Origin: Arenibacter sp. F26102
GTDB taxonomy: Bacteria > Bacteroidota > Bacteroidia > Flavobacteriales > Flavobacteriaceae
Direction: 5' to 3'
DNA length: 64,000 nt
NCBI RefSeq assembly: GCF_023015865.1
Contig: NZ_JALKBC010000008.1
Location: 1 to 64,000, forward strand
Of the stretch, positions 1 through 64,000 are shown piece after piece. Below the pieces are notes generated by a model that was given only the letters and a program-made list of their open reading frames with translations, was not told the origin of the DNA and searched no databases. Position 1 is the stretch's first letter. The number at the start of each line of letters is the position of its first letter. Both the position numbers and the translations under genes were made by a program.

Positions 1-294
1 CAGGAAAGTTCACCCCGTTCTTTTTTGTCTCACATTAAATTTATGAACATTTTCGCAAGTTATAAGTCTCCCCCGGACCCCCTCTTTTCAACATCATTAC
101 AATAGATTATATTTATAATACAAATCTAAAGGCCGATAGGTAGACTCGCACCACTGATGAGATTTACAGCCCATGTTATAGATATGTATTTTTTATATAC
201 TTTAATAAACTCATAAAAAGAGACAATCAAGTAACAATTAGTTTAGGTTAAAATAAAATATATAGTATGTGACTTAACGAACTATTATACAATT

Positions 295-759
295 ATGAAA
301 AAATCAATGTACAAATACCTTGTCCTTTTAGTTTTTACCGGACTATTGTCCTGTAAATCCGATCCGAAAAATGAGAAAGTGGAAAGTGTCCATACCGAGG
401 CCACCGTTTCCAATAACCTGAAACAGGAAGTAATCCAGGATGCCTCAGCATGGCTGGGATTGATTTATGACAATAATTATTCCCAGAGTTGGGATAATGC
501 AGCTTCCCTTTTTCAAAAAGCGGTTACAAAGGAACAATGGACGCAACAGTTAAGTGGTATTGTGCCCCCCTTGGGAAAGGTAATCAGCAGGGACGTAATT
601 TCATCGGAATACCATACCACACTACCAGGAGCACCGGATGGGGAATATATAGTTATTCAATTTAAAACCTCCTTTGAAAATAAAAATGAAAGTATAGAGA
701 CCGTTACCCAAATGAAGGATGGTGACCAATGGAAGGTATCCGGGTACTTTATTAAATAA
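295..759 (+). CDS. DUF4019-like lipoprotein
   Basis: This encodes a 154-residue secreted protein. The N-terminus is a lipoprotein signal with the lipobox LLSC, so Cys20 is the likely lipidation site and the protein should sit in the periplasm or outer membrane. The rest resembles the DUF4019 family: an amphipathic helix with a conserved Trp near the start (ASAWLGLIYDN), an SQSWDNAA segment, and a C-terminal beta stretch ending in WKVSGYFIK. Family function is unknown, and the fold is thought to be a small nuclear-transport-factor-2-like or cystatin-like domain. It stands alone, with 294 bp upstream that hold no gene. Confidence 0.75.
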   Translation: MKKSMYKYLVLLVFTGLLSCKSDPKNEKVESVHTEATVSNNLKQEVIQDASAWLGLIYDNNYSQSWDNAASLFQKAVTKEQWTQQLSGIVPPLGKVISRDVISSEYHTTLPGAPDGEYIVIQFKTSFENKNESIETVTQMKDGDQWKVSGYFIK

Positions 760-857
760 GTCACATGCAGCAACTTTTGTTGATCGTAAATTCTGGCCTT
801 CAAGAGGTATAAGTTGTTCATTAATGACTATCTTGAAACATAAACCCTAACCAAAAC

Positions 858-1187
858 ATGAACGAAACAATTACTATAAGGAATAGCCCAAAATTGGATA
901 TTAGGCTTCAAAAAGACATGTTTGAAATAGTGGACCAAATAACTCCAAAGAATAATGGCAGCTATGCTTATGGCAGTTTAAAGTCGGTCCAATTAAACAA
1001 GGGCTGGTTGCTTACCTTGCTTAGTTATATTCCATTTTTTTGGACAGTCCCCTTTGAACCAGGGTTTAGAAACAGGACGCATCTTAATATTAAATTGGCC
1101 GAAAAGACGCTTAGAATATGGTTGGTGGGTTCGGACATGGACAAAGCGGCCAGTGTAAAGAGGGAATTGAACAATAAAAAAGTATGA
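858..1187 (+). CDS. hypothetical protein upstream of sulfatase
   Basis: This encodes a 109-residue protein of a family I do not recognise. One hydrophobic stretch around residues 50-62 (WLLTLLSYIPFFW) could be a membrane-associated hairpin; the remainder is mixed alpha/beta with basic residues. It is probably co-transcribed with the sulfatase, because its stop overlaps the sulfatase start as ATGA (1184-1187), which implies translational coupling. Nothing in the sequence shows a catalytic motif. The tight coupling is the only clue to its role. Confidence 0.6.
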   Translation: MNETITIRNSPKLDIRLQKDMFEIVDQITPKNNGSYAYGSLKSVQLNKGWLLTLLSYIPFFWTVPFEPGFRNRTHLNIKLAEKTLRIWLVGSDMDKAASVKRELNNKKV

Positions 1188-2788
1188 TATTTAGAATAGC
1201 ATTTTGTTTTATTGTATTATTAAATACAGGCTTGGGGTTTAAGGCTTATGCGCAAAATCGCCCCAATATTCTTTTTGCCATTAGTGATGACCAATCCTTT
1301 TTCCACACTGGCTATGAAGGTTCCAACTTTGTTAAAACACCAGCCTTCGATAGGGTTGCCCGTGAAGGCGTTTATTTCTCCAACGTTTATGCCGGTTCTC
1401 CTGGTTGTGCACCTTCCAGAAGTGCCATTATTACGGGTAGACATCATTGGCAAAATGAACAGGCCGGACAACATGCCTCAGCATGGCTAAAGAAGTATGT
1501 ACCCTTTGTGGATCTGCTTGAAAAAAATGGATATGCCACCGGAAGAACGGGAAAGGGAGTTGGCCCTTTCCAATACGCCCGTACAGAAGAGGATTCGCTT
1601 TGGCGGAAAAATGATGCTGCCGGGGTTTCGCATAGTAATATTAAATATGAGGAGCAAAACGATGAACGATTTGCCCAGGGCGTAAGCAAGACCAATTACT
1701 TTGGCAATTTTAGATATTTTGTAGAGAATATTAAAAAGGATAAACCATTTTTTTTCTGGTACGGAGGGTACGAACCACATAGAACCTACGAAAAGGGGTC
1801 GTGGAAAAATATGTCCAAGAAATTGGAGGATGTAGAGGTGCCCGAATTCCTTCCTGATAATGATGAAATACGGGGAGATCTTTTGGATTATGCGGTTGAA
1901 ATTGAATGGTTTGACCTTCATTTTCAAAGAATGCTGGAATATTTGGAGGAAATTGGCGAATTGGAAAACACCATTGTAATCGTAACTGCCGACAATGGCA
2001 TGCCTTTTCCACGGGCCAAGGCCAATAGCTATGAATACGGAGTTCATGTGCCTTTTGCCGTTAGATACCCAAAGAAATTTCCGGGAAATAGGGTTGTAGA
2101 AGATCCCATTGGATTTATTGATTTGGCACCAACCATTCTTGAAATAACAAACACTTCCTCCAAAGGAATGCTCCCCATTACCGGGAAAAGTATATTGAAT
2201 CTTTTGCAATCTAAAGAAAGTGGTGTCCTGTCAAAAACGGAAAGAGCTGCATATTCCGGTAGGGAACGCCACTCCTCGTCCAGATTTTTAAATTGGGGAT
2301 ATCCTCAAAGGTCCGTACGAAAGGGAGATTATCTTTTTATATGGAACATGAAACCCGAACGGTGGCCAGCAGGTGCTCCACAGAAGTTTGCGGAAAATGA
2401 CAGCTCACAATTGCTTCCTATGTACGGACTGGACAAAAACAAGAGCTACATTAATGGCAGTGCCTTTACCGATATTGATGATTGCCCAACAAAAACCTAT
2501 CTTATTGAAAATCATGAGGACGACACCATTTTGCCTTATTTCGATTTAGCGGTTGATAAACGTCCTGAATTTGAACTGTACAATGCGGAGAAAGATCCTT
2601 CCTGTTTAAATAACTTATCGGGAACACCCTCATTCCATAAAATTGAAGAGGCTTTAAAGACCGAACTATTGAGCGAATTGAAAAGATCCAATGATCCTCG
2701 TATTGTAGGCCCCGATCGCGAAATATTTGATAGCTATAAGCGATATTCCCCAATGCGAGAATTTCCTAATCCTGCTGCGGAATATTGA
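1184..2788 (+). CDS. sulfatase (formylglycine-dependent, type I)
   Basis: This encodes a 534-residue periplasmic sulfatase that should remove sulfate esters from a substrate such as an algal or host polysaccharide. A signal peptide covers residues 1-24 (cleavage near AYAQN). Metal ligands Asp35-Asp36 lie in AISDDQSF. The Cys75-Ala-Pro-Ser-Arg motif carries the cysteine that an FGE-type enzyme converts to formylglycine, so maturation needs a formylglycine-generating enzyme encoded elsewhere. A later TADNG motif supplies further active-site residues. Length is normal for the family. It overlaps the upstream small gene by 4 bp. The exact substrate cannot be read from sequence, and no SusC/SusD pair is adjacent. 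Confidence 0.93.
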   Translation: MIFRIAFCFIVLLNTGLGFKAYAQNRPNILFAISDDQSFFHTGYEGSNFVKTPAFDRVAREGVYFSNVYAGSPGCAPSRSAIITGRHHWQNEQAGQHASAWLKKYVPFVDLLEKNGYATGRTGKGVGPFQYARTEEDSLWRKNDAAGVSHSNIKYEEQNDERFAQGVSKTNYFGNFRYFVENIKKDKPFFFWYGGYEPHRTYEKGSWKNMSKKLEDVEVPEFLPDNDEIRGDLLDYAVEIEWFDLHFQRMLEYLEEIGELENTIVIVTADNGMPFPRAKANSYEYGVHVPFAVRYPKKFPGNRVVEDPIGFIDLAPTILEITNTSSKGMLPITGKSILNLLQSKESGVLSKTERAAYSGRERHSSSRFLNWGYPQRSVRKGDYLFIWNMKPERWPAGAPQKFAENDSSQLLPMYGLDKNKSYINGSAFTDIDDCPTKTYLIENHEDDTILPYFDLAVDKRPEFELYNAEKDPSCLNNLSGTPSFHKIEEALKTELLSELKRSNDPRIVGPDREIFDSYKRYSPMREFPNPAAEY

Positions 2789-2811
2789 TTTTAAATGAGA
2801 TATACATATCA

Positions 2812-2972
2812 GAAACTGGAAAGCTGAGTTACAAGAGCCTAGCATCTGGACTATTTCTTGTCTTGGCTCTAGTCTCTAGACTCTTGGTTCCATACTAATG
2901 GCTATTGCATAATGGCTCTGACTACTGAAAACTGAATACTACCTTATGCCTACTGACCACTCAATACTAACT
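2812..2972. repeat. degenerate intergenic repeat, copy A
   Basis: Non-coding, low-complexity sequence that begins with GAAACTGGA, continues through a TACAAGAGCCTAG-like block, and then has CTTGGCTCT and ACTACTGAA-type runs. It aligns by eye with 4091-4220 and 5245-5395. It lies between the convergent ends of the sulfatase and the LpxR-like gene, directly past the stop codon of the minus-strand gene. Confidence 0.6.
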
Positions 2973-2993
2973 TCTCCATACTACCGACAGGCT

Positions 2994-3980
2994 TTAGAAT
3001 CCCCTCGTATATGAAAGAATTACGTACTGATGGAATCTGGCACGCTCAAACTCAGGTGAATTATAACGTACCCCTACCCAAAAATCGTTTCGTCCGTAGC
3101 GCCATTGAAAATCGAAACCGGCATATACTACGGTAGTATTGGAAGCAATCAATAACACGGAATCATCCCCCAAGGCATTGCCTTCCAACAAACCATTGTG
3201 ACCTACCAAACGATATCCGCCACGAAGGGCAAAGAAGATCGCACTTTCCGTAGATCCTATTTGGTTGTGCGCTATGCTGGAAGATAACGGATTTCTCCTT
3301 CCAAAATAGGCCACCAACTCCGGGTGTACATAGATATCCCTAGTACCAAAGGCAAATTGGGACTGTGTTGCAATGTGAATACTAAAGGGATTGGGGACCA
3401 ATTGCCATTCATAGAGGTATCTAGTGTACAGGTTATAATGAACACTATTCTCCATTTCCCCCACCCAGGTAGGGGTTTCGGTCTTCATAACGGAATGATG
3501 GTACCATCTTTGCAAACTACCTGCTCCCGAAGCCTTACCTGCCAACCCTAGGAGAAAATTTGCCTCTATTAAACTGTTGCGACCCACACGGGACCAACCG
3601 GACCTCAGTGCCGAGAACCCTACATATGCACGGTCCAATTTTTGAACATCTTCTGTAATAAGATATGATGGAGTAATAATCTCCTGACCAAGGGAAAAAG
3701 TGAGCTGTTCATTTTCCGAATTAAATAATCCCTTTTCCAGTCGGTGCCTATACGTTAAAAATAGTCCGGCGGTATAGTACCGATCTGTTAGCAATATAAA
3801 GTCATTGTCATGCCGTAGCCCAATTTGGTTCCGAATGGTTTCCTTTGCCCCGCTAATCTCACCCTGCTGTGCCTTGGAAAATAAGGTCCCACCAACAAAA
3901 CATATCAACACTGCGAGGAAGTTAATTAGACCTTTGGAAAAATTAGGCCACATTGGAAGTGGTTGATTAACTAGGTGCAA
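2994..3980 (-). CDS. LpxR-family outer membrane lipid A deacylase-like protein
   Basis: This encodes a 328-residue beta-barrel protein of the LpxR/DUF2219 family. Characterised members remove the 3'-acyloxyacyl group of lipid A at the outer membrane. The family signature near the mature N-terminus is visible as HDNDFILLTDRYYTAGL, containing the conserved Asn/Asp and the YTxG element. The protein ends in an aromatic residue (SYTRGF), as outer membrane barrels do. A signal peptide lies within the first ~38 residues; an internal Met closer to the hydrophobic core is possible as start. It is a single gene flanked by repeat copies A and B. Many Bacteroidota homologues have no proven substrate, so the enzymatic role is inferred. 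Confidence 0.8.
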   Translation of the reverse strand: MHLVNQPLPMWPNFSKGLINFLAVLICFVGGTLFSKAQQGEISGAKETIRNQIGLRHDNDFILLTDRYYTAGLFLTYRHRLEKGLFNSENEQLTFSLGQEIITPSYLITEDVQKLDRAYVGFSALRSGWSRVGRNSLIEANFLLGLAGKASGAGSLQRWYHHSVMKTETPTWVGEMENSVHYNLYTRYLYEWQLVPNPFSIHIATQSQFAFGTRDIYVHPELVAYFGRRNPLSSSIAHNQIGSTESAIFFALRGGYRLVGHNGLLEGNALGDDSVLLIASNTTVVYAGFDFQWRYGRNDFWVGVRYNSPEFERARFHQYVILSYTRGF

Positions 3981-4090
3981 CTTAATGGTTTTGTTTTGGC
4001 AATGAAAAAGTACAAATTAATAATCAGAATAGTAAGTACATTTCCATTTTGAGGAGAGAACTTCTTTGAACTGCAAGCCCGAATTTTATA

Positions 4091-4220
4091 GAAACTGGAC
4101 CACCGAGCTACAAGAACCTAGGTATTGGACCATTTTTTCTTTGTACTAATCTCTTCACTCTTGGCTCTTGCTTCCTGAATACTGTTTACTACTTATTTAC
4201 AACTGTTTACTGCTGAACAG
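4091..4220. repeat. degenerate intergenic repeat, copy B
   Basis: Begins with GAAACTGGACC, then GAGCTACAAGAACCTAG, TTGGACCATTTTT, CTCTTGGCTCTTG and ACTGTTTACT-type runs. The block order matches copies A and C. It lies immediately past the stop of the minus-strand cyclase gene. Confidence 0.6.
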
Positions 4221-4224
4221 CCTA

Positions 4225-5037
4225 TCACCATTCAATAAGTTCCAGATCGATCTGCTCATCAAAGCCCTTTAACATTTGAGGGCCTAGGGAGGTAAATGAA
4301 ACATCCTTACCTCTGCAAAGATCTTTTACCACCTTGGCGCAAATAATCTGCCCCGACCCCCCATAACTACAGATACGTGCAACGAGATTAACTGTGGATC
4401 CAAATAGGGCATCACCATCCTGTACCGGTTCTCCTGCACCGATACCTATTCTTGCCTGCAGCAGAATCCCATCCTCTCGGGATTCGTTGTATTTGGATAA
4501 TTGGCGCTGTATTTCCACGGCACAGACCGAAGCCGTATAAGCCGACCTGAAACTAGTCAGGAATCCATCTCCCGCCCTATCCACTTCACGCCCACCGTGA
4601 TCCACTAGGGCCTTTCTTACTATATTCCTATAGGTATGCACTAGAGCAAGAGCCTTAGTATCTCCCAAGGCTTGGGTAATATCTGTGGAACTCACCATAT
4701 CTATAAACATAATTGCCCTAAACGGACTCTCGGTCATGGGGCTACCGTCCTCCTTTTCGGGGTCAATTACCCGGCCCAGAAATTGGGCTACGGCCGATCC
4801 GTCCACTTCAATGATCTGGTTGGGTATAAGGCCGTGCGCTTCTTTATGCATCCCTCGTACGGCAGCGGCAGATGGAGCTTCTATAAGACAAAAAGCCATA
4901 CCCTTTTCTTCATCATGCCAATAGGTCAATGCCTTGCAATGATGCCTAGATTGAATTTTCATGTCCTCATGATGCGCCTTTGCAACCTCTTCAGGAGTGG
5001 CCCCTTCAATATAATGTCTGTCCATAAATAGTGGCAT
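4225..5037 (-). CDS. DUF4242 domain fused to class III nucleotidyl cyclase
   Basis: This encodes a 270-residue cytosolic protein. Residues 1-90 match the DUF4242 fold (DRHYIEG start, His/Cys-rich middle with HH at 22-23 and HHC at 32-34), a ferredoxin-like dimeric domain known from a nickel-binding Streptomyces protein. Residues ~106-265 form a class III adenylate/guanylate cyclase. The metal aspartates Asp113 (FIDMVSST) and Asp157 (AGDGF) and the transition-state pair Asn217/Arg221 (GSTVNLVAR) are all present, so it should be catalytically competent. The product (cAMP or cGMP) is unclear. It is a single gene, with repeats B and C on either side. The domain pairing suggests a ligand- or metal-sensing cyclase, which is inference. 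Confidence 0.85.
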   Translation of the reverse strand: MPLFMDRHYIEGATPEEVAKAHHEDMKIQSRHHCKALTYWHDEEKGMAFCLIEAPSAAAVRGMHKEAHGLIPNQIIEVDGSAVAQFLGRVIDPEKEDGSPMTESPFRAIMFIDMVSSTDITQALGDTKALALVHTYRNIVRKALVDHGGREVDRAGDGFLTSFRSAYTASVCAVEIQRQLSKYNESREDGILLQARIGIGAGEPVQDGDALFGSTVNLVARICSYGGSGQIICAKVVKDLCRGKDVSFTSLGPQMLKGFDEQIDLELIEW

Positions 5038-5244
5038 AATTTCTCTGTTTTAAAATGGGGGTGAAAATTGGTAAAGCTGGATAAAAGTACCGGTATAGCA
5101 ACTAATCTAAGGTCATATTACCATGACCACCAGCCTCTTAAAGATACCAAATAATTGGTTATAAAAATTGGAAAAGGGCAAATCATTCGAATTGGGCTTC
5201 AAAAATGGTGGGCAAGGGCATCCTTGTTGAGATATAGCGGAATC

Positions 5245-5395
5245 ATAAACTAGACCGCTTCGCTACTAGAACTTAGAAGACGGACTACTATTTGTCTTTG
5301 TTCTTTGTTCTTTGCTCTTGGCTCCATCAATTGACTACTGTTCACTGATTACTGATTACTAATTTTTGGCTCTTGGCTAATGACTCTTGCCTACT
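5245..5395. repeat. degenerate intergenic repeat, copy C
   Basis: Begins with ATAAACTAGACCG, followed by GCTACTAGAACTTAG and GGACTACTATTTG. It then runs into short imperfect tandem units (TTTGTTC, CACTGATTACTGATTACT, TCTTGGCT). It precedes the terminator of the minus-strand oxidoreductase gene and is the most internally repetitive of the three copies. Confidence 0.6.
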
Positions 5396-5396
5396 A

Positions 5397-5430
5397 AAAA
5401 AGGGAACCAGCATTCGCCCATTCCCTTTTT
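5397..5430 (-). terminator. rho-independent-like terminator
   Basis: A 10-bp perfect stem, AAAAAGGGAA (5397-5406) with TTCCCTTTTT (5421-5430), and a 14-nt loop. Read on the minus strand it ends in a U run. It sits 22 bp past the stop of the oxidoreductase gene. Confidence 0.75.
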
Positions 5431-5452
5431 AATATGTTATAAAATTTATTTT

Positions 5453-6967
5453 CTATGCCGGCATATCCGGTAATTTCCAACCTTCCCTATAAGTATGTTT
5501 TATAAGTTCCTGGGCGAAGGCATTGGCGTCAACGGGGTCCGTCCATTCCTTTTCGAATTGTGGGCGTCCGTCCTTCATCACAAAATTATCCCTGATGACA
5601 GTTTTAATGGTCTCCTTGTTGCCAATATTGGTGAAGCGCATATTCTCCCCATCCCAATTAAGTATTTTATCCAAGGATTGTAAGCGCACTGCCAAAACAC
5701 CCATAACCACCATTTCGTTAAAAGGTCCGGCTTCGGCAAAATCCGAAGTACAAGGCTTGCGATTCTCCGCACTTTCCTTACAGGCCCGTACCCAGTCCAT
5801 CTCATGTCCTCCCCTATTCCATGCTTTTCCGATTTCTTTTTCCACCCTTCGCTCTGTTTCTGCCACTTTAGGAAGGTCTCTTCCCAAAATTTCAGGTTCC
5901 ACTCCATAACAACCGGTATGCATAATACCTTTGGTACCGTAAAAGAAGGTACCCCCACCAGATTTGTTGGGGTTCTTGCCACTTGGCCAATTGGCCGGTA
6001 AATTTGGTTTAATACCGCCATCATACCAATTGACTTCTACCTCTGGCAATTTGATTTTGCCTTTCCTACCACGTTCCGGGAAAGCCATTTGCACGGATTG
6101 TGCGGTAGGTGCACTGTCCCTCAATAGCAGTGAGGAACTCCCTTGTACTCTCGTTGGATAGCCCAATTTAAGTGCTTCAAAAACAGGGTGTAGAATATGG
6201 CATGCCATATCCCCAAGAGCCCCGGTACCATAATTCCACCAGCCGCGCCAGTTCCAAGGATGGTACACCTGATTGTATGGTATTAGTTCTGCAGGACCGG
6301 TAAACAAATCCCAGTCCAAGGTATCCGGCACCCATTGACCCTGTGTAGGTGGGTTCAGGCCTTGTGGCCATATAGGTCTATTGGTAAAGGACTCTACTTT
6401 TGTTATATCACCAATGGCACCACTCCAAATTAATTCGCAGGTTTTGGCCACTCCTTCTCCGGATGCTCCTTGATTCCCCATTTGTGTGGCCACATTATGC
6501 TTCTTGGCCAGTTTGGTCAATAGTCTTGATTCGTAAACCGAATGGGTAAGGGGCTTTTGTACATATACATGTTTTCCCCGCACCATGGCCTCCGCCGCTA
6601 CAATGGCATGGGTATGATCGGCAGTGGCCACCAAAACAGCATCAAATTCATTGCCCATCTCATCGAACATCACCCTAAAATCCTTGTATTTCTTGGCCTT
6701 GGGAAAGTGATCGAAACAATCTTTGGCATATTTCCAATCCACATCACAGAGTCCGACTATATTTTCGCTCTGTAAATTTTTCAGGTTGGCAAACCCCATA
6801 CTTCCCACTCCTACTCCTACAATATTCAACTTATCACTGGGAGCCTTATGTCCCAGCCCCGAAATTACGTTACTCGGGAGAATAGTAATTCCGGCAGCTG
6901 CCACTCCCGTTTTACTAATAAAAGATCTACGTGTAATTGGTAAGGGTTTGTTTGATTCTTTTTTCAT
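5453..6967 (-). CDS. Gfo/Idh/MocA family oxidoreductase, Tat-exported
   Basis: This encodes a 504-residue NAD(P)-dependent oxidoreductase. The N-terminus has a twin-arginine signal (ITRRSFISKTG), so the folded protein is likely exported. A Rossmann domain follows, starting with NIVGVGVGSMG, and the conserved EKP-like element appears as VQKPLTHSV. The C-terminal alpha/beta domain carries the substrate site. Family members act on sugars, inositols or glycosides. Some Tat-exported Bacteroidota members cleave or epimerise sugars through transient oxidation with a tightly bound cofactor. The substrate is unknown. It is a single gene with its own terminator; nearby sulfatase and deacetylase genes suggest glycan metabolism. 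Confidence 0.88.
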   Translation of the reverse strand: MKKESNKPLPITRRSFISKTGVAAAGITILPSNVISGLGHKAPSDKLNIVGVGVGSMGFANLKNLQSENIVGLCDVDWKYAKDCFDHFPKAKKYKDFRVMFDEMGNEFDAVLVATADHTHAIVAAEAMVRGKHVYVQKPLTHSVYESRLLTKLAKKHNVATQMGNQGASGEGVAKTCELIWSGAIGDITKVESFTNRPIWPQGLNPPTQGQWVPDTLDWDLFTGPAELIPYNQVYHPWNWRGWWNYGTGALGDMACHILHPVFEALKLGYPTRVQGSSSLLLRDSAPTAQSVQMAFPERGRKGKIKLPEVEVNWYDGGIKPNLPANWPSGKNPNKSGGGTFFYGTKGIMHTGCYGVEPEILGRDLPKVAETERRVEKEIGKAWNRGGHEMDWVRACKESAENRKPCTSDFAEAGPFNEMVVMGVLAVRLQSLDKILNWDGENMRFTNIGNKETIKTVIRDNFVMKDGRPQFEKEWTDPVDANAFAQELIKHTYREGWKLPDMPA

Positions 6968-7124
6968 GTTAAAGATTGCTTTTGATTGTTTACTATTTTT
7001 ATGATTTCTATTAAATGCTCTCTAAATTCGGAAAAAAAATGGTCTTATTGGAGGAATACCGAAAATTTGTCATTAAAATTATATCAATTTAGCTTAGTTT
7101 AAGCTCATATATTTTAAATCAACA

Positions 7125-7475
7125 ATGTCCAAAGCACTATACCGAGTTTATGTTGTGGAATTATCCAAGCGCGTTTTTACCGAAAATGCCAAGTTTAGGG
7201 CTGCCAATCCCCAATTTAATGGTGTTTTGGAATGCCTATATGTTGGCATGACCTCTAAGCTTCCAAAGGAACGTTTTGAACAACATAAGACCGGCTACAG
7301 AAATAAGAAGGGCCACAAGTTATCCTCCAACATAGTTGAAAAATACGGTCTGTATTTAAGGCCCAGTCTATACAATCATATAGACCCCGTGTTGACCCGG
7401 GCAGAGGCATTGGAAATAGAGGAAGGATTGGCCTTGGAATTAAGACGGGAGCGGTATGCTGTCTGGTATAATTGA
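7125..7475 (+). CDS. GIY-YIG-like small protein
   Basis: This encodes a 116-residue cytosolic protein. An opening beta strand (YRVYVVEL), then CLYVGMTS followed by an ERFEQH helix, fits the GIY-YIG nuclease-like pattern: two short motifs separated by a loop, then an Arg-containing helix. A Glu-rich C-terminal helix (TRAEALEIEEGLALEL) could supply the metal-binding acid. The first motif is VYVV rather than GIY, so activity is uncertain. It stands alone between the oxidoreductase and the deacetylase gene. It could equally be a non-catalytic member of the superfamily. Confidence 0.55.
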   Translation: MSKALYRVYVVELSKRVFTENAKFRAANPQFNGVLECLYVGMTSKLPKERFEQHKTGYRNKKGHKLSSNIVEKYGLYLRPSLYNHIDPVLTRAEALEIEEGLALELRRERYAVWYN

Positions 7476-7529
7476 GTAGGTATGGATACTGAACAAAATT
7501 TCCTAAATTTAATCAAGCCATAATTTTTC

Positions 7530-8318
7530 ATGATAAAAAACATCCTAGTCTTAATTACCCTTAATCTCTTTTTATATGGCCATTCCCAAATACTGAAAAA
7601 GGAAATACCCGATAAATTGGTGGTCCTCACTTTTGATGATGCTCCGGCAAGTCAATATTCCGTTGTAGCTCAAATGCTAAAAGAGTTCGGTTTTGGAGCT
7701 ACTTTTTTTGTGTGCGAGTTTCCTCCGAATTATAAAGACAGTACCCTGTACATGAATTGGCGACAGATCAAGGCTCTGGACAAAATGGGATTTGAAGTTG
7801 CCAATCATACCCGCACCCATGCCAATGTTGGCAAACTCGCCCAAATGGAATTTAATGCCGAGTTGGAATACATTGAAAATAAATGCGATTCCTTGGGAAT
7901 TGCCAAACCGCAAAACTTTGCCTATCCCGGCTATGGATTAAATGCCCTTGCCTTGGAATTTCTGCAAAAAAAAGAATACACCTTCGCCCGCGCGGGAGGT
8001 AGCAGGGCTTATGACCCTTTGGTTGACCACCCCTATCTAATACCCAGTTGGGCAACTGATGCCGAAAACAAAAATGAAATTATGTCTTCCCTGGACCAAG
8101 CCAGAAATGGAAAAATTGTGGTTCTCACATTACACGGTGTGCCCGATATTGAACACCCCTGGGTAAATACGCCACCAGAACTGTTTAGGGAATATTTGCA
8201 CTACCTGTCCCTCCACAATTACAAGGTGATTTCATTCAGGGATTTGGAAGCCTATATTGACGTGGATCAGGCCAAGAGAAAAATTGTTCCCGATTTCAGC
8301 AAAAAACTTAAGAACTAA
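7530..8318 (+). CDS. polysaccharide deacetylase (NodB domain)
   Basis: This encodes a 262-residue exported carbohydrate esterase family 4-type protein. A short signal peptide spans residues 1-19. The NodB core has the metal/catalytic pair Asp36-Asp37 in LTFDDAP and the metal histidines His93 and His97 in NHTRTH. A later VVLTLHGVPD segment supplies the conserved Leu-His motif. The reaction is removal of N- or O-acetyl groups from a glycan such as peptidoglycan, chitin or xylan; which one cannot be told. It begins 54 bp after the GIY-YIG-like gene, so the two may share a transcript. Confidence 0.88.
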   Translation: MIKNILVLITLNLFLYGHSQILKKEIPDKLVVLTFDDAPASQYSVVAQMLKEFGFGATFFVCEFPPNYKDSTLYMNWRQIKALDKMGFEVANHTRTHANVGKLAQMEFNAELEYIENKCDSLGIAKPQNFAYPGYGLNALALEFLQKKEYTFARAGGSRAYDPLVDHPYLIPSWATDAENKNEIMSSLDQARNGKIVVLTLHGVPDIEHPWVNTPPELFREYLHYLSLHNYKVISFRDLEAYIDVDQAKRKIVPDFSKKLKN

Positions 8319-8597
8319 TTTGGTCATTAGCAGTTTCAATTCTTGTTTGTATCCGAATCCAATTCATGCGTGTGGCCAAAAATTCAATGTTGGTCCACAA
8401 GGAAAACAAACCAATAAGATACGGGACCTTATACCCACCTGGTACAGAAGAGCTAGTTTATAAGTCTTCAAAGGGCCAATAAATAGGTCTGAAATTAAAA
8501 TAGGAGGTCCCAATCCACCAAGTTTTAGAAGAAAAGTTCAGGGGATTTCACTATATTTCAAAGGAAAACACCAACGCACCTAACCTCGCCTGTACAA

Positions 8598-9500
8598 GTG
8601 GAATCCATTATGGAAAGGCATCCGGTGGTCCAAAAAATAGAAATGGAAACACTAAGTAAAATATTGGATTTTAATCTTATCAGTATTGGCGATTATAAAA
8701 TTAAAGTGTACAGCCTCGTCATTATACTATTAATATTACTTATCACCAAGGTGATAGTGCAGTTAATAAAAAAAGCCCTGTTTCGCCGTTACAAAGGGGT
8801 ACATTTTGATACAGGAAATACCTATGCGCTCTATCAAATTATTAAATATGTGATATGGGTCATTGCCATTGGTTTTATTTTGGAATCCGTTGGCATTAAA
8901 TTGACATTATTTTTAGCTGGTTCGGCGGCACTTTTGGTTGGGGTCGGATTGGGATTACAGCAAACATTCAATGATATTATTTCTGGCATAATATTGCTTT
9001 CCGAGAAGTCGATCAAAATAAACGACATCCTTGAGATAGACGGGGATATTGTTGAAATTCAGGAAATTGGGCTACGAACCTCTAGGGGACTCAACAGGAA
9101 CGATATTTCTATAATTATCCCAAATTCGTTGATCACCACCAACAAGGTTATAAATTGGAGCCACCAGAAAAAAAAGACCCGATTCAGGGTCAACGTTGGG
9201 GTTGCCTATGGAAGTGATGTTGACCTGGTCATAAGAATATTGGAGGAAAGCGTTTTGGAGCATCCAGATTTTGAGGATAGCAAAACGATTGAGGGACGTT
9301 TCATGAATTTTGGAAACTCATCTTTGGATTTTGAAGTATTGTTTTTTAGTGAAAACGTGTTCAGAATTGAAAGAGTAAAGAGTGATATCAGAAAAATTAT
9401 TAATCGGAAATTCAATGAAAACAAGATTGTTATACCATTTCCACAAATGGACCTTCACTTTAAGTCGGGCCACACAGAAATAGTACCGAAAAATAAATAA
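8598..9500 (+). CDS. small-conductance mechanosensitive channel (MscS family)
   Basis: This encodes an inner-membrane protein of about 300 residues. Transmembrane helices lie near residues 35-55 and 80-100, and the pore helix follows as a Gly/Ala-rich stretch (LAGSAALLVGVGLGLQQTF). The MscS beta domain (SIKINDILEIDGDIVEIQEI) and a C-terminal alpha/beta vestibule domain complete the fold. It releases osmolytes during hypo-osmotic shock. The start given is a GTG; ATGs at 8610 and 8643 are alternatives. The magnesium transporter gene follows after 60 bp, so an ion-homeostasis operon of MscS, CorA and DUF4174 is likely. Confidence 0.9.
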   Translation: MESIMERHPVVQKIEMETLSKILDFNLISIGDYKIKVYSLVIILLILLITKVIVQLIKKALFRRYKGVHFDTGNTYALYQIIKYVIWVIAIGFILESVGIKLTLFLAGSAALLVGVGLGLQQTFNDIISGIILLSEKSIKINDILEIDGDIVEIQEIGLRTSRGLNRNDISIIIPNSLITTNKVINWSHQKKKTRFRVNVGVAYGSDVDLVIRILEESVLEHPDFEDSKTIEGRFMNFGNSSLDFEVLFFSENVFRIERVKSDIRKIINRKFNENKIVIPFPQMDLHFKSGHTEIVPKNK

Positions 9501-9560
9501 TTGGGGCAATTGGCAACCGCCAAACTAACAATAAATGTTGTGCGCAAAAAAACAATAAAC

Positions 9561-10625
9561 ATGGGCCGATTCTTAAAGAAATCTAAAGATGAGATTGGAG
9601 TTTCACCGGATGAACTTATATTCCGTGGAGAAAAGAAAATAAACGAAGTACAGCTTCGCATAATCGATTTTGATGCCAATAGCCTGGCCGAAGAAACCAT
9701 TAAGACGGTAAAGGAGGTCATAAAATATCAGGAAAAAGACACGGTAACCTGGTTCAATATCGATGGCCTGCACAATACGGGGGTAATTGAAGGAATTGCC
9801 AATGAATTCAACTTTGATAAACTTGTTTTGGCCGATGTAATGAATACCCAGGCGAGGCCAACGATCAAGGAATACGACAATTGCATTTATATATCCATTA
9901 AAATGTTGCAGCAACAACCCAATTCGGATATCATACAGGTAGAAAACCTAAGTTTGATCTTGACCGAATCTATCCTAATATCCTTTCAGGAAACCAAAGG
10001 CGATGTCTTTGAACCTGTTAGAGAACGAATCCGAAAACAGAAAAGAAGAATTAGAAACGGCGGTACGGATTACCTGTTATTTGCTTTGCTGGATATTGTT
10101 ATTGATAACTACATCTACATTATTGGGGTATTGGGTGAAAAAATCGAAACTCTTGAGGAAAGCCTACTCCTGGAACCTAGGCAAGAGATTATAGGGGAAA
10201 TTAATTCCTACAAACGGGAGTTGAATTTCTTGAGAAAGAATATTAAACCCGCCAAGGAAGTGATATTGAGCCTTGCCAAAATGGAATCGGATTATATTAC
10301 GGAAAGTACCGAAATGCATTTTAAGGAACTACAGGACAACATAAATCACGCTAGCGACTCTTCGGATAGCTATAGGGAAATACTGTCCGATCAATTGAAC
10401 ATTTATCACACCACTATAAGCAGCAAGCTGAACGACATCATGAAATTTCTGACCGTGTTTTCGGTGATTTTTATACCGTTGACCTTTATTGCCGGAATTT
10501 ATGGGACCAACTTTGATGTAGTCCCGGAACTTCATTATAAGTATAGCTATTTTATTATGTGGGGCGTTATCATTGTTATTGCCATTGGCATGTTGATCTA
10601 TTTTAGAAAGAAAAAATGGTTGTAA
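9561..10625 (+). CDS. corA: CorA-like divalent cation transporter with GTN instead of GMN
   Basis: This encodes a 354-residue membrane protein of the CorA Mg2+/Co2+ transporter family. It has a large N-terminal cytosolic funnel, long helices, and two C-terminal transmembrane helices. The ATG at 9561 was chosen over a TTG at 9501 because the first 20 residues of the longer form do not look like CorA. The selectivity motif between the two membrane helices normally reads YGMN; here it reads YGTN (codons GGG ACC AAC), a Met-to-Thr change at a position facing the ion. The last ten bases overlap the next gene. Transport of Mg2+ is inferred, and altered selectivity is possible. Confidence 0.9.
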   Translation: MGRFLKKSKDEIGVSPDELIFRGEKKINEVQLRIIDFDANSLAEETIKTVKEVIKYQEKDTVTWFNIDGLHNTGVIEGIANEFNFDKLVLADVMNTQARPTIKEYDNCIYISIKMLQQQPNSDIIQVENLSLILTESILISFQETKGDVFEPVRERIRKQKRRIRNGGTDYLLFALLDIVIDNYIYIIGVLGEKIETLEESLLLEPRQEIIGEINSYKRELNFLRKNIKPAKEVILSLAKMESDYITESTEMHFKELQDNINHASDSSDSYREILSDQLNIYHTTISSKLNDIMKFLTVFSVIFIPLTFIAGIYGTNFDVVPELHYKYSYFIMWGVIIVIAIGMLIYFRKKKWL

Positions 10626-11083
10626 CAACCTTAAATAACGTAAAACTTACAGGCCTCCTTCTAATAGGAGTTTTGATGATGAATTATACCTATGGACAAG
10701 ATTTAAAAAAACACCAATGGGAAAATCGAGTTGTTCTAATCGTTTCACAAAAGGAGGATTCCAAGACATATCAAGAGCAAATTACCGAATTTAATAGACT
10801 TCCCCAGGAACTCGTGGAAAGAAGAATTATAGTCTACCAGATTTTGCCAGATCGGTATAAATTAATGAATTATCAGCTTAAAGAAAAAGATATTGAGTGG
10901 ATTACTTCTCCTACTCTTTTTGATAAATTTGTAAACAATAAGGAAGACTTTAAGGTGATTTTGATCGGCTTGGACGGGGGCATAAAACTAGAAAAGACCG
11001 AGGTCCTTACAGCATCGGAACTTTTTGGAACCATCGACGCCATGCCGATGAGAAGAGCGGAAATGAAAAATAAAAACAGGTAA
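10616..11083 (+). CDS. DUF4174 domain protein
   Basis: This encodes a 155-residue exported protein of the DUF4174 family. An N-terminal signal peptide (LTGLLLIGVLMM, cleavage near TYGQ) is followed by a thioredoxin-like fold: a strand HQWENRVVLIVS, a middle helix and strand, and the strand FKVILIGLDGGIKL with a C-terminal helix. There is no CxxC motif, so a redox role is not supported. Homologues often sit beside ion transporter or stress genes. It overlaps the end of corA by 10 bp, which argues for co-translation with CorA and possibly a role in the same stress response. Confidence 0.75.
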   Translation: MVVTTLNNVKLTGLLLIGVLMMNYTYGQDLKKHQWENRVVLIVSQKEDSKTYQEQITEFNRLPQELVERRIIVYQILPDRYKLMNYQLKEKDIEWITSPTLFDKFVNNKEDFKVILIGLDGGIKLEKTEVLTASELFGTIDAMPMRRAEMKNKNR

Positions 11084-11190
11084 ATAAAATATTAATCGGA
11101 CTATTATTGGGATGGTAAAACCTTATATTTTATTAAAAAAAGGGATATAAACCATAGAAATTCAACGGATGATATAAATAAATCCACACC

Positions 11191-12696
11191 ATGGGAATAA
11201 ATAAAACTTCCAAATACTACCTTCTGCTTCTTTTTGTAATAATGCTCGGTAGTTGTAAAGAAGAATCAAAAAAAAAACCAACCCTTACAAATAATGGAGA
11301 GTTAATATTTAATTCATCCAATAAGGAATTGGACAAGGCATTCAGCTGGGCCAAGAACAAAGCCCTGTCCTACGCCCATGACAACGATGACCCGGTTGGG
11401 TACTGGTATGAGGCTGCACTACCCGATCGCGAAGCATTTTGCATGAGGGATGTTTCCCATCAAGCGATAGGTGCAGAAATATTGGGATTGGGTAAACACA
11501 ATTTTAATATGTTCCTGAAATTCGCCCAAAACATTAGTGAGGAAAAGGATTTTTGTAGCTATTGGGAAATTAATAGATATAATGAACCTGCTCCGGTAGA
11601 CTACGAAAATGACAAGGATTTCTGGTATAACCTGCCTGCCAATTTTGATCTAACCTATAACGCCTACCGACTTTATAAATGGACAGGAAACAAGGAGTAC
11701 CTTAATAATCCTGATCTCATTAATTTTTATGAACTGAGTCTTAACGAATACGTAGACCATTGGGAATTGGGTTCGGACAAAATCCTAGACCGAAGTCGCT
11801 CCCTACATGTACCGGAGAATCCTGAAAAAAGCAGGTTTGGAAACAAACGGGGCATTCCTACATACAACGAAGGTGGCCGGGGAGAAACTTTGCTTGGTAT
11901 AGATATGTCCGCCTCAATAGTTGCCGCATATAAGTCCTACTCGGAGATGTTAAAGCTTAGGAATGATTTACCCCAGTCCGAAAAATACGTCGAAAAGGCC
12001 CATCAAGAGCAGGAATTTCTTGAGCAGTTTTGGTGGGATACCGAAAGGCAAGAATACCGTTCCATTCTTTATGAGGACGGTAACTTCGATTATTTTATGG
12101 TCGGGGAAGATCAGGCTTTTCTTCATTATCTATTTTATTTTGATGCCGTCCATGACGATTCCAAAATATTGAATTTGGTAGAGAAATACGAGACCAATTT
12201 CGGTAAATTAATTGTTGAACTAAAGTCTTATCTGCCCATCATATTCTATGAAAACAACAAATCTGCGCTGGCCAACAAGATGATCATTAATTTGTGTAGT
12301 CCCCTAAATCCTAGAAGGGCCTATCCAGAGAATTCCTTTACCGTAATTGAGCATATAACCAGAGGTTTAATGGGCATTGACACCAATGCTGCCACCAATG
12401 GATTTATGAGCCTCTCCCGACTCGATAAGAAAAATGATTGGGCAGAAATTATGAACGTTCCCCTACTCTCCAATAAAATTAGTGTAAAACATTATGGAAA
12501 AACCAAAACAACGGCCCATAATGTTAATGGCGGTACCATAAAATGGATTGCCAAAATACCGGGTGTCCATGAATTTTTATTTGTAAACGGGGAAAAAACA
12601 AACTGTACCATAGAGAAAAATATACCACAGCCATATTCTTATCTTACCATAGAACTCAAAAAAAACGAAACGGCCACGGTATCCGCAACGCCATAA
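11191..12696 (+). CDS. six-hairpin glycosidase-like lipoprotein
   Basis: This encodes a 501-residue lipoprotein (lipobox LGSC). The body is rich in paired helices and carries acidic/aromatic motifs such as WYEAALPDREAFCMRD, YNEGGRGETLLG and WWDTERQEYRS. These are typical of (alpha/alpha)6-barrel glycoside hydrolases in the rhamnosidase or GH63/GH37-like clans. A C-terminal beta domain (residues ~425-501) would pack against the barrel. Acidic residues in DREAFCMRD and GEDQAF are candidate catalytic acids, but I cannot assign a family number or substrate. It stands alone, and nearby glycan genes suggest a role at the cell surface. Confidence 0.65.
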   Translation: MGINKTSKYYLLLLFVIMLGSCKEESKKKPTLTNNGELIFNSSNKELDKAFSWAKNKALSYAHDNDDPVGYWYEAALPDREAFCMRDVSHQAIGAEILGLGKHNFNMFLKFAQNISEEKDFCSYWEINRYNEPAPVDYENDKDFWYNLPANFDLTYNAYRLYKWTGNKEYLNNPDLINFYELSLNEYVDHWELGSDKILDRSRSLHVPENPEKSRFGNKRGIPTYNEGGRGETLLGIDMSASIVAAYKSYSEMLKLRNDLPQSEKYVEKAHQEQEFLEQFWWDTERQEYRSILYEDGNFDYFMVGEDQAFLHYLFYFDAVHDDSKILNLVEKYETNFGKLIVELKSYLPIIFYENNKSALANKMIINLCSPLNPRRAYPENSFTVIEHITRGLMGIDTNAATNGFMSLSRLDKKNDWAEIMNVPLLSNKISVKHYGKTKTTAHNVNGGTIKWIAKIPGVHEFLFVNGEKTNCTIEKNIPQPYSYLTIELKKNETATVSATP

Positions 12697-12876
12697 TCCT
12701 ATTAGAAAAAAGAACTGCTTAATATGGGTAATTAGATGTTAGCATAATATAAAATGACCATTGTCATATTTCAAAAGAAAAAATCACCTTACGTTTATTC
12801 CCGCTTATTACTATCATAAAATGTAATATACCTTGAGAACCTCACTGAATACCCTTGACTACCATTTGATTCTACT

Positions 12877-14526
12877 ATGAACAAAGAATTTATTCCTAAG
12901 TTGTTCTCTCTTTTAAAAGAGGGAATTTCCAAGGAAATCATTACAAAAGATGTACTTTCTGGACTTATTGTGGGCATAGTTGCACTGCCGTTGGCCATTG
13001 CCTTTGCCATAGCCTCCGGAGTATCGCCGGAAAAAGGAATCGTTACGGCTATTATTGCCGGGATTATCATTTCTGCATTTGGGGGCAGTAGGGTCCAAAT
13101 TGGAGGCCCCACGGGAGCTTTTATCGTGATCGTCTACGGAATTGTTCAGGATTTTGGGGTTAATGGGCTTACAATAGCCACTTTTATGGCCGGATTTATC
13201 ATCATTGGCCTAGGACTGGCCCGCTTGGGAAACTTATTGAAATTTATTCCCTATTCCCTGATCGTAGGGTTTACCAGCGGCATAGCCCTGATTATTTTTT
13301 CCTCCCAGATTAATGATTTCTTAGGACTTCAAATAGCCAAAGTACCGGCCGACTTCATGGATAAATGGGTGGTTTATTTTGAAAATATCGACAAGATCAA
13401 CGGGTATGCCATTGTTATTGCCTTTGCGACGGTAATTGTTACTTTATATTTTCAAAAGTTAATAAAAAAGATTCCAGGATCCATAGTGGCCATCCTATTG
13501 TCCACTGTTGTGGTCCAAATTTTCGGGATTCCTGTGGATACCATTGAAAGCAACTTTGGGGAAATCCCAAATCAACTAAGCATGCCTTCCATCCCAGAAG
13601 TAGATTATGCAACCGTGAAATCTTTGATACAACCCGCTTTTGCCATTGCCTTATTGGGCGGTATAGAATCCTTGCTTTCTGCGGTGGTTTCCGATTCCAT
13701 GATCGGAGGAAAACATCGTTCCAATATGGAATTAATAGCACAGGGAACGGCCAATATATTTTCGGCCCTATTTGGGGGAATCCCGGCCACTGGAGCTATT
13801 GCAAGAACGGCTACCAATGTAAAAAATGGTGGGAGAACTCCAATTGCGGGTATAGTACACGCCTTGGTCCTACTATCCATAATGCTTTTATTTGCTCCTT
13901 ATGCCAAGCTGATTCCCCTTTCCTGTTTGGCTGGAATATTAATGGTGGTAGCCTATCATATGAGCGAATGGCGACAATTCAGATCCATTTTAAAGGGAAA
14001 TAGAATGGATATCATTATTCTTTTGAGCACCTTCTTCCTAACGGTCATTTTTGATCTAGTGATAGCTATTGAAATTGGGATAGTGCTCTCCAGTTTTATG
14101 TTTATGAAAAGGATGAGCGAAGCCGTCTTAGTCGAAAAAATCACTGCCGATCATATTAACGGCGAACATTTGTTCGACGATGAATTGTTGGAGCTACCCA
14201 AAAACGTACTGTTATATGAAATTAACGGACCTTTATTTTTTGGTGCGGCCCGGCAATTTCAGGAAACCATATCCAATACTCACTTACAACCAAAGGTGAT
14301 TATTATTAGAATGCGTTATGTTCCCTTGATCGATGCTACCGGATACCAAAGTTTAAAAGAGATCATAAAATCCTATAAGTCAAAAGGAATAAAAGTGATC
14401 CTCTCTGGAATTAACGAAGAAACCAAAAAGGATTTTGAGAAGAATGAAATGTTCTCGGTACTGAATGAAGAATATATTGTAAAGCATATTAATGAGGCGT
14501 TGGATAAGGCCAAATCCTTTAATTAA
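12877..14526 (+). CDS. SulP family anion transporter with STAS domain
   Basis: This encodes a 549-residue inner-membrane protein of the SLC26/SulP family. It has about 10-14 transmembrane segments from residue ~25 to ~410, with the family signature near GIVALPLAIAFAIASGV and a later GGIPATGAIARTATN element. A cytosolic STAS domain occupies residues ~430-549 (MRYVPLIDATGYQSL). Substrates in the family include sulfate, bicarbonate, chloride and C4-dicarboxylates; sequence alone does not decide. No carbonic anhydrase is adjacent. The gene is monocistronic, with 180 bp upstream free of genes. Confidence 0.92.
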   Translation: MNKEFIPKLFSLLKEGISKEIITKDVLSGLIVGIVALPLAIAFAIASGVSPEKGIVTAIIAGIIISAFGGSRVQIGGPTGAFIVIVYGIVQDFGVNGLTIATFMAGFIIIGLGLARLGNLLKFIPYSLIVGFTSGIALIIFSSQINDFLGLQIAKVPADFMDKWVVYFENIDKINGYAIVIAFATVIVTLYFQKLIKKIPGSIVAILLSTVVVQIFGIPVDTIESNFGEIPNQLSMPSIPEVDYATVKSLIQPAFAIALLGGIESLLSAVVSDSMIGGKHRSNMELIAQGTANIFSALFGGIPATGAIARTATNVKNGGRTPIAGIVHALVLLSIMLLFAPYAKLIPLSCLAGILMVVAYHMSEWRQFRSILKGNRMDIIILLSTFFLTVIFDLVIAIEIGIVLSSFMFMKRMSEAVLVEKITADHINGEHLFDDELLELPKNVLLYEINGPLFFGAARQFQETISNTHLQPKVIIIRMRYVPLIDATGYQSLKEIIKSYKSKGIKVILSGINEETKKDFEKNEMFSVLNEEYIVKHINEALDKAKSFN

Positions 14527-15039
14527 TCTACCTCAAACATCTTAGGATCAAGGATAGTGTAATTGCTATTAATTATTCAAAATTCCGTATAAGATTGAGC
14601 AGCGCTTTAGTGGCTCCACGTAGAGCCCAATACAATAAAACCCTTTTTTGTTTCCTAGGGGACAGCTTCACTAGGCCCATTCGCAAGAAACAGGAATTCA
14701 GATATAAAAATATATCTACAACTATCTGATTAAAAGTAGATTGTTAAAAAATTCAATATCGTTTAATCGAAAAATTTACTAATTTTAGTACAGACCACAG
14801 AATATTATGATTATTACAACCAACAACTAAGCCTACCAAATAACCATAGACCAACCAATGAAAAAATTCCTTCGTAAAATTAATCCCCAACATTTTAGAA
14901 TTAAATACTGAACAGGCACTATGCAGTATTCAACATTATACCGCCGTAAATAATAATGGCATCCGATTATAATTAGAGATTAAAAAAATAAAACGTTCCC
15001 ACATATTGAGTACAATTTGTTTGATTAAAAATAATTAAA
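14527..15039. other. gene-poor intergenic region
   Basis: No supported gene lies in these 513 bases. Two very short open frames were noted. One is on the plus strand at 14858-14911 (17 codons, starting MKKFLRKINP); the other is on the minus strand at 14573-14680 (35 codons, basic, starting MGLVKLSPRK). The first could be the stub of a decayed gene. The AT-rich part just before 15040 should hold the cytochrome promoter, but no clear TAnnTTTG box is seen there. Confidence 0.4.
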
Positions 15040-15996
15040 ATGAAAAAAGTATTTAAAATTGTTGGTGTCGGATTAGGAGTTATTGTTCTATTAATTGCCA
15101 TTGCCTTGATCTTTATTAGTGCCAGCGATATTCCTTCCTATGAAGTTGAAAAAGTTGATTTCAAGGTAACTAGTAGTCCTGAAGCAATAGCCAGGGGCGA
15201 AAAATTTACCGTTATGTTATGTGCCAGTTGCCATTTAAACCATCAAACCAATAAACTTACCGGACAAAAGATGATGGATGCCCCGCCGGAATTTGGAGAA
15301 ATTTATTCACAGAACATAACCCAGGACAAAACCTATGGTATTGGGGATTGGACTGATGGGGAATTGGTATATCTCCTAAGAACGGGAATTAAAAGGGACG
15401 GCCAATACAGTCCTCCCTATATGGCTAAATTGCCGCATATGGCAGATGAAGATATTAATGCCATTATCTCGTTTTTAAAATCGGACCACCCTTTGGTCAA
15501 TGCTGATCCCACACCGGATATCCCGCCCAAACCTTCTTTATTGACCAAACTCTTATGTAGGGTTGCATTTAAGCCCTTACCAATGCCCACAGAGGCAATT
15601 CCGGTACCTAATGGGGACGACACTGTGGAATTGGGCAAGTATCTGGCACATAATTTGGATTGTTTTGCCTGCCACTCGGCCGACTTTAAAACCAACGATC
15701 TATTAAATCCGGATTTGAGTGAAGGGTACTTTGGAGGTGGTAATAAACCCTTGGATCTGCAGGGAAGGGTAATGCTTACATCCAACCTAACGCCGGACAA
15801 GGAAACTGGAATTGGCAACTGGACCAAGGAAGAATTTATCAATGCACTTAAGTATGGACAGAAAAAGGGTGAAAAGGCCCTAACCTACCCCATGCTACCC
15901 TACCCTCAACTTACCGATGCCGAAGCCGGGGCCATTTTTGAATACCTACAGACCATACCTCCTATAAAGAAAAAAGTGGAGCGGTCCATTTACTAA
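15040..15996 (+). CDS. membrane-anchored di-heme cytochrome c
   Basis: This encodes a 318-residue protein with an N-terminal hydrophobic anchor (residues 7-27) and two cytochrome c domains. Heme-binding motifs are Cys61-x-x-Cys64-His65 (CASCH) and Cys208-x-x-Cys211-His212 (CFACH). Met residues downstream in each domain (for example in the PPYMAKLPHM and YPMLPYPQ segments) are plausible sixth ligands. It should face the periplasm and transfer electrons to or from a dehydrogenase or oxidase. It resembles the cytochromes found beside PQQ- or GMC-type dehydrogenases, but no such partner is adjacent. It is monocistronic. Confidence 0.9.
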   Translation: MKKVFKIVGVGLGVIVLLIAIALIFISASDIPSYEVEKVDFKVTSSPEAIARGEKFTVMLCASCHLNHQTNKLTGQKMMDAPPEFGEIYSQNITQDKTYGIGDWTDGELVYLLRTGIKRDGQYSPPYMAKLPHMADEDINAIISFLKSDHPLVNADPTPDIPPKPSLLTKLLCRVAFKPLPMPTEAIPVPNGDDTVELGKYLAHNLDCFACHSADFKTNDLLNPDLSEGYFGGGNKPLDLQGRVMLTSNLTPDKETGIGNWTKEEFINALKYGQKKGEKALTYPMLPYPQLTDAEAGAIFEYLQTIPPIKKKVERSIY

Positions 15997-16199
15997 AATG
16001 TAAAACCTTATCCTAAACATGCGCATATCTGTCCATTAGGTAACCTGTAAACTAAACTTGGGCGTTATGTTGCAATTTAAAGGAATTGGTACCGGCTTGG
16101 GAAATGATGCCATCCAACCCGTATTAATATTATTCCTAAATCCCCTAATTAAACATGTCCTTTAGCATAAGTTGTCGTAAATTAACCTAAAGGTGAATT

Positions 16200-16736
16200 A
16201 TGAAGTATCTTTTGGCCACTTTAGTTTTTATGACACTTATGACCTCTAAAATAATTTTCGATTTCAACAAAGATTCCAACATCAAGGAATGGAGAATTGT
16301 GAATGATGGGGTCATGGGCGGCTTGTCCGTAGGAAGCTTTACTTTGAGCCCTGACGGACATGGATTATTTGCTGGCAAAATCTCTTTGGAAAACAATGGT
16401 GGATTCTCTTCCGTCCGGTACCGATTTGATAGGCTCCAAGTAACTACTGATAGTTATATTAGCATTCAGCTCAAAGGCGACGGTAAGAAATATCAATTTA
16501 GGGTAAAGGACGATTCCGGCAATTATTATTCCTATATCACTACCTTCCCAACTTCAGGTGAATGGGAAGAAATCAAAATTTCCCTCAGGGATATGTACCC
16601 TTCTTTTCGCGGTAGAAAATTGAACCAACCCAATTTTTCAACAGATCACATTGAGGAAATTGTTTTCCTGATCGGAAACAAAAGACCTGAAAACTTTAAA
16701 TTGTTGATCGATAAAATAGTATTGGATCAACCATAG
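16200..16736 (+). CDS. CIA30 family protein
   Basis: This encodes a 178-residue protein with a CIA30 (complex I intermediate-associated protein 30) domain, a beta-sandwich related to carbohydrate-binding modules. The characteristic opening is visible as WRIVNDGVMGGLSVG, followed by FAGKISLENNGGFSSVR, and the later IEEIVFLIGNK completes the sandwich. The hydrophobic start may be a weak export signal. In eukaryotes CIA30 helps assemble complex I. Bacterial members are of unknown function and often occur with flavin or redox genes. It follows the cytochrome c gene by 200 bp. Confidence 0.85.
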   Translation: MKYLLATLVFMTLMTSKIIFDFNKDSNIKEWRIVNDGVMGGLSVGSFTLSPDGHGLFAGKISLENNGGFSSVRYRFDRLQVTTDSYISIQLKGDGKKYQFRVKDDSGNYYSYITTFPTSGEWEEIKISLRDMYPSFRGRKLNQPNFSTDHIEEIVFLIGNKRPENFKLLIDKIVLDQP

Positions 16737-16954
16737 CCCTATTCTAGGAAATGAAAAAATATCAAAAGACTTTTTAATTCAATTATAATTAGACTTCACT
16801 CATAACACTGCGAAGGGTTTATAAAGTTTCGACCTTACTCGAAACCATATTTATTTGTTACATTTATCGGTGTACTATCTCCTTAATCAAATTCCCTGCG
16901 TATTTTTTTGAGGAACATTTTAATAATAACCTAATAAACTTTTTTTTAACAATT

Positions 16955-18358
16955 ATGAAAGTATTGAAAACCTTATTATTGGCATTGCTCTTAAATACTG
17001 CCGCAGTCTCCTACGCTCAAATTGGATTACCAGCTTTTTTTAGCGATCATATGGTATTACAGCAAAAAGACAATGTTTCCATTTGGGGAACCGATAAACC
17101 TGGAAGCAAAATTATAATAAAAGGAAGTTGGGGACAGGAATCTACGGCTACAGCCAGTGGTGAGGGACAGTGGAAGCTGAAGATAAATACACCATCCTAT
17201 GGTGGCCCCTACAATCTTGCCATAAAGGGCAGCAATGAAGTTACCCTCAATAATGTTATGATCGGGGAAGTTTGGCTTTGTTCCGGTCAGTCCAACATGG
17301 AAATGCCCGTAAAAGGATTTAACAACCAACCGATCGATGGTAGTGGCGAGGCTATTTTAAACTCCAAAAACAATCAGATACGTTTATTTACAGTAAAAAA
17401 AGCATCAAGCCTAGAACCTTTGGATAAAGTAGAAGGCTTATGGGCAGAGGCCAGTCCGGCAACAGTGAGAGACTTTAGTGCCACTGCTTACTTTTTCGGA
17501 AAAAAATTGAATACCCTATTAAACGTTCCCATAGGTTTAATCCATACCTCCTGGGGCGGGTCCAGTGTGGAAACCTGGATGGACAAAGAAACTCTTTCCG
17601 AATTTAGTACCATTGAGCTTCCAAGTAAACTTCCGGAGGGAGCACCACAACGCACCCCTACCCTATTGTTTAATGCCATGATCAACCCATTGGTGGGTTA
17701 CAATATAAAGGGAGCCATATGGTACCAAGGAGAATCCAACAGAGGCAGGGCCGAGGAATACAGTCGACTGTTCCCCACTATGATCAAAACGTGGAGAAAG
17801 AAATGGCAGCAGGGCGAGTTTCCATTTTACTTCGTACAAATTGCCCCTTATGGTTATGATGGCGGTAATTCCGGCTATGTTAGGGAGTCACAATTGCATA
17901 CTATGAAAACGGTTGAGAATTCAGGTATGGCGGTTACCATGGACATCGGGGATTGTGATTACATTCACCCTAGGGAGAAAAAATTGGTAGGCGATAGATT
18001 GGCCTTGTGGGCGCTTGCCAAGGATTACGGCATGGAGGGATTTGCCTATAGTGGTCCTGTGTACAAAGGAATAGAAGAAATTAAAGAGGCCAAGGTAAAA
18101 TTGTCCTTTGATTATATTGAGAACGGACTCTCCAGTTATGGCCAGCCATTATCGGGCTTTGAAGTGGCCGGTGCGGACAAGGTCTTTCATCCTGCCGAAG
18201 CCCAAATTAACCGAGACAAGACCCTTACCGTTTGGGCCGAAGGGGTAACAAATCCCGTTGCCGTTAGGTATGCCTTTAACAATTGCGAGGAAGGCAGCTT
18301 GTTCAATACAGATGGCTTACCGGCCTCCTCGTTTAGGACAGATACTTGGGAGGAATAG
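16955..18358 (+). CDS. sialate O-acetylesterase-like SGNH esterase
   Basis: This encodes a 467-residue exported esterase. A signal peptide covers residues 1-21. An N-terminal beta domain (about 25-105) precedes an SGNH hydrolase domain whose nucleophile is Ser113 in CSGQSNMEM. Further blocks are AIWYQGESN and DIGDCDYIHPREK, the latter with the catalytic Asp-x-x-His. It removes acetyl groups from sialic acids or, in many Bacteroidota, from plant and algal polysaccharides such as xylan or pectin. Length is normal for the short form. It is monocistronic, with a hairpin downstream at 18375-18423. Confidence 0.9.
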   Translation: MKVLKTLLLALLLNTAAVSYAQIGLPAFFSDHMVLQQKDNVSIWGTDKPGSKIIIKGSWGQESTATASGEGQWKLKINTPSYGGPYNLAIKGSNEVTLNNVMIGEVWLCSGQSNMEMPVKGFNNQPIDGSGEAILNSKNNQIRLFTVKKASSLEPLDKVEGLWAEASPATVRDFSATAYFFGKKLNTLLNVPIGLIHTSWGGSSVETWMDKETLSEFSTIELPSKLPEGAPQRTPTLLFNAMINPLVGYNIKGAIWYQGESNRGRAEEYSRLFPTMIKTWRKKWQQGEFPFYFVQIAPYGYDGGNSGYVRESQLHTMKTVENSGMAVTMDIGDCDYIHPREKKLVGDRLALWALAKDYGMEGFAYSGPVYKGIEEIKEAKVKLSFDYIENGLSSYGQPLSGFEVAGADKVFHPAEAQINRDKTLTVWAEGVTNPVAVRYAFNNCEEGSLFNTDGLPASSFRTDTWEE

Positions 18359-18374
18359 AATTCTGAAGAAAATT

Positions 18375-18423
18375 ATCGGGCGGAGAAAAATAATATGTTT
18401 TCCTGCGCCCGATATCCTTTAGG
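18375..18423. terminator. hairpin between convergent genes
   Basis: ATCGGGCG (18375-18382) pairs with CGCCCGAT (18416-18423), and an inner GAAAA/TTTTC pairing extends the stem. It lies between the convergent esterase and SRPBCC genes and could end transcription in both directions. Confidence 0.6.
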
Positions 18424-18460
18424 AATACTATGAAATATAACAGGTGCTTTTCAATCCACT

Positions 18461-18844
18461 TTAAAATTCAAAATACGCTTTCATAGGTTCAAAATAATGT
18501 TCCTGCCAACCCTGAATATAGTGTTCGCCATCTTCCGGAACATTGCTATGTGTCAATGTCAATTCGGTTATACCGTCTATTTCTGAAAGTATAACCTCAA
18601 TTTGCGAATCTTCCTCGTTTTCTTTAAAATTATCACTTCTCCAGGATTGCACAATTTTATGGTAAGGTTCCAAAATTAGATTTTCTCCCTTAATATACCC
18701 ATCCCAGGCGGTAAATGGATCACCAACCTTATCTGAAACAAAGGCTTCACCTCCGGTCATTTTGGTATGTCCCTGGGTACTAAGCCATGCCTTGTAAACT
18801 TGTTTTGCGGTGGTATTAAATGTCGTTTTTAAGGTAAATTCCAT
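18461..18844 (-). CDS. SRPBCC / AHSA1 domain protein
   Basis: This encodes a 127-residue cytosolic protein of the START-like SRPBCC superfamily, close to the Aha1 C-terminal (AHSA1) type. The typical opening strand and helix are visible (FTLKTTFNTTAKQVYKAW), with a GEAFVSDKVGDPFTAWDGY segment and a final helix with GWQEHYFEPMKAYF. Such proteins have a hydrophobic ligand cavity. Some assist stress responses, but no ligand can be assigned. It is a single gene, convergent with the esterase. Confidence 0.85.
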   Translation of the reverse strand: MEFTLKTTFNTTAKQVYKAWLSTQGHTKMTGGEAFVSDKVGDPFTAWDGYIKGENLILEPYHKIVQSWRSDNFKENEEDSQIEVILSEIDGITELTLTHSNVPEDGEHYIQGWQEHYFEPMKAYFEF

Positions 18845-19050
18845 AGGTGTGGTTTTTTGGAGTGATTATATTGATAGCTCAATTCTTAAATTTACTAAAA
18901 TATTTTTTCTCAAGAATAATTCAAAAGGCCTATAATAAACAACATCAACTATACCAATTTAGATAGGATAGATTTTGACTCTTGTACAATTGAACTTTTT
19001 GAATAAAAGGGACCACTGAGAAAGAAATGTCGATTTAGATTAGCTTTTGC

Positions 19051-19058
19051 TAACTTTG
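19051..19058 (+). promoter_or_regulatory. Bacteroidota -7 box before rlmF
   Basis: TAACTTTG is an exact match to the Bacteroidota -7 consensus TAnnTTTG and ends 19 bp before the GTG start, giving a very short leader. No exact TTTG -33 box is seen at the usual distance. Confidence 0.5.
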
Positions 19059-19077
19059 CCCTTTAAGAGCTAAAACT

Positions 19078-19926
19078 GTGCACTCAAAAAATCCTTTTGT
19101 CAAAGATTACGATTTTGATTTCCTTATTAAACATTACCCAGGCCTTAAGGATTTTGTTTTTATAAATGACTATGGAAACAAGACTATAAAGTTTGCTGAC
19201 AAACAGGCCGTTAAGGCTTTGAACGCTGCGCTATTAAAGGCACATTACGGCCTTGACTATTGGGATATTCCGGAGCACAACCTATGTCCACCCATTCCAG
19301 GCCGCTTGGACTATCTGTTGCATATAGCGGAGCTGATTCCAAAGCCTCAACTTAGGTTGTTGGACATTGGCACGGGTGCCAATTTAATCTACCCTATTTT
19401 GGCCAACTGTCATTTTGGGTGGCAAATTTCCGCTTCTGAGGTAGATTTGGATGCTTTAAAAAATGCTCAAAAGATTATCGACAGAAATAGTGTATTGACA
19501 AACATAGACCTAAGGCAGCAACGATTCAAAAACAGCATTTTGGAACATATTATAACACCTGAAGATAAGTTTGACGTTGTAGTATGCAATCCTCCTTTTT
19601 TTAAAGACCGTAGTGACGCCCAACAAAAGAATCAGCGCAAGGTCCGTAACCTTCAACTTCAGGCAGAGGAGACCTTAAATTTTGGCGGACAGGCCAACGA
19701 ATTGTGGTACAAGGGCGGTGAAGAGGCTTTTGTTAAAAAGATGGCTGCGGAAAGTGTACAATTTAAGAACCAGGTACAATGGTTTACCTCCTTGGTCTCA
19801 CAAAAAGAAAATCTAAAAAATATTAAAAGGGCCATTAACAAGACCCTGCCAACGGTAGTCAAGGTAATAGACATGGAACAAGGCAACAAAAAAAGCAGGT
19901 TTGTGGCCTGGACATTTCGTCCATAA
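19078..19926 (+). CDS. rlmF: 23S rRNA (adenine(1618)-N(6))-methyltransferase
   Basis: This encodes a 282-residue SAM-dependent methyltransferase that modifies A1618 of 23S rRNA. The N-terminal block is characteristic of RlmF (HSKNPFVKDYDFDFLI and WDIPEHNLCPPIPGR). The SAM motif is LLDIGTGAN, and the N6-adenine catalytic motif NPPF is present as VVCNPPFFKD. Length is close to the E. coli enzyme. The start is GTG; it agrees with the conserved N-terminus and with the -7 box just upstream. It is monocistronic. Confidence 0.95.
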   Translation: MHSKNPFVKDYDFDFLIKHYPGLKDFVFINDYGNKTIKFADKQAVKALNAALLKAHYGLDYWDIPEHNLCPPIPGRLDYLLHIAELIPKPQLRLLDIGTGANLIYPILANCHFGWQISASEVDLDALKNAQKIIDRNSVLTNIDLRQQRFKNSILEHIITPEDKFDVVVCNPPFFKDRSDAQQKNQRKVRNLQLQAEETLNFGGQANELWYKGGEEAFVKKMAAESVQFKNQVQWFTSLVSQKENLKNIKRAINKTLPTVVKVIDMEQGNKKSRFVAWTFRP

Positions 19927-20042
19927 AATTATTACGTTTAATAGAATCTGGATTTATTATATTAGATACATATAAGGGATATAGTAATAAATTGCTATAT
20001 ACAATTGTTGTGTGTCACTCTGAAAAAACTTCCAACCAATAA

Positions 20043-20858
20043 ATGAACTACCAAACATTCGAACCACATTCTGACCTAAAACCATTTGTTAGTTGTTATT
20101 GGACATTGGAACTTCCTAAACAGTCTGAACCGCAAAAACAACGAATAGTGCCTGATGGCTGTATTGAATTGGCGTTTATTCTCGGAGATGACATAAAACG
20201 GTACACTTCTGAAAATGAATTTATACTTCAACCTCGGGCAATGGTGCTCGGACAAACAATTGAACCATTTTACATTGAGCCAACAGGATTTGTTAAAACA
20301 TTTGCTGTCCGATTTTATCCTTATGGGTTTGCAAACTTTGTTTCTGAACCAATCAGCAATTTGGCAAATAAGGAAACACCCATAAACCTACTATTTGAAG
20401 CAGAAAACGCAGATGATTTGGAGCAAAAGATAATTAAATCAGAAAATACAGAACAAAGAATAAGCATTATCGAAAATTTCCTTTTGGACAGGCTTAATAA
20501 CGAAAAAACAATTGATAGAATTGTAAAAAACACGATTCATTCCCTTATATCCGCAAACGGAAGCACTTCAATAAACTCAATCCTCAAAGACGACCTGTCA
20601 AAGCGAAGACAGCTCGAAAGAAACTTCAAAAAGCAAATTGGAGTTAGTCCTAAACAATTGGGAAAGGTAATTCGATTACAAACCGCTTTAAAAATGTTAC
20701 TTGACCAAAAGCCGAAAAACCTGACCGACATTGCTTATGAAAGCGAATATTTCGACCAAGCACACTTCATAAAGGACTTTAGGGAATTTGCAGGAATAAA
20801 CCCCAAAGAGTTTATCAATCACGAAAATTTAGCTCTTTCCGCTCTTTTTTACAAATAG
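20043..20858 (+). CDS. AraC family transcriptional regulator (DUF6597-like N-domain)
   Basis: This encodes a 271-residue regulator. The N-terminal sensor half resembles the DUF6597 type (FEPHSDLKPFVSCYWTLEL and PDGCIELAFILGD). The C-terminal half is a double helix-turn-helix AraC domain (residues ~170-262) with the typical end YFDQAHFIKDFREFAGINPKEF. It is a paralogue of the regulator at 35951. It probably controls the adjacent VOC lipoprotein gene, which begins 75 bp downstream. The effector is unknown. Composition is more AT-rich than the genes before 19 kb, in line with the accessory character of this stretch. Confidence 0.88.
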   Translation: MNYQTFEPHSDLKPFVSCYWTLELPKQSEPQKQRIVPDGCIELAFILGDDIKRYTSENEFILQPRAMVLGQTIEPFYIEPTGFVKTFAVRFYPYGFANFVSEPISNLANKETPINLLFEAENADDLEQKIIKSENTEQRISIIENFLLDRLNNEKTIDRIVKNTIHSLISANGSTSINSILKDDLSKRRQLERNFKKQIGVSPKQLGKVIRLQTALKMLLDQKPKNLTDIAYESEYFDQAHFIKDFREFAGINPKEFINHENLALSALFYK

Positions 20859-20903
20859 TTTAACGGTGTCGCATTTTTACAATTTCAAGCGACTTTCTAC
20901 TGC

Positions 20904-20911
20904 TAATTTTG
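20904..20911 (+). promoter_or_regulatory. candidate promoter of VOC lipoprotein gene
   Basis: TAATTTTG matches the -7 consensus TAnnTTTG, 22 bp before the ATG. A weak TTTC lies 17 bp further upstream. A GTCGC/GCGAC inverted repeat overlaps the region and could be an operator. Confidence 0.4.
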
Positions 20912-20933
20912 TTCAGTAAATAAAAATCGGAAA

Positions 20934-21428
20934 ATGAAATACGCTTTATTCATCACAGTTATTGCCTTGATTTTTGGCATTGTATCCTGTAAAAACGAAA
21001 ACACTTCTGCTTCCGAAGCAAATCCAAATAAAGAAACAACAATCAAAAACGATAAAAATATGAACAGTTTTATATCACTATTTGAAATTCCAGCAACGGA
21101 CATTTCAAGAGCAATCAACTTTTACAAAGAAATTTTAGGTGTAGAAATTGAAAAATTAGATTTACCTGGAATGGAAATGGGCTTATTTCCCTACCAAGAC
21201 CAAATGGTTACAGGAGTTATTGTGAAAGGAGAAGGTTCAGAACCTTCTGCCAGCGGAGTTACTATATACCTGAATGGTGGAGATAATCTGCAAACTATTC
21301 TTGACAAAGTAGAAAAGAACGGTGGGAAAATCATTGTTCCTAAAACACCTCACGCTGACGAGAGCGGATTTTTTGCCATTTTCCACGACTCGGAGGGAAA
21401 TAAAATCGGACTTCATTCTCCAAATTAA
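20934..21428 (+). CDS. VOC family protein with lipoprotein-like leader
   Basis: This encodes a 164-residue protein. The leader ends in a lipobox-like IVSC, followed by a Ser/Asn-rich linker to residue ~40. A single vicinal-oxygen-chelate module then covers residues 43-162 (FEIPATDISRAINFYKEILG at its start, HDSEGNKIGLHSPN at its end). An alternative start at the internal Met near residue 43 would give a plain cytosolic VOC protein like the one at 49189, so lipidation is uncertain. VOC proteins bind a metal and act on small molecules; no substrate can be given. It follows the AraC gene. Confidence 0.8.
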   Translation: MKYALFITVIALIFGIVSCKNENTSASEANPNKETTIKNDKNMNSFISLFEIPATDISRAINFYKEILGVEIEKLDLPGMEMGLFPYQDQMVTGVIVKGEGSEPSASGVTIYLNGGDNLQTILDKVEKNGGKIIVPKTPHADESGFFAIFHDSEGNKIGLHSPN

Positions 21429-21468
21429 AAAAGAGCGAAGGCACAACATTGTGTGCAATTTGGCAAGA

Positions 21469-21485
21469 ATACCAATTTTTGGTAT
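21469..21485 (+). promoter_or_regulatory. palindromic operator before parDE
   Basis: ATACCAA-TTT-TTGGTAT is a perfect 7-bp inverted repeat ending 22 bp before the antitoxin ATG. ParD-type antitoxins bind such palindromes for autoregulation, so this is a good candidate operator. Confidence 0.55.
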
Positions 21486-21507
21486 ATTTGAGTCTAAAAG
21501 TATCAAA

Positions 21508-21759
21508 ATGAATAAAAACACATCTATTTCACTTGGAAATTATTTCGATCAATTTGTTCAAAGCCGAATAAAAGAAGGTCGATTTAAAAATGTTAGCGAA
21601 GTTATACGCGCAGGATTAAGACTTTTAGAAGAGGAAGAAAGTAAAGTAATTGCATTAAAAAACGCAGTTCAGGATGGAATTGATAGCGGAATTGCTCACG
21701 ATTTTGACCCCAAAAAACATCTTGAATCTCTAAAAGCAAAAAAGCACTCGAATGGCTGA
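21508..21759 (+). CDS. parD: ParD-like antitoxin (type II)
   Basis: This encodes an 83-residue antitoxin with an N-terminal ribbon-helix-helix DNA-binding domain (TSISLGNYFDQFVQSRI, FKNVSEVIRAGLRLLEEEE) and a charged C-terminal tail that should wrap the toxin. The ATG at 21508 was chosen because the conserved ParD N-terminus begins there; the frame stays open upstream but without ParD-like sequence. It overlaps the toxin gene by 8 bp, as is normal for parDE. A palindrome at 21469 fits autoregulation by the complex. Confidence 0.9.
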   Translation: MNKNTSISLGNYFDQFVQSRIKEGRFKNVSEVIRAGLRLLEEEESKVIALKNAVQDGIDSGIAHDFDPKKHLESLKAKKHSNG

Positions 21760-22051
21760 ATTTAAATTGACAAATAAAGCTGTTGAAGATTTATCGAAAA
21801 TTTGGGGTTATACTTTTGAGGTTTGGTCTGAGAATCAAGCCGACAAATATTACGAAATGCTAATTTCATGCTGTCAAGAAATTGCGGACAATCCGATTAT
21901 GGGAAAAAACTATGATGGTATTACTCCAAGTCTACTCGGTATAAAAATTAACCTACATATCATTTTCTATCGGACTTTATCTGAAAGCTATGTTGAAATT
22001 ACTAGGATTTTACACGAAAGAACGGACTTAAAAACGGGAATAACCGAATAA
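21752..22051 (+). CDS. parE: ParE-like toxin (type II)
   Basis: This encodes a 99-residue RelE/ParE-superfamily toxin. The opening FKLTNKAVEDLSKIWGYT and the core IADNPIMGKNYDGI, followed by a beta sheet ending VEITRILHERTDL, are typical of ParE. Characterised ParE toxins inhibit DNA gyrase. Length and arrangement are normal, with no sign of inactivation. The pair most likely stabilises the surrounding accessory segment. It is followed within 10 bp by a cassette-boundary-like motif. Confidence 0.9.
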   Translation: MAEFKLTNKAVEDLSKIWGYTFEVWSENQADKYYEMLISCCQEIADNPIMGKNYDGITPSLLGIKINLHIIFYRTLSESYVEITRILHERTDLKTGITE

Positions 22052-22060
22052 AATAACTAA

Positions 22061-22153
22061 AACACAACAAAGGCGATGACTAACCAGCCCGACAGCATGG
22101 ATAGGTACGGGCTCGGTTAAGTGCTAAACAACGCAGCTACGGTTAGCTTAACC
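22061..22153. repeat. cassette-boundary-like element after parDE
   Basis: Starts with AACACAACAAAGGCGATGAC, then TAACCAGCCCGACAGC. It ends in an imperfect palindrome in which GGTTAAGTGCTAA (22115-22127) pairs with TTAGCTTAACC (22143-22153) with a 2-nt bulge. The start and the CCCGACAGC block recur after the VanZ gene at 26161. The hairpin could also serve as a terminator between the convergent parE and dehydrogenase genes. Confidence 0.5.
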
Positions 22154-22168
22154 GATGGCTATAATTTG

Positions 22169-23305
22169 CTATTTCAATAAAAATTCTCCTGTGAAATTCT
22201 GCTGTTGCTTTTCGGACAGTGTATGAAAGCCCACTGCTTGTACATCACGAAAGAGTCGTTCTAGTTCAAGTATTCGATAAAAACTTTGTCCACCTACTGT
22301 TTCCATGGCTTTATTGACCGTTTCTTTACATGCATTTGCAACCAATGTCTTTCTAGCCAATATTTCAACCCCTATTCTTTCCTCAGGCTGAAAATCTAAA
22401 TTATTGGCTATTTCAATCATATCTTTATGAACCACTTGTGCCAAAGTAAGGCTATTGTAAAGTTCTCCAATCAAGAAGGTAGTAGGCAGTGATCTACTTT
22501 GTTTTGCTCTAGACTTTTCCAAAGTAATCTTCATCGCTTTCTCTGCTATTCCAATATAGGGAGCCATGATTAAAGGCAATGCTACGGTTAGTACCACATT
22601 CCAAAACATAGGAAATTCGCCTTTTGCTCTTTTCATCACAATGGAATTTTCTGGAATAAACACATTACTAAAGATCACGGTTTGTGAGCCTGTTCCCCGC
22701 ATTCCCAAGGTGTGCCAATCATCCAATAATTGTATCCCATCAGTTTTCATAGATACTGTAAAATGGAGTACTTGCCATCCCTCTTCTGGATCATTATAGG
22801 GTATGCTGGTCACCAAGAGATCACCTATTGCTGATTGACTTGCGAATTGTTTTTTTGCTGAGACCAAATAACCATTATCGGTTCTTCTCATGGTTCCATT
22901 GGAATCTAGCCAATCCCGTGCTCCTGTACTGACCAACACCATGTTTTTATCAACTACCTCTTTTAGGAATTCTTCGCTTGTACCTTCCTGTTTATATTTC
23001 CAGATATTTACTGCAAGAAGGTGTTGGTGCATAGACAATGCCAATGCTGTAGAAGAGCAATACTGCGCTATTTTAACCAATATAGCGCACATATCAGTAA
23101 AAGAAACTCCAGCACCTCCCAATTCTTTAGGTATCATGGCCGTTAGATATCCATGCTTTTTCAATAATTGATAGTTATCGGCTACAAAGGTATCGGCCTT
23201 ATCGTGCGCACTTCCATTTGCAGCCAATTGGTCCCCAAGCTGGTCTATTAGATTTAACCAGTGCTTTGAAGGGGTTTCAGCAACCTTGTTTTGATGAATA
23301 TTCAT
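22169..23305 (-). CDS. acyl-CoA dehydrogenase family protein
   Basis: This encodes a 378-residue flavoenzyme of the acyl-CoA dehydrogenase fold: an N-terminal helical domain, a middle beta domain (YLVSAKKQFASQSAIGDLLV) and a C-terminal four-helix domain (VGGQSFYRILELERLFRD). The usual catalytic Glu of the fatty-acid enzymes is not evident, and the layout is closer to the acyl-CoA dehydrogenase-like flavin monooxygenase branch. The ATG at 23305 (MNIHQNKVAE) is preferred to a TTG at 23338 that would overlap the regulator gene. It lies 29 bp after the AraC gene on the same strand, so the two are likely one operon. Confidence 0.88.
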   Translation of the reverse strand: MNIHQNKVAETPSKHWLNLIDQLGDQLAANGSAHDKADTFVADNYQLLKKHGYLTAMIPKELGGAGVSFTDMCAILVKIAQYCSSTALALSMHQHLLAVNIWKYKQEGTSEEFLKEVVDKNMVLVSTGARDWLDSNGTMRRTDNGYLVSAKKQFASQSAIGDLLVTSIPYNDPEEGWQVLHFTVSMKTDGIQLLDDWHTLGMRGTGSQTVIFSNVFIPENSIVMKRAKGEFPMFWNVVLTVALPLIMAPYIGIAEKAMKITLEKSRAKQSRSLPTTFLIGELYNSLTLAQVVHKDMIEIANNLDFQPEERIGVEILARKTLVANACKETVNKAMETVGGQSFYRILELERLFRDVQAVGFHTLSEKQQQNFTGEFLLK

Positions 23306-23334
23306 AATACAACAGATTTTTTCGATAATACTTC

Positions 23335-24201
23335 TCAAACAAACAGTTGTGCTTTTTGAAATTTTAAAGGAGTAATACCATTCTCGTTCTTGAATACTCT
23401 AGCAAAATGGGCAGGACTTTCAAAACCACTATCAAAAGCCACCTCATATACTTTTTGATTGGTATTCTCCAATAATCTTTTTGCATGAAGAAGCCTTTTT
23501 TTAGTAAGCCATTTTCCTGGTGATGTTCTATAAGTACTTTGAAAATCGCGATTAAATGTACTTAAACTCCTCTGTGATAGTCTTGCAAATTCTTCGAGTG
23601 ATAAATTATAAACAAAATTGGACTCCATTATGTTTTTAACCGATGGTTTAACTTCTTGGGCAATCTGTTTAAAATAGCTCCCGATTTCAGGGTTATAAGG
23701 CAGTGATAAAATATTGACCAATAACTCTTGAAATTTAATTTCCATCAAATATTTTGAAGGCTTTTCTTGATTAAAAAAATAATCCAACATTGACGTAAAA
23801 TATGTACTTAACGTTCTGTCCATTATCAAAGGAATTGCACTATCACTTTGAAGACTACTTTTTTGATTGGCCCCGATTTCAGGTTTTTGTGATATAAAAT
23901 CCTTGACATAAGAATCAGGAATAAAAATTACTATGGCGCAAAAATCTGAGTCAAAATACTTCTCAATAATATTTGCTCCTTTTTTCACAAAAAGCACCTC
24001 ATTGGCATGAACCGTATAGCTATGCTCCAGCGTTCGCCATTTCTTTTTGCCCTCTAGTACATAAATAAAATAATTTAGATGGTTCCAAGTAGTGAATATC
24101 GCTTTTTCCTCCTTACATCGATACTCCGAAAACATAAGTGACGACACTTCAATTTTCTTGAATGTAGGTGTGTTTTTTGCTATGTCGTAACCGTTACCCA
24201 T
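23335..24201 (-). CDS. AraC family transcriptional regulator
   Basis: This encodes a 288-residue regulator with a cupin-like N-terminal sensor (YFIYVLEGKKKWRTLEHSY, NEVLFVKKGANIIEKYFDSD) and a C-terminal AraC double helix-turn-helix (LSQRSLSTFNRDFQSTYRTS; SGFESPAHFARVFKNENG). It is a close paralogue of the regulator at 46278, sharing layout and many motifs. It is the first gene of a probable operon with the downstream dehydrogenase and is the likely regulator of that gene. The inducer is unknown. Confidence 0.9.
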   Translation of the reverse strand: MGNGYDIAKNTPTFKKIEVSSLMFSEYRCKEEKAIFTTWNHLNYFIYVLEGKKKWRTLEHSYTVHANEVLFVKKGANIIEKYFDSDFCAIVIFIPDSYVKDFISQKPEIGANQKSSLQSDSAIPLIMDRTLSTYFTSMLDYFFNQEKPSKYLMEIKFQELLVNILSLPYNPEIGSYFKQIAQEVKPSVKNIMESNFVYNLSLEEFARLSQRSLSTFNRDFQSTYRTSPGKWLTKKRLLHAKRLLENTNQKVYEVAFDSGFESPAHFARVFKNENGITPLKFQKAQLFV

Positions 24202-24379
24202 TATTTTGAATATTTTACATTTTGAAAAGTACAGCTTTTTAAGTGAATGGCCTCCTTATAAACATCTTAAGTCATAACAAACCATTGTTTTACCCAGTAA
24301 ATATCTCAACAATCTATTTTCTTAATAGGTAATAATTTAAGTGGTTATGTTTGCTAACTGCAAATCCAATAACGAATTT

Positions 24380-25075
24380 CTAATCGATTTCTGCAGGTTT
24401 TAAAATCAGGTCGTTGTCAGATGCCAATTTGGCGAATTCCTCTGCACTTAGTGAATTAGATAGTTCCTTCCCCGGTTCTACCCCTACTTGTTTGAAAAAA
24501 TTTAACAAACCATGTTTAGCATTTGGAACAGTTGCAAATACCAATTTTAACGGTTCATTGCCCGTATTTTGAAAGGAATGCCATTCTCCCGGCGCCGTAT
24601 ACCATACATAGCCTTCCCTAACAATTGTTTCTTTCCGCTCATCGTTCTCATAACTTATAACGACACCCGTTCCTGAAAGAAAATAAGCAATCTCTTCCGT
24701 TTTATTATGCTTGTGCTCTGGCAAAGCCCCCCCTACACCCAACTCGTATTTTGAAAAACCTGCAGAAGCATTAGGGTGACTTTCGGAATCCAAATAAATT
24801 TGAAGCAACCCTCCAGACCCAAGTTTGTCTTTGCTCTCTGGAAATATCCACAGTTGTTTGGCGTCCTTAGGCATTACAATTCTTTTACCAGTGTGTGTAT
24901 GCGTGGAATTATCGTGAATATGGGTTTCTTCTTTTTCGTCAAGTGAAAGGGCTACTACCGAATCGTCCTTTTTCTCAGATTTATCTACATTTTCACCACA
25001 ACCTTGAACGATGGTAAGTAAAAGTATTATGGCAACTAACTTCCTTATTTTAAAGTTCTTTTTGTTTTTAAGCAT
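24380..25075 (-). CDS. cupin domain lipoprotein
   Basis: This encodes a 231-residue exported protein with a lipobox-like VQGC at the end of a hydrophobic leader. A His-rich linker (THIHDNSTHTHTGK) precedes a cupin beta-barrel at about residues 85-200. The metal-binding motif is PEHKHNKTEEIAYFLSG, followed by the second motif PGEWHSFQNTG. It may bind a metal ion and a small ligand, but no enzymatic activity can be assigned. The His-rich linker could itself bind metal. It is a single gene, upstream of the AraC/dehydrogenase pair on the same strand with a 178-bp gap. Confidence 0.8.
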   Translation of the reverse strand: MLKNKKNFKIRKLVAIILLLTIVQGCGENVDKSEKKDDSVVALSLDEKEETHIHDNSTHTHTGKRIVMPKDAKQLWIFPESKDKLGSGGLLQIYLDSESHPNASAGFSKYELGVGGALPEHKHNKTEEIAYFLSGTGVVISYENDERKETIVREGYVWYTAPGEWHSFQNTGNEPLKLVFATVPNAKHGLLNFFKQVGVEPGKELSNSLSAEEFAKLASDNDLILKPAEID

Positions 25076-25567
25076 GGTTATATTATTTATGTTTATTAAT
25101 GACTTCCAATTGTAGGAATCAAAACTAAAGAGAATATATGTACTTTAAATGACTAGGGCTTTCAATAAATTGACTGAGTATGTCAAAACAATAATTTTGA
25201 AAGGATAACACTTATTAAAGCCTTGCTAAATAGCAATTACTACTAAAGAAAACTATGCCCTTTTCAGGTTTTAAGACAAAAACTATTGCTATCAACCTGT
25301 TTGTAATACGTCTTTAGTAAGTGCTAAACCAAATTGTTCGTGCTAATTTGCGAATACCGCTAAATTTTTAAATTTGGATTTCAAGATTGAAAAAGTAAAA
25401 ACCCGTCCGAACAGACCTATTAGTTACGGGCGCGCAAAACATAATAATTCGGTTCTGCGTTTATCCAAAGACGTAGTGTCATTATACACGCTGCGTTTCA
25501 AAAACAAACTGTTAGCGGTAACTTAAATAGGAAAAAATTATCTTAATAATTATTTCTCGCTTAATAA
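25076..25567. other. intergenic region with cassette-boundary-like motif
   Basis: No gene is seen. It contains a CCCGT...ACGGG inverted repeat near 25400-25425 and an imperfect ACGTAGTGT...ACACGCTGCGT hairpin near 25473-25498. The box GTTAGCGGTAACTTAA is at 25511-25526, 41 bp before the VanZ start. That box recurs in variant form before the genes at 26376 and 30918. Confidence 0.5.
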
Positions 25568-26143
25568 ATGAAAAAAAGGAAAATTTTCACATCCAAAAGG
25601 GAACGGAAATTATGGACTTGGGCATTGGTGGTTTGTATTGCTATCTACGCTACACTGTTTTTAGGAGGTCAATTCATAGATTATATGGTTGAACGTCGAA
25701 TTATAGAACAAAGCACTTTTTACTTCTTTCTTGTTTTGATTTTAGCTTTCATATTCAGCGGATTGAAAAGTTCCAGAAAGAGATTGGAGTATTGGATATA
25801 TGCCGGAGTTATAGCTGTATATGGTACGGCTTTGTTGAGAATGGATCTCACTATTACTGAGTGTTCACATATGATTGAGTATGGATTACTTTCAATATTA
25901 ATTTATGAAGCGCTTGTTGAAAGGGGACTTAATGGAGCGAATATCAAATTACCTATAATAACGTCAATTGTAGCAGCTGGAACTATTGGATTATTGGACG
26001 AATGTATTCAATATTTTCTATCATATCGCGTTTTTGATATTGTGGACATTGGTTTCAATTATTTGGCGTCGGCACTTGGAGTACTTATAAATTATGGAGT
26101 AAGTAAGTTGCAACAAATTTTCACAAATTGGAATAGAAAGTAG
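25568..26143 (+). CDS. VanZ-like membrane protein
   Basis: This encodes a 191-residue integral membrane protein with about five transmembrane segments. VanZ hallmarks are present: ECSHMIEYGLLSILIYEAL, and GLLDECIQYF followed by RVFDIVDIGFNYLAS. VanZ of enterococci gives low-level teicoplanin resistance; the wider family is of unknown function. It is a lone gene bracketed by the GTTAGCGGTAA box upstream and the ACACAACAA...GGCCCGACAGC element downstream, so it behaves like a self-contained cassette. Confidence 0.85.
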   Translation: MKKRKIFTSKRERKLWTWALVVCIAIYATLFLGGQFIDYMVERRIIEQSTFYFFLVLILAFIFSGLKSSRKRLEYWIYAGVIAVYGTALLRMDLTITECSHMIEYGLLSILIYEALVERGLNGANIKLPIITSIVAAGTIGLLDECIQYFLSYRVFDIVDIGFNYLASALGVLINYGVSKLQQIFTNWNRK

Positions 26144-26160
26144 GTAAGGATTTAAAAACT

Positions 26161-26374
26161 ACACACAACAATCCATATAATTAATTGGCCCGACAGCATA
26201 TTTCCAGTCCTTAACGGCACTGGTATACTGGCGGATGGCCTGGCACAAGGTTTTTTGTAAAAATTCTCCCACCCCCAAAAAATTTACGGTACAATTTTCT
26301 CCGAGCCTGCCGGCTGGTAGGTTCGCTTTGTATTCGCTAATTTAGTTACTTAATCATACGCTGGCAGTAATTGG
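26161..26374. repeat. cassette-boundary-like element between VanZ and toroid genes
   Basis: Begins ACACACAACAATCC, then ATATAATTAATTGGCCCGAC at 26174-26193. It contains the hairpin GAGCCTGCC/GGTAGGTTC with a GGCT loop (26301-26322 region). It ends with GCTGGCAGTAATTGG (26360-26374) just before the next ATG. The opening part recurs at 22061, 27311 and 28931; the closing part recurs at 25511 and 30889. Confidence 0.55.
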
Positions 26375-26375
26375 A

Positions 26376-27326
26376 ATGGAAGAACAACAAATCATAGAAT
26401 GGTTGTTACAAGGTGATGTATCAATACAATATCAGGTTCACCGAGATCTGTTGGGTAATAACCTCAAAGAACTACAAGGTAGAATAGCCTATGAAGGTTG
26501 GGGAAAACAATTTTTATCCAAGCGAAAGTCGAATGGACATTGGGGGCAGAGTTTTTATCAGCCCAAATGGATTTCCTCCCATTACACCCTGCTAGACCTC
26601 CGCAACTTGAACCTAAGCCCTGCAAATAAGAAAGTGCAAGAAACCATTAAGATAATATTGGCTACTTGTAAGGCCAAAGATGGAGGTATTAAATTGGGTC
26701 CTTCAACAACTATCCATAGTGATGTTTGTGTAAATGGAATGTTCTTAAATTATGCCACTTACTTTCAAACTGAAGAACAAGAATTACACCCAGTTGTAGA
26801 TAGTGTTCTGAATGAAATAATGCCAGATGGTGGTTTCAATTGTAGAACAACAAGAAGTGGAGCGGTTCATAGTTCGTTACATACTACCTTATCTGTACTT
26901 GAAGGATTACTTGAGTTCCAAAAGGCAGGAAACACTTACCGGAAATATGAAATTAAAAGTGCCCAAAGGAGTGCTGAAGAGTTCGTTCTTATCCACCAAT
27001 TATTCCTTTCTGACCGAACAGGAGAAATCATTCGGAAAGACTTTTTAAATCTTCCGTATCCATGTAGATGGAAGTACAATATTCTTCGAGCTTTGGATTA
27101 TTTTCAATATTCCGGACGTAAGTGGGATGAAAGAATGAATCCTGCTATCAAGGTTTTACTAAAAAAGCGAAATACAGATTATACATGGAATTTACAAGCT
27201 AAACACCCAGGAAAGGAACACTTTGAAATGGAAAAAGCGGGAAAACCAAGCAGATGGAATACGTTAAGGGTTTTACGTGTATTGAAACATTTCGAAATAG
27301 AAAACTACTGTCAACAACCTGTGTAA
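26376..27326 (+). CDS. alpha/alpha toroid (squalene cyclase/prenyltransferase-like) protein
   Basis: This encodes a 316-residue cytosolic protein. Repeated helix pairs with aromatic and glycine-rich turns (GHWGQSFYQPKW, MPDGGFNCRTTRSG) resemble the alpha/alpha toroid of squalene-hopene cyclases and prenyltransferases. There is no DxDD or other cyclase catalytic motif, and the protein is half the size of a cyclase. It is probably a stand-alone toroid protein of unknown role. The last codons (QQPV, stop) run into the ACAACC...TAATTAAC boundary motif, so the boundary element contributes the end of the reading frame. Confidence 0.65.
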   Translation: MEEQQIIEWLLQGDVSIQYQVHRDLLGNNLKELQGRIAYEGWGKQFLSKRKSNGHWGQSFYQPKWISSHYTLLDLRNLNLSPANKKVQETIKIILATCKAKDGGIKLGPSTTIHSDVCVNGMFLNYATYFQTEEQELHPVVDSVLNEIMPDGGFNCRTTRSGAVHSSLHTTLSVLEGLLEFQKAGNTYRKYEIKSAQRSAEEFVLIHQLFLSDRTGEIIRKDFLNLPYPCRWKYNILRALDYFQYSGRKWDERMNPAIKVLLKKRNTDYTWNLQAKHPGKEHFEMEKAGKPSRWNTLRVLRVLKHFEIENYCQQPV

Positions 27327-27458
27327 TTAACCAGACCTACAGAGTCTTTCCAGCTTGCTGAGCTTTTTGGCATGGTCCCCTCCCCAATCAGTACCTGACC
27401 TACTTTGTTATACAGGCGGGCGGGCGTATCGGCACGGGCGGACTGGCGGGTTGCCTGT
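27311..27458. repeat. cassette-boundary-like element after toroid gene
   Basis: Begins TCAACAACCTGTGTAATTAA, overlapping the stop codon of the toroid gene. It includes a GC-rich hairpin between ACAGGC (27412-27417) and GCCTGT (27453-27458), with several tandem GGCGGGC-like blocks inside. The GC content is far above that of the surroundings. Confidence 0.5.
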
Positions 27459-27650
27459 GAAAGCTAACTAACGAAAATCCTCCAACCCCAAAAACCTTGG
27501 CAGGACAGATTTCCCTGACTGAAATTAAAGTCTGAACCTTGTGTATTATGCTTAAAGCCAAATATAACCACCAACGATCAACAGAGTTTAAAGTAGATTT
27601 TTCATTTTTTTAAATTATAGGATACACGTATTTTCAGTTATTTTTGCCTT

Positions 27651-28244
27651 ATGAAAAAAATAGTCAATTATTTTCTACAAGGTTTGCTATATATCGCACC
27701 TTTGGGAATCACGGTTTACATTATATATTTAATATTCAATTTCATAGATAATATCTTGGATGATAAACTTGAGAAAATTTTTGATATTGATATTCCGGGA
27801 TTAGGATTTGTTATAATCTTTTTATTTCTCGTATTGGTTGGGATAACTGGACAAAGTATACTTGCTCGACCATTTAAAGTACTATTTAAACGAATAATAG
27901 AAAAAGCTCCTTTGCTTAAGCTAATATTTTCAGCTTTAAATGACCTTTTTTCAGCTTTTGTTGGCAAGGAAAAGAAGTTTAATAAACCTGTTATTGTTTT
28001 AGTGAACCCTATATCGAACTTAGAAAAGTTAGGTTTCTTGACCGAAGAAGATTTAAGCATACTTGATGAAAAGGAAAAGGTAGCCGTTTATTTCCCTCAT
28101 TCCTATAATTTTTCAGGTGAATTGTTCCTAGTACCTAAAGAGCAAGTAAGGTTGATTGATGTAAATCCATCTGTGGTTATGAAATTTATTATATCAGGAG
28201 GTGTTTCAAGCATCTATGAAGAACAAGGAACCGTAAATGAATAA
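27651..28244 (+). CDS. DUF502 family membrane protein
   Basis: This encodes a 197-residue protein of the DUF502 family. Two N-terminal transmembrane helices (residues ~8-28 and ~48-70) are followed by IEKAPLLKLIFSALNDL and a cytosolic beta domain with KVAVYFPHSYNFSGELFLVP, the conserved family block. Function is unknown; related plant proteins (LIKE COV) affect membrane trafficking. The gene stands alone in the accessory stretch, with a boundary-like motif some 690 bp downstream. Confidence 0.88.
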   Translation: MKKIVNYFLQGLLYIAPLGITVYIIYLIFNFIDNILDDKLEKIFDIDIPGLGFVIIFLFLVLVGITGQSILARPFKVLFKRIIEKAPLLKLIFSALNDLFSAFVGKEKKFNKPVIVLVNPISNLEKLGFLTEEDLSILDEKEKVAVYFPHSYNFSGELFLVPKEQVRLIDVNPSVVMKFIISGGVSSIYEEQGTVNE

Positions 28245-28320
28245 ATTAGGAAATTTTTCAAGAGCAATGTTATTCCTTGTCGTTTTGACTACCAGTGTTT
28301 TCCTTTTTGTGGTTTTTTGA
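28237..28320 (+). CDS. possible 27-residue membrane peptide
   Basis: A short open frame starts inside the end of the DUF502 gene (ATGAATAA overlap) and encodes 27 residues with one strong hydrophobic helix (AMLFLVVLTTSVFLFVVF). The overlap would allow coupled translation. No homologue is recalled, and chance cannot be excluded. Confidence 0.22.
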   Translation: MNKLGNFSRAMLFLVVLTTSVFLFVVF

Positions 28321-29078
28321 AAGAATCAGACCAATAAAAATTATTTAACTTTAGTAATGTAAAAGATTCTGTTTTCCATTGATAAATTAGAGGTTCTAAA
28401 TTTAAAGACGAAACTCAAGCATTGGGGAGCCAAAAAGACCAGGTAACTGTTGTTTAAAAATTTAAGAGAACAAGAAGTTTCTTCTGTGATCACCGTCCAT
28501 AAGAACCTAAGGATAAAACGATGGGGAGAGTAGAACCGGTATACCCCAATTTTAATCCCAAATCATGTAATGAGGTCTGGCGGGGTGACCTAAAGTAAAG
28601 GTTTTTGATGGGCAATAAAATCTACCGCCATTCGCTCACCATCACAATCTCCATGTGCCGATTCTTGTTTACGACAAAAGGAAATTACCACTAAAACCTA
28701 AGATCTGCAAGGTCAAGTTCAGAAAGGTTTTAAAATCATATGGCTTTTCCCGGAAGGCTATACCGAACGATTTAATTTGGAGTACAATTCATTAAATATC
28801 AGCACAGAAATACAGGCCCTGTTAATGAGGATATTACTTTTTTTCATAACTTTAAACTTATGATAAAACCTATCACTAAGGGTAGTGAACCGTAAGGTAG
28901 TCCTTGCTTGAAGCTGCCTTTAAGTCTGGTTCAACAACTTGTATAATTAATTGCTGGCCAATTTCCCAAATGGAAATCCTTGCAATTAATAGTCTTTGGA
29001 ACTTGTAAACAATTTCCGCTTGAAATGTCTACAATTAATCATTCATGATCCTTTAGTTAACATGCTAAAATTCACATT
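28321..29078. other. decayed or non-coding region with boundary-like motif
   Basis: No intact gene is seen in ~760 bases. An open stretch at 28702-28863 on the plus strand has a protein-like reading (IIWLFPEGYTERF...) but no start codon, and could be a gene remnant. At 28931-28959 the motif TCAACAACTTGTATAATTAA followed by TTGCTGGCC repeats the element seen after the VanZ and toroid genes. The region 28960-29078 should hold the promoter of the next gene. Confidence 0.45.
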
Positions 29079-30059
29079 ATGAAAATCCATTGGTTACCTT
29101 TTTATTTATTGGTTCTTTTATTTTCATTCACAATTCAACCAGAAAATACATTTAGTGAGATCCGAAAAGGTACCATTACAAATCTTTATGATGCCTTTGG
29201 TAAAGACACTTCCCTGACTAAAGACTTTGGGTTTTCCTGTATTACAAAATACAAGGACAAGACAATTTTATTTGATGCTGGTAGTAACGCCGACATCTTT
29301 AAAAAGAATACCAACAAACTGGGAATTGACCTTTCAAAGATTGATATTGTGGTTGTTTCTCATGGACACCTCGACCATCTTAATGGAATTGACTATTTAT
29401 TGCAAATAAATCCAAAAGTGAAAATATATTTCCCCTATGATATTTTTTGGGGAGCCCCCGTACCCTTTGACGCAACAGGACAAGAGCAAGAGGTAAAAGA
29501 TTCATTACCAACATATATGCAATACTTTGATGGTGGAGAAACAAAATTCATCATTAATCAATCAGGACGGTTCTGGAACTCTAACATTGAGTTTGTCAAG
29601 GATTCCAAGGAAATTCTACCAGGACTTAATTTAATAGCGACGAATTCTCCCTACATGGGATATTTTTCGTGTTATCCGGGAAAGAGTTTTGTCGAAGGGC
29701 AGTTTGAGCATGAATCAGATGCGTGTAAAAACACTGATCTCCCCGAACTTTCGCTTTCATTAAAAACAGATAAGGGGCAAATTCTAATTGTGGGCTGCTC
29801 ACACACAGGCGTTGAGAATATTGTTAAACAAACACAAACCGTTACGACCGATAAAATTGAATTGGTTTATGGTGGTTTTCACATGCTCCCGTTTAACAGA
29901 ACACAGATAGCACGCTTAGCTTTCGTTCTCAAAACAGATTTGGGAGTTCACCGAGTGGCACCTGCGCATTGTACAGGACATCTTGCATTTAAAATTCTTA
30001 ATGACTCTTTCGGTGGAGATTATTTATTTGCAGGACTTGGTGAAACAGTTTCGTATTAG
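29079..30059 (+). CDS. MBL-fold metallohydrolase (COG1237-like), exported
   Basis: This encodes a 326-residue protein with an N-terminal signal peptide (residues 1-20) and a metallo-beta-lactamase fold. The metal motif is VVVSHGHLDHLNG, with later ligands in VGCSHTGVENIV and YGGFHML. This layout matches the group often annotated as dihydropterin-ribofuranosyl-aminobenzene-phosphate synthase-like, which is a poor guide to function. Substrate is unknown; export suggests a periplasmic role. It is a single gene in the accessory stretch. Confidence 0.85.
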   Translation: MKIHWLPFYLLVLLFSFTIQPENTFSEIRKGTITNLYDAFGKDTSLTKDFGFSCITKYKDKTILFDAGSNADIFKKNTNKLGIDLSKIDIVVVSHGHLDHLNGIDYLLQINPKVKIYFPYDIFWGAPVPFDATGQEQEVKDSLPTYMQYFDGGETKFIINQSGRFWNSNIEFVKDSKEILPGLNLIATNSPYMGYFSCYPGKSFVEGQFEHESDACKNTDLPELSLSLKTDKGQILIVGCSHTGVENIVKQTQTVTTDKIELVYGGFHMLPFNRTQIARLAFVLKTDLGVHRVAPAHCTGHLAFKILNDSFGGDYLFAGLGETVSY

Positions 30060-30917
30060 TATGAAAAATAAATTTATTGCGAGAAAGGCATGATTCACAA
30101 TTCCACTAATCGGCTAAGAACGAAAAAGTCCATGGTGCTCCTTTCACACTACCCAGCGTTCTGGTCTACTAATAGGCAATTCTAAAATGAAACCTAAGTT
30201 ATGTTTTAATACAAGAAATTAATATAACCTTTCTGGGCTTAATATATTTAACCTAACATTTGAATGCCACACGAAATCAGCTAGAATGTAAGTGTATTGA
30301 ATGGCAATAATGAATTTATTTTATTTTATTCACCTCCATATGGAATAAGTATAATCCGTTCTTCAGAATTAAATGACTTGAAGAATGAATGGGAAAACAT
30401 AATTACTTTTCTACAAGATGAATGGGACCTTGGGAGGGAAACAATTACAGTCGGACCCATGATGATTATTAATCAAAAGGATAACCATGCCAAGGCTTTT
30501 TAATTGGACAAAAACAAAACCCTTGCGAATAGGCGCCGGCGGGCATATGGAAACCAGCCCGACACATAATTCTTGCGGGAGCCACCTGCCCGACATTAAT
30601 TCAGAAGGGTAAAAAGCTTTTGTTAGGTGCATATAGAACAGAAGAGGTGGCTAACTTCCCGCACTTCGCATAACCGAGACTACTTCCTGAAAGCCAAATG
30701 GAGCTTTTTCTCCATTAGCATCAGGTTTAAAAAAATAATTGTAATTTGTACTTCCGAATAACATTAACAAGCTTGCATTTCTGATTAATAAGCTTTGTTC
30801 TTTCATTGTAAATTAGCATTTGGAATTTTGCGTGCAAAACTTCAGCCTCAAACTGCACCAAGCGCCACAGTTATTTTTTAATAAAATTGTTGGCAGTAAT
30901 TTAATGGTTGTGAAGAT
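30060..30917. other. intergenic region with short ORF and boundary-like motifs
   Basis: An open frame at 30297-30503 with a TTG start could encode 68 residues (FILFYSPPYGISIIRSSEL at its start), possibly a truncated gene; I do not recognise it. Downstream are GC-rich blocks (GGCGCCGGCGGGC near 30532, CCAGCCCGACA near 30555) like those in other boundary elements. The box GTTGGCAGTAATTTAA lies at 30889-30904, 14 bp before the next gene. Confidence 0.45.
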
Positions 30918-32321
30918 ATGAAGGCAACTCAAATTGAAACAATACTTGAAACTGACTATCTCATTGTAGGATGTGGTGCTGTGGGCATGGCTTTCGCTGA
31001 TGTTATTTTATCGGAAACGGATGCTAACTTGATCTTGGTCGATAAACTCCATAAGCCTGGTGGACACTGGAACCATGCATATTCATTTGTAAAACTGCAC
31101 CAGCCCTCTGCATATTATGGTGTAAGTTCAGTAAACCTGGGAAGAGATGATACAGATAAGGTTGGAGTAAATAAAGGTTTGGGATATCTTTCTTCAGGTG
31201 CTGAGATCAGTGCCTATTATGATGATATTATGCAGCGTATATTCCTGCCTAGTGGCCGGGTAAAGTATTTCCCATTATGTGAATATAGCGGTGACAATAA
31301 TTTTGCATCAATTCTAACCGGAAAGTCCTATAAGGTAAGGGTTAATAAAAAAAATGTGAATGCGGCCCATATGCAAACCAAGGTTCCTTCCACACATACT
31401 CCCAACTTCCATATTGCACCAGAGGTTATGTTTATTCCGATCAATGATTTGCCAAAAGTAACGAAGCCACCTGGAGGATGGGTGGTAATAGGTGGTGGTA
31501 AAACTGGAGTTGATGCCATAATTTGGCTACTCGAACACAAGGTTGATGCTGCAAAAATTACCTGGATCGTTCCAAGAGATTCCTGGTTCACAGATCGAAA
31601 GAACATTCAGCCTTCTGAAGAGTTTCTTAAATATTTCCTCAATGATCAGATTGCTCAGTTGGAAGCTCTGGAACAGGCTAAGTCGATTACCGATCTGTTT
31701 ATCAAGCTTGAAAAAGCAGGTGTACTGTTGCGTATAGACAAAAAGGTGATACCAAAAATGCATCGTGGGGCCACCATAAGCGAACTGGAATTAGAACAGC
31801 TCCGGCGGATTAAAAATATTGTTCGTAAGGGCCGTATCAAGCGTATCGAAAAAGACGAGATTATTCTTGAGGAAGGAAAGATTGGCAATGAACAAAACCA
31901 AATTTTTGTTGATTGTTCAGCAAATGCGCTGCACCATTCAGGGAATAAACCAATTTTTTCAGGCAACACGATTACACTACAGCCAGTAAGAGGAGGACAA
32001 ATCGTATTTAGTGCAGCCTTTATTGCACATGTTGAAACTGCCTATAAAGATGAAATGCAAAAAAATAAGCTTTGTGAGGTAGTACCATTGCCAAACCACG
32101 ATACGGATTGGATAAAAATGTTTGCGGGATCTATGAAAAATCAACATAGCTGGAAAAAAGATCCCGAATTAACAAAGTGGCTTTACAACAATAGATTGGA
32201 TGGATTCAGCCATTTGGTGGCAGATATTTCCGATGATGATGAAGAATTGCAGACTATTCTAAGACGTTTACGCAACAGCATCAGACCAGCCATGGTGAAT
32301 CTCGGAAAACTTCTTCTTTAG
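30918..32321 (+). CDS. FAD/NAD(P)-dependent oxidoreductase (monooxygenase-like)
   Basis: This encodes a 467-residue flavoprotein. An N-terminal Rossmann motif (YLIVGCGAVGMAFAD) binds FAD. A second dinucleotide motif is WVVIGGGKTGVDA at about residues 192-204, the layout of flavin-containing monooxygenase-like enzymes. The region between them (GGHWNHAYSFVKLHQPS) fits flavin-contacting residues. The substrate is unknown. It is preceded by the GTTGGCAGTAATTTAA box and followed at 32412 by GCTGCTAACAACGG, so it is bracketed like a cassette. Confidence 0.82.
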   Translation: MKATQIETILETDYLIVGCGAVGMAFADVILSETDANLILVDKLHKPGGHWNHAYSFVKLHQPSAYYGVSSVNLGRDDTDKVGVNKGLGYLSSGAEISAYYDDIMQRIFLPSGRVKYFPLCEYSGDNNFASILTGKSYKVRVNKKNVNAAHMQTKVPSTHTPNFHIAPEVMFIPINDLPKVTKPPGGWVVIGGGKTGVDAIIWLLEHKVDAAKITWIVPRDSWFTDRKNIQPSEEFLKYFLNDQIAQLEALEQAKSITDLFIKLEKAGVLLRIDKKVIPKMHRGATISELELEQLRRIKNIVRKGRIKRIEKDEIILEEGKIGNEQNQIFVDCSANALHHSGNKPIFSGNTITLQPVRGGQIVFSAAFIAHVETAYKDEMQKNKLCEVVPLPNHDTDWIKMFAGSMKNQHSWKKDPELTKWLYNNRLDGFSHLVADISDDDEELQTILRRLRNSIRPAMVNLGKLLL

Positions 32322-32595
32322 ACGATTAAAGGAAAATGATGTTCTTGAATTGATCAAGACCAAATTGTAAAAATGAAAAAAATTGCTATTGAATAAAAAC
32401 GGGCTAGGCCAGCTGCTAACAACGGCCAACATAAATGACAGATTCAATTTTATGATAAATACTCAACAACAAAGGTGCAAATTAATATATCCGCCAATAT
32501 GCATTATCCTAGACCGTTGACAATAGTTTACACTTAGTTAAGGGTATATAAAAATTGATATAATTTATTTTTAACGCTTCTAAATTTAAGATATT
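32322..32595. other. intergenic region with boundary-like motif
   Basis: GCTGCTAACAACGGCCAAC at 32412-32430 is the clearest example of a GCTAACAAC-type 3' boundary and is complementary in sense to the GTTAGC/GTTGGC boxes upstream of cassettes. The AT-rich part after 32520 should carry the promoter of the lipoprotein gene. Confidence 0.4.
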
Positions 32596-33066
32596 ATGAA
32601 AAAATTCATTTGGTTAAACTTTTGTTTACTATTACTATTTTCCTGTGATTCTGATAACCTGTTGAAAAATTCTGGACCTTTTGCAGTAGAATTCAATCTT
32701 AAGGGAGCTGTTGATAATGCCATACAGACTTTATACATTTCAGGAGTGGACAATGGCAGTTTTGATATCAATGACTATCAAATTGAATATGATGAAAGTG
32801 ATGCGCACCCAAACTCAAAAGGATTTCCGGCTGACCTTACAAACGAAGACTTACAATTTGAAGGCACGATAAGATTCTTTTCTCCCAGATTGGAAAGTAT
32901 ATATTTGGAGTATACCAACCTTCTTAATTACGATAATGGTGATACCTTGGAAGTAACAATTACTATTTTTAGAAATGGAAAAGTGATAGATGAAATTTCT
33001 GAAGTCTTTTCAGACAATAGTCTTGAAATTTTCAGATTAAACAAATCGTACAACTATGCAGATTAA
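32596..33066 (+). CDS. hypothetical lipoprotein
   Basis: This encodes a 156-residue lipoprotein with a lipobox LFSC (Cys17) after a short hydrophobic leader. The mature part is acidic and rich in Asp/Asn, with predicted beta strands (AVEFNLKGAVD, LEVTITIFRNGKVID), perhaps one immunoglobulin-like or jelly-roll domain. No catalytic motif is seen and I do not recognise the family. It is a single gene, outside the boundary motifs of the accessory stretch. Confidence 0.6.
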   Translation: MKKFIWLNFCLLLLFSCDSDNLLKNSGPFAVEFNLKGAVDNAIQTLYISGVDNGSFDINDYQIEYDESDAHPNSKGFPADLTNEDLQFEGTIRFFSPRLESIYLEYTNLLNYDNGDTLEVTITIFRNGKVIDEISEVFSDNSLEIFRLNKSYNYAD

Positions 33067-33201
33067 AGCAGATAACTAATGACAAGTGCCTTTTGGAAAA
33101 ACTATTGCAAATATCTAATAGTGAGTTCAACAGTAACCGGCAAACATGAAGACCGTGTTGAGTGTACCAATTGTCGTTTTTCCCTACTATGGGCATTGCA
33201 A

Positions 33202-33519
33202 TCAGTTTTGACAATCATTTGAACCCCAAGTATCCAAACTTCTTAATATATTTTCCAGGGATTTTCCTCTATTGCTCAATCTATATTCCACTCTAGGGGG
33301 AACTACAGGAAATACCTTTCTGGAAATAAGCCCATCTTTTTCCAATTCCCGCACTGTTTGGGTAAACATTTTATTTGAAATACCAGGAATTTTTTTTTGC
33401 AATATTCCAGAACGCAAAGCCCCTTCCAATAAATGAAATAAAATTAAAGGTTTCCATTTTGTGCCTATTAAATTCATTGTATAATTTAAAGGACAACTAT
33501 TATCTTTTTTCAGAATCAT
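33202..33519 (-). CDS. HxlR family transcriptional regulator
   Basis: This encodes a 105-residue winged helix regulator of the HxlR/YodB/HypR type. Conserved Cys9 lies in NSCPLNYTMNLIGTKWKPLI, the position used for redox or electrophile sensing in YodB and HypR. The recognition helix is in GISNKMFTQTVRELEKDGL, and the wing is RVEYRLSNRGKSL. It is divergent from the VOC gene at 33635. The 115-bp interval holds an inverted repeat at 33560 that overlaps the VOC promoter, so it most likely represses that gene until a reactive small molecule is sensed. Confidence 0.9.
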   Translation of the reverse strand: MILKKDNSCPLNYTMNLIGTKWKPLILFHLLEGALRSGILQKKIPGISNKMFTQTVRELEKDGLISRKVFPVVPPRVEYRLSNRGKSLENILRSLDTWGSNDCQN

Positions 33520-33559
33520 TAACTTATATTACTGATTATCATTATTTTACTCCTTTTGG

Positions 33560-33585
33560 TAACTATACTACTTTTTAGTAAGTTA
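33560..33585. promoter_or_regulatory. candidate HxlR operator
   Basis: TAACT (33560-33564) mirrors AGTTA (33581-33585), and TACTA (33566-33570) mirrors TAGTA (33576-33580), giving a nested palindrome. TTACTAAAAAGTA-like cores are typical of HxlR sites. It sits between the divergent regulator and VOC genes and reaches the -33 region of the latter. Confidence 0.55.
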
Positions 33586-33616
33586 TTGCCTATAAGGCAA
33601 ATATAAATTAATTTTG
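33586..33616 (+). promoter_or_regulatory. promoter of VOC gene
   Basis: TTG at 33586-33588 and TAATTTTG at 33609-33616, separated by 20 bp, fit the Bacteroidota TTTG / TAnnTTTG pattern. The -7 box ends 18 bp before the ATG at 33635. Overlap with the palindrome suggests repression by the divergent HxlR protein. Confidence 0.5.
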
Positions 33617-33634
33617 CAATTAAAATTAGAACCT

Positions 33635-34147
33635 ATGACAGATATTAAAAATTATCCAAAATCGTTTTCACATATTGGAATTACAGTTCCGAATATAAAT
33701 GAAGCCGTAAAATTCTATTCAGAAGTAATGGGTTGGTACATAATTATGGAACCATCCAAAGTCAAGAAGGAAAGGGAAACCGCTATTGGTCAAATGTGCA
33801 TTGATGTCTTTGGAGAAGACTGGAATGAATTTGAAATTGCCCATTTAGCAACTTCGGACGGTATTGGAATTGAATTATTTTCCTTTCCAAACGGAATAAA
33901 AGAAGCTCCTGAATTTAACCCATTTAATACCGGCCTTTTTCATTTTTGTGTACAAGACCCAAATATTGAAGAGTTGATAGACAAGATTGTTTCTTATGGT
34001 GGTAAACAACGTATGCCGATTAGGGAATATTACCCTAACGATAAACCTTTCAAAATGTGCTATGTGGAAGACCCATTTGGTATTGTTTTTGAAATCTACA
34101 CCCATAGTTATGAATTAACATACTCTTCAGGTGCCTATTCAAAATAA
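33635..34147 (+). CDS. VOC family (glyoxalase-like) protein
   Basis: This encodes a 170-residue cytosolic protein with a vicinal-oxygen-chelate fold. The first beta-alpha-beta unit is SHIGITVPNINEAVKFYSEV with a metal-ligand His. A second His occurs in GLFHFCVQDP, and the end motif is CYVEDPFGIVFEIYTHS, where Glu is a likely ligand. Such proteins include glyoxalases and ring-cleaving dioxygenases. The ATG at 33635 was preferred to a TTG at 33614 because it follows the -7 box. Its divergence from the HxlR gene suggests a role in detoxifying an electrophile. Confidence 0.88.
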   Translation: MTDIKNYPKSFSHIGITVPNINEAVKFYSEVMGWYIIMEPSKVKKERETAIGQMCIDVFGEDWNEFEIAHLATSDGIGIELFSFPNGIKEAPEFNPFNTGLFHFCVQDPNIEELIDKIVSYGGKQRMPIREYYPNDKPFKMCYVEDPFGIVFEIYTHSYELTYSSGAYSK

Positions 34148-34168
34148 CCTGAGATTTTCATAAATTGT

Positions 34169-34237
34169 AATAGGCTCTCCTGCTGGAGCATGCCTGCTTA
34201 TCGTCAGATAGGCAGGCATGCTCCAGCAGGGCCTATT
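34169..34237. terminator. long perfect hairpin (terminator or REP-like element)
   Basis: CCTGCTGGAGCATGCCTGC (34179-34197) pairs perfectly with its complement at 34212-34230. Outer arms AATAGGC (34169-34175) and GCCTATT (34231-34237) extend the stem past a 3-nt bulge. It starts 22 bp after the VOC stop. No T run follows directly, so a repetitive palindromic element is as likely as a terminator. Confidence 0.65.
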
Positions 34238-34501
34238 GTTCCCCTTTAGGCAACCCAACTAATTCTTATTTATCAAAATTTTTAGGAATAAAATATACGT
34301 TTAGCAATAGGTTAATTCATTTGCTTTATTTCTATATTTTACTACCCCCCTACTCTTACCCTTATTCCCTTTAGGATTATAGCACAACGAGAAGTTTTAG
34401 ATATAAATTTCTTTTTACTTTACCCTCTGCACAGGTAATGTTTACCATTGCTAGGGTGTAAATGGCCAAGTTCCCGGTTCAATTAATCTAAATCTAATTT
34501 T

Positions 34502-34795
34502 ATGAAAACTTCTTTCCATTTAGTGCCTCAATTATTTCTAAGGTTTGGAGTACTGGCCATCTTAGTGTTCGCTTGTGTAGGCCCAGCTGGACCTTCAGGA
34601 AGCTAGGAAATTCAAGGTCAGCAAGTTCCATGGGTGACCCAGGGAGCGGGGGCACTTGGCACTGCCAATTTTATCTACTCTGAATGGGTAAACTTTGACA
34701 GTATTAATTGGTCTCTAGTGACTGAGTTTGCTAGGGCCACCCAGCTCTGTGCGAGCATTATGATATACCCTTGGATTAATATAGGCTTTGATTAA
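34502..34795 (+). pseudogene. broken collagen-like-repeat lipoprotein
   Basis: An ATG opens a lipoprotein leader (ILVFAC, lipobox) followed by VGPAGPSGS, the start of Gly-x-y collagen-like repeats, and then a TAG at 34604. The same frame continues as EIQGQQVPWVTQGAGALGTA and on through FIYSEWVNFDSINW to a stop at 34793. Intact Bacteroidota relatives have many Gly-x-y repeats followed by a NVIYSEW-like domain. This copy has lost most repeats, gained a stop and lost its C-terminus. There is no gene between it and 35087. Confidence 0.65.
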
Positions 34796-35086
34796 ATTTA
34801 AAAAAATAAGATTTTTGGCAAAACGGCATCTTATTGCCCTCGATCCCCCATAAAGCGAGACCAAAATACAATTCTGAAAATAGCTTACCACTATTATTGG
34901 GACCTAGGTAGTATAGAAGTCTGTGTGTTATCGTGTTTCCGATCTGGGACAAAAACTGGCACTGCAAGAAATCCTTTGCTACAATGTCGTTTTTTTACAA
35001 TCATGCCTAATTTTTCTGTAATATCTTTAATACATATCAATTTGAATGGATTAATAAATAATTCCCATTCATTAAAAAATGAAGTC

Positions 35087-35824
35087 ATGATCAAAGTTTC
35101 AGAAATAGCACCGGATGTTTACAGAATATCAGTATTTGTTAAAGAATTCAATTTACAATTCAATCATTTTTTGATCAAAGATGATGAACCCATGCTATAT
35201 CATGCAGGAATGAAACAAATGTTTCCCATGGTGCTGGAAGAGGTACGCAAATTAATTGATCCATCGAAGATCATGTGGATCGGTTTTAGTCATTTTGAAG
35301 TGGACGAGTGCGGAGCACTTAATGAGTGGCTGCAGGTAGCCCCAAATGCTAAAGCCGTATGCAGTGAAGTTGGTGCCATAGTAAATATGGGCGACTTTGC
35401 GATAAGACCGGCCCATGCAATGGCGAGTAATGAAATATTAAATACGGGTAACCATAAATATCGTTTTATTAGAACCCCACATTTACCACATGGTTGGGAT
35501 GCTGGTGTATTGTTCGAGGAAACAAACGGAACACTTTTATGTTCGGACCTTTTTCACCAAAATGGTAATGTAACAGATATAACGGATAAGGACATCCTGG
35601 CTTCACATAAAAGTTCCATGCTCGAATATGATCAAGGACCATTGATGGAATATACTCCTTATACCCATAATACCGCAAAGCTACTTTATTCCTTGGCGGA
35701 TTTAAAGCCTAAGACCCTAGCAACAATGCATGGTTCTTCATTTGTAGGGGATTGTAGCCAGGCGTTGCGGGATCTTGATACTGTCATGAGGGAATTATGG
35801 GGCAACGAGCTTAAAGTGGTTTAA
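35087..35824 (+). CDS. MBL-fold protein of the flavodiiron (ODP) type
   Basis: This encodes a 245-residue cytosolic protein with a metallo-beta-lactamase fold. The metal site reads SHFEVDECG (His-x-Glu-x-Asp), the di-iron pattern of flavodiiron oxygen/NO reductases, rather than the HxHxDH of hydrolases. Further ligands are in RTPHLPHGWDAG, CSDLFHQNG and TMHGSSF. It lacks the flavodoxin domain, so it would need a separate electron donor or may act as an oxygen/redox sensor. The ATG at 35087 (MIKVSEIAPDVYRI) fits the family; the frame is open further upstream but without similarity. An AraC gene follows 126 bp later. Confidence 0.85.
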   Translation: MIKVSEIAPDVYRISVFVKEFNLQFNHFLIKDDEPMLYHAGMKQMFPMVLEEVRKLIDPSKIMWIGFSHFEVDECGALNEWLQVAPNAKAVCSEVGAIVNMGDFAIRPAHAMASNEILNTGNHKYRFIRTPHLPHGWDAGVLFEETNGTLLCSDLFHQNGNVTDITDKDILASHKSSMLEYDQGPLMEYTPYTHNTAKLLYSLADLKPKTLATMHGSSFVGDCSQALRDLDTVMRELWGNELKVV

Positions 35825-35950
35825 ACCATCATATATTGAATAGTAAATCATAAACACCAGATTAACAAACGGTTAGAGCTACCTAAGAGCTTATTCAAAT
35901 TTCGGTCATAACCCAAAATAAACTATCTTTAAGTTTAATGAATTGGACAA

Positions 35951-36781
35951 ATGGGAACCCAGATAAAAGAATATATACCATGCGAAAGCTTAAGACCATT
36001 CGTGGAGCTATTTTGGGAAGGTAGTTTTAATATGCATGCTACTGGATCCATGTCCATGCAAATGATTCCAAATGGCTGCCTGGAATTAATCATCCATTTA
36101 AACGATCTGCACTGCGACCTTGAAAATAACAATATCTGGTCACAAACTCCGGACTATATGATTCTGGGATTAATAACCCAACCTTGCGAAGTAAGGTTTA
36201 AAAATTGTGTAAGTGTCTTTGCCATTCGTTTTAAGCCGGAAGGTATCTATAATATCTTTGGGGTACCTTCTTCATTGCTAATGGAAAGCTACGAAGATAT
36301 GTCTACTGTATTGGGCCGTGGGTTTCAAGACTTCTGCCATAGGTTAAAGGAAAAAATAGACATTGTTTCTATGATTCGGCACACAGAAAATTATCTATTG
36401 AAGAACCTCCAGGACAAAAAGATCGGCCTGAACTACGTAAACTTGGCTGCCGAACTCATTCGCAATACGAAAGGCGTCCGGATAAAGGACCTATGTAGTA
36501 GACTATTTATAAGCCAGCGACAATTGGAAAGGGAATTTAAAGATAAGGTTGGTATTAGTCCAAAACACTATCTCCGCATTATACGTATTAATGAAGTACT
36601 GCGATTATTAAATGAGGATCATGTAATCGATCTTACAGGTGTTGCCTATCAATGTGGTTATTACGATCAGGCACATTTTATAAAAGATTTTAAAAAAATA
36701 ACCGGTCAAAAACCAACCATTTTTATGATGGACAAAGAGCAGTTTATTTCCAATCCTGGCCTTGCCCATTACATTGATTAG
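35951..36781 (+). CDS. AraC family transcriptional regulator (DUF6597-like N-domain)
   Basis: This encodes a 276-residue regulator. The sensor half opens with IKEYIPCESLRPFVELFWEG and contains MIPNGCLELIIHLND. The C-terminal AraC domain has LFISQRQLEREFKDKVGIS and the second helix-turn-helix CGYYDQAHFIKDFKKITG. It is a paralogue of the regulator at 20043, with the same domain order and matching motifs. It follows the ODP-type MBL gene in the same direction and may regulate it. The effector is unknown. Confidence 0.9.
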   Translation: MGTQIKEYIPCESLRPFVELFWEGSFNMHATGSMSMQMIPNGCLELIIHLNDLHCDLENNNIWSQTPDYMILGLITQPCEVRFKNCVSVFAIRFKPEGIYNIFGVPSSLLMESYEDMSTVLGRGFQDFCHRLKEKIDIVSMIRHTENYLLKNLQDKKIGLNYVNLAAELIRNTKGVRIKDLCSRLFISQRQLEREFKDKVGISPKHYLRIIRINEVLRLLNEDHVIDLTGVAYQCGYYDQAHFIKDFKKITGQKPTIFMMDKEQFISNPGLAHYID

Positions 36782-37075
36782 TCCAAAATTAAACTGCAAC
36801 CCGACAATGGGGTTAATTTGCACCAACCTACTATTTCATATTAAACTTCTATAATTAATTATTTGATATATTGTATATAAAAACACCCGCTAGCGCGAGC
36901 TTGCAAATAGACAAACAGGCATTTTGCCAGTGCCAGCACAGCTTATTGCTTAAATGCAACGGCTTATACATTCTTTCACTCTGGGCCTTTACCAGCCCTT
37001 CCTTCCATAAATTTACTGTTATTTGGGCATAATAAAGCAAATGAATATAGCTAAGGGCACCAACGTGAATACTGT
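36782..37075. other. intergenic region with repeat-like palindrome
   Basis: Holds CCCGCTAGCGCGAGCTTGCA (36888-36907) and, near 36920-36942, GCATTTTGCCAGTGCC. Both are GC-rich palindromic pieces of the kind that recur between Bacteroidota genes. A 61-codon minus-strand frame across it (36855-37040) looks like chance reading of these repeats. No gene is supported. Confidence 0.35.
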
Positions 37076-37753
37076 TTAAAAAATGGAATAGAGGTTAGTT
37101 ACTATAACCCCTTTTCCATCATTTAAGGCAATAGATGATAATTGCTTTTCTTCCTTTACCTTAAAATTAAATGGTGGCGCCAATACGTTTAAACCACTTT
37201 GTTTTTTAAGTCTAATGCCTTGCCCTGAAATAATCTCCTTATTGGGAATAAAATCTTCTGCCGGCAAATGTTCTGTTATAATAACATATTTAAAAGTGGT
37301 TAACTTCCTCAATATACTTTGTACTTCAGCATTCGATAGATGTTGCAGTACTTGCCGTAATAAAGCACAATCCCCAGACGGTAAATCATCTACTGCGATA
37401 TCCAAACAATGGAATTCTAAATTTTCCTCTTTAAATTTTTCTTTATTATGAGCTATAAGGTCGGGTACTATATCAACCGCAACATACTTCTTAGTATGCT
37501 TTACTAATTCTTTTCCCACATTAAAATCCCCACATCCTAAATCACAAACCACAATGGGACTTTTAAAAGAGGTTAAAAATGAAATTATAACTTCTATATA
37601 TGGATTTACTATCTCAGGATGATGCGATCCATCACCCGAATAAAAATCAGATTTTCCGCCACCCCAAAGTTTCATTTCATAAACCTGTGCCATAGCTTCT
37701 TTGGTGGGCCAGGGCTTCTTTATTTTTTTAATTCCATTTTCTTTCTTCCCCAT
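37076..37753 (-). CDS. class I SAM-dependent methyltransferase
   Basis: This encodes a 225-residue cytosolic methyltransferase. The SAM-binding motif I is VVCDLGCGDFNVGKEL, and the acidic strand-2 end is YVAVDIVPD. The post-motif segment DCALLRQVLQHLSNAEVQ is typical of small-molecule or sugar methyltransferases. The N-terminal part (KPWPTKEAMAQVYEMKLWGG) is a helical cap. The ATG at 37753 was chosen; a GTG at 37759 would add two residues. The substrate is unknown. A possible small membrane ORF overlaps its start. Confidence 0.88.
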   Translation of the reverse strand: MGKKENGIKKIKKPWPTKEAMAQVYEMKLWGGGKSDFYSGDGSHHPEIVNPYIEVIISFLTSFKSPIVVCDLGCGDFNVGKELVKHTKKYVAVDIVPDLIAHNKEKFKEENLEFHCLDIAVDDLPSGDCALLRQVLQHLSNAEVQSILRKLTTFKYVIITEHLPAEDFIPNKEIISGQGIRLKKQSGLNVLAPPFNFKVKEEKQLSSIALNDGKGVIVTNLYSIF

Positions 37754-37970
37754 AAACACTCAAGTGGTCTGTACAAACTAAAAATGCATAATAATATGTT
37801 TCCAATGCATTATTAAAGTAAACGTACAAATTTAAGGTAAAACCCAATGTTAAATATCCGACAGCAATGCCAACTTCGGCACCCAAATCAACACTAACCC
37901 ATAAGCCAACAAAGTTAAGAATTACAGTGGCTGGAATATTTTCTAAAGTGCCGCCAAATGTATTAAGCAA
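37728..37970 (-). CDS. possible small membrane protein
   Basis: An open frame of 80 codons with a TTG start and two predicted transmembrane stretches (residues ~15-30 and ~33-50), overlapping the start of the methyltransferase gene by about 25 bp. The reading continues some codons upstream of the TTG to a stop without a better start codon. It may be the end of a decayed membrane protein gene. I do not recognise a family. Confidence 0.25.
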   Translation of the reverse strand: MLNTFGGTLENIPATVILNFVGLWVSVDLGAEVGIAVGYLTLGFTLNLYVYFNNALETYYYAFLVCTDHLSVYGEERKWN

Positions 37971-38098
37971 AATGAAGGCAATTTTATCCGTTATTATTTA
38001 TGCAACAATTAATATATGAAGGGACCATCAAACTTATTAAATCAATTGAGGATTTGAATTATGGTCAGGCACAGAAAAAATGGCCCTATTCATGGCCC

Positions 38099-39328
38099 TT
38101 ACACAACAGCAAGAATCTTATACCCAAGAAAAATTAGACATAGAAGAGCACCAACCAATGGGATTAGAAACTTTGGGTTCCACCAACATTTCCACTTGCC
38201 GAATTCGTCAAATGCCAGCTTGGTCTGGGAGAAATTAACAAGTGCAAAAACACTAATAATTACGTAGCTGGTAGTATTGGCAAGTTGAACAATGGGCACG
38301 AAAATAGCCAAAACAACGATCCCAATGGCTATGGTTATGGTGGCCAGCACAGGAGTACGATACTTTTTATGTACCTGATAAAACAATTTAGGCGCACTGT
38401 TCTGACCAGCCATTCCATAAAGGACCCTAGAGCCCATTATGACCTGTGCCAGTACCCCATTTAAAACAGCAACCAAACTTATGACACTAATAGCATAAGC
38501 ATAATGCTGCCCCTTGATCGCAACTATTTCAGCCATAGGGGCATTGGTAGCAGAAAGTATATCTAGAGGCAAGGAAATCACTGCAACCACGGCCACTGCA
38601 ATATAGAGGAACAAGGCAATAATTAAACTGCCCATAATGGCCACAGGCATACTCTTCTTCGGGTTTTTGGCTTCCTCAGCAACATTTGCCAAATCTTCAA
38701 ACCCAACAAAGGCATAAAAAGCCAAAAATGCGCCCTGAAACACAGCAAACACATCATAGCCTGGTGCCTCAATGAACATTTCGGAAAACTGTGAAGTTAA
38801 TTTCTCCAGATCAAGACCTGCCACAAAAATAACAAATAGCAGCCCCCCAACTTCAATCAGGGTTATTAACCCGATTACGTTCAAGGATTCACCAATACCC
38901 CATATAGCGAGAATAGTCAGTACTATCATACTAAAAATAATGACAAATGCATCTGGGATTTCTATGAACACATCCAGGTACCCTACAAATCCTTTTAGAA
39001 TTGCGGCCGCGGAGATGAACCCCGTAAAAATTACTCCCCAACCAACCAAAGAAGCCAAACGTTTTGAGTTAAAAGCCTCAGTTACATAAACTATTTCCCC
39101 TCCACTTTTCGGAAACCGCGGTGCAAGAAGGGAATAGGAATAAGCGGTCATTCCTGCCAAAACTCCAGCAAGAAGGAAGGATAGAGGAGCCAGTGTTCCA
39201 GAATATATTGCTACTTTACCCACCAGTACATAAATACCGGCTCCGAGCATGGTTCCAACTCCATACAATAATATTTGAACCGTACCGAGTTGTTTCTTTA
39301 GACCTACAATTTCCTTATCATTGTTCAT
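38099..39328 (-). CDS. APC family amino acid permease
   Basis: This encodes a 409-residue inner-membrane transporter of the amino acid-polyamine-organocation superfamily with about 12 transmembrane helices. The first helix holds the unwound substrate-binding motif (GVGTMLGAGIYVLVGKVA), and the helix 6 counterpart is FLAFYAFVGFEDLANVAEEA. It would move amino acids or amines by proton coupling. Specificity cannot be read from sequence. Length is slightly short for the family but contains all core helices. It is a single gene, preceded on the same strand by the cation antiporter. Confidence 0.9.
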   Translation of the reverse strand: MNNDKEIVGLKKQLGTVQILLYGVGTMLGAGIYVLVGKVAIYSGTLAPLSFLLAGVLAGMTAYSYSLLAPRFPKSGGEIVYVTEAFNSKRLASLVGWGVIFTGFISAAAILKGFVGYLDVFIEIPDAFVIIFSMIVLTILAIWGIGESLNVIGLITLIEVGGLLFVIFVAGLDLEKLTSQFSEMFIEAPGYDVFAVFQGAFLAFYAFVGFEDLANVAEEAKNPKKSMPVAIMGSLIIALFLYIAVAVVAVISLPLDILSATNAPMAEIVAIKGQHYAYAISVISLVAVLNGVLAQVIMGSRVLYGMAGQNSAPKLFYQVHKKYRTPVLATITIAIGIVVLAIFVPIVQLANTTSYVIISVFALVNFSQTKLAFDEFGKWKCWWNPKFLIPLVGALLCLIFLGYKILAVV

Positions 39329-39544
39329 ACGTTTAAGATTTCTTTAAAGTTGGGGGAAAGTTGATTTGAGATATAAAGGAGCTGTTTATTTGCGGGCATC
39401 CCTTGTTCATGCTATGTACAATTTCCAAATCCACTTGTCCTTAACCATTAGCAAAACATATATAGTTGAAAGCTTGGCCTGTCCAAACCAAAAACTTCCC
39501 AATCCACATGGAGCGTTGAACAGCTTAGGAGGTAGCCATAAGAT

Positions 39545-40828
39545 TTAAGATATTTCCTTCGTACTTAGATCGCTTTCGCTTCTCCCAATCCCCATACGCC
39601 TTGTTTGCATTCCAATTAGAGGGCCAACGAGTATTGAGGACAGAAGTGCTGAAAATACTATAGCCACAAATATTGCCTGCCCAATGAGTTCAAGTTCAAT
39701 GGCGAGGGTAGCAACCACAATTTCCATGGCCCCGCCCGGAATGAAGATCAAGCCCATCAAAATTGACGTTTGCTGAGACTGTTTTCCCAATTTTGCCCCT
39801 AACCATGCACCCACAAATTTCCCCAAAATGGCAACTATGCAAAAGATAAGGGTTGGCCATAGTTCTAGTCCTACCAGAAAGTCGATTTTAATTCCAAGCG
39901 TGGCAAAAAAGAGGGGTACAAAGATAGCGTGCAAGGTATCCGAGACACTATTGCGAAGATCCTCCGTTACTCTTTTGGCACTTCCTGCCATGGTACCGGC
40001 AAGAAAGAATCCTAGAATAGCATGAATTCCCATCCATTGCGTTAGGGCTCCACAAAGCAAACCAACGCTTACAATTAGGGTCTGTGCCGCTGTGGGCTGC
40101 GGTAATGAGGTGGCTTCAACATGTTTTAGCGCAAAATTCAGCACCTTGGCCCCAACGGCAATACTTATAATGATAAAGACTATGACAAGCACTGCCCTCC
40201 CGCCTATGTCAATGACATTCATTGAATGGGCCGTTACCAATGACATTACAATAGAAAATAATAACCATCCAAAAATATCATTGATAGCACAGGACGAAAG
40301 GGCAAGTGACGCTTGTGGAGTTTTATTGATACCTAGATCACCCAAGGCTCGTGCTACAACAGATATGGCAGTGATAGAACATGCAACGGACAAAAATAGC
40401 GGGAATGTGATTCCGGTGGCCGCTTCCCCCCAATAGGTAGGATCATATGTACTAAAAATTGGATAGCCAATGGCAATGGGAAAAAGCACTCCAACAATAC
40501 CGATTAAAATGGACGCACGGCCACTTCGGAGCGCATGCCCCACATTAACATGAAAGCCCGAAGAGAGTAATAGAAAAAAGACCCCGAGCCAAGAAACTGT
40601 TTCAAGCATTATATATTGGGGTTCACTATCCGGGAACAGCATGTTTTGCAAGTCTGGGGATACCCGACCAAGTAAAGTTGGCCCTAAAATAACACCTGCT
40701 AGAATTTCACCTGTGAGAGCCGGAATTTTGAACGATTCACAGATAACACCAAGGGTCCTTGCAACTCCTAGGAGAACAAGGATCTGCACAATAAAAAGTA
40801 GGATGTGGCTTTCGTTAAGGTAATGCAT
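39545..40828 (-). CDS. cation:proton antiporter (CPA2/Kef type)
   Basis: This encodes a 427-residue inner-membrane antiporter with 12-13 transmembrane helices. CPA2 features include GEILAGVILGPTLLG in the first helices and the ion-binding region SSCAINDIFGWLLF, with the key Asp in place. No C-terminal TrkA-N nucleotide-binding domain is present, so it is the short form. It would exchange Na+ or K+ for H+. It is monocistronic and lies upstream of the APC permease gene. Confidence 0.9.
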   Translation of the reverse strand: MHYLNESHILLFIVQILVLLGVARTLGVICESFKIPALTGEILAGVILGPTLLGRVSPDLQNMLFPDSEPQYIMLETVSWLGVFFLLLSSGFHVNVGHALRSGRASILIGIVGVLFPIAIGYPIFSTYDPTYWGEAATGITFPLFLSVACSITAISVVARALGDLGINKTPQASLALSSCAINDIFGWLLFSIVMSLVTAHSMNVIDIGGRAVLVIVFIIISIAVGAKVLNFALKHVEATSLPQPTAAQTLIVSVGLLCGALTQWMGIHAILGFFLAGTMAGSAKRVTEDLRNSVSDTLHAIFVPLFFATLGIKIDFLVGLELWPTLIFCIVAILGKFVGAWLGAKLGKQSQQTSILMGLIFIPGGAMEIVVATLAIELELIGQAIFVAIVFSALLSSILVGPLIGMQTRRMGIGRSESDLSTKEIS

Positions 40829-41101
40829 GTTATATATTATCCTATTGGACTTTAATTACGATAAAGTAGGGGTCATCGACCTTTAAAATTAGAGGGTCCT
40901 CTACTCCATGTTTTCTGTAGTTATATTCTAGAATAAAAAGCGCTTTTTACATCTTTTAATAATATTGAGGCCTCTTCAGTCTATGTATAACCAATTATTG
41001 GGTGGTTTCCGTTTTTACTGCCGACTACCTTCTTATACCAAAAACTCACCAAAAAAAAAGTAATATTATTTAGTACTGGAACACTTTAAAATCTTCTAGA
41101 T

Positions 41102-41926
41102 TTATGACTCCTTTTGAAATGTAAATAGCGGTATTCTTGTTTGAAAAGCCGTATTTTGGGTAACGCTCTTTTGAAATACCTTTTCCAAAAAGTTTGTGTG
41201 GTGGGTAAACATAATCACCATATCTGCGTCAACGTCTGCAACAAATGTGTTGACCCCATGTATAACTGAGCTGCTTTTTAGCTCAATAAAATTTATTTTT
41301 TGATAAGAAAAATCCTTTCTTAAGCTCTCTTCCTTTTGTTGCAAATCCCCTTCAAAACGTTCATTGTCCTTATCTATATGAAGAATTTGAATCCATGAAT
41401 CCATTAATTTTGCAAATGGGATAATTAGATCAATCTCTTTTTCCAGATTGTATAAGTCACTTGAATATACAATATTGTTGATACCTTTATAGCGTGCAAA
41501 TTCAGGAATGGTCAGAACAGGGATGCTACTGTTTTGAATAATACCAGCAGCATTGCTTCCGAAGAGAATCTTTTTTAAGCCACTGGCCCCTTTAGTTCCA
41601 ATACAAATCATATCGATATTATTTTTTAAGGCAAATATTTCGACATATTTTTCAATGGAGGAACCAGAGGTAATTTCATAGCTAATATCAATATTATGGC
41701 TATTATCATTTTTGATAGAAGCTATAAGTTCTTTCATTGAATTTTCGGAACTGGTTTTTATGGCCTCTTGAAGTTTTTGGGAACCGATTCTAGCCCTTGA
41801 AGGTGCATTGGTATCTATTACATGAAGTAAAATAAGCTGTATATCAATATCCTTACTTAAGTCTACAGAATACTTGATTGCCACATTTGATAATTCGGAA
41901 AAATCTGTTGGTATTAAAATTCTCAT
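41102..41926 (-). CDS. universal stress protein, two tandem domains
   Basis: This encodes a 274-residue cytosolic protein made of two UspA domains. The first (residues 1-145) opens with RILIPTDFSELSNVAIKYS and has the ATP-binding motif GTKGASGLKKILFGSNA. The second half is degenerate and lacks a clear Gly-rich motif (DMVIMFTHHTNFLEKVFQKS). Such proteins help survival under starvation or oxidative stress. It pairs with another two-domain Usp at 42205 on the same strand, 278 bp upstream. Confidence 0.9.
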   Translation of the reverse strand: MRILIPTDFSELSNVAIKYSVDLSKDIDIQLILLHVIDTNAPSRARIGSQKLQEAIKTSSENSMKELIASIKNDNSHNIDISYEITSGSSIEKYVEIFALKNNIDMICIGTKGASGLKKILFGSNAAGIIQNSSIPVLTIPEFARYKGINNIVYSSDLYNLEKEIDLIIPFAKLMDSWIQILHIDKDNERFEGDLQQKEESLRKDFSYQKINFIELKSSSVIHGVNTFVADVDADMVIMFTHHTNFLEKVFQKSVTQNTAFQTRIPLFTFQKES

Positions 41927-41974
41927 TTAGTTATATTTTAGGATTGAGCACTAAAGTTATCCCTCTATTGATTT

Positions 41975-42160
41975 TTATCCTATGATATTGGTCAGTCCTA
42001 GAAAAAACAAACACAGGAATATTTTTACGATTAATCGTCGTTTTAAAGCTGCTTTTACCGAATAGGTGTAATGTAAAGCCCTTTTCCTATAATTTCTCCC
42101 AGTTAGTATGGCATACCCTTCCGGTATCACAGAGTTGTCTTCCGCTACAGCATTGGACAT
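41975..42160 (-). CDS. possible small protein between Usp genes
   Basis: A 61-codon frame with an ATG start, basic in the middle (VKAALKRRLIVK) and hydrophobic at the C-terminus (FLCLFFLGLTNI), lying 44 bp after the upstream Usp stop. No family is recognised and no ribosome-binding signal is seen. It could be a real small membrane protein or chance. Confidence 0.25.
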   Translation of the reverse strand: MSNAVAEDNSVIPEGYAILTGRNYRKRALHYTYSVKAALKRRLIVKIFLCLFFLGLTNIIG

Positions 42161-42204
42161 ATTTATTACTCAACACCCTAAAAACCGTGATCAAACTTTC
42201 ATGG

Positions 42205-43044
42205 TCATCTTCTAAAGTCATGTAAAGCTAGTACTGGGACGCTAGTATGATAATTAAGGTTCTTTACCATTGGCCGCGACAAAATCATTCCAAAAAAGCT
42301 GTGTTTTCTATTGATGAAGGCAACCATATCGCTCCCACGAATTTCTATGAATGAATTGATCGCTGTTTGCACATCCTTATTATTCAGGGTGTGAAATGAG
42401 TGGTCCAATTCTTCAAAATAATCTTTCAATAGATTTTTATTTCTAATTTGTTCCGCATCAAGACTTTCATTTTTGCTTTGGACACTTAAAACTATAATTG
42501 AGGAATTAGAGATTTTCGCTATGTCTACCAAATTTTGAAATTCCCATCTTTTATAAGTTGATTTAAAATTTGTCGGAAAAACAATTTCCTTTATTTTTTT
42601 ATAGGTAGAATTTGCTGGGATGGCCAGTACCGGGCAGTTTCTAATTTCTTCCATTGCAAGAACGGTTTGGCTCCCATAGATTTCCATTCTTGAATCGGTA
42701 GCGCCCTTAGTACCCATAACAACCAAATCAATATCCTGTTTCTCCACTATGGTTTTCATTATATCAGTTAGATTACCGCATTCAGATACGATGTGGAATT
42801 TATGATTTTTAGAATCGTTAGTAACTGATAGCCACTCGAGAATAATATTCAAGCCACCAATTGATTTTTTCTCAGAATCCTCTAAATCTTTAGTAATCGC
42901 AAACTCCATAGTATAAGCTTCAACCTTATAAGTATTAAGAATATAGAATACACAGTTTTCGTTCTTAAATAGTTCTATAGCATAGTTAATTGCGTTTTGG
43001 GCATTTTTTGAAAAATCTGTGGGACAAAGTATTCTTCGTTTCAT
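42205..43044 (-). CDS. universal stress protein, two tandem domains
   Basis: This encodes a 279-residue protein with two UspA domains. The first begins RRILCPTDFSKNAQNAINYA and has the nucleotide motif GTKGATDSRMEIYGSQT. The second begins near KKIEVIFPTNF-like sequence at residue ~150 (KEIVFPTNFKSTY) and ends with a GSDMVAFINRKHSFFG segment lacking the full motif. It resembles its neighbour at 41102 in layout, which points to an old duplication. A role in stress tolerance is known for the family; partners are unknown. Confidence 0.9.
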   Translation of the reverse strand: MKRRILCPTDFSKNAQNAINYAIELFKNENCVFYILNTYKVEAYTMEFAITKDLEDSEKKSIGGLNIILEWLSVTNDSKNHKFHIVSECGNLTDIMKTIVEKQDIDLVVMGTKGATDSRMEIYGSQTVLAMEEIRNCPVLAIPANSTYKKIKEIVFPTNFKSTYKRWEFQNLVDIAKISNSSIIVLSVQSKNESLDAEQIRNKNLLKDYFEELDHSFHTLNNKDVQTAINSFIEIRGSDMVAFINRKHSFFGMILSRPMVKNLNYHTSVPVLALHDFRR

Positions 43045-43411
43045 AATTAAAATTTATGGATTCAATATATCTCTTAAATAAACAGACAACAATGATATTT
43101 GTCAGTATGGCGGGCGTAAAATATTACTGACTAATATTTTGCATACGCTCGTATGGAATTGCTTTCGATCTTTATAATTACCTATTAACGCTAGCCTGCC
43201 TATAGGAAGAAAGGCTTCCTGGGCGTTCCCGTACATCTTGTTGTTCAATTTTGCGCTTCTCCTGTTCCTTTTCAATTGGTGACTTTCCATAACTTTTCGT
43301 CCCGATAATAATAAAACCACAAAATAATTGGGAATTGCTGACTTAGGCCGTTGAAGAATGAATGAGGAATAATAATTTTCAACTGTTTAGCCAAGAATAA
43401 AACAGACCTAT

Positions 43412-43540
43412 ATGAACCTATATAAAACATTTGAAACTGAAAGACTAATATTAAAACCCACTTCAGAAGCAGATGCCGAATTTATTTTTGAGTTTTTTAT
43501 ACGCCCAAATGGATTCCAAACATCGCTTTGGTCGATATAA
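43412..43540 (+). pseudogene. N-terminal fragment of a GNAT acetyltransferase
   Basis: The reading MNLYKTFETERLILKPTSEA, then DAEFIFEF, is the start of a RimJ/RimL-type N-acetyltransferase. After that the frame shifts: the next frame gives TPKWIPNI, the expected continuation. The first frame then stops at 43538. The rest of the domain is missing here. The matching C-terminal end appears at 45273-45427, with the haloperoxidase-like gene between, so the original gene was broken up. Confidence 0.75.
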
Positions 43541-43639
43541 TAATGTTTTCTATCATCCGAAAATACACTTTTGTCTCCTGCATAATTTTTGAATTTAAAT
43601 GGTGATTAATTTTAAGGCGAAATCCTAAATCAATTAATT

Positions 43640-44989
43640 ATGAAAGCAAAATTAATTTCCGTTACAGGCGTCTGGATTCTCATTCTGATATTCGGTTCCT
43701 GCGAGAAAGATGAGCTGGAAACACAAGATTTCTCAGAGTCATTTAACAATGGGATGATCAAATCCTATAGTAGTGAAGCTGTTCTTAAATGGAATAATGC
43801 CATTTTGGTGATTGACGATTTATTCCCACCTCCAGCTGAAGCCAAGATCTATACTATGGTAACTTTGGCCATGCATGATGCACTTAATAATATAGTGCCG
43901 AAGTATGAAACATATGCTTTGAACAATTCTTCAGTCAATGCCAAGGATTTATCGAAGAAGAACATCTCACATGTAGCTGATGCTGCCGTAGCACAAGCTG
44001 CCCATGATGTTTTGATCGCCTTATATCCGTCATCTACGGAAAGTGCGAACGATTTATTATCAAGTAGTCTTGCGGCAATTACCAATGACGAGTACAAACA
44101 AAAGGGAATTGAGATTGGGCAAAATGCGGCCTCCGCAATTCTAACAAAAAGACAAAACGATATTCCACTTGGTTTTAGTACTTATAATGAAGGAAGCGTA
44201 CCAGGGACCCACCAATCCAATTACATGCCTTGGTTAATGGAAAATGCGCCTATTTGGCCTGCAAATGCAGTATATGCCTCCAACCTGGCACAATTAACGC
44301 CATTTGGGATTAAGACCAGCAATCAATTTAGGGCAAGGCCACCCTATGCAATTGATTCCCCTGAATATACAGCCGATTATGAAGAAACGAATCGTTTGGG
44401 ATGTACAGGCTGTACAGAAAGAACTGCAGAACAGACACAATTAGGGACTTTTTGGATCGAAAATTTATCGAGTTCCATGAACAGGATAGGAAGGTTGTTG
44501 GCCGTGAATAAAAATTTAAATGGTTGGGAAACTGCCCGATTACTTGCTATTACACAGATGGCACAAATAGATGCCATTATCAGTTCATTCGAAGGAAAAT
44601 ATCATTATAAATATTGGAGACCCATTACTGCCATCAGGGCTGGGGATTCAGATGGTAATGACAATACCTCGAGTGATTTAGCATGGACAACTGATTTTGT
44701 GACACCTCCAACGCCGGAATATCCTTCCACACATGCTGAAACTGGTGGGGCGGCAGCAGAGGTGTTCAAGTTATTTTTTGGCACGGATAATATTTCATTT
44801 TCTATGACTAGTCCCTACTATTTACCGGGTGTTGAAAAAGACATTTCCAGCTTCAGCCAAGTGGCAAATGAAGCGGCCTTATCTAGAATTTATATTGGAT
44901 ATCACTTCAGAAATGCCGTTGAGCAAGGTCTTCTGGAGGGTAGGAAATTGGGTAAATATGTCTATAATAATAACCTCAGGGAATTATAA
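43640..44989 (+). CDS. vanadium-haloperoxidase / PAP2-like lipoprotein
   Basis: This encodes a 449-residue lipoprotein (lipobox FGSC, Cys21) with the vanadium-dependent haloperoxidase / PAP2 phosphatase fold in its C-terminal half. Signature residues are Lys320 and Arg327-Pro328 (KYHYKYWRP), Pro362-Ser-Thr-His365 (YPSTHAE), and Arg416 with His422 (SRIYIGYHF). The vanadate/phosphate site is thus complete; the usual Asp after the last motif is Asn425. The protein could be a bromo-/iodoperoxidase or an acid phosphatase; sequence does not decide. It lies between the two halves of a broken GNAT gene. Confidence 0.85.
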   Translation: MKAKLISVTGVWILILIFGSCEKDELETQDFSESFNNGMIKSYSSEAVLKWNNAILVIDDLFPPPAEAKIYTMVTLAMHDALNNIVPKYETYALNNSSVNAKDLSKKNISHVADAAVAQAAHDVLIALYPSSTESANDLLSSSLAAITNDEYKQKGIEIGQNAASAILTKRQNDIPLGFSTYNEGSVPGTHQSNYMPWLMENAPIWPANAVYASNLAQLTPFGIKTSNQFRARPPYAIDSPEYTADYEETNRLGCTGCTERTAEQTQLGTFWIENLSSSMNRIGRLLAVNKNLNGWETARLLAITQMAQIDAIISSFEGKYHYKYWRPITAIRAGDSDGNDNTSSDLAWTTDFVTPPTPEYPSTHAETGGAAAEVFKLFFGTDNISFSMTSPYYLPGVEKDISSFSQVANEAALSRIYIGYHFRNAVEQGLLEGRKLGKYVYNNNLREL

Positions 44990-45108
44990 AGAATAATCAG
45001 TAAAATTTATTTTCAAGATCCAGTCCAATATCCAGGCTGGATCTTGTTAATAAAAAATTGAAGACTTAGTTAAGATATCCTGTCAATCTCCTCCAAACAA
45101 ATACCGAC

Positions 45109-45270
45109 CTACTGAGTTGTGACATGATCAAGATTAAATGCATCGCTGGATAAGCTGTTGGAGACTTCTCTATAGTTTCTCCCAAAGGGCAATTCAATTT
45201 TTCGTATTTCTACATCATTCTTAGCGTAGGTAGTCACTTTATTGGTAGACACAATAAAGGAGCGATGTAG
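45109..45270 (-). pseudogene. C-terminal fragment of a LytTR response regulator
   Basis: On the minus strand this reads LHRSFIVSTNKVTTYAKNDV, then EIRKIELPFGRNYREV, the DNA-binding LytTR domain end of a response regulator, and stops at 45109. The receiver domain and the start of the LytTR domain are absent. It abuts the GNAT C-terminal fragment with only two bases between them, so two unrelated genes were joined here by rearrangement. Confidence 0.75.
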
Positions 45271-45272
45271 CG

Positions 45273-45427
45273 TTCAATGAATTGGTATTGAAGCCATTAG
45301 TGCCATCACATCCAAAAACAATGTTTCCTCCCAAAAGCTTCTGGAAAAACTAGGTCTGGAATTAATTGGAACAACAAAACTTCCCAATGATAATCAGGAC
45401 CTGCTCCTTTATAAAATTGAAAAATAA
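45273..45427 (+). pseudogene. C-terminal fragment of a GNAT acetyltransferase
   Basis: FNE and then, after a one-base deletion, GIEAISAITSKNNVSSQKLL followed by EKLGLELIGTTKL and DLLLYKIEK: the end of the RimJ/RimL-type acetyltransferase whose start is at 43412. The middle ~80 residues of the domain are not found in between. There is no start codon, so it is not expressed as a functional protein. Confidence 0.75.
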
Positions 45428-45557
45428 AAGGGTACTCACGAAAAACTTTACCCTAGCAAGGTATTGGGATACAATTTGTTTTGTGTTTACTATCTTAGAG
45501 AGATAAAAGGTAAATTGAGGAATAACTTTATTCTTTTGTAGTATGTAACGCCAATAA

Positions 45558-46082
45558 ATGAAATACCTACTTACAGGACAGGAAACCGAAAGGTTAAAAT
45601 TTAGACTACTTAAAGCTGAGGATTTCGATTCTTGGGTGAATTTATTTAAAGCAGATAAAGTTGCGGAATATTTAGACCTTGATCCTAAACTAACGGAACG
45701 GGAATTATGCCAGATTTGGTTTGATAAAGCTTTTCATAGATACGAAAATAATCTGGGCGGAATGAATGTTCTGATCGATAAAAAAACAAACCGACTTGTT
45801 GGTCAATGTGGGCTCTTAGTGCAAAACATTGAAGCTACGGATCGATTGGAAATAGGGTACTCTATCCTTCCTGAGTTTTGGAAAAAGGGTTTCGCCATTG
45901 AAGCGGCTACAAAATGCAAAAATTATGCTTTTGAGAATAATTTTGCAGATTCATTGATCTCTATGATTCATATAGATAATCTAAGCTCGGAAAAAGTGGC
46001 TTTGAGAAATGGAATGATATTTGAAAAAAGGATAAAATCCTTCAATATTTTTCGGATAGATAAAGAGAATTGGAATCAATAA
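45558..46082 (+). CDS. GNAT family N-acetyltransferase (RimJ/RimL type)
   Basis: This encodes a 174-residue intact acetyltransferase. The opening TERLKFRLLKAEDFDSWV is typical. The acetyl-CoA region has RLEIGYSILPEFWKKGFAIE with the Q/RxxGxG/A loop reading FWKKGFA. The final strand SLISMIHIDNLSSEKVALRN is the family's last motif. It acetylates an amino group on a protein N-terminus, antibiotic or metabolite; no substrate can be named. It differs from the broken GNAT just upstream, so it is a separate family member, not its repair copy. Confidence 0.9.
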   Translation: MKYLLTGQETERLKFRLLKAEDFDSWVNLFKADKVAEYLDLDPKLTERELCQIWFDKAFHRYENNLGGMNVLIDKKTNRLVGQCGLLVQNIEATDRLEIGYSILPEFWKKGFAIEAATKCKNYAFENNFADSLISMIHIDNLSSEKVALRNGMIFEKRIKSFNIFRIDKENWNQ

Positions 46083-46277
46083 ATACTAGTGTACAACACA
46101 GTGTGGTATGAAAAGTACTTCACATTTAGATAATCATTGGTTATTCAAAAATAACCCGTCCTTAAACCTAAAATAGGACAGTACTTTTATAAATTGGATT
46201 CACTACCTTAGACATATTAGTACGATGATTAAGGATAATTAACAATTGGATATAATTTAAAACCGAACCGCAAAGAA

Positions 46278-47144
46278 GTGATCAATGCATATGAATACTT
46301 TAAAAACCATCCCAAATTCAACAAACTTGTTGGTAATGATTTCCTATTTGTAGAATATAAATGCCCTATCAATATTGAAGAATATCAATTGTGGGTGGAG
46401 AATCATTTAATCACTTATGTAATTAGTGGTAAAAAGGATTGGATTGCCCCTAACAGAACGTATAAATTAACTGCAGGAGAGGCACTTTTTATTAGAAAAG
46501 GTGTTTATACCACAAAGCAATACCTGGAAAACGATTATTGTGTAATACTATTTTTTATCAACGATAAATTCATTAAAAGGTTTATTAATGAGAATGAATC
46601 CTTTCAAAAGGATCAGAAGCATGAGAAACTACATAACCTTATTTTCAATATTAATACAAATGATTCCTTTCACATTTTAATAGAAAGCATCTTTCTTTAT
46701 TTGAAGAAAGGTGACTTAATACCCCCTAGCCTTGTTGAAATTAAGTTTAAAGAACTCTTGTATAATTTGGTTCTAAATCCAAAGAATAAAGAACTATTAA
46801 ATTTTTTCAATTCAATTCCCGAGAGCAATAAGAGCGCAATTGAGAATATAATGTTGGAAAACTTTCAGTACAATCTAAAAATAGAAGATTTTGCCAAATT
46901 ATGTGGAAAAAGTCTATCCACATTCAAACGGGAATTCAAAGAATATTTCAACACCACACCTGGAAAATGGCTAATAAACAAAAGACTGGATTATTCTAAG
47001 GTGTTATTAATCGGAACCAATTTAACCGTAAGTGAAGTGGGATATGATAGTGGTTTCAAAAATAACTCCCATTTTATCCAAGCATTTAAAAAGAAAACCA
47101 AATTAACTCCAAGTCAGTATAAAACAAATAATTCTTCCCATTAA
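46278..47144 (+). CDS. AraC family transcriptional regulator
   Basis: This encodes a 288-residue regulator starting at GTG. The cupin-like sensor half (ITYVISGKKDWIAPNRTYKL, GEALFIRKGVYTTKQYL) is followed by the AraC domain (LCGKSLSTFKREFKEYFNTT; SGFKNNSHFIQAFKKKTKLT). It matches the regulator at 23335 in length and motif order, so the two are paralogues. It precedes the mddA-like gene by 111 bp in the same direction and is a candidate regulator of it. Confidence 0.9.
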   Translation: MINAYEYFKNHPKFNKLVGNDFLFVEYKCPINIEEYQLWVENHLITYVISGKKDWIAPNRTYKLTAGEALFIRKGVYTTKQYLENDYCVILFFINDKFIKRFINENESFQKDQKHEKLHNLIFNINTNDSFHILIESIFLYLKKGDLIPPSLVEIKFKELLYNLVLNPKNKELLNFFNSIPESNKSAIENIMLENFQYNLKIEDFAKLCGKSLSTFKREFKEYFNTTPGKWLINKRLDYSKVLLIGTNLTVSEVGYDSGFKNNSHFIQAFKKKTKLTPSQYKTNNSSH

Positions 47145-47255
47145 CTCCATGATTTTCTTACCTGGACTTTAGAGCATATCATTTGAACTTTTCAACAAGG
47201 CTTTACAGGTTTATTTAATTGAAATTTATACAACTAATCAAATCAATTAAGTAAG

Positions 47256-48002
47256 ATGAAGAAAATTCTAGTTTTAATATATGGAGCATTGGCATATTTA
47301 GTATTTCTGGTTGCATTTATTTATGCTATTGGTTTTGTTGGTAATATGTTTGTTCCTAAGACAATAGATTCTGTTGGGGATTTACCCCTGCCAAAAGCAT
47401 TTTTTATTAATGTTATTCTGTTATCCGTATTCGCAATTCAACATAGTCTAATGGCAAGACCATCATTTAAAAAATGGTTTACTTCCTTTGTTAACCCTGC
47501 AATAGAAAGGAGTACCTATATACTTTTATCCAGTTTGGCGCTTATTCTGATCTATTGGCAATGGCAACCTATGACTTCTGTAGTTTGGAACGTTGAAAAT
47601 GAAATTATAGCTTTGATTTTAACCGCACTGTTTTTCTTAGGTTGGGTTATTGTTTTACTTTCTACCTTTATGATAAATCATTTTGAACTCTTTGGGTTGG
47701 CACAGATTTATAATAATTTAAAAAACAAAAAAACTCCGAATCCCAAGTTTCAGACCAACTATTTTTATAAGCTGGTTAGACACCCTATTATGTTGGGCTT
47801 TATCATTGCATTTTGGGCAACACCAACAATGACAGTTGGTCATCTTATGTTTACCTTAGTAACAACCCTGTACATTTTAATTGCAGTGAAGTACTTGGAA
47901 GAAAAAGATCTTCAAAAGAGTATTGGAGAAAAGTACCTAACCTATCAAAAAGAAGTACCTATGATAGTACCTTTTACTAAAATAAAGAAAAGAATTGGGT
48001 AG
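47256..48002 (+). CDS. mddA: methanethiol S-methyltransferase-like (MddA/NnrU family)
   Basis: This encodes a 248-residue membrane protein with about five transmembrane helices, in the isoprenylcysteine carboxyl methyltransferase/NnrU superfamily. It carries motifs shared with MddA: FVPKTIDSV, FAIQHSLMARPSFKKW, ERSTYILLSSLALILIYWQW, TFMINHFELFGLAQIY, and the SAM-site end LVRHPIMLGFIIAFWATPTM. MddA methylates methanethiol to dimethyl sulfide with SAM. The assignment rests on recall of these motifs. It could also be a relative acting on another thiol. An AraC gene lies directly upstream. Confidence 0.75.
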   Translation: MKKILVLIYGALAYLVFLVAFIYAIGFVGNMFVPKTIDSVGDLPLPKAFFINVILLSVFAIQHSLMARPSFKKWFTSFVNPAIERSTYILLSSLALILIYWQWQPMTSVVWNVENEIIALILTALFFLGWVIVLLSTFMINHFELFGLAQIYNNLKNKKTPNPKFQTNYFYKLVRHPIMLGFIIAFWATPTMTVGHLMFTLVTTLYILIAVKYLEEKDLQKSIGEKYLTYQKEVPMIVPFTKIKKRIG

Positions 48003-48075
48003 CTTGTATATCTGATAACCAATTATTCACAATTAAAAAATAAGACTAGGTGGGTATTAAAAAAATAATCTAATA

Positions 48076-48930
48076 GTGGACAGAGAGGATATAAAAATTC
48101 AATGCAAGGACGGTTTTGAATTGGCCGGGACATTGTATAGGCCAATAACAATTAAAGGGGCCATTATGATTGCTCCGGCCACTGGTATAAAAAGGAGATT
48201 TTATAACTCGCTGGCCTCCTATTTGGCAGATAATGGCTACGGAGTAATATGTTTTGACAATAGAGGGGTTGGCGACTCAAAAAAAGGCGATATCAACCAA
48301 ATAAATGCCTCTCTTGTCAATTGGGGCAGGCTGGATATGTCTGCGGTACTGGAAAAATTAAAAATATCTTTCCCCAATCAATCCTACTATCTAATTGGTC
48401 ATAGTGCCGGAGGACAGTTAGTTGGCTTAATGGAAAATGCTGCGGAAATAAAATCTATGTTCAATTTTGCAGCATCATCGGGAAGTCTAAAAAACATGAA
48501 CTATCCCTATAAATTATTTGCCTCCTTTTACCTCAATGCATTTATCCCTTTTAGTAATTTTTTTTTCGGAGTAACAAACTCCCAATGGGTGGGCATGGGG
48601 GAACCATTACCGAAAATAGTGGCACAACAATGGTCCAGATGGTGCAACGGAAAAGGATATTCTGCCACCGATTTTGGAAAGGAAATTAAAGAACATATTT
48701 ATGACGAATTAGAATTCCCTTCTCTGTGGCTGTACGCAAAAGATGACCAAATAGCGAATTATGTAAATGTAAGGGATATGACCTTAGTCTATACCAAATC
48801 GAGGGCAGAGATTATTTTGATCGATCCCAAGGAATTAAGCTCAAAGCAATTGGGCCATATGGGTTTTTTCAGTTCCAAAAACAAGGAATTGTGGACCTAT
48901 ACTTTGGATTGGTTAAATAAACATGAATAA
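48076..48930 (+). CDS. alpha/beta hydrolase
   Basis: This encodes a 284-residue cytosolic hydrolase starting at GTG. The nucleophile elbow is LIGHSAGGQL (Ser within G-H-S-A-G). An early MIAPATGIKRRFY segment supplies the oxyanion region, and FDNRGVGDSKKG follows. Acid and His are likely in LWLYAKDDQIANY and LGHMGFFSS. It resembles the serine aminopeptidase-like COG4757 group, whose substrates are unknown. It begins 74 bp after the mddA-like gene, so the two may share a transcript. Confidence 0.85.
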   Translation: MDREDIKIQCKDGFELAGTLYRPITIKGAIMIAPATGIKRRFYNSLASYLADNGYGVICFDNRGVGDSKKGDINQINASLVNWGRLDMSAVLEKLKISFPNQSYYLIGHSAGGQLVGLMENAAEIKSMFNFAASSGSLKNMNYPYKLFASFYLNAFIPFSNFFFGVTNSQWVGMGEPLPKIVAQQWSRWCNGKGYSATDFGKEIKEHIYDELEFPSLWLYAKDDQIANYVNVRDMTLVYTKSRAEIILIDPKELSSKQLGHMGFFSSKNKELWTYTLDWLNKHE

Positions 48931-49188
48931 AGAACAGCAACTCCCAATCATAATAATTTTACAAAACCTCCACTAAAAAACATTGGTATATTCGGATAAT
49001 TATTCGTAATTTTTTATTACTATTTTTATAAAAAGTCCAAATGTACTCCCGATTGTCTTATAGGATAGGCTTTTTAAAATGTTGCCCCCATCAACATTCT
49101 TAAGCACATGAATGTAACACTATCCCGTAACCTTCATTCTGGATTTTCGATGCTATATTTTTAAATTTTAATTATTAAATATCATATC

Positions 49189-49581
49189 ATGAAAAATGGA
49201 AATCCAGTAGTTTGGTTCGAAATTTATGTTGACGACCTAAAAAGAGCTAAAAAATTCTACGAAACAGTATTTCAACTTGAATTGAACGAAATGCCAATGC
49301 CAGATACCGCAGATGCCAGCATGAAAATGTTGTTTTTTCCGAGCAATATGGAAGCCAAAAACAGTGCTTCCGGGGCATTGGTGAAAATGGAAGGATTTAA
49401 AGCCGGTAACAATAGTACTATTGTCTATTTTATGAGTGAAGATTGCAGTAAGGAGGAATCCAGAATAGCAGCAGCAGGTGGAAGTATTTCCAAATCCAAA
49501 ACATCATTGGGCGATTATGGTTTTATGGTTCTCGCAGCGGATACTGAAGGCAATATGATCGGAGTACACTCTATGAAATAA
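49189..49581 (+). CDS. VOC family protein
   Basis: This encodes a 130-residue single-module VOC protein. WFEIYVDDLKRAKKFYETVF opens the fold, KSKTSLGDYGFMVLAADTEG forms the last strands, and GVHSMK ends it. It is the cytosolic counterpart of the VOC module at 20934. The second expected His ligand is not obvious, so metal binding is uncertain. The DUF4256 gene follows 34 bp later and may be co-transcribed. Confidence 0.88.
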   Translation: MKNGNPVVWFEIYVDDLKRAKKFYETVFQLELNEMPMPDTADASMKMLFFPSNMEAKNSASGALVKMEGFKAGNNSTIVYFMSEDCSKEESRIAAAGGSISKSKTSLGDYGFMVLAADTEGNMIGVHSMK

Positions 49582-49615
49582 ATGGAAAGCCCAACTAAAC
49601 AATGTCCACCGAATA

Positions 49616-50176
49616 ATGAGCACAATGAAGTTAACCGAAAATGGGAATGCTACTATTCTAGAGATCTTAAAAGTCAGATTTAACCAAAATATAGACCGTC
49701 ATAAAGGCTTTGAATGGAACGCTATAGAAAATAGACTAAAGGACGATCCCAGCAAACTTTGGTCCCTTAACGCAATGGAGAAATCAGGGGGTGAACCGGA
49801 TGTGGTCGATTTTGATTTGGAAAAGGGGGAATATCTCTTTTTCGATTGTTCAGCTGAAAGTCCAACTGGTAGAAGAAGCGCCTGCTATGACCATGAGGCC
49901 CAAGAATCCCGGAAAAAATTCAAACCCGACAACAACGCCTGTGACTTGGCAGCTGCTATGGGAGTCAACATACTAAATGAGGAGCAATACAGATATCTGC
50001 AAAAATTGGGAAAATTTGACGCAAAGACCTCCAGTTGGATACAGACTCCATATGCTATTAGAAAACTGGGAGGTGCTTTGTTTGCGGATTTTAGATACAA
50101 CCATGTTTTTATTTATCATAATGGAGCCGATTCCTATTATGCCGCTAGAGGTTTTCGAGCCTCTTTGAGGGTTTGA
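49616..50176 (+). CDS. DUF4256 family protein
   Basis: This encodes a 186-residue cytosolic protein of the DUF4256 family, full length. Typical blocks are HKGFEWNAIENRLKDDPSKL, FDCSAESPTGRRSACYD, and FDAKTSSWIQTPYAIRKLGG followed by ALFADFRYN. Homologues often sit next to VOC (PhnB-like) genes, as here, but the function is unknown. It follows the VOC gene at 49189 by 34 bp. Confidence 0.88.
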   Translation: MSTMKLTENGNATILEILKVRFNQNIDRHKGFEWNAIENRLKDDPSKLWSLNAMEKSGGEPDVVDFDLEKGEYLFFDCSAESPTGRRSACYDHEAQESRKKFKPDNNACDLAAAMGVNILNEEQYRYLQKLGKFDAKTSSWIQTPYAIRKLGGALFADFRYNHVFIYHNGADSYYAARGFRASLRV

Positions 50177-50349
50177 ACGAGCATAAAACTTATTGGCAAT
50201 TAGGCAATAAAGCGTTGGATTCTACAATTTTATTTAGAGTCTTACAAAATAAAAACCGGGTGTTTTAAAGAGAAATAGAATTCCCTATTCCTCCAATTAA
50301 CTAAAGTTTATTGCTATATTTCTTTTCTTTAATTCTAAAATCCAACCAC

Positions 50350-51525
50350 ATGTCATTCAATAGACGTAAATTTATTAGTCAATCTTTTGCCTCAGCTGCT
50401 GGAATGGCGACTGCTGCCATGATACCAACACAAATGTTTGGCAATAATTTACACAACACAGCAAGACCAGAAGAAATTATACTAAAACCCAATAATCCTG
50501 CCGGGAACAAAGAAAGCATTAAGTTTTCCGTAATAGGCTTAAATCACGGGCACATCTACGGTATGGTAGACTCGCTCATCAACGGTGGCGGCACTATGGT
50601 GGCCGTATATGCCAAAGAGCAAGAATTGTTAAAGGATTTTACCAAACGCTACCCCAAGGTTAAAATAGCGAAAAGCGAAAAGGAAATTATCGAGGACAGT
50701 TCAATTCAGGTGGTGGCTAGTGCTTCCATTCCTATCGAAAGGGCTCCCCTTGGCATTCTTGTTATGCAGGCTGGTAAGGATTTTATGACGGATAAGCCCG
50801 GTATCTTGACCTTGGATCAATTTAAAGAAGTAAAAAAAGTACAGCAGGAAACAAAGCGAATTTATTCAATAGTTTATAGTGAACGTTTAGGCAACCCAGC
50901 CTCCGTAAAGGCTGCAGAACTGGTCAGCGCTGGAGCCATAGGAAAGGTAGTACAGACTATTGGACTTGGACCACACCGCATGCGACCTGAATCTCGCGCA
51001 GAATGGTTTTTTGACCCTAACAAAGCGGGAGGAATTTTATGTGATATAGGTTCCCACCAATGCGACCAATTTCTTTTTTACACCAACTCCCAACAAGCGC
51101 AAGTCAATTATTCACAGATTGGGAATTTTAACAATATGCATAATCCAACTTATCAAGATTTTGGTGATATGAGTGTTAGAAGTCCACACGCTACTGGCTA
51201 TATAAGAATCGACTGGTTTACCCCGGATGGCCTTGGGACCTGGGGAGATGGCAGAACATTCATTTTAGGGACCGAAGGCTATATAGAAATGCGAAAGTAT
51301 ATTGATATTGCAGGTCGTGAAGGAGGAAATCATTTGTTTTTGGTGAATCAAAAAGAAACGAAATATTACAACTGTTCCAATGTATATATGCCTTATGGCG
51401 AACAACTGGTAAACGATGTAGTGCACCGTACTGAAACCGCCATGTCCCAGGACCACTGCTTCCTTGCAACGGAATTAGCTTTAATTGGGCAGCAACAGGC
51501 TCATAAAATAAATGTTGGAACCTAA
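50350..51525 (+). CDS. Gfo/Idh/MocA family oxidoreductase, Tat-exported
   Basis: This encodes a 391-residue oxidoreductase. The ATG at 50350 gives a proper twin-arginine signal (FNRRKFISQSFASAAG); the open frame upstream adds residues that do not fit. The Rossmann domain begins IKFSVIGLNHGH, where a single Gly replaces the classic GxGxxG. The conserved Lys-Pro site reads FMTDKPGIL. The C-terminal domain contains GGILCDIGSHQCDQFLFYT, with the catalytic-type His. It is a second Tat-exported member besides 5453. The substrate is probably a sugar or sugar acid; GH105 lies 750 bp downstream. Confidence 0.88.
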   Translation: MSFNRRKFISQSFASAAGMATAAMIPTQMFGNNLHNTARPEEIILKPNNPAGNKESIKFSVIGLNHGHIYGMVDSLINGGGTMVAVYAKEQELLKDFTKRYPKVKIAKSEKEIIEDSSIQVVASASIPIERAPLGILVMQAGKDFMTDKPGILTLDQFKEVKKVQQETKRIYSIVYSERLGNPASVKAAELVSAGAIGKVVQTIGLGPHRMRPESRAEWFFDPNKAGGILCDIGSHQCDQFLFYTNSQQAQVNYSQIGNFNNMHNPTYQDFGDMSVRSPHATGYIRIDWFTPDGLGTWGDGRTFILGTEGYIEMRKYIDIAGREGGNHLFLVNQKETKYYNCSNVYMPYGEQLVNDVVHRTETAMSQDHCFLATELALIGQQQAHKINVGT

Positions 51526-51669
51526 AAATTTACCTCTGGCTCACTGCGGAATTCCAAATTTATTTTCTTAGGGAGAGCTCTGAATTATTGTTATCATTAG
51601 TATAATTTTTAGGTAATATTAAAATTACCACATATACTCTTTTGATAAGCCTGCAAAAAACTGAATCTT

Positions 51670-52071
51670 ATGAGTGGAGAAACCAATATATCCAAATTAA
51701 TACATGGAATGTCCCCTAAATTAAACGAGGGCGAATACGTATTTTGTTCCGTTAAAGATATAACGACCATAGACCGCAAGGACACGATTTGTGAGTTCAA
51801 GGAAAAGGAAGGGACCACCATTGTTATTTCTAGAAATAAAGCAGACCAATTAAATCTACCCTATGAATTTTTAGCATCATGGATTACCCTAATGATTCAT
51901 TCCTCGCTTGAGGCAGTTGGTTTAACCGCCCTATTCTCCACAGAATTGGCCAAAAACAAAATAAGCTGCAACGTTATAGCCGGGTATTACCACGACCACA
52001 TCTTTGTTGATAAAAAAGATGCTGATAAAGCAATGCTGGTTTTAACGGCCCTGTCAGACAATGATAAGTAA
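51670..52071 (+). CDS. ACT domain protein (COG3602/DUF2241 type)
   Basis: This encodes a 133-residue protein with two ACT-like beta-alpha-beta repeats ([44 protein letters not shown]). COG3602 members are stand-alone ACT proteins that probably bind amino acids and regulate an unknown enzyme. The family's [11 protein letters not shown] signature is clear. It is a single gene between the oxidoreductase and GH105 genes. Confidence 0.85.
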
Positions 52072-52273
52072 GTCCAACCCTTCACTTTTAAGTGATATTT
52101 ATTGACTCATTCAAAACCAAATTTCATCCTGCATTACAATATAATTACCATAAACCTGCGAAACATTTAGCTGGAAGTATTGATATGATTTTCACAGTTC
52201 AGGACTCCATTATTTTTATTATCTTTCGTTTTTTAACAAAAAAATAATCAACCATTAAAAAATTATTTAACTA

Positions 52274-53386
52274 ATGAACAAATCAAATATTCTGCAGGCA
52301 TTACTATTATTTGCCATTACTACCTTCTCTCAAGCACAGGAAATAAAGCCGACCGAAGTAAAACAGGTTATGGAAAAAGTGGCCGACTGGCAAATAGAAA
52401 ATTACGAAGGCCTGTACAGTGGACATTCCAAACCACACCACCCCTTGGACTGGACTAATGGAGCACTATATGTGGGCATGGTGAAATGGGCTGCCATGGC
52501 AGAAAATGACGAATATTACGAATGGCTTAAAGAAATTGGAGAAAAACACGAATGGCAATTACACCATAGGAAATATCATGCCGATGACCACACCGTTGGT
52601 CAATTATATATTGAGCTTTATCGCAAGTATCAGGATAAGGACATGATAGAACCAACCAAGGAGCAATTTAATTTTATTATGTACCATCCGGCGCAAACTT
52701 CCTTACATTGGAAGACTCCCTATCACCAGAGCAGGTGGAATTGGTGCGATGCCCTTTTTATGTCACCTCCGGTTTGGGCAAAACTATACAATTTAACAGG
52801 TGAGAAAAAGTATCTGGACTTTATGATGACAGAATTTAAGGCTACTACCGATTTCCTGTTCGACAAAAAGGAAAATCTCTATTACAGGGACGAAAGTTAT
52901 ATGGGCAAATTGGACAACGGTACCAAAATATTTTGGTCGCGGGGTAACGGTTGGGTATTTGCCGGGCTTGTTAATGTAATGAACGAATTAGACCCACAAA
53001 GTAAGGAGTACAAATACTTCCTGAATATTTACAAGAAAATGGCAAGTAAACTGCTTAAAATTCAAACCCCTCAAGGTCATTGGGCCATGAGTTTATTGGG
53101 ACAGGAATTTTATCCAACTCCGGAAACCAGTGGTACCTCATTTAATATTTACGGATTGGCATGGGGAATAAACCAAGGTATTTTGGATAAGGCAACCTAC
53201 GGTCCTGCCGTTCAAAAGGGTTGGAACGCATTGGTTGGCCATGTAACCCCAGAAGGCATGTTAGGTTATGTTCAGCCTATTGGTGCGGCACCAGGAAAGG
53301 CCTGGGCCGACAAAACCGAAGTTTATGGCACCGGGGCCTTTTTAAGTGCTGGTTCGGAAGTATATAAACTATACGGCGGAAAATAA
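52274..53386 (+). CDS. GH88/GH105-like unsaturated glycuronyl hydrolase
   Basis: This encodes a 370-residue exported hydrolase with a signal peptide (residues 1-21). The (alpha/alpha)6 barrel contains the conserved LDWTNGALYVGMVKWA helix, the DDHTVGQLYIELY segment with an active-site Asp, and SRWNWCDALFMSPPVW with the second catalytic Asp. It should cleave unsaturated galacturonyl or glucuronyl residues left by pectin, rhamnogalacturonan or ulvan lyases, by hydrating the double bond. No lyase is adjacent. A near-consensus -7 box (TATCTTTC) lies ~50 bp upstream, and a strong terminator follows. Confidence 0.9.
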   Translation: MNKSNILQALLLFAITTFSQAQEIKPTEVKQVMEKVADWQIENYEGLYSGHSKPHHPLDWTNGALYVGMVKWAAMAENDEYYEWLKEIGEKHEWQLHHRKYHADDHTVGQLYIELYRKYQDKDMIEPTKEQFNFIMYHPAQTSLHWKTPYHQSRWNWCDALFMSPPVWAKLYNLTGEKKYLDFMMTEFKATTDFLFDKKENLYYRDESYMGKLDNGTKIFWSRGNGWVFAGLVNVMNELDPQSKEYKYFLNIYKKMASKLLKIQTPQGHWAMSLLGQEFYPTPETSGTSFNIYGLAWGINQGILDKATYGPAVQKGWNALVGHVTPEGMLGYVQPIGAAPGKAWADKTEVYGTGAFLSAGSEVYKLYGGK

Positions 53387-53421
53387 TTACTATTTTTTAG
53401 CTCCCAGAACATTACTATATA

Positions 53422-53458
53422 CCAATACGCCCTTCCAATAACTGGAAGGGCGTATTGG
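53422..53458. terminator. strong hairpin after GH105 gene
   Basis: A 16-bp perfect stem, CCAATACGCCCTTCCA (53422-53437) with its complement (53443-53458) and a 5-nt loop, 35 bp past the stop codon. Likely a terminator or transcript-stabilising element; no long T run follows. Confidence 0.7.
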
Positions 53459-53666
53459 CTATTAGCTATTACATGTTCGGATTTAATAACAGTCCAAAAG
53501 AAAAAGAAGGGTGTCAAATTTTAATGGATTTAATAAACAACTGTCTACATTATACAAATTGGTCTTGTGGTAGGCTTGAATATAATTGTGTAGAAGTAAA
53601 ATCTTATTCAATTGGTGCAGCCTCTTACTTATTATTGCTTTAAATTTATTCGTTGCTAAAAATGGA

Positions 53667-54782
53667 ATGAAAAGAACATTAGTTAAGTTTAGAAATAGCC
53701 GCTTCAGGAGATTTATTAGAAAACATGAAAAATATGCCCCCGTCCTATTTTTTATTGGTGGTTTTATATTTGACACCCTCACCCTTGGGCGTGTGGATCG
53801 GCTATACGACCTAGTTGTTCTTAGCCTTCATATGACTTCCTTAACTTTTACGCTGTATCTATATAATTTAGCGGATGACGGTAAATGGGACGATACTATC
53901 TTGGACCGATTTGTAGAGTATTTTCCATTGGCAATACAGTTTTTCTTTGGTGGCTTGTCCAGTGCTTATGTTATTTATTTCTCGCGAAGCGTATCCATGT
54001 CCAAAACGGTAGTCTTTCTGATCATACTACTCATCCTACTTTTTGCCAATGAGCTGCTGAAAAAACGTATATCCAATAAGTACTTACAGTTTAGTGTATA
54101 TTTCTTTATAAGCTTCACCTTCTTCACCTTTATGATTCCTGTATTCATCAAGGAAATGAGTACTCAAATTTTTATTCTATCGGGCCTTATAAGTTTATTT
54201 TGTACGTTGGCACTTATTACTATTATCTATAAAGCAAGTCCAAGTACTAGGACCGAAATACATATAGGTAAACTTATTGGTATTATACTTTTCATCTACG
54301 TTTTGATTAATTCCCTCTACTTTTTTAGGCTTATTCCTCCTGTTCCTTTGGCCCTAAGCAATGGCATAGTTGCCCACAATATTAAAGTGGAAAACAATAA
54401 TTACGTGGTAACTTATGAAACTGATGAATGGTATATATTCTGGAGAAAACACCGATTAAAATATATTCAACGACCCAACGAAAATGTGTACGTCTTTTCA
54501 TCAATATTTGCTCCGACCGATTTGCAAAAATCAATTTTTCATCGCTGGAAATGGTATAATGAGGATACCAAAGAATGGGAATTAATAGAAGATATTGGAT
54601 ATGACATCACCGGTGGCCGGGATGGTGGCTACCGGGGCTATACCTATAAAAACAATTTGAGACAAGGTCTATGGAAGGTTGAAGTACTTACTCAAGAAGA
54701 GTTGGTGCTGGGTATAATAGATTTTGAAATTATAACCAGTGAAAAATTACAGCCTAAAAGAGTAATAAATAAAGCTTTCTAA
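53667..54782 (+). CDS. DUF2914 domain membrane protein
   Basis: This encodes a 371-residue inner-membrane protein. About seven to eight transmembrane helices occupy residues ~25-240. A C-terminal DUF2914 domain (residues ~265-360) follows, with the family block GIVAHNIKVENN and the late WKVEVLTQEELVLGIIDFEI. The domain is a small beta-sandwich that probably faces the periplasm. Function is unknown. The ATG at 53667 (MKRTLVKFRNSRFRRFI) fits a cytosolic basic start; the frame remains open upstream without similarity. Confidence 0.85.
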   Translation: MKRTLVKFRNSRFRRFIRKHEKYAPVLFFIGGFIFDTLTLGRVDRLYDLVVLSLHMTSLTFTLYLYNLADDGKWDDTILDRFVEYFPLAIQFFFGGLSSAYVIYFSRSVSMSKTVVFLIILLILLFANELLKKRISNKYLQFSVYFFISFTFFTFMIPVFIKEMSTQIFILSGLISLFCTLALITIIYKASPSTRTEIHIGKLIGIILFIYVLINSLYFFRLIPPVPLALSNGIVAHNIKVENNNYVVTYETDEWYIFWRKHRLKYIQRPNENVYVFSSIFAPTDLQKSIFHRWKWYNEDTKEWELIEDIGYDITGGRDGGYRGYTYKNNLRQGLWKVEVLTQEELVLGIIDFEIITSEKLQPKRVINKAF

Positions 54783-54963
54783 GCGTTTCCAAATCTGGAA
54801 ATTAACCAATATCAGGCATGAAATAACTTCAAAATATATTGATAATTAAGGGTTTACACTAATTTATTAGCGTTACCGACATAAATGATTTAAAAAAAAT
54901 TGAATTATGTGTATCCTTTTTGCTTAAAGTAAGTCTCCTTAGTGAACTTTAAATTTTATAGAT

Positions 54964-55077
54964 ATGAATAATTGTAAATGCACTAAGTGTGAATGCAGCA
55001 AATGTAATTGTGTAAACTGTTTGGAGAATAACTGCTCCTGCACCAAATGTGATTGTACAAAATGTGAATGTTGCTAA
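54964..55077 (+). CDS. metallothionein-like cysteine-rich microprotein
   Basis: A 37-codon gene encodes a protein with 14 cysteines: positions 4, 6, 9, 11, 14, 16, 19, 24, 26, 29, 31, 34, 36 and 37. It is built from four C-[TS]-K-C-x-C units (6-11, 11-16, 26-31 and 31-36), two on each side of a CLENNC centre, with no aromatic residue. This is the composition of a metallothionein that binds Zn, Cd or Cu through thiolate clusters. It does not match the SmtA or MymT types I know. A terminator follows within 4 bp, and a SigZ-like sigma gene comes next. Expression is inferred from the ATG, the stop, the terminator and the repeated pattern. Confidence 0.8.
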   Translation: MNNCKCTKCECSKCNCVNCLENNCSCTKCDCTKCECC

Positions 55078-55080
55078 AAA

Positions 55081-55106
55081 AAGGTTGGTCCCTCCAGACC
55101 AACCTT
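55081..55106 (+). terminator. terminator after the cysteine-rich gene
   Basis: AAGGTTGGTC (55081-55090) pairs perfectly with GACCAACCTT (55097-55106) around a 6-nt loop. It starts 4 bp after the stop codon. Partial read-through would reach the sigma factor gene 16 bp later, so it may act as an attenuator. Confidence 0.75.
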
Positions 55107-55121
55107 GTATATTAGTGTATT

Positions 55122-55649
55122 ATGAAGATGGAAACGGAAACCATATGGGAAAAGTTCAACAGTGAAGTTTATTTTTTCATTTTAAAAAAAGTAAGGGATA
55201 CGGATATCACCAATGAAGTGATGCAAAATTCATTCTTAAAAATTCATCAGAGTATCAATACCTTAAAGAATCCTGAGAAAGTAAGGGCATGGGTATTTCA
55301 AATCGTAAGAAATGAAATTGCAAATCATTTCAATGAACGCTCAAAATCCGTTCATTCTTCTGATGTAAAATTATTCACAACTTCCAATAGTTATAATGAT
55401 CTGTGTTGTTTGGACCGCTTTATAAACGATTTACCTAAACAGTACAACGAAGTTGTTGAGTTGGTTTATCTTAAGGGCAATACCCAAGTTGAAACGGCTG
55501 CATTAATTGGCATCAGTCTGTCCAACGTAAAAGCTAGAATTAGGCGCGCCAAATTAATCCTTATCAATAATTTTAACACCTGCTGTAAGTTCAAAATAAG
55601 CACAGAAGGTAAACTCATTGGGGATTCCAACTGTTCCCGTTGTATTTAG
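55122..55649 (+). CDS. sigZ: ECF sigma factor with C-terminal cysteine tail (SigZ-like)
   Basis: This encodes a 175-residue ECF-type sigma factor. Region 2 covers residues ~8-75 (VMQNSFLKIHQSINTL, VRAWVFQIVRNEIANHF). Region 4 covers ~100-150, with the helix-turn-helix QVETAALIGISLSNVKARIR. A tail follows with Cys154-Cys155, Cys171 and Cys174 (CCKF...CSRC), and a second pair, Cys95-Cys96, sits in the linker. SigZ proteins share this CC...C-x-x-C end. The tail could bind metal and make activity metal- or redox-dependent; no anti-sigma gene is adjacent. It lies 44 bp after the metallothionein-like gene, across a terminator hairpin. Confidence 0.9.
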   Translation: MKMETETIWEKFNSEVYFFILKKVRDTDITNEVMQNSFLKIHQSINTLKNPEKVRAWVFQIVRNEIANHFNERSKSVHSSDVKLFTTSNSYNDLCCLDRFINDLPKQYNEVVELVYLKGNTQVETAALIGISLSNVKARIRRAKLILINNFNTCCKFKISTEGKLIGDSNCSRCI

Positions 55650-55778
55650 GGCTTACCTTCCCCTACTCCATGATTACTTAAAACTGCCCTGGAAAATGCC
55701 CAAGAATTATTATCTTAGGGAGGAATTGCATAATAGGATTATAACCCTTTCATATTGTACTTATGTCCCTATGCCAAC

Positions 55779-56444
55779 ATGAAAATCAAGGAACTAAAAA
55801 TATACACTTCCAATATTAAGGCCCAGGCAGATTTTTATTCCCAGGTTTTGGGATTAATGATTATTGATAGGTCCCACAAACATATTTCCTTTCAAATTGG
55901 GAGTTCAATGCTTCATTTTGAGTACAAGCAGACAGCGACACCTTATCATTTTGCTATTAACATTCCTGCCAATAAAGAGGTTGAAGCCTTAAAATGGTTA
56001 AAATTTAAATGCCCGATATTAAAAGACGGAGAAGATGAAATCATAAACTTCACTGCTTGGAATGCCAAAGCCATCTACTTCTATGACGAAGACAAAAATA
56101 TTGTGGAACTCATAGCCCGTAAAAATCTAAATAATGCCTCTGAACATAATTTTGGACCGGAGCATTTTCTGGAAATATCGGAAATCGGGGTCCCAACAAC
56201 AGATATTGAAAGGGAATACAATACCTTAAAACATGTAATGGATATCGCTATTTATGATGGCGGATTTGGAAACTTTTGTGCCATTGGCGATGAAAACGGA
56301 TTGTTTATATGCATCAATAGGGAAAGAAAAAATTGGTACCCTACCCAAGACAAGGCCTACCCTTCAGAGTTTGAATTGAAATTATCCCAGAATGAAAAAA
56401 ACTATAGTCTTGAATTTAAAAATGAAAAAATCCATTTCCCTTAA
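55779..56444 (+). CDS. two-module VOC (glyoxalase-like) protein
   Basis: This encodes a 221-residue cytosolic protein with two VOC modules: residues 1-115 (ELKIYTSNIKAQADFYSQVL; FYDEDKNIVELIAR) and 125-221 (ISEIGVPTTDIEREYNTLKH). Metal-ligand candidates are in LHFEYK, YHFAINI and IVELIA. The ATG at 55779 fits the fold better than upstream in-frame starts. It lies 129 bp after the sigma gene in the same direction and may be under its control. The substrate is unknown. Confidence 0.88.
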   Translation: MKIKELKIYTSNIKAQADFYSQVLGLMIIDRSHKHISFQIGSSMLHFEYKQTATPYHFAINIPANKEVEALKWLKFKCPILKDGEDEIINFTAWNAKAIYFYDEDKNIVELIARKNLNNASEHNFGPEHFLEISEIGVPTTDIEREYNTLKHVMDIAIYDGGFGNFCAIGDENGLFICINRERKNWYPTQDKAYPSEFELKLSQNEKNYSLEFKNEKIHFP

Positions 56445-56523
56445 ATTTTTCCTCCTCTGTTTAATTTAAATACCAATTGTAAAAAAGCTTCCTTACTTTT
56501 ACATGTAAACCAACTCCTAGTCT

Positions 56524-57333
56524 ATGATCATCGACGTACATACACACATTAACAACTACCATGAAGACCGGGTAGTTTCATTGGAAGAATGCTTAAACCT
56601 ACTAACCGAGACCATGAAGGAAAATAAGGTGGATTACTCTTTGGTGTTATCATCCTATAAAGTAAATGAACATCGACCCAGTACCAAGAAGGTTGTGGAA
56701 GCAATTAGTGGGCGAGATAACCTTGGGGTGGTTGCTGGCATCAGTTATTTAAATTACACGCACAGGGACTTAAGGGAAATAAGTGAATTTCTGGATGAGG
56801 GCTTGATCAAAGGTCTAAAACTTTACCCAGGCTATGAGCCCTTTTACCCCAATGACAAAAGGCTACAGGTGGTTTATGAGATGGCTGTTGAATATGACAT
56901 TCCCGTGATGTTTCATTCCGGGGACACCTATTCGCCAACGGGAAGGATCAAGTATTCCCATCCGATCCATATAGATGATGTAGCCGTAGATTTTCCTGAT
57001 CTTAAAATAGTCATCTGCCATGTAGGCAATCCATGGATCAAAGACTGTATGGAAGTAGTGTACAAGAACAAAAATGTGTACAGCGATGTCTCTGGCCTGG
57101 TATTGGGCAATTTCTCCTATAAATTTGAAAGGTTCATGAAAAATGAATTGGAGGAAATGATCACCTACGCCGGGAATCCGCAGTATCTACTTTACGGAAC
57201 CGACTGGCCCATTTCCAATATGCACTCCTATCTCAACTTTATGAAGCAATTGGAACTTCCCGAAGAAAAAAAGGAGCTTATCCTATGGAAGAATGCTGCC
57301 GATCTTTTTAAAATAGATGTTTCCAAGCTCTAA
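56524..57333 (+). CDS. amidohydrolase family TIM-barrel protein
   Basis: This encodes a 269-residue cytosolic metal-dependent hydrolase. The metal motif His6-x-His8 lies in MIIDVHTHINN; further ligands are in VMFHSGDTY, IVICHVGNPW and the catalytic Asp of LYGTDWPISN. It belongs to the ACMSD/amidohydrolase-2 group that includes decarboxylases and lactonases. The substrate is unknown. It follows the VOC gene by 79 bp on the same strand, so it may be part of the same expression unit. Confidence 0.88.
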   Translation: MIIDVHTHINNYHEDRVVSLEECLNLLTETMKENKVDYSLVLSSYKVNEHRPSTKKVVEAISGRDNLGVVAGISYLNYTHRDLREISEFLDEGLIKGLKLYPGYEPFYPNDKRLQVVYEMAVEYDIPVMFHSGDTYSPTGRIKYSHPIHIDDVAVDFPDLKIVICHVGNPWIKDCMEVVYKNKNVYSDVSGLVLGNFSYKFERFMKNELEEMITYAGNPQYLLYGTDWPISNMHSYLNFMKQLELPEEKKELILWKNAADLFKIDVSKL

Positions 57334-57805
57334 AATGCACTTTCAATTTATTGAAGCCTACCTACAAGAACCTTTTTCTTTACTGGTTCAACATACTAAT
57401 TACATCAGCTTATGTTGCTATTTGTATCTCCTTTCGTTGAGGCGGGTTTAACATAAATTAAAAATATTTCCTTCATTTCACAAGTTCAATCATTAACTAC
57501 TTCCTAGCGGGAACGTAACGGCAATGATATAGAAATCAACGCAATAGATTGGGGTAAATTACAATTTGCACATATGGCCCATCTATATTCGTAGTCGATA
57601 AAAATGTTAAAATGAATAGGTACACTTGGTGCTTAATCAAAAATAATTGAATATCTTAAAGGTGAGCAATTGCTAAACAAGGTATTGTATTTAGCACTTG
57701 ACAATCTGTATATCCATGACCAAATAGTGCAAATTGAATGCTCCAACATACTATAACCAATAAAGTCCTATTTTTATCCATCTGGGGCTTTTAAACAAAT
57801 AGGAT
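57334..57805. other. intergenic region
   Basis: No gene is supported in these 472 bases. A stretch at 57637-57756 is open in one frame (IIEYLKGEQLLNKVLYLAL) but has no start codon and could be the end of a decayed gene. The AT-rich end should hold the promoter of the transporter gene. Confidence 0.4.
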
Positions 57806-59983
57806 ATGATCAAGAAGACCTTTGGTACATTTGCTGGGGTATTTACACCTACCACCTTAACCATCCTGGGTGTCATCATGTATATCCGCCAGCCATGGGT
57901 TGTTGGTAATGCAGGGGTTTTAGGGGCTTTAGGCATAGTTCTATTATCGGTTGCCATAACGCTTACAACTGCCCTAAGCCTATCTTCCATAACCACCAAT
58001 ATAAGGATTGGTAGTGGTGGCGCTTTTAGTTTAATATCCCAATCCCTAGGTCTAGAAATTGGGGGTGCCATAGGTATTCCATTTTACTTTGCCCAATCCA
58101 TTGCAGTTGCCATGTATATTTTTGGTTTCCGAGAAGGTCTGCAAACCCTCACTCCGGATGTTAATCCCCTCATACTTGACCTATTGATTTTCGCAGTGGT
58201 CATGGGTATTGCTTTTATAAGTACCAGCTTTGCGTTTAAGATTCAATTTGTGATTTTGGGAATTATTGTGCTCTCCTTGGTGTCTATATACGGGTCACTA
58301 TTTGTGAATGAACTGGATTATAATATTCAATGGACGGGCACTTACCCTGGATCTATTGAAAACGATTTTAGCGGTTCCTCCTTTTGGATCGTATTTGCCG
58401 TTTTTTTTCCGGCAGTTACCGGGGTAATGGCAGGAGCCAACATGTCCGGAGACCTCACTAATCCGCGTAAAAGTATACCTGTCGGCACAATTTCATCGGT
58501 AATAATTACGACCATAATTTATGTTAGTCTAATTTTTGTTGCCGCCGTTATAGCCTCTCCGGACGAATTGGCAAAAAATTATAATGTGTTCATAGACAAA
58601 TCCCTGTACGGCCCCATAGTGCTGGCAGGCCTGCTCGGGGCTACCCTATCCTCGGCTCTGGGCTCGTTTGTGGGAGCACCAAGAATACTATTGGCATTGG
58701 GAGAAAAGAATATTCTTCCAAAAAGTCAGAAATTGGCAAAAAAATCGAAAAAAGGGGAGCCTGTCAATGCTATGTTGATCACTGCCGTGCTTGTTCTGTT
58801 TGGCATATCGTTGAGGAATCTAAATACCATTGCCCCATTACTCACCATGTTTTTTATGATTACCTATGCCATGGTAAATGTAGTGGCCCTCGTAGAGCAG
58901 ACCCTGGGTTTGCCCAGTTATAGGCCAACCCTAAGAATTCCGATTATTATTCCCGCCATTGGGGCCTTTGGATCCATTGCCATCATGTTTGTACTGAACG
59001 CAATAGTTGCCCTATCTTCCCTAATATTTATAGTAATCTTCTATCTATACCTTGTAAAGATGAATATTAAATCGGCTGCAGGGGACTCCCGAAGTGGTCT
59101 ATTCACGGCCTTGGCAGAATGGGCTACAAAAAAAACAAACAGTTTACGCCAAGAAAGAGAAGTACGGTCCTGGCGTCCAGACCTTTTAATTCCCGTAACA
59201 ATGCCCAAAGAGCTCAGAAGTTCGTTTAAACTTATACATTCCATAATCTATCCCAAAGGCTCGGTAAAGATATTGGCCCTTAGAAATGAGAATGATGTGG
59301 AACAAAGAAACATGGAGAACTTTCTAAAAAATGCTGTAAAAAAGTTTAAGGAAAGTGATTTATCGGTTTCTTATACCGTAATAGATAATACCGACTTTAA
59401 CACTACCGTTAATGTAAGCATGCAGTCGCTCAATGCGGCCTTCTTCAAGCCCAACATCATCTTTGCCAGTTTGGATTCTGCCACTTCCAATCTGGGATAT
59501 TACAACCAGTTAATATTGGATAGTAGAAAGAATAATTTTGGGATGATTATTTACATTCCATACGCCACTGCCAGTCTGGCTATAGAAAAAAGTATCAACC
59601 TGTGGATGACCAATATTCCGGTAGACTGGAAGGCAACATTTAGTGTTAAGAATAATAACCTTTCCGCCTTAATATCGCTTTTAATTTGCCGTAACTGGAA
59701 AGGAAACATTGATGTTCATATTCTGAACAACAATCCTGAATTGACTTTCTCCGAAACCGATATCGAAGACCTGAACACTATGATCAGATTTCCCAAGAAC
59801 ACTTCAATAAATATACAACAAGGCGACTTGCTGGAGAACGTGGTTAAACAAAAGAACACCGACGTCAACATATTTAATATCGAGCCAGGAATGACTATTC
59901 ACGACATGGTAAATATTGTTAATGAATCCCGTATATCGGCCGTTTTTTGTGCCGACTCCGATTATGAAAATGTTTTGGTTTAG
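57806..59983 (+). CDS. SLC12-like APC transporter with C-terminal cytosolic domain
   Basis: This encodes a 725-residue inner-membrane protein. The 12-helix core (residues ~10-420) opens with GVFTPTTLTILGVIMYIRQP, the start seen in eukaryotic cation-chloride cotransporters (SLC12), and has the helix 6 block GVMAGANMSGDLTNPRKSIP. A ~260-residue C-terminal soluble domain follows (DLLIPVTMPKELRSSFKLIH), as in SLC12 proteins. Transport of K+ or Na+ with chloride, or of amino acids, is possible; bacterial members have little experimental support. It is a single gene. Confidence 0.85.
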   Translation: MIKKTFGTFAGVFTPTTLTILGVIMYIRQPWVVGNAGVLGALGIVLLSVAITLTTALSLSSITTNIRIGSGGAFSLISQSLGLEIGGAIGIPFYFAQSIAVAMYIFGFREGLQTLTPDVNPLILDLLIFAVVMGIAFISTSFAFKIQFVILGIIVLSLVSIYGSLFVNELDYNIQWTGTYPGSIENDFSGSSFWIVFAVFFPAVTGVMAGANMSGDLTNPRKSIPVGTISSVIITTIIYVSLIFVAAVIASPDELAKNYNVFIDKSLYGPIVLAGLLGATLSSALGSFVGAPRILLALGEKNILPKSQKLAKKSKKGEPVNAMLITAVLVLFGISLRNLNTIAPLLTMFFMITYAMVNVVALVEQTLGLPSYRPTLRIPIIIPAIGAFGSIAIMFVLNAIVALSSLIFIVIFYLYLVKMNIKSAAGDSRSGLFTALAEWATKKTNSLRQEREVRSWRPDLLIPVTMPKELRSSFKLIHSIIYPKGSVKILALRNENDVEQRNMENFLKNAVKKFKESDLSVSYTVIDNTDFNTTVNVSMQSLNAAFFKPNIIFASLDSATSNLGYYNQLILDSRKNNFGMIIYIPYATASLAIEKSINLWMTNIPVDWKATFSVKNNNLSALISLLICRNWKGNIDVHILNNNPELTFSETDIEDLNTMIRFPKNTSINIQQGDLLENVVKQKNTDVNIFNIEPGMTIHDMVNIVNESRISAVFCADSDYENVLV

Positions 59984-60284
59984 GAAATCCAATGCCCATA
60001 TGCTATCCATAATACAACATACCTTCCTAAGATGGCAAATGATAATCAATAGGTATATCATAAAGCAATAGTAGAAAATTCAAGGATATTAATAGTACAA
60101 ACTGAAGTAACGTGATTTAAGGGTTTCTACTTGGCACGAAGTTTAAGTTTTCCTTTTTGAGGTATTGGCACCCTCCAGCAAAACAACCATTTTAGATTAA
60201 ATGCTTGTTAAATAGCAGCTATTAAATCTTTTACATTTCGTTAAAAATGAGTATCTTAGGGTAAGTAACAAATAATTCTCAGTT
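59984..60284. other. intergenic region
   Basis: No gene is seen in 301 bases. A near-consensus -7 box, TATCTTAG, lies at about 60250-60257, some 28 bp before the DoxX start, and probably drives that gene. Confidence 0.35.
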
Positions 60285-60707
60285 ATGGCAACAATTAAAT
60301 CTTTGAACAAATGGGCCAATGCACATACTTATTATCCCTTGGATTTATTAAGAGTTGCATTAGGTGTTTTTCTTTTTATTAAAGGTGTAGATTTTATGTC
60401 CAATCACCAACAAATGGCAGAAATCATTAAACCATTCCAAAATCTGCCAGGAGGTATGTTGATTATGCATTATGTGGCTCCTGCACATTTTGTAGGAGGA
60501 TTTTTATTGGTAATCGGCTTACTGACCCGTTGGGCAGTTTTTGCACAACTTCCAATATTGATCGGTGCCGTACTGGTCAATTTCCTTGGGGTTATGAACA
60601 CAAGTAACCTGGTATTGGCTACTATTACCTTATTGGTCTGTATTTTCTTTTTATTCTATGGTTCAGGAAAACACTCCGCGGATTATTATTTAAAAATGCA
60701 GAAATAG
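60285..60707 (+). CDS. DoxX family membrane protein
   Basis: This encodes a 140-residue inner-membrane protein with four transmembrane helices. DoxX features are DLLRVALGVFLFIKGVDF, then HFVGGFLLVIGLLTRWAVF and a last helix ending in FYGSGKHSADYYL. Family roles include thiosulfate:quinone oxidoreductase subunits and oxidative-stress complexes; the wider DoxX family is functionally diverse. It is monocistronic, upstream of a metallophosphoesterase gene with a 61-bp gap. Confidence 0.88.
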   Translation: MATIKSLNKWANAHTYYPLDLLRVALGVFLFIKGVDFMSNHQQMAEIIKPFQNLPGGMLIMHYVAPAHFVGGFLLVIGLLTRWAVFAQLPILIGAVLVNFLGVMNTSNLVLATITLLVCIFFLFYGSGKHSADYYLKMQK

Positions 60708-60768
60708 GGCATTTAACACCGTATTTAAATTATATTTAATATTTAATTGTTTACGGTTAAACCATATT

Positions 60769-61680
60769 ATGCCTTATACCTATATATCAATAACATCATT
60801 AAAGACGGAAGTAAAATATTGGATTTTAATAATATCAATTTTATTATTTTTTTCCTGTCGGGAGAGCAACGGTTCGGACTCCAATGTGGATGATGCACCA
60901 TCGGAACAAATTACTCCTATCTCTTTTACCGCTATTGGGGACGTACCTTACAACAACGAACAGCGCGATGGCTTGATCCAAATCATATCTAGGCACAATG
61001 CTATTGATCCTTCTGAATTCGTTATCCATGTTGGCGACATTAAGCCAGGTGCCCTTGATTGCGATGAAGAAGTCTATTTGGATGTTGCGGACATATTAAA
61101 AACATTTAAGGTTCCCACCTTTATAGTTTTGGGAGATAATGAATATAATGACTGTGAAAACCCAGTTCAGGGCCTAGAGTATTGGAATAAACATTTCTTG
61201 CATTTTAACGAAAATTGGTCTTTTGAACCTCACATCACTTATCAAACGGAACGTCCAGAAAATTTTAGTTGGATGGAGAACAAAGTATTATTTATAGGTG
61301 TTAATCTGGTGGGAAGTCAGGTTCACGATTCCATAGAATGGCAGAACAGATTAACACAAAATGGCCAGTGGGTTAAAACGCTACTTGAAGAACAAAAGAG
61401 TTCGGTGGATGCAATGGTTGTTTTTGGCCATGCCAATATTGTGGAAGCTGGTCCCGATAAGTTTAAACCCTTTACAGATCTGTTCCGGGCTGCAGCACAG
61501 TCTTTTGGGAAACCTGTTCTTATGGTTCAGGGTGACGGACATTTTTGGATCAAGGACAAGCCGTGGCAAGAGCAAAATATTACCCGTTTACAAATAGATG
61601 GACGGGACACTGCAGTGAAGATAACGGTAAATACAAATCTTGATTATCCCTTTTTATTCGATAGGAATTTCTTAAATTGA
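60769..61680 (+). CDS. exported metallophosphoesterase
   Basis: This encodes a 303-residue lipoprotein-like phosphoesterase. The leader contains ILLFFSC, a lipobox at about residue 30; the true start may be an internal codon. The calcineurin-like motifs appear in order: FTAIGDVPY (D), FVIHVGDIKPG (GD), VLGDNEYND (GDN/E), VVFGHANIV (GH) and VQGDGHFW (GxH). It would hydrolyse a phosphomonoester or phosphodiester in the periplasm. The substrate is unknown. Confidence 0.85.
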   Translation: MPYTYISITSLKTEVKYWILIISILLFFSCRESNGSDSNVDDAPSEQITPISFTAIGDVPYNNEQRDGLIQIISRHNAIDPSEFVIHVGDIKPGALDCDEEVYLDVADILKTFKVPTFIVLGDNEYNDCENPVQGLEYWNKHFLHFNENWSFEPHITYQTERPENFSWMENKVLFIGVNLVGSQVHDSIEWQNRLTQNGQWVKTLLEEQKSSVDAMVVFGHANIVEAGPDKFKPFTDLFRAAAQSFGKPVLMVQGDGHFWIKDKPWQEQNITRLQIDGRDTAVKITVNTNLDYPFLFDRNFLN

Positions 61681-61823
61681 TGTAGCTATAAAAGAAGCAT
61701 CCCTAATTAAGATTTCCTTAGTAACTTTTTACCAAAGTATTATCTAAACTAGGGATGATCTGTAAACTCAATCTACTTGGCGCCTATTAATTTTGGCTCT
61801 AAAACAGACTGCAATGATTATGT

Positions 61824-62303
61824 TTAGATTTCTTCGGCCAACCATGCTTTCATCATCCAAACAGTTTTTTCCTGCTGTGTAATAAACTCGCTCATCATAG
61901 CATTGGTACCCTCGTCAGAAGCCTCGTCCGAAGCTTCCAAAATTCCCCTTTCAATAATAAGAAGTTGAGAAAGTGATTCTACGATTAAACGAATAGCGTC
62001 TTCATCTTTGGTTATGTTTTTACCTACCGGCACCTTTGAGCTACTTATATAATCTTCAAAAGTATGTAAGGGTACACCTCCTAAGGTTAGAATACGTTCC
62101 GCTATTTCATCTACCTTTAAATTGGCATCGGTATACAATTCCTCAAATTTTACATGAAGATCAAAAAATCTTTTCCCCTTTATATTCCAATGAATTCCCC
62201 TCAGGTTTTGATAGTAACGTTGGAAATTTGCCAATAACTGATTTAAATCTTTACTTAAAGATTTTGATTTGGAAATATCCAAACCTATGCTGTTCAATTT
62301 CAT
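61824..62303 (-). CDS. dps: Dps family DNA-protection ferritin-like protein
   Basis: This encodes a 159-residue protein of the Dps family, which forms a 12-mer, oxidises Fe2+ with peroxide and stores iron, protecting DNA. Ferroxidase ligands are visible in RGIHWNIKGKRFFDLHVKFE (His, and Asp/Glu further on), followed by ELYTDANLKVDEIAERI. Length is normal. Some members also bind DNA through a Lys-rich N-terminus; here that end is moderately basic. Expression is probably peroxide- or starvation-controlled, but no OxyR site is evident. Confidence 0.93.
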   Translation of the reverse strand: MKLNSIGLDISKSKSLSKDLNQLLANFQRYYQNLRGIHWNIKGKRFFDLHVKFEELYTDANLKVDEIAERILTLGGVPLHTFEDYISSSKVPVGKNITKDEDAIRLIVESLSQLLIIERGILEASDEASDEGTNAMMSEFITQQEKTVWMMKAWLAEEI

Positions 62304-62564
62304 AATATATTCTTTTAATTATACCACTAAACTACAAATTCCTTTTACCATTGAAGCTTAAATTTATTGATAGATTTTATGATTGTATAGTAATATATGA
62401 TAGGTAAAACGTAAGGTGCGTCAGTGGTATGATCACTAATGACATTACTAATAATTTAACGAAAAAATATTCAAAAAATTAAAAAAACATTCTTATAATA
62501 TCAGTTTTACAATAAATTAAGAAAATAATAACAAAATATCCTATCTAATAATAAGGCACTAGCT

Positions 62565-62572
62565 TAAATTTG
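62565..62572 (+). promoter_or_regulatory. candidate promoter of HlyD/MacAB operon
   Basis: TAAATTTG matches TAnnTTTG exactly, 32 bp before the ATG of the adaptor gene. A C-tract (62576-62584) follows. No clear -33 TTTG is seen. Confidence 0.4.
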
Positions 62573-62604
62573 ATTCCCCCCCCCTTTAACTAAACCACCT
62601 AATA

Positions 62605-63849
62605 ATGAATAAAAAAAAACTACTCCTATTTGGTATCCCCATTGTTCTTGTTCTTTTAGGCTACACCTTGTTCGGGAATACTTCGGATGAAGATGTAGCT
62701 ATTACCACCAAGGTAGTAAAGGGCGATTTTCTTAATGAAGTGATTATTTCTGGGGAGGCTCAATCCACTAGCTTGAAAAAAATTAATGGTCCTGATGACA
62801 TTCGAAAATTTAAACTTCGGGATGTAAAAATTCAAGATTTAATTCCAGAAGGCTCTTTGGTGAAAGAAGGAGACTATGTGGGAAGATTGGATCCCTCAGA
62901 GGTGAATGAACAGATATTGGATGCCCAATTAAACTTGGAAACCGCCCAGTCTAAATACACCCAAGAACAGTTGGACACTACCCTCACCTTGAAACAGGAA
63001 AGGACAGCTATAAAAGATTTGTTATTTGATCTCCAAGAAAATAGGCTGGAGCTTAAACAATCTATCTATGAACCTCCCGCCACTATTAAAAAGCTTGAAA
63101 TAGGTATTGAACGTCTGGAACGGGATCTAAAAGAAAGAACCGAGGATTACAAAATCAAAGAACAGAAAGCCATGGCCAAAATGGTGGAAGTTGGAACTGA
63201 AGTCTCCAAAATAAGTAAAATGCTGGACGAGCTCAGGAATCTTCAAAAATCCTTCACCATACTTTCGGACGCCAATGGAATGGTGACCTATGCCAAGAAC
63301 TGGGATGGTTCAAAAAGAAAGGTCGGGTCGTCCATTAGTATGTGGGATCCTGCTATTGCGACCCTACCGGACCTCACCAAAATGGAATCCAAGACCTATG
63401 CCAATGAGGTAGACATAAGAAAGATTAAAAAAGACCTTCCCGTTATAATAGGTTTCGATGCATTTCCGGACGTAATGGTAAAAGGAACCATAACCAACGT
63501 GGCCAATGTAGGGGAAGAAAAAAGAGGATCGGACATTAAACTTTTTCAGGTATTGGTGAATTTTGATGAGAATAATGAAAATGTAAGACCAGGCATGACG
63601 ACCTCCAACAGGATACTGATACACAAGGAAGAAGATGTCCTTATGGTGCCCTTGGAAGCCGTATTCTCCCAAGATTCCATAAGTTTTGTTTATGCCAAGT
63701 CCGGATTGTCAATCAATAAAAAGGAAATAGAGATGGGCGAATCCAATCTAGACGTAGTAATCATTAAAAATGGTTTAAATGAAAATGAAGTCGTATATCT
63801 GAGTAAGCCGGACGGAATGGAAGAAAAGAGTATACTGTCTTTAAATTAG
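62605..63849 (+). CDS. HlyD/MacA-like periplasmic adaptor protein
   Basis: This encodes a 414-residue membrane fusion protein with an N-terminal transmembrane anchor (residues 4-23). A beta-barrel/lipoyl half (SLVKEGDYVGRLDP) is followed by a long alpha-hairpin coiled coil (residues ~105-205, Leu/Glu/Lys-rich). The second lipoyl half follows, and the barrel and membrane-proximal domain end in GLNENEVVYLSKP. It would link an inner-membrane ABC transporter to an outer membrane factor. The MacB-like permease gene begins 5 bp later, so the two are an operon. Confidence 0.9.
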   Translation: MNKKKLLLFGIPIVLVLLGYTLFGNTSDEDVAITTKVVKGDFLNEVIISGEAQSTSLKKINGPDDIRKFKLRDVKIQDLIPEGSLVKEGDYVGRLDPSEVNEQILDAQLNLETAQSKYTQEQLDTTLTLKQERTAIKDLLFDLQENRLELKQSIYEPPATIKKLEIGIERLERDLKERTEDYKIKEQKAMAKMVEVGTEVSKISKMLDELRNLQKSFTILSDANGMVTYAKNWDGSKRKVGSSISMWDPAIATLPDLTKMESKTYANEVDIRKIKKDLPVIIGFDAFPDVMVKGTITNVANVGEEKRGSDIKLFQVLVNFDENNENVRPGMTTSNRILIHKEEDVLMVPLEAVFSQDSISFVYAKSGLSINKKEIEMGESNLDVVIIKNGLNENEVVYLSKPDGMEEKSILSLN

Positions 63850-63853
63850 CTTC

Positions 63854-64000
63854 ATGATAGACAAGATACTTCTAGAACAGATTGTCTCTAATTTTAGGGA
63901 AGCCATCCGTGTGGTAACGATCAATAAGGTTAGAACCTTTTTAACGGCATTGGGAATCATATTTGGTGTTGCAGCCGTAATTACCATGTTGTCTATTGGG
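63854..64000 (+). CDS. MacB-like ABC transporter permease, partial
   Basis: The first 49 residues are in the window; the gene runs off the edge. It opens with a cytosolic amphipathic helix (LLEQIVSNFREAIRVVTINK) and enters the first transmembrane helix (VRTFLTALGIIFGVAAVITM), the start of FtsX/MacB-type permeases. It is coupled to the adaptor gene by a 5-bp gap. A third gene for an ATPase and perhaps an outer membrane factor would be expected beyond the edge. Confidence 0.85.
   Translation, partial: MIDKILLEQIVSNFREAIRVVTINKVRTFLTALGIIFGVAAVITMLSIG

Follow-up and report, generated by a model that had tools for sequence, protein, structure and literature searches.

A conserved 14-Cys metallothionein-like peptide and its SigZ-like sigma factor partner in Arenibacter and related bacteria: a proposed metal-response operon

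Introduction

A frame for a very small, Cys-packed product in the DNA of Arenibacter sp. F26102 raises the question of whether it is a real gene, what its product would do and what would control its expression. The window, as we call the whole stretch of 64,000 nucleotides that was analyzed, had been read once before, and the earlier note suggested that the product may represent a new type of metallothionein in Flavobacteriaceae. According to a 2020 paper, biological function had been investigated for no bacterial metallothioneins other than SmtA and MymT (PMC7387436). Here the peptide was compared with its relatives in the genus, the family and the phylum, and the neighboring gene, the upstream region and the intergenic hairpin of the locus were analyzed.

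A conserved Cys-rich peptide

The frame runs from ATG to TAA and encodes 37 residues with 14 Cys, exactly as first described. Its translated product is MNNCKCTKCECSKCNCVNCLENNCSCTKCDCTKCECC.

54964..55077, + strand: type A metallothionein-like protein, 37 aa, 14 Cys (basis: frame, conservation across relatives)

The Cys are located at positions 4, 6, 9, 11, 14, 16, 19, 24, 26, 29, 31, 34, 36 and 37, following a CxCxx repeat that lacks one Cys in its middle and ends with CC. Cys make up 38% of the peptide, while His, F, W and Y are all absent; besides M1 the only hydrophobic residues are V17 and L20, and a hydrophobic signal stretch is absent. The peptide thus displays the features of metallothioneins as a functional class, being small and very Cys-rich, with CxC/CxxC arrays and few or no aromatics. 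This strain does have the C-[TS]-K-C-x-C units pointed out before, four in number and placed around CLENNC, but their K is no family trait, the majority form being CTNC.

Across both strands of the 64 kb window, no other ORF that starts with ATG and spans about 20-80 aa reaches 8 Cys and a Cys content of 20%. The 388,232 bp around 51 relatives from a scan of named genomes contained exactly 51 ORFs with at least 8 Cys and at least 20% Cys, all of them the relatives themselves, which agrees with the earlier view that such a product is improbable by chance.

Of 18 Arenibacter genomes, counting the own one, 15 encode the peptide, always with 37 aa and the full 14 Cys, and the frame was intact in the 14 other genomes. 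In the diverged members of the genus, differences in the peptide gene fell mostly on the third codon position (e.g., 3/2/16 by codon position in L010). A total of 87 relative loci were collected; some genomes are held twice, by the genus search and by the named-genome scan, which leaves 69 loci distinct by sequence. An intact frame and 14 Cys were found in 87/87, including L037, in which the spacing of the 14 Cys is altered. The loss of the frame or of Cys in relatives, which the earlier note had named as counting against the peptide, was therefore not seen. A second, weak match in G010 (L016; E 0.09, one internal stop) was rejected as a chance match and left out of all counts. A distant copy outside the 87, L130, has 12 Cys. 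In an alignment of 46 peptide sequences the mean column identity was 78%, and non-Cys positions were conserved too. We consider the ORF at 54964-55077 confirmed as real.

The named-genome scan detected the 51 peptide loci in hosts including Arenibacter, Maribacter, Gillisia, Salegentibacter, Psychroflexus, Polaribacter, Aequorivita and Cellulophaga. The peptide was also detected in records titled Roseivirga, Brumimicrobium and Portibacter and in a Saprospiraceae MAG. In the family Flavobacteriaceae, 24 of the 397 genomes surveyed encode the peptide, spread over 17 of 237 genera; the corresponding figure for a survey of the phylum was 8 of 395 genomes.

No Pfam family was matched by the window peptide at E<=10 or by its 46 relatives at E<=1, searches in which HMMER filters can drop weak matches. 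Nothing in NCBIfam or the PDB matched the peptide, and tblastn against plasmids gave one partial, irrelevant match only. The Pfam model for bacterial metallothioneins of the SmtA type, PF02069, was among the models without a match. The proposal of a new metallothionein type is supported by the lack of a library model and the retention of 14 Cys, whereas its restriction to Flavobacteriaceae did not hold, the family extending beyond that group. It is very probable that the peptide is a metallothionein which binds metal and whose family is absent from the reference libraries. Its composition, with Cys as the only candidate ligand, suggests that Cu(I) and Cd(II) would suit it at least as well as Zn(II).

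The SigZ-like sigma factor partner

The gene directly downstream encodes a putative sigma factor:

55122..55649, + strand: SigZ-like ECF sigma factor, 175 aa (basis: Pfam Sigma70_r2 and r4_2 above cut-off; Cys conservation; model)

Both Sigma70 regions by which ECF sigma factors are recognized, 2 and 4, were detected in the product of 55122..55649 (PF04542, 30 bits, cut-off 24; PF08281, 43.2 bits, cut-off 25.7), and TIGR02937 of NCBIfam was matched at 58.7 bits (cut-off 42.9). SigZ models were among the best family matches, yet the scores remained below their cut-offs (124.9 bits against 168.65 for the SigZ equivalog TIGR02959; 134 against 212 for PRK09637).

The sigma gene is located directly 3' of the peptide gene on the same strand in 84 of the 87 loci (66 of the 69 distinct ones). 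It is absent next to the peptide in L025, L028 and L052; the upstream region of L052 is cut by the contig end. The earlier note had used SigZ as a search aid only, suggesting that conserved Cys repeats be looked for upstream of SigZ genes; the sigma factor turned out to accompany the peptide almost constantly and to be the most informative part of the locus. Clustering of the neighbors of the 51 named loci placed the sigma factor in 50, and the next largest among the top 25 clusters had 9 or fewer, mostly from Arenibacter. No second shared neighbor, such as a metal transporter or a possible anti-sigma factor, was found among the 51 named loci.

The distribution of the two genes is congruent as well. 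The 15 peptide-bearing genomes of the genus are exactly those with a sigma orthologue (E at most 4.5e-84), and the other 3 of the 18 have distant sigma factors only (best E 2.0e-32). Among the 397 family genomes, 24 encode the peptide and at least 24 a sigma factor of 211 bits or more, both being present in 22. A diverged 14-Cys copy with its promoter (L149) makes G233 the 23rd genome with both, while G242 (L147) encodes the sigma factor with its Cys tail and no peptide.

The peptide-sigma pair of L001-L015 lies in at least three unrelated gene surroundings within Arenibacter, in a cassette-like manner, and the two genes thus seem to travel as a unit. A gene for a glyoxalase-fold protein (55755-56444, + strand) follows the sigma gene in the window and accompanies the pair in part of the genus only. 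In G008, a distant SigZ-like gene (L107) was found with similar scores at four contig-end sites (contigs C3, C13, C14 and C15), resembling a repeat element.

The sigma factor carries Cys95 and Cys96 in the linker between sigma2 and sigma4, and Cys154, Cys155, Cys171 and Cys174 in a C-terminal tail (CC-x15-CxxC). In 41 chosen sigma sequences C95, C154, C155, C171 and C174 were invariant and C96 was present in at least 90%. The last tail Cys is lost in one relative outside the 41 (L030/L143). A structure model of the sigma factor reached a pLDDT of 78 and a pTM of 0.42, the tail (pLDDT 49-69) being drawn with low confidence as two short strands. No metal site was visible in this model, in which tail and linker are too uncertain.

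A combination that may be of the same kind, a Cys-rich C-terminal extension and a linker Cys pair, is described for CorE/CorE2 of Myxococcus xanthus (ECF238, formerly ECF44). CorE is an ECF sigma factor that is activated by metal through the extension and a linker CXC, both of which are essential for activity (PMC8999054, PMC3107203). A CXC in the linker is reported for the former ECF44 part of ECF238 alone. The present linker has CC instead of the CXC given in the description of CorE, and the tail holds 4 Cys in about 21 residues versus 6 Cys in the 38-residue CRD described for CorE.

Such Cys pairs might also serve a thiol/redox module, with the sigma factor sensing disulfide or electrophile stress and the peptide serving as a scavenger or a buffer of thiols instead of a metal store. 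In favor of this, a redox-sensitive zinc site could be built from these Cys, and metallothioneins are also able to scavenge reactive species (PMC7387436). Against it, the CxC-rich spacing of the peptide is typical of metal-thiolate clusters, and CorE, the known precedent, is a factor that responds to metal. We regard the redox explanation as unlikely.

Another explanation is that the peptide regulates the sigma factor instead of storing metal, either as a metal-dependent anti-sigma factor or by delivering metal to the sigma Cys or withdrawing it from them. Such a role would accord with how regularly the peptide accompanies tail-bearing sigma factors in the family, and with the lack of any other common neighbor. 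However, peptide copies without a sigma gene exist (L025, L028, L052 and L129), and the composition is store-like (38% Cys, few hydrophobics), probably offering little surface for binding a sigma factor. This role appears quite improbable, and storage of metal by the peptide is preferred.

The upstream promoter-like element

The upstream regions of the relatives are dissimilar except for one block, GTATC[CT]TTT(T) followed by GTCT[AC]C. In the window this block corresponds to:

54910..54938, + strand: ECF-type promoter, TGTATC (54910-54915) - N17 - GTCTCC (54933-54938) (fixed layout in relatives)

The strict pattern TGTATC-N17-GTCT[AC]C was present in 52 of the 69 distinct relatives, always with a spacer of 17, and failed in the other 17, mostly by one base. 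Among 68 distinct regions 5' of the peptide gene, 66 contain GTATC[CT]T; its distance to the ATG is 53 or 54 bases in 61 of the 66. These 66 regions were aligned on GTATC[CT]T, so the first box is invariant by construction. The second box, which was not used for the alignment, kept its fixed distance, with each base of GTCT retained in at least 63 of 66 and the last C in 66 of 66. The element of L034 lies too close to the gene for the alignment script. L025 has neither box, and L028, although it is one of the 66, has the first box only.

Where the sigma gene is missing, the promoter was missing as well in all three peptide copies that could be tested (L025, L028 and L129). Distant copies with a sigma gene (L128 and L130) displayed a diverged promoter box.

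The strict pattern matched once in the own genome. Over a set of 39 genomes (36 peptide-bearing ones and 3 from the genus that lack the peptide) 38 matches were detected, 30 at the peptide locus and 8 elsewhere, and the reversed control gave 5. The pattern alone is not fully specific, as seen from 8 off-target matches versus 5 in the control. Seven of the 8 were inside ORFs, so that the recognisable target of this promoter type seems to be essentially the peptide-sigma operon. The eighth, in L125, overlapped a gene start: a perfect type A promoter match (L125:1515-1542), 151 bases 5' of a lipoprotein-like ORF. With L125 as the only match at a gene start, a wider regulon is not claimed.

A two-box element with fixed spacing in front of the operon of an ECF sigma factor is a usual sign of autoregulation. 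We propose that the promoter at 54910..54938 is read by the co-encoded sigma factor.

Type B peptides and the Cys tail

A sigma profile search of the 397 family genomes detected at least 102 places in 97 genomes; 8 sigma candidates were scored per genome, so these counts are lower bounds. The 90 places examined are those remaining after the 12 with the weakest E-values were left out. Below the 24 top scorers lies a second tier of sigma factors, with a Cys-rich peptide of another type upstream. This type B peptide, of about 33 aa with 11 Cys, precedes the SigZ-like gene at 49 loci of Flavobacteriaceae (L155-L198, L200, L205, L211, L212 and L219). All 11 Cys were invariant in the 48 loci that could be aligned from the end. 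In front of the type B genes lies a distinct version of the promoter, about TGCATCTTTTT-N12-CGTCTA, with GTCT at a fixed distance in 49/49 when aligned on the first box. Two type B peptides had no match in Pfam and NCBIfam, and tblastn of a type B peptide against plasmids gave none.

Scoring the tail motif as CC-x9-22-CxxC, a metallothionein-like peptide was located upstream of 71 of the 73 tail-bearing sigma factors in the family survey, versus 1 of the 17 tail-less ones (L143, with a type A peptide). The 73 comprised 21 with type A, 49 with type B, one with an altered-spacing type A copy (L150, the same place as L037), which the peptide pattern had missed, and two without a peptide (L147, and L199, whose match contains two stops). 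The linker of the type B sigma factors has one Cys, not two, in 48 of 49.

In a quick sigma tree (158 rows, 146 columns, tail removed, many forks unresolved) type B required one change and type A two. As far as this tree can be read, the peptide types follow the sigma lineages, which is all that it shows.

Outside the family survey, 31 further sigma loci were examined: five plasmid records, and 26 loci taken from the 41 that the phylum survey had detected (a few of the 26 within the family). The tail motif was present in 14, of which 6 had a Cys-rich peptide and 8 did not, and 5 of the 17 loci without the motif had such a peptide. The tail-bearing SigZ-type factors without a Cys-rich peptide in the stretch examined are those of L228, L229, L232, L237, L242, L244, L248 and L249, and include two Vibrio records. 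As a universal predictor of metallothioneins the Cys tail thus failed outside the family survey (8/14). The pairing of a SigZ-type gene with a Cys-rich peptide recurs in several forms, and the tail is no rule outside Flavobacteriaceae.

Peptides of 26-27 aa with 8 Cys are encoded shortly 3' of SigZ-like genes in three loci of one genus (L230:2130-2213, L231:2132-2215 and L233:2131-2211), and one of 43 aa with 13 Cys shortly 3' of a SigZ-like gene in L238 (2095-2226). These four loci belong to the 5 that have a peptide but no tail motif, and their peptides, from other Bacteroidota families, are possibly further metallothionein types. SigZ-type genes were also present on plasmids, and in the 5 of 18 plasmid records that were examined, Priestia and Vibrio among them, no ORF with at least 8 Cys and at least 20% Cys was found beside them. 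Laxer limits (6 Cys, 14%) returned one ORF each in L247, L249 and L250, which were rejected as chance-like. On the mobilizable plasmid pSMS7 of Arenibacter algicola (L251), a SigZ-like gene precedes genes for a thioredoxin-family protein and a permease (1965-3869), possibly another metal or metalloid operon.

The hairpin between the two genes

A strong hairpin starts three bases past the stop codon of the peptide gene:

55081..55106, + strand: hairpin between the peptide and sigma genes, terminator/attenuator-like (basis: folding energy, covariation)

Its folding energy is -16 kcal/mol (z -4.0). In a covariation set of 32 chosen relatives a consensus stem of 12 pairs was obtained, of which 11 had changed on both sides with the pairing kept. 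The hairpin is present in most relatives; some outside this set lack it (e.g., L031, L034, L035, L067 and L075). In the own genome the hairpin is followed by a poor U-run on the + strand and a terminator scan was positive on the - strand only, while many relatives display a U-rich run after the hairpin on the + strand. Of the terminator placed after the stop by the earlier note, the hairpin itself therefore stands, but a clean U-run on the + strand does not. The simplest reading would be a leaky terminator, giving much metallothionein mRNA and little sigma mRNA.

A small Cys-rich ORF, a short gap, a hairpin three bases past the stop and a regulatory gene downstream would also be the layout of a Cys-codon leader peptide, that is, a cis attenuator that senses the supply of Cys-tRNA, with the hairpin as a regulated terminator of the sigma gene. 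In mycobacteria, polycysteine leader ORFs are likewise short and Cys-rich and precede a regulated gene. The present peptide differs from them in its fixed Cys spacing and its stand-alone copies. A leader needs neither a fixed spacing of 14 Cys nor conserved non-Cys positions (78% mean identity in the 46 sequences), and intact 14-Cys copies stand without a sigma gene in L025, L028, L052 and L129. Furthermore, the same place is occupied at other loci by type B peptides, whose Cys spacing is different but likewise fixed. The free Cys spacing and lack of stand-alone copies expected of an element acting only in cis were thus not what was found, and fixed spacing and stand-alone copies make a leader attenuator highly unlikely.

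Discussion

We propose that the peptide and sigma genes form a two-gene metal-response operon, in which the sigma factor senses a thiophilic metal and transcribes its own operon and the metallothionein sequesters the metal; we put the probability of this reading at roughly 70%. From the two co-inherited genes, the promoter-like element, the hairpin and the conserved Cys, all visible in the DNA, we infer metal binding, the identity of the metal, direct sensing, autoregulation and read-through as follows. The first gene would encode a cytosolic metallothionein whose 14 thiols sequester a thiophilic metal as metal-thiolate clusters, the likeliest metals being Cu(I) or Cd(II)/Zn(II). The same metal would be sensed by the sigma factor directly, through the linker Cys pair and the CC-x15-CxxC tail, with no anti-sigma factor as a shared neighbor. 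Metal-bound sigma factor would then bring RNA polymerase to TGTATC-N17-GTCTMC upstream of the first gene, and its own operon would be amplified. The hairpin 3' of the first gene would keep the metallothionein mRNA abundant, with a fraction of transcripts reading through into the sigma gene. Finally, the metallothionein would strip the metal from the sigma factor, which would fall silent. A Cys-tailed sigma factor and a thiol-packed peptide under one dedicated promoter fit such a closed loop.

In favor of the metal-response operon we count the co-occurrence of peptide and sigma factor, the fixed promoter, the link between tail and peptide (71/73 versus 1/17) and the CorE precedent. Against it we count the lack of a shared metal transporter, the loose link between tail and peptide beyond the family survey, the sigma factor without a peptide in L147, the one-Cys linkers of type B, the 17 of 69 relatives lacking the strict promoter, the off-target matches and the modest sigma model.

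Metallothioneins and metal-sensing ECF sigma factors are both known kinds, and both in one operon were not found described in the literature searched. That search, which covered few subscription papers, returned no metallothionein under an ECF sigma factor or in one operon with it, judged by titles and the opening of abstracts, no report of SigZ with a metallothionein or of a signal for the SigZ group, and no described metallothionein for the phylum Bacteroidota. Nothing useful was found on Arenibacter and metals, and a paper on copper in Bizionia mentions metallothionein in a reference only.

Like the present peptide, SmtA and the Pseudomonas-type metallothioneins are small and Cys-rich, with presumed metal-thiolate clusters. 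The peptide differs from the SmtA type by having no Pfam match and no His, whereas Cys9His is used by the PflQ2 MT (PMC7387436). The same source places smtA under the repressor SmtB (PMC7387436), while the present gene would be under an ECF sigma factor. MymT of mycobacteria is likewise small and Cys-rich, a copper-type metallothionein by composition. It belongs to the regulon of the CsoR homologue RicR (PMC10141476), and the present peptide has no library match. CorE has targets including cuoB and copB, and a metallothionein was not found named among them; here the sigma factor pairs with a metallothionein-like gene.

For the sigma factors as a class, we lean slightly towards the view that the Cys-tailed SigZ-like factors of Flavobacteriaceae and near kin are directly metal-sensing and anti-sigma-free, each acting essentially for its own gene and a metallothionein, with at least two peptide families that have their own promoter versions (TGTATC... 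and TGCATC...). This view is confined to Flavobacteriaceae and near kin because the link between tail and peptide is weaker outside the family survey. Elsewhere in the phylum there are perhaps more metallothionein partner families, such as the peptides with 8 Cys in 26-27 aa located 3' of the sigma gene.

Two peptide families, both conserved and neither represented by a model in the searched libraries, are thus tied to a group of sigma factors for which no reported signal was found. If the proposal is true, the SigZ-type factors would gain a function, and a sigma factor would join the known ways by which metallothioneins are controlled. The small sigma-promoter pair may serve to report metals, and the sigma partner offers a way to locate tiny Cys-rich genes.
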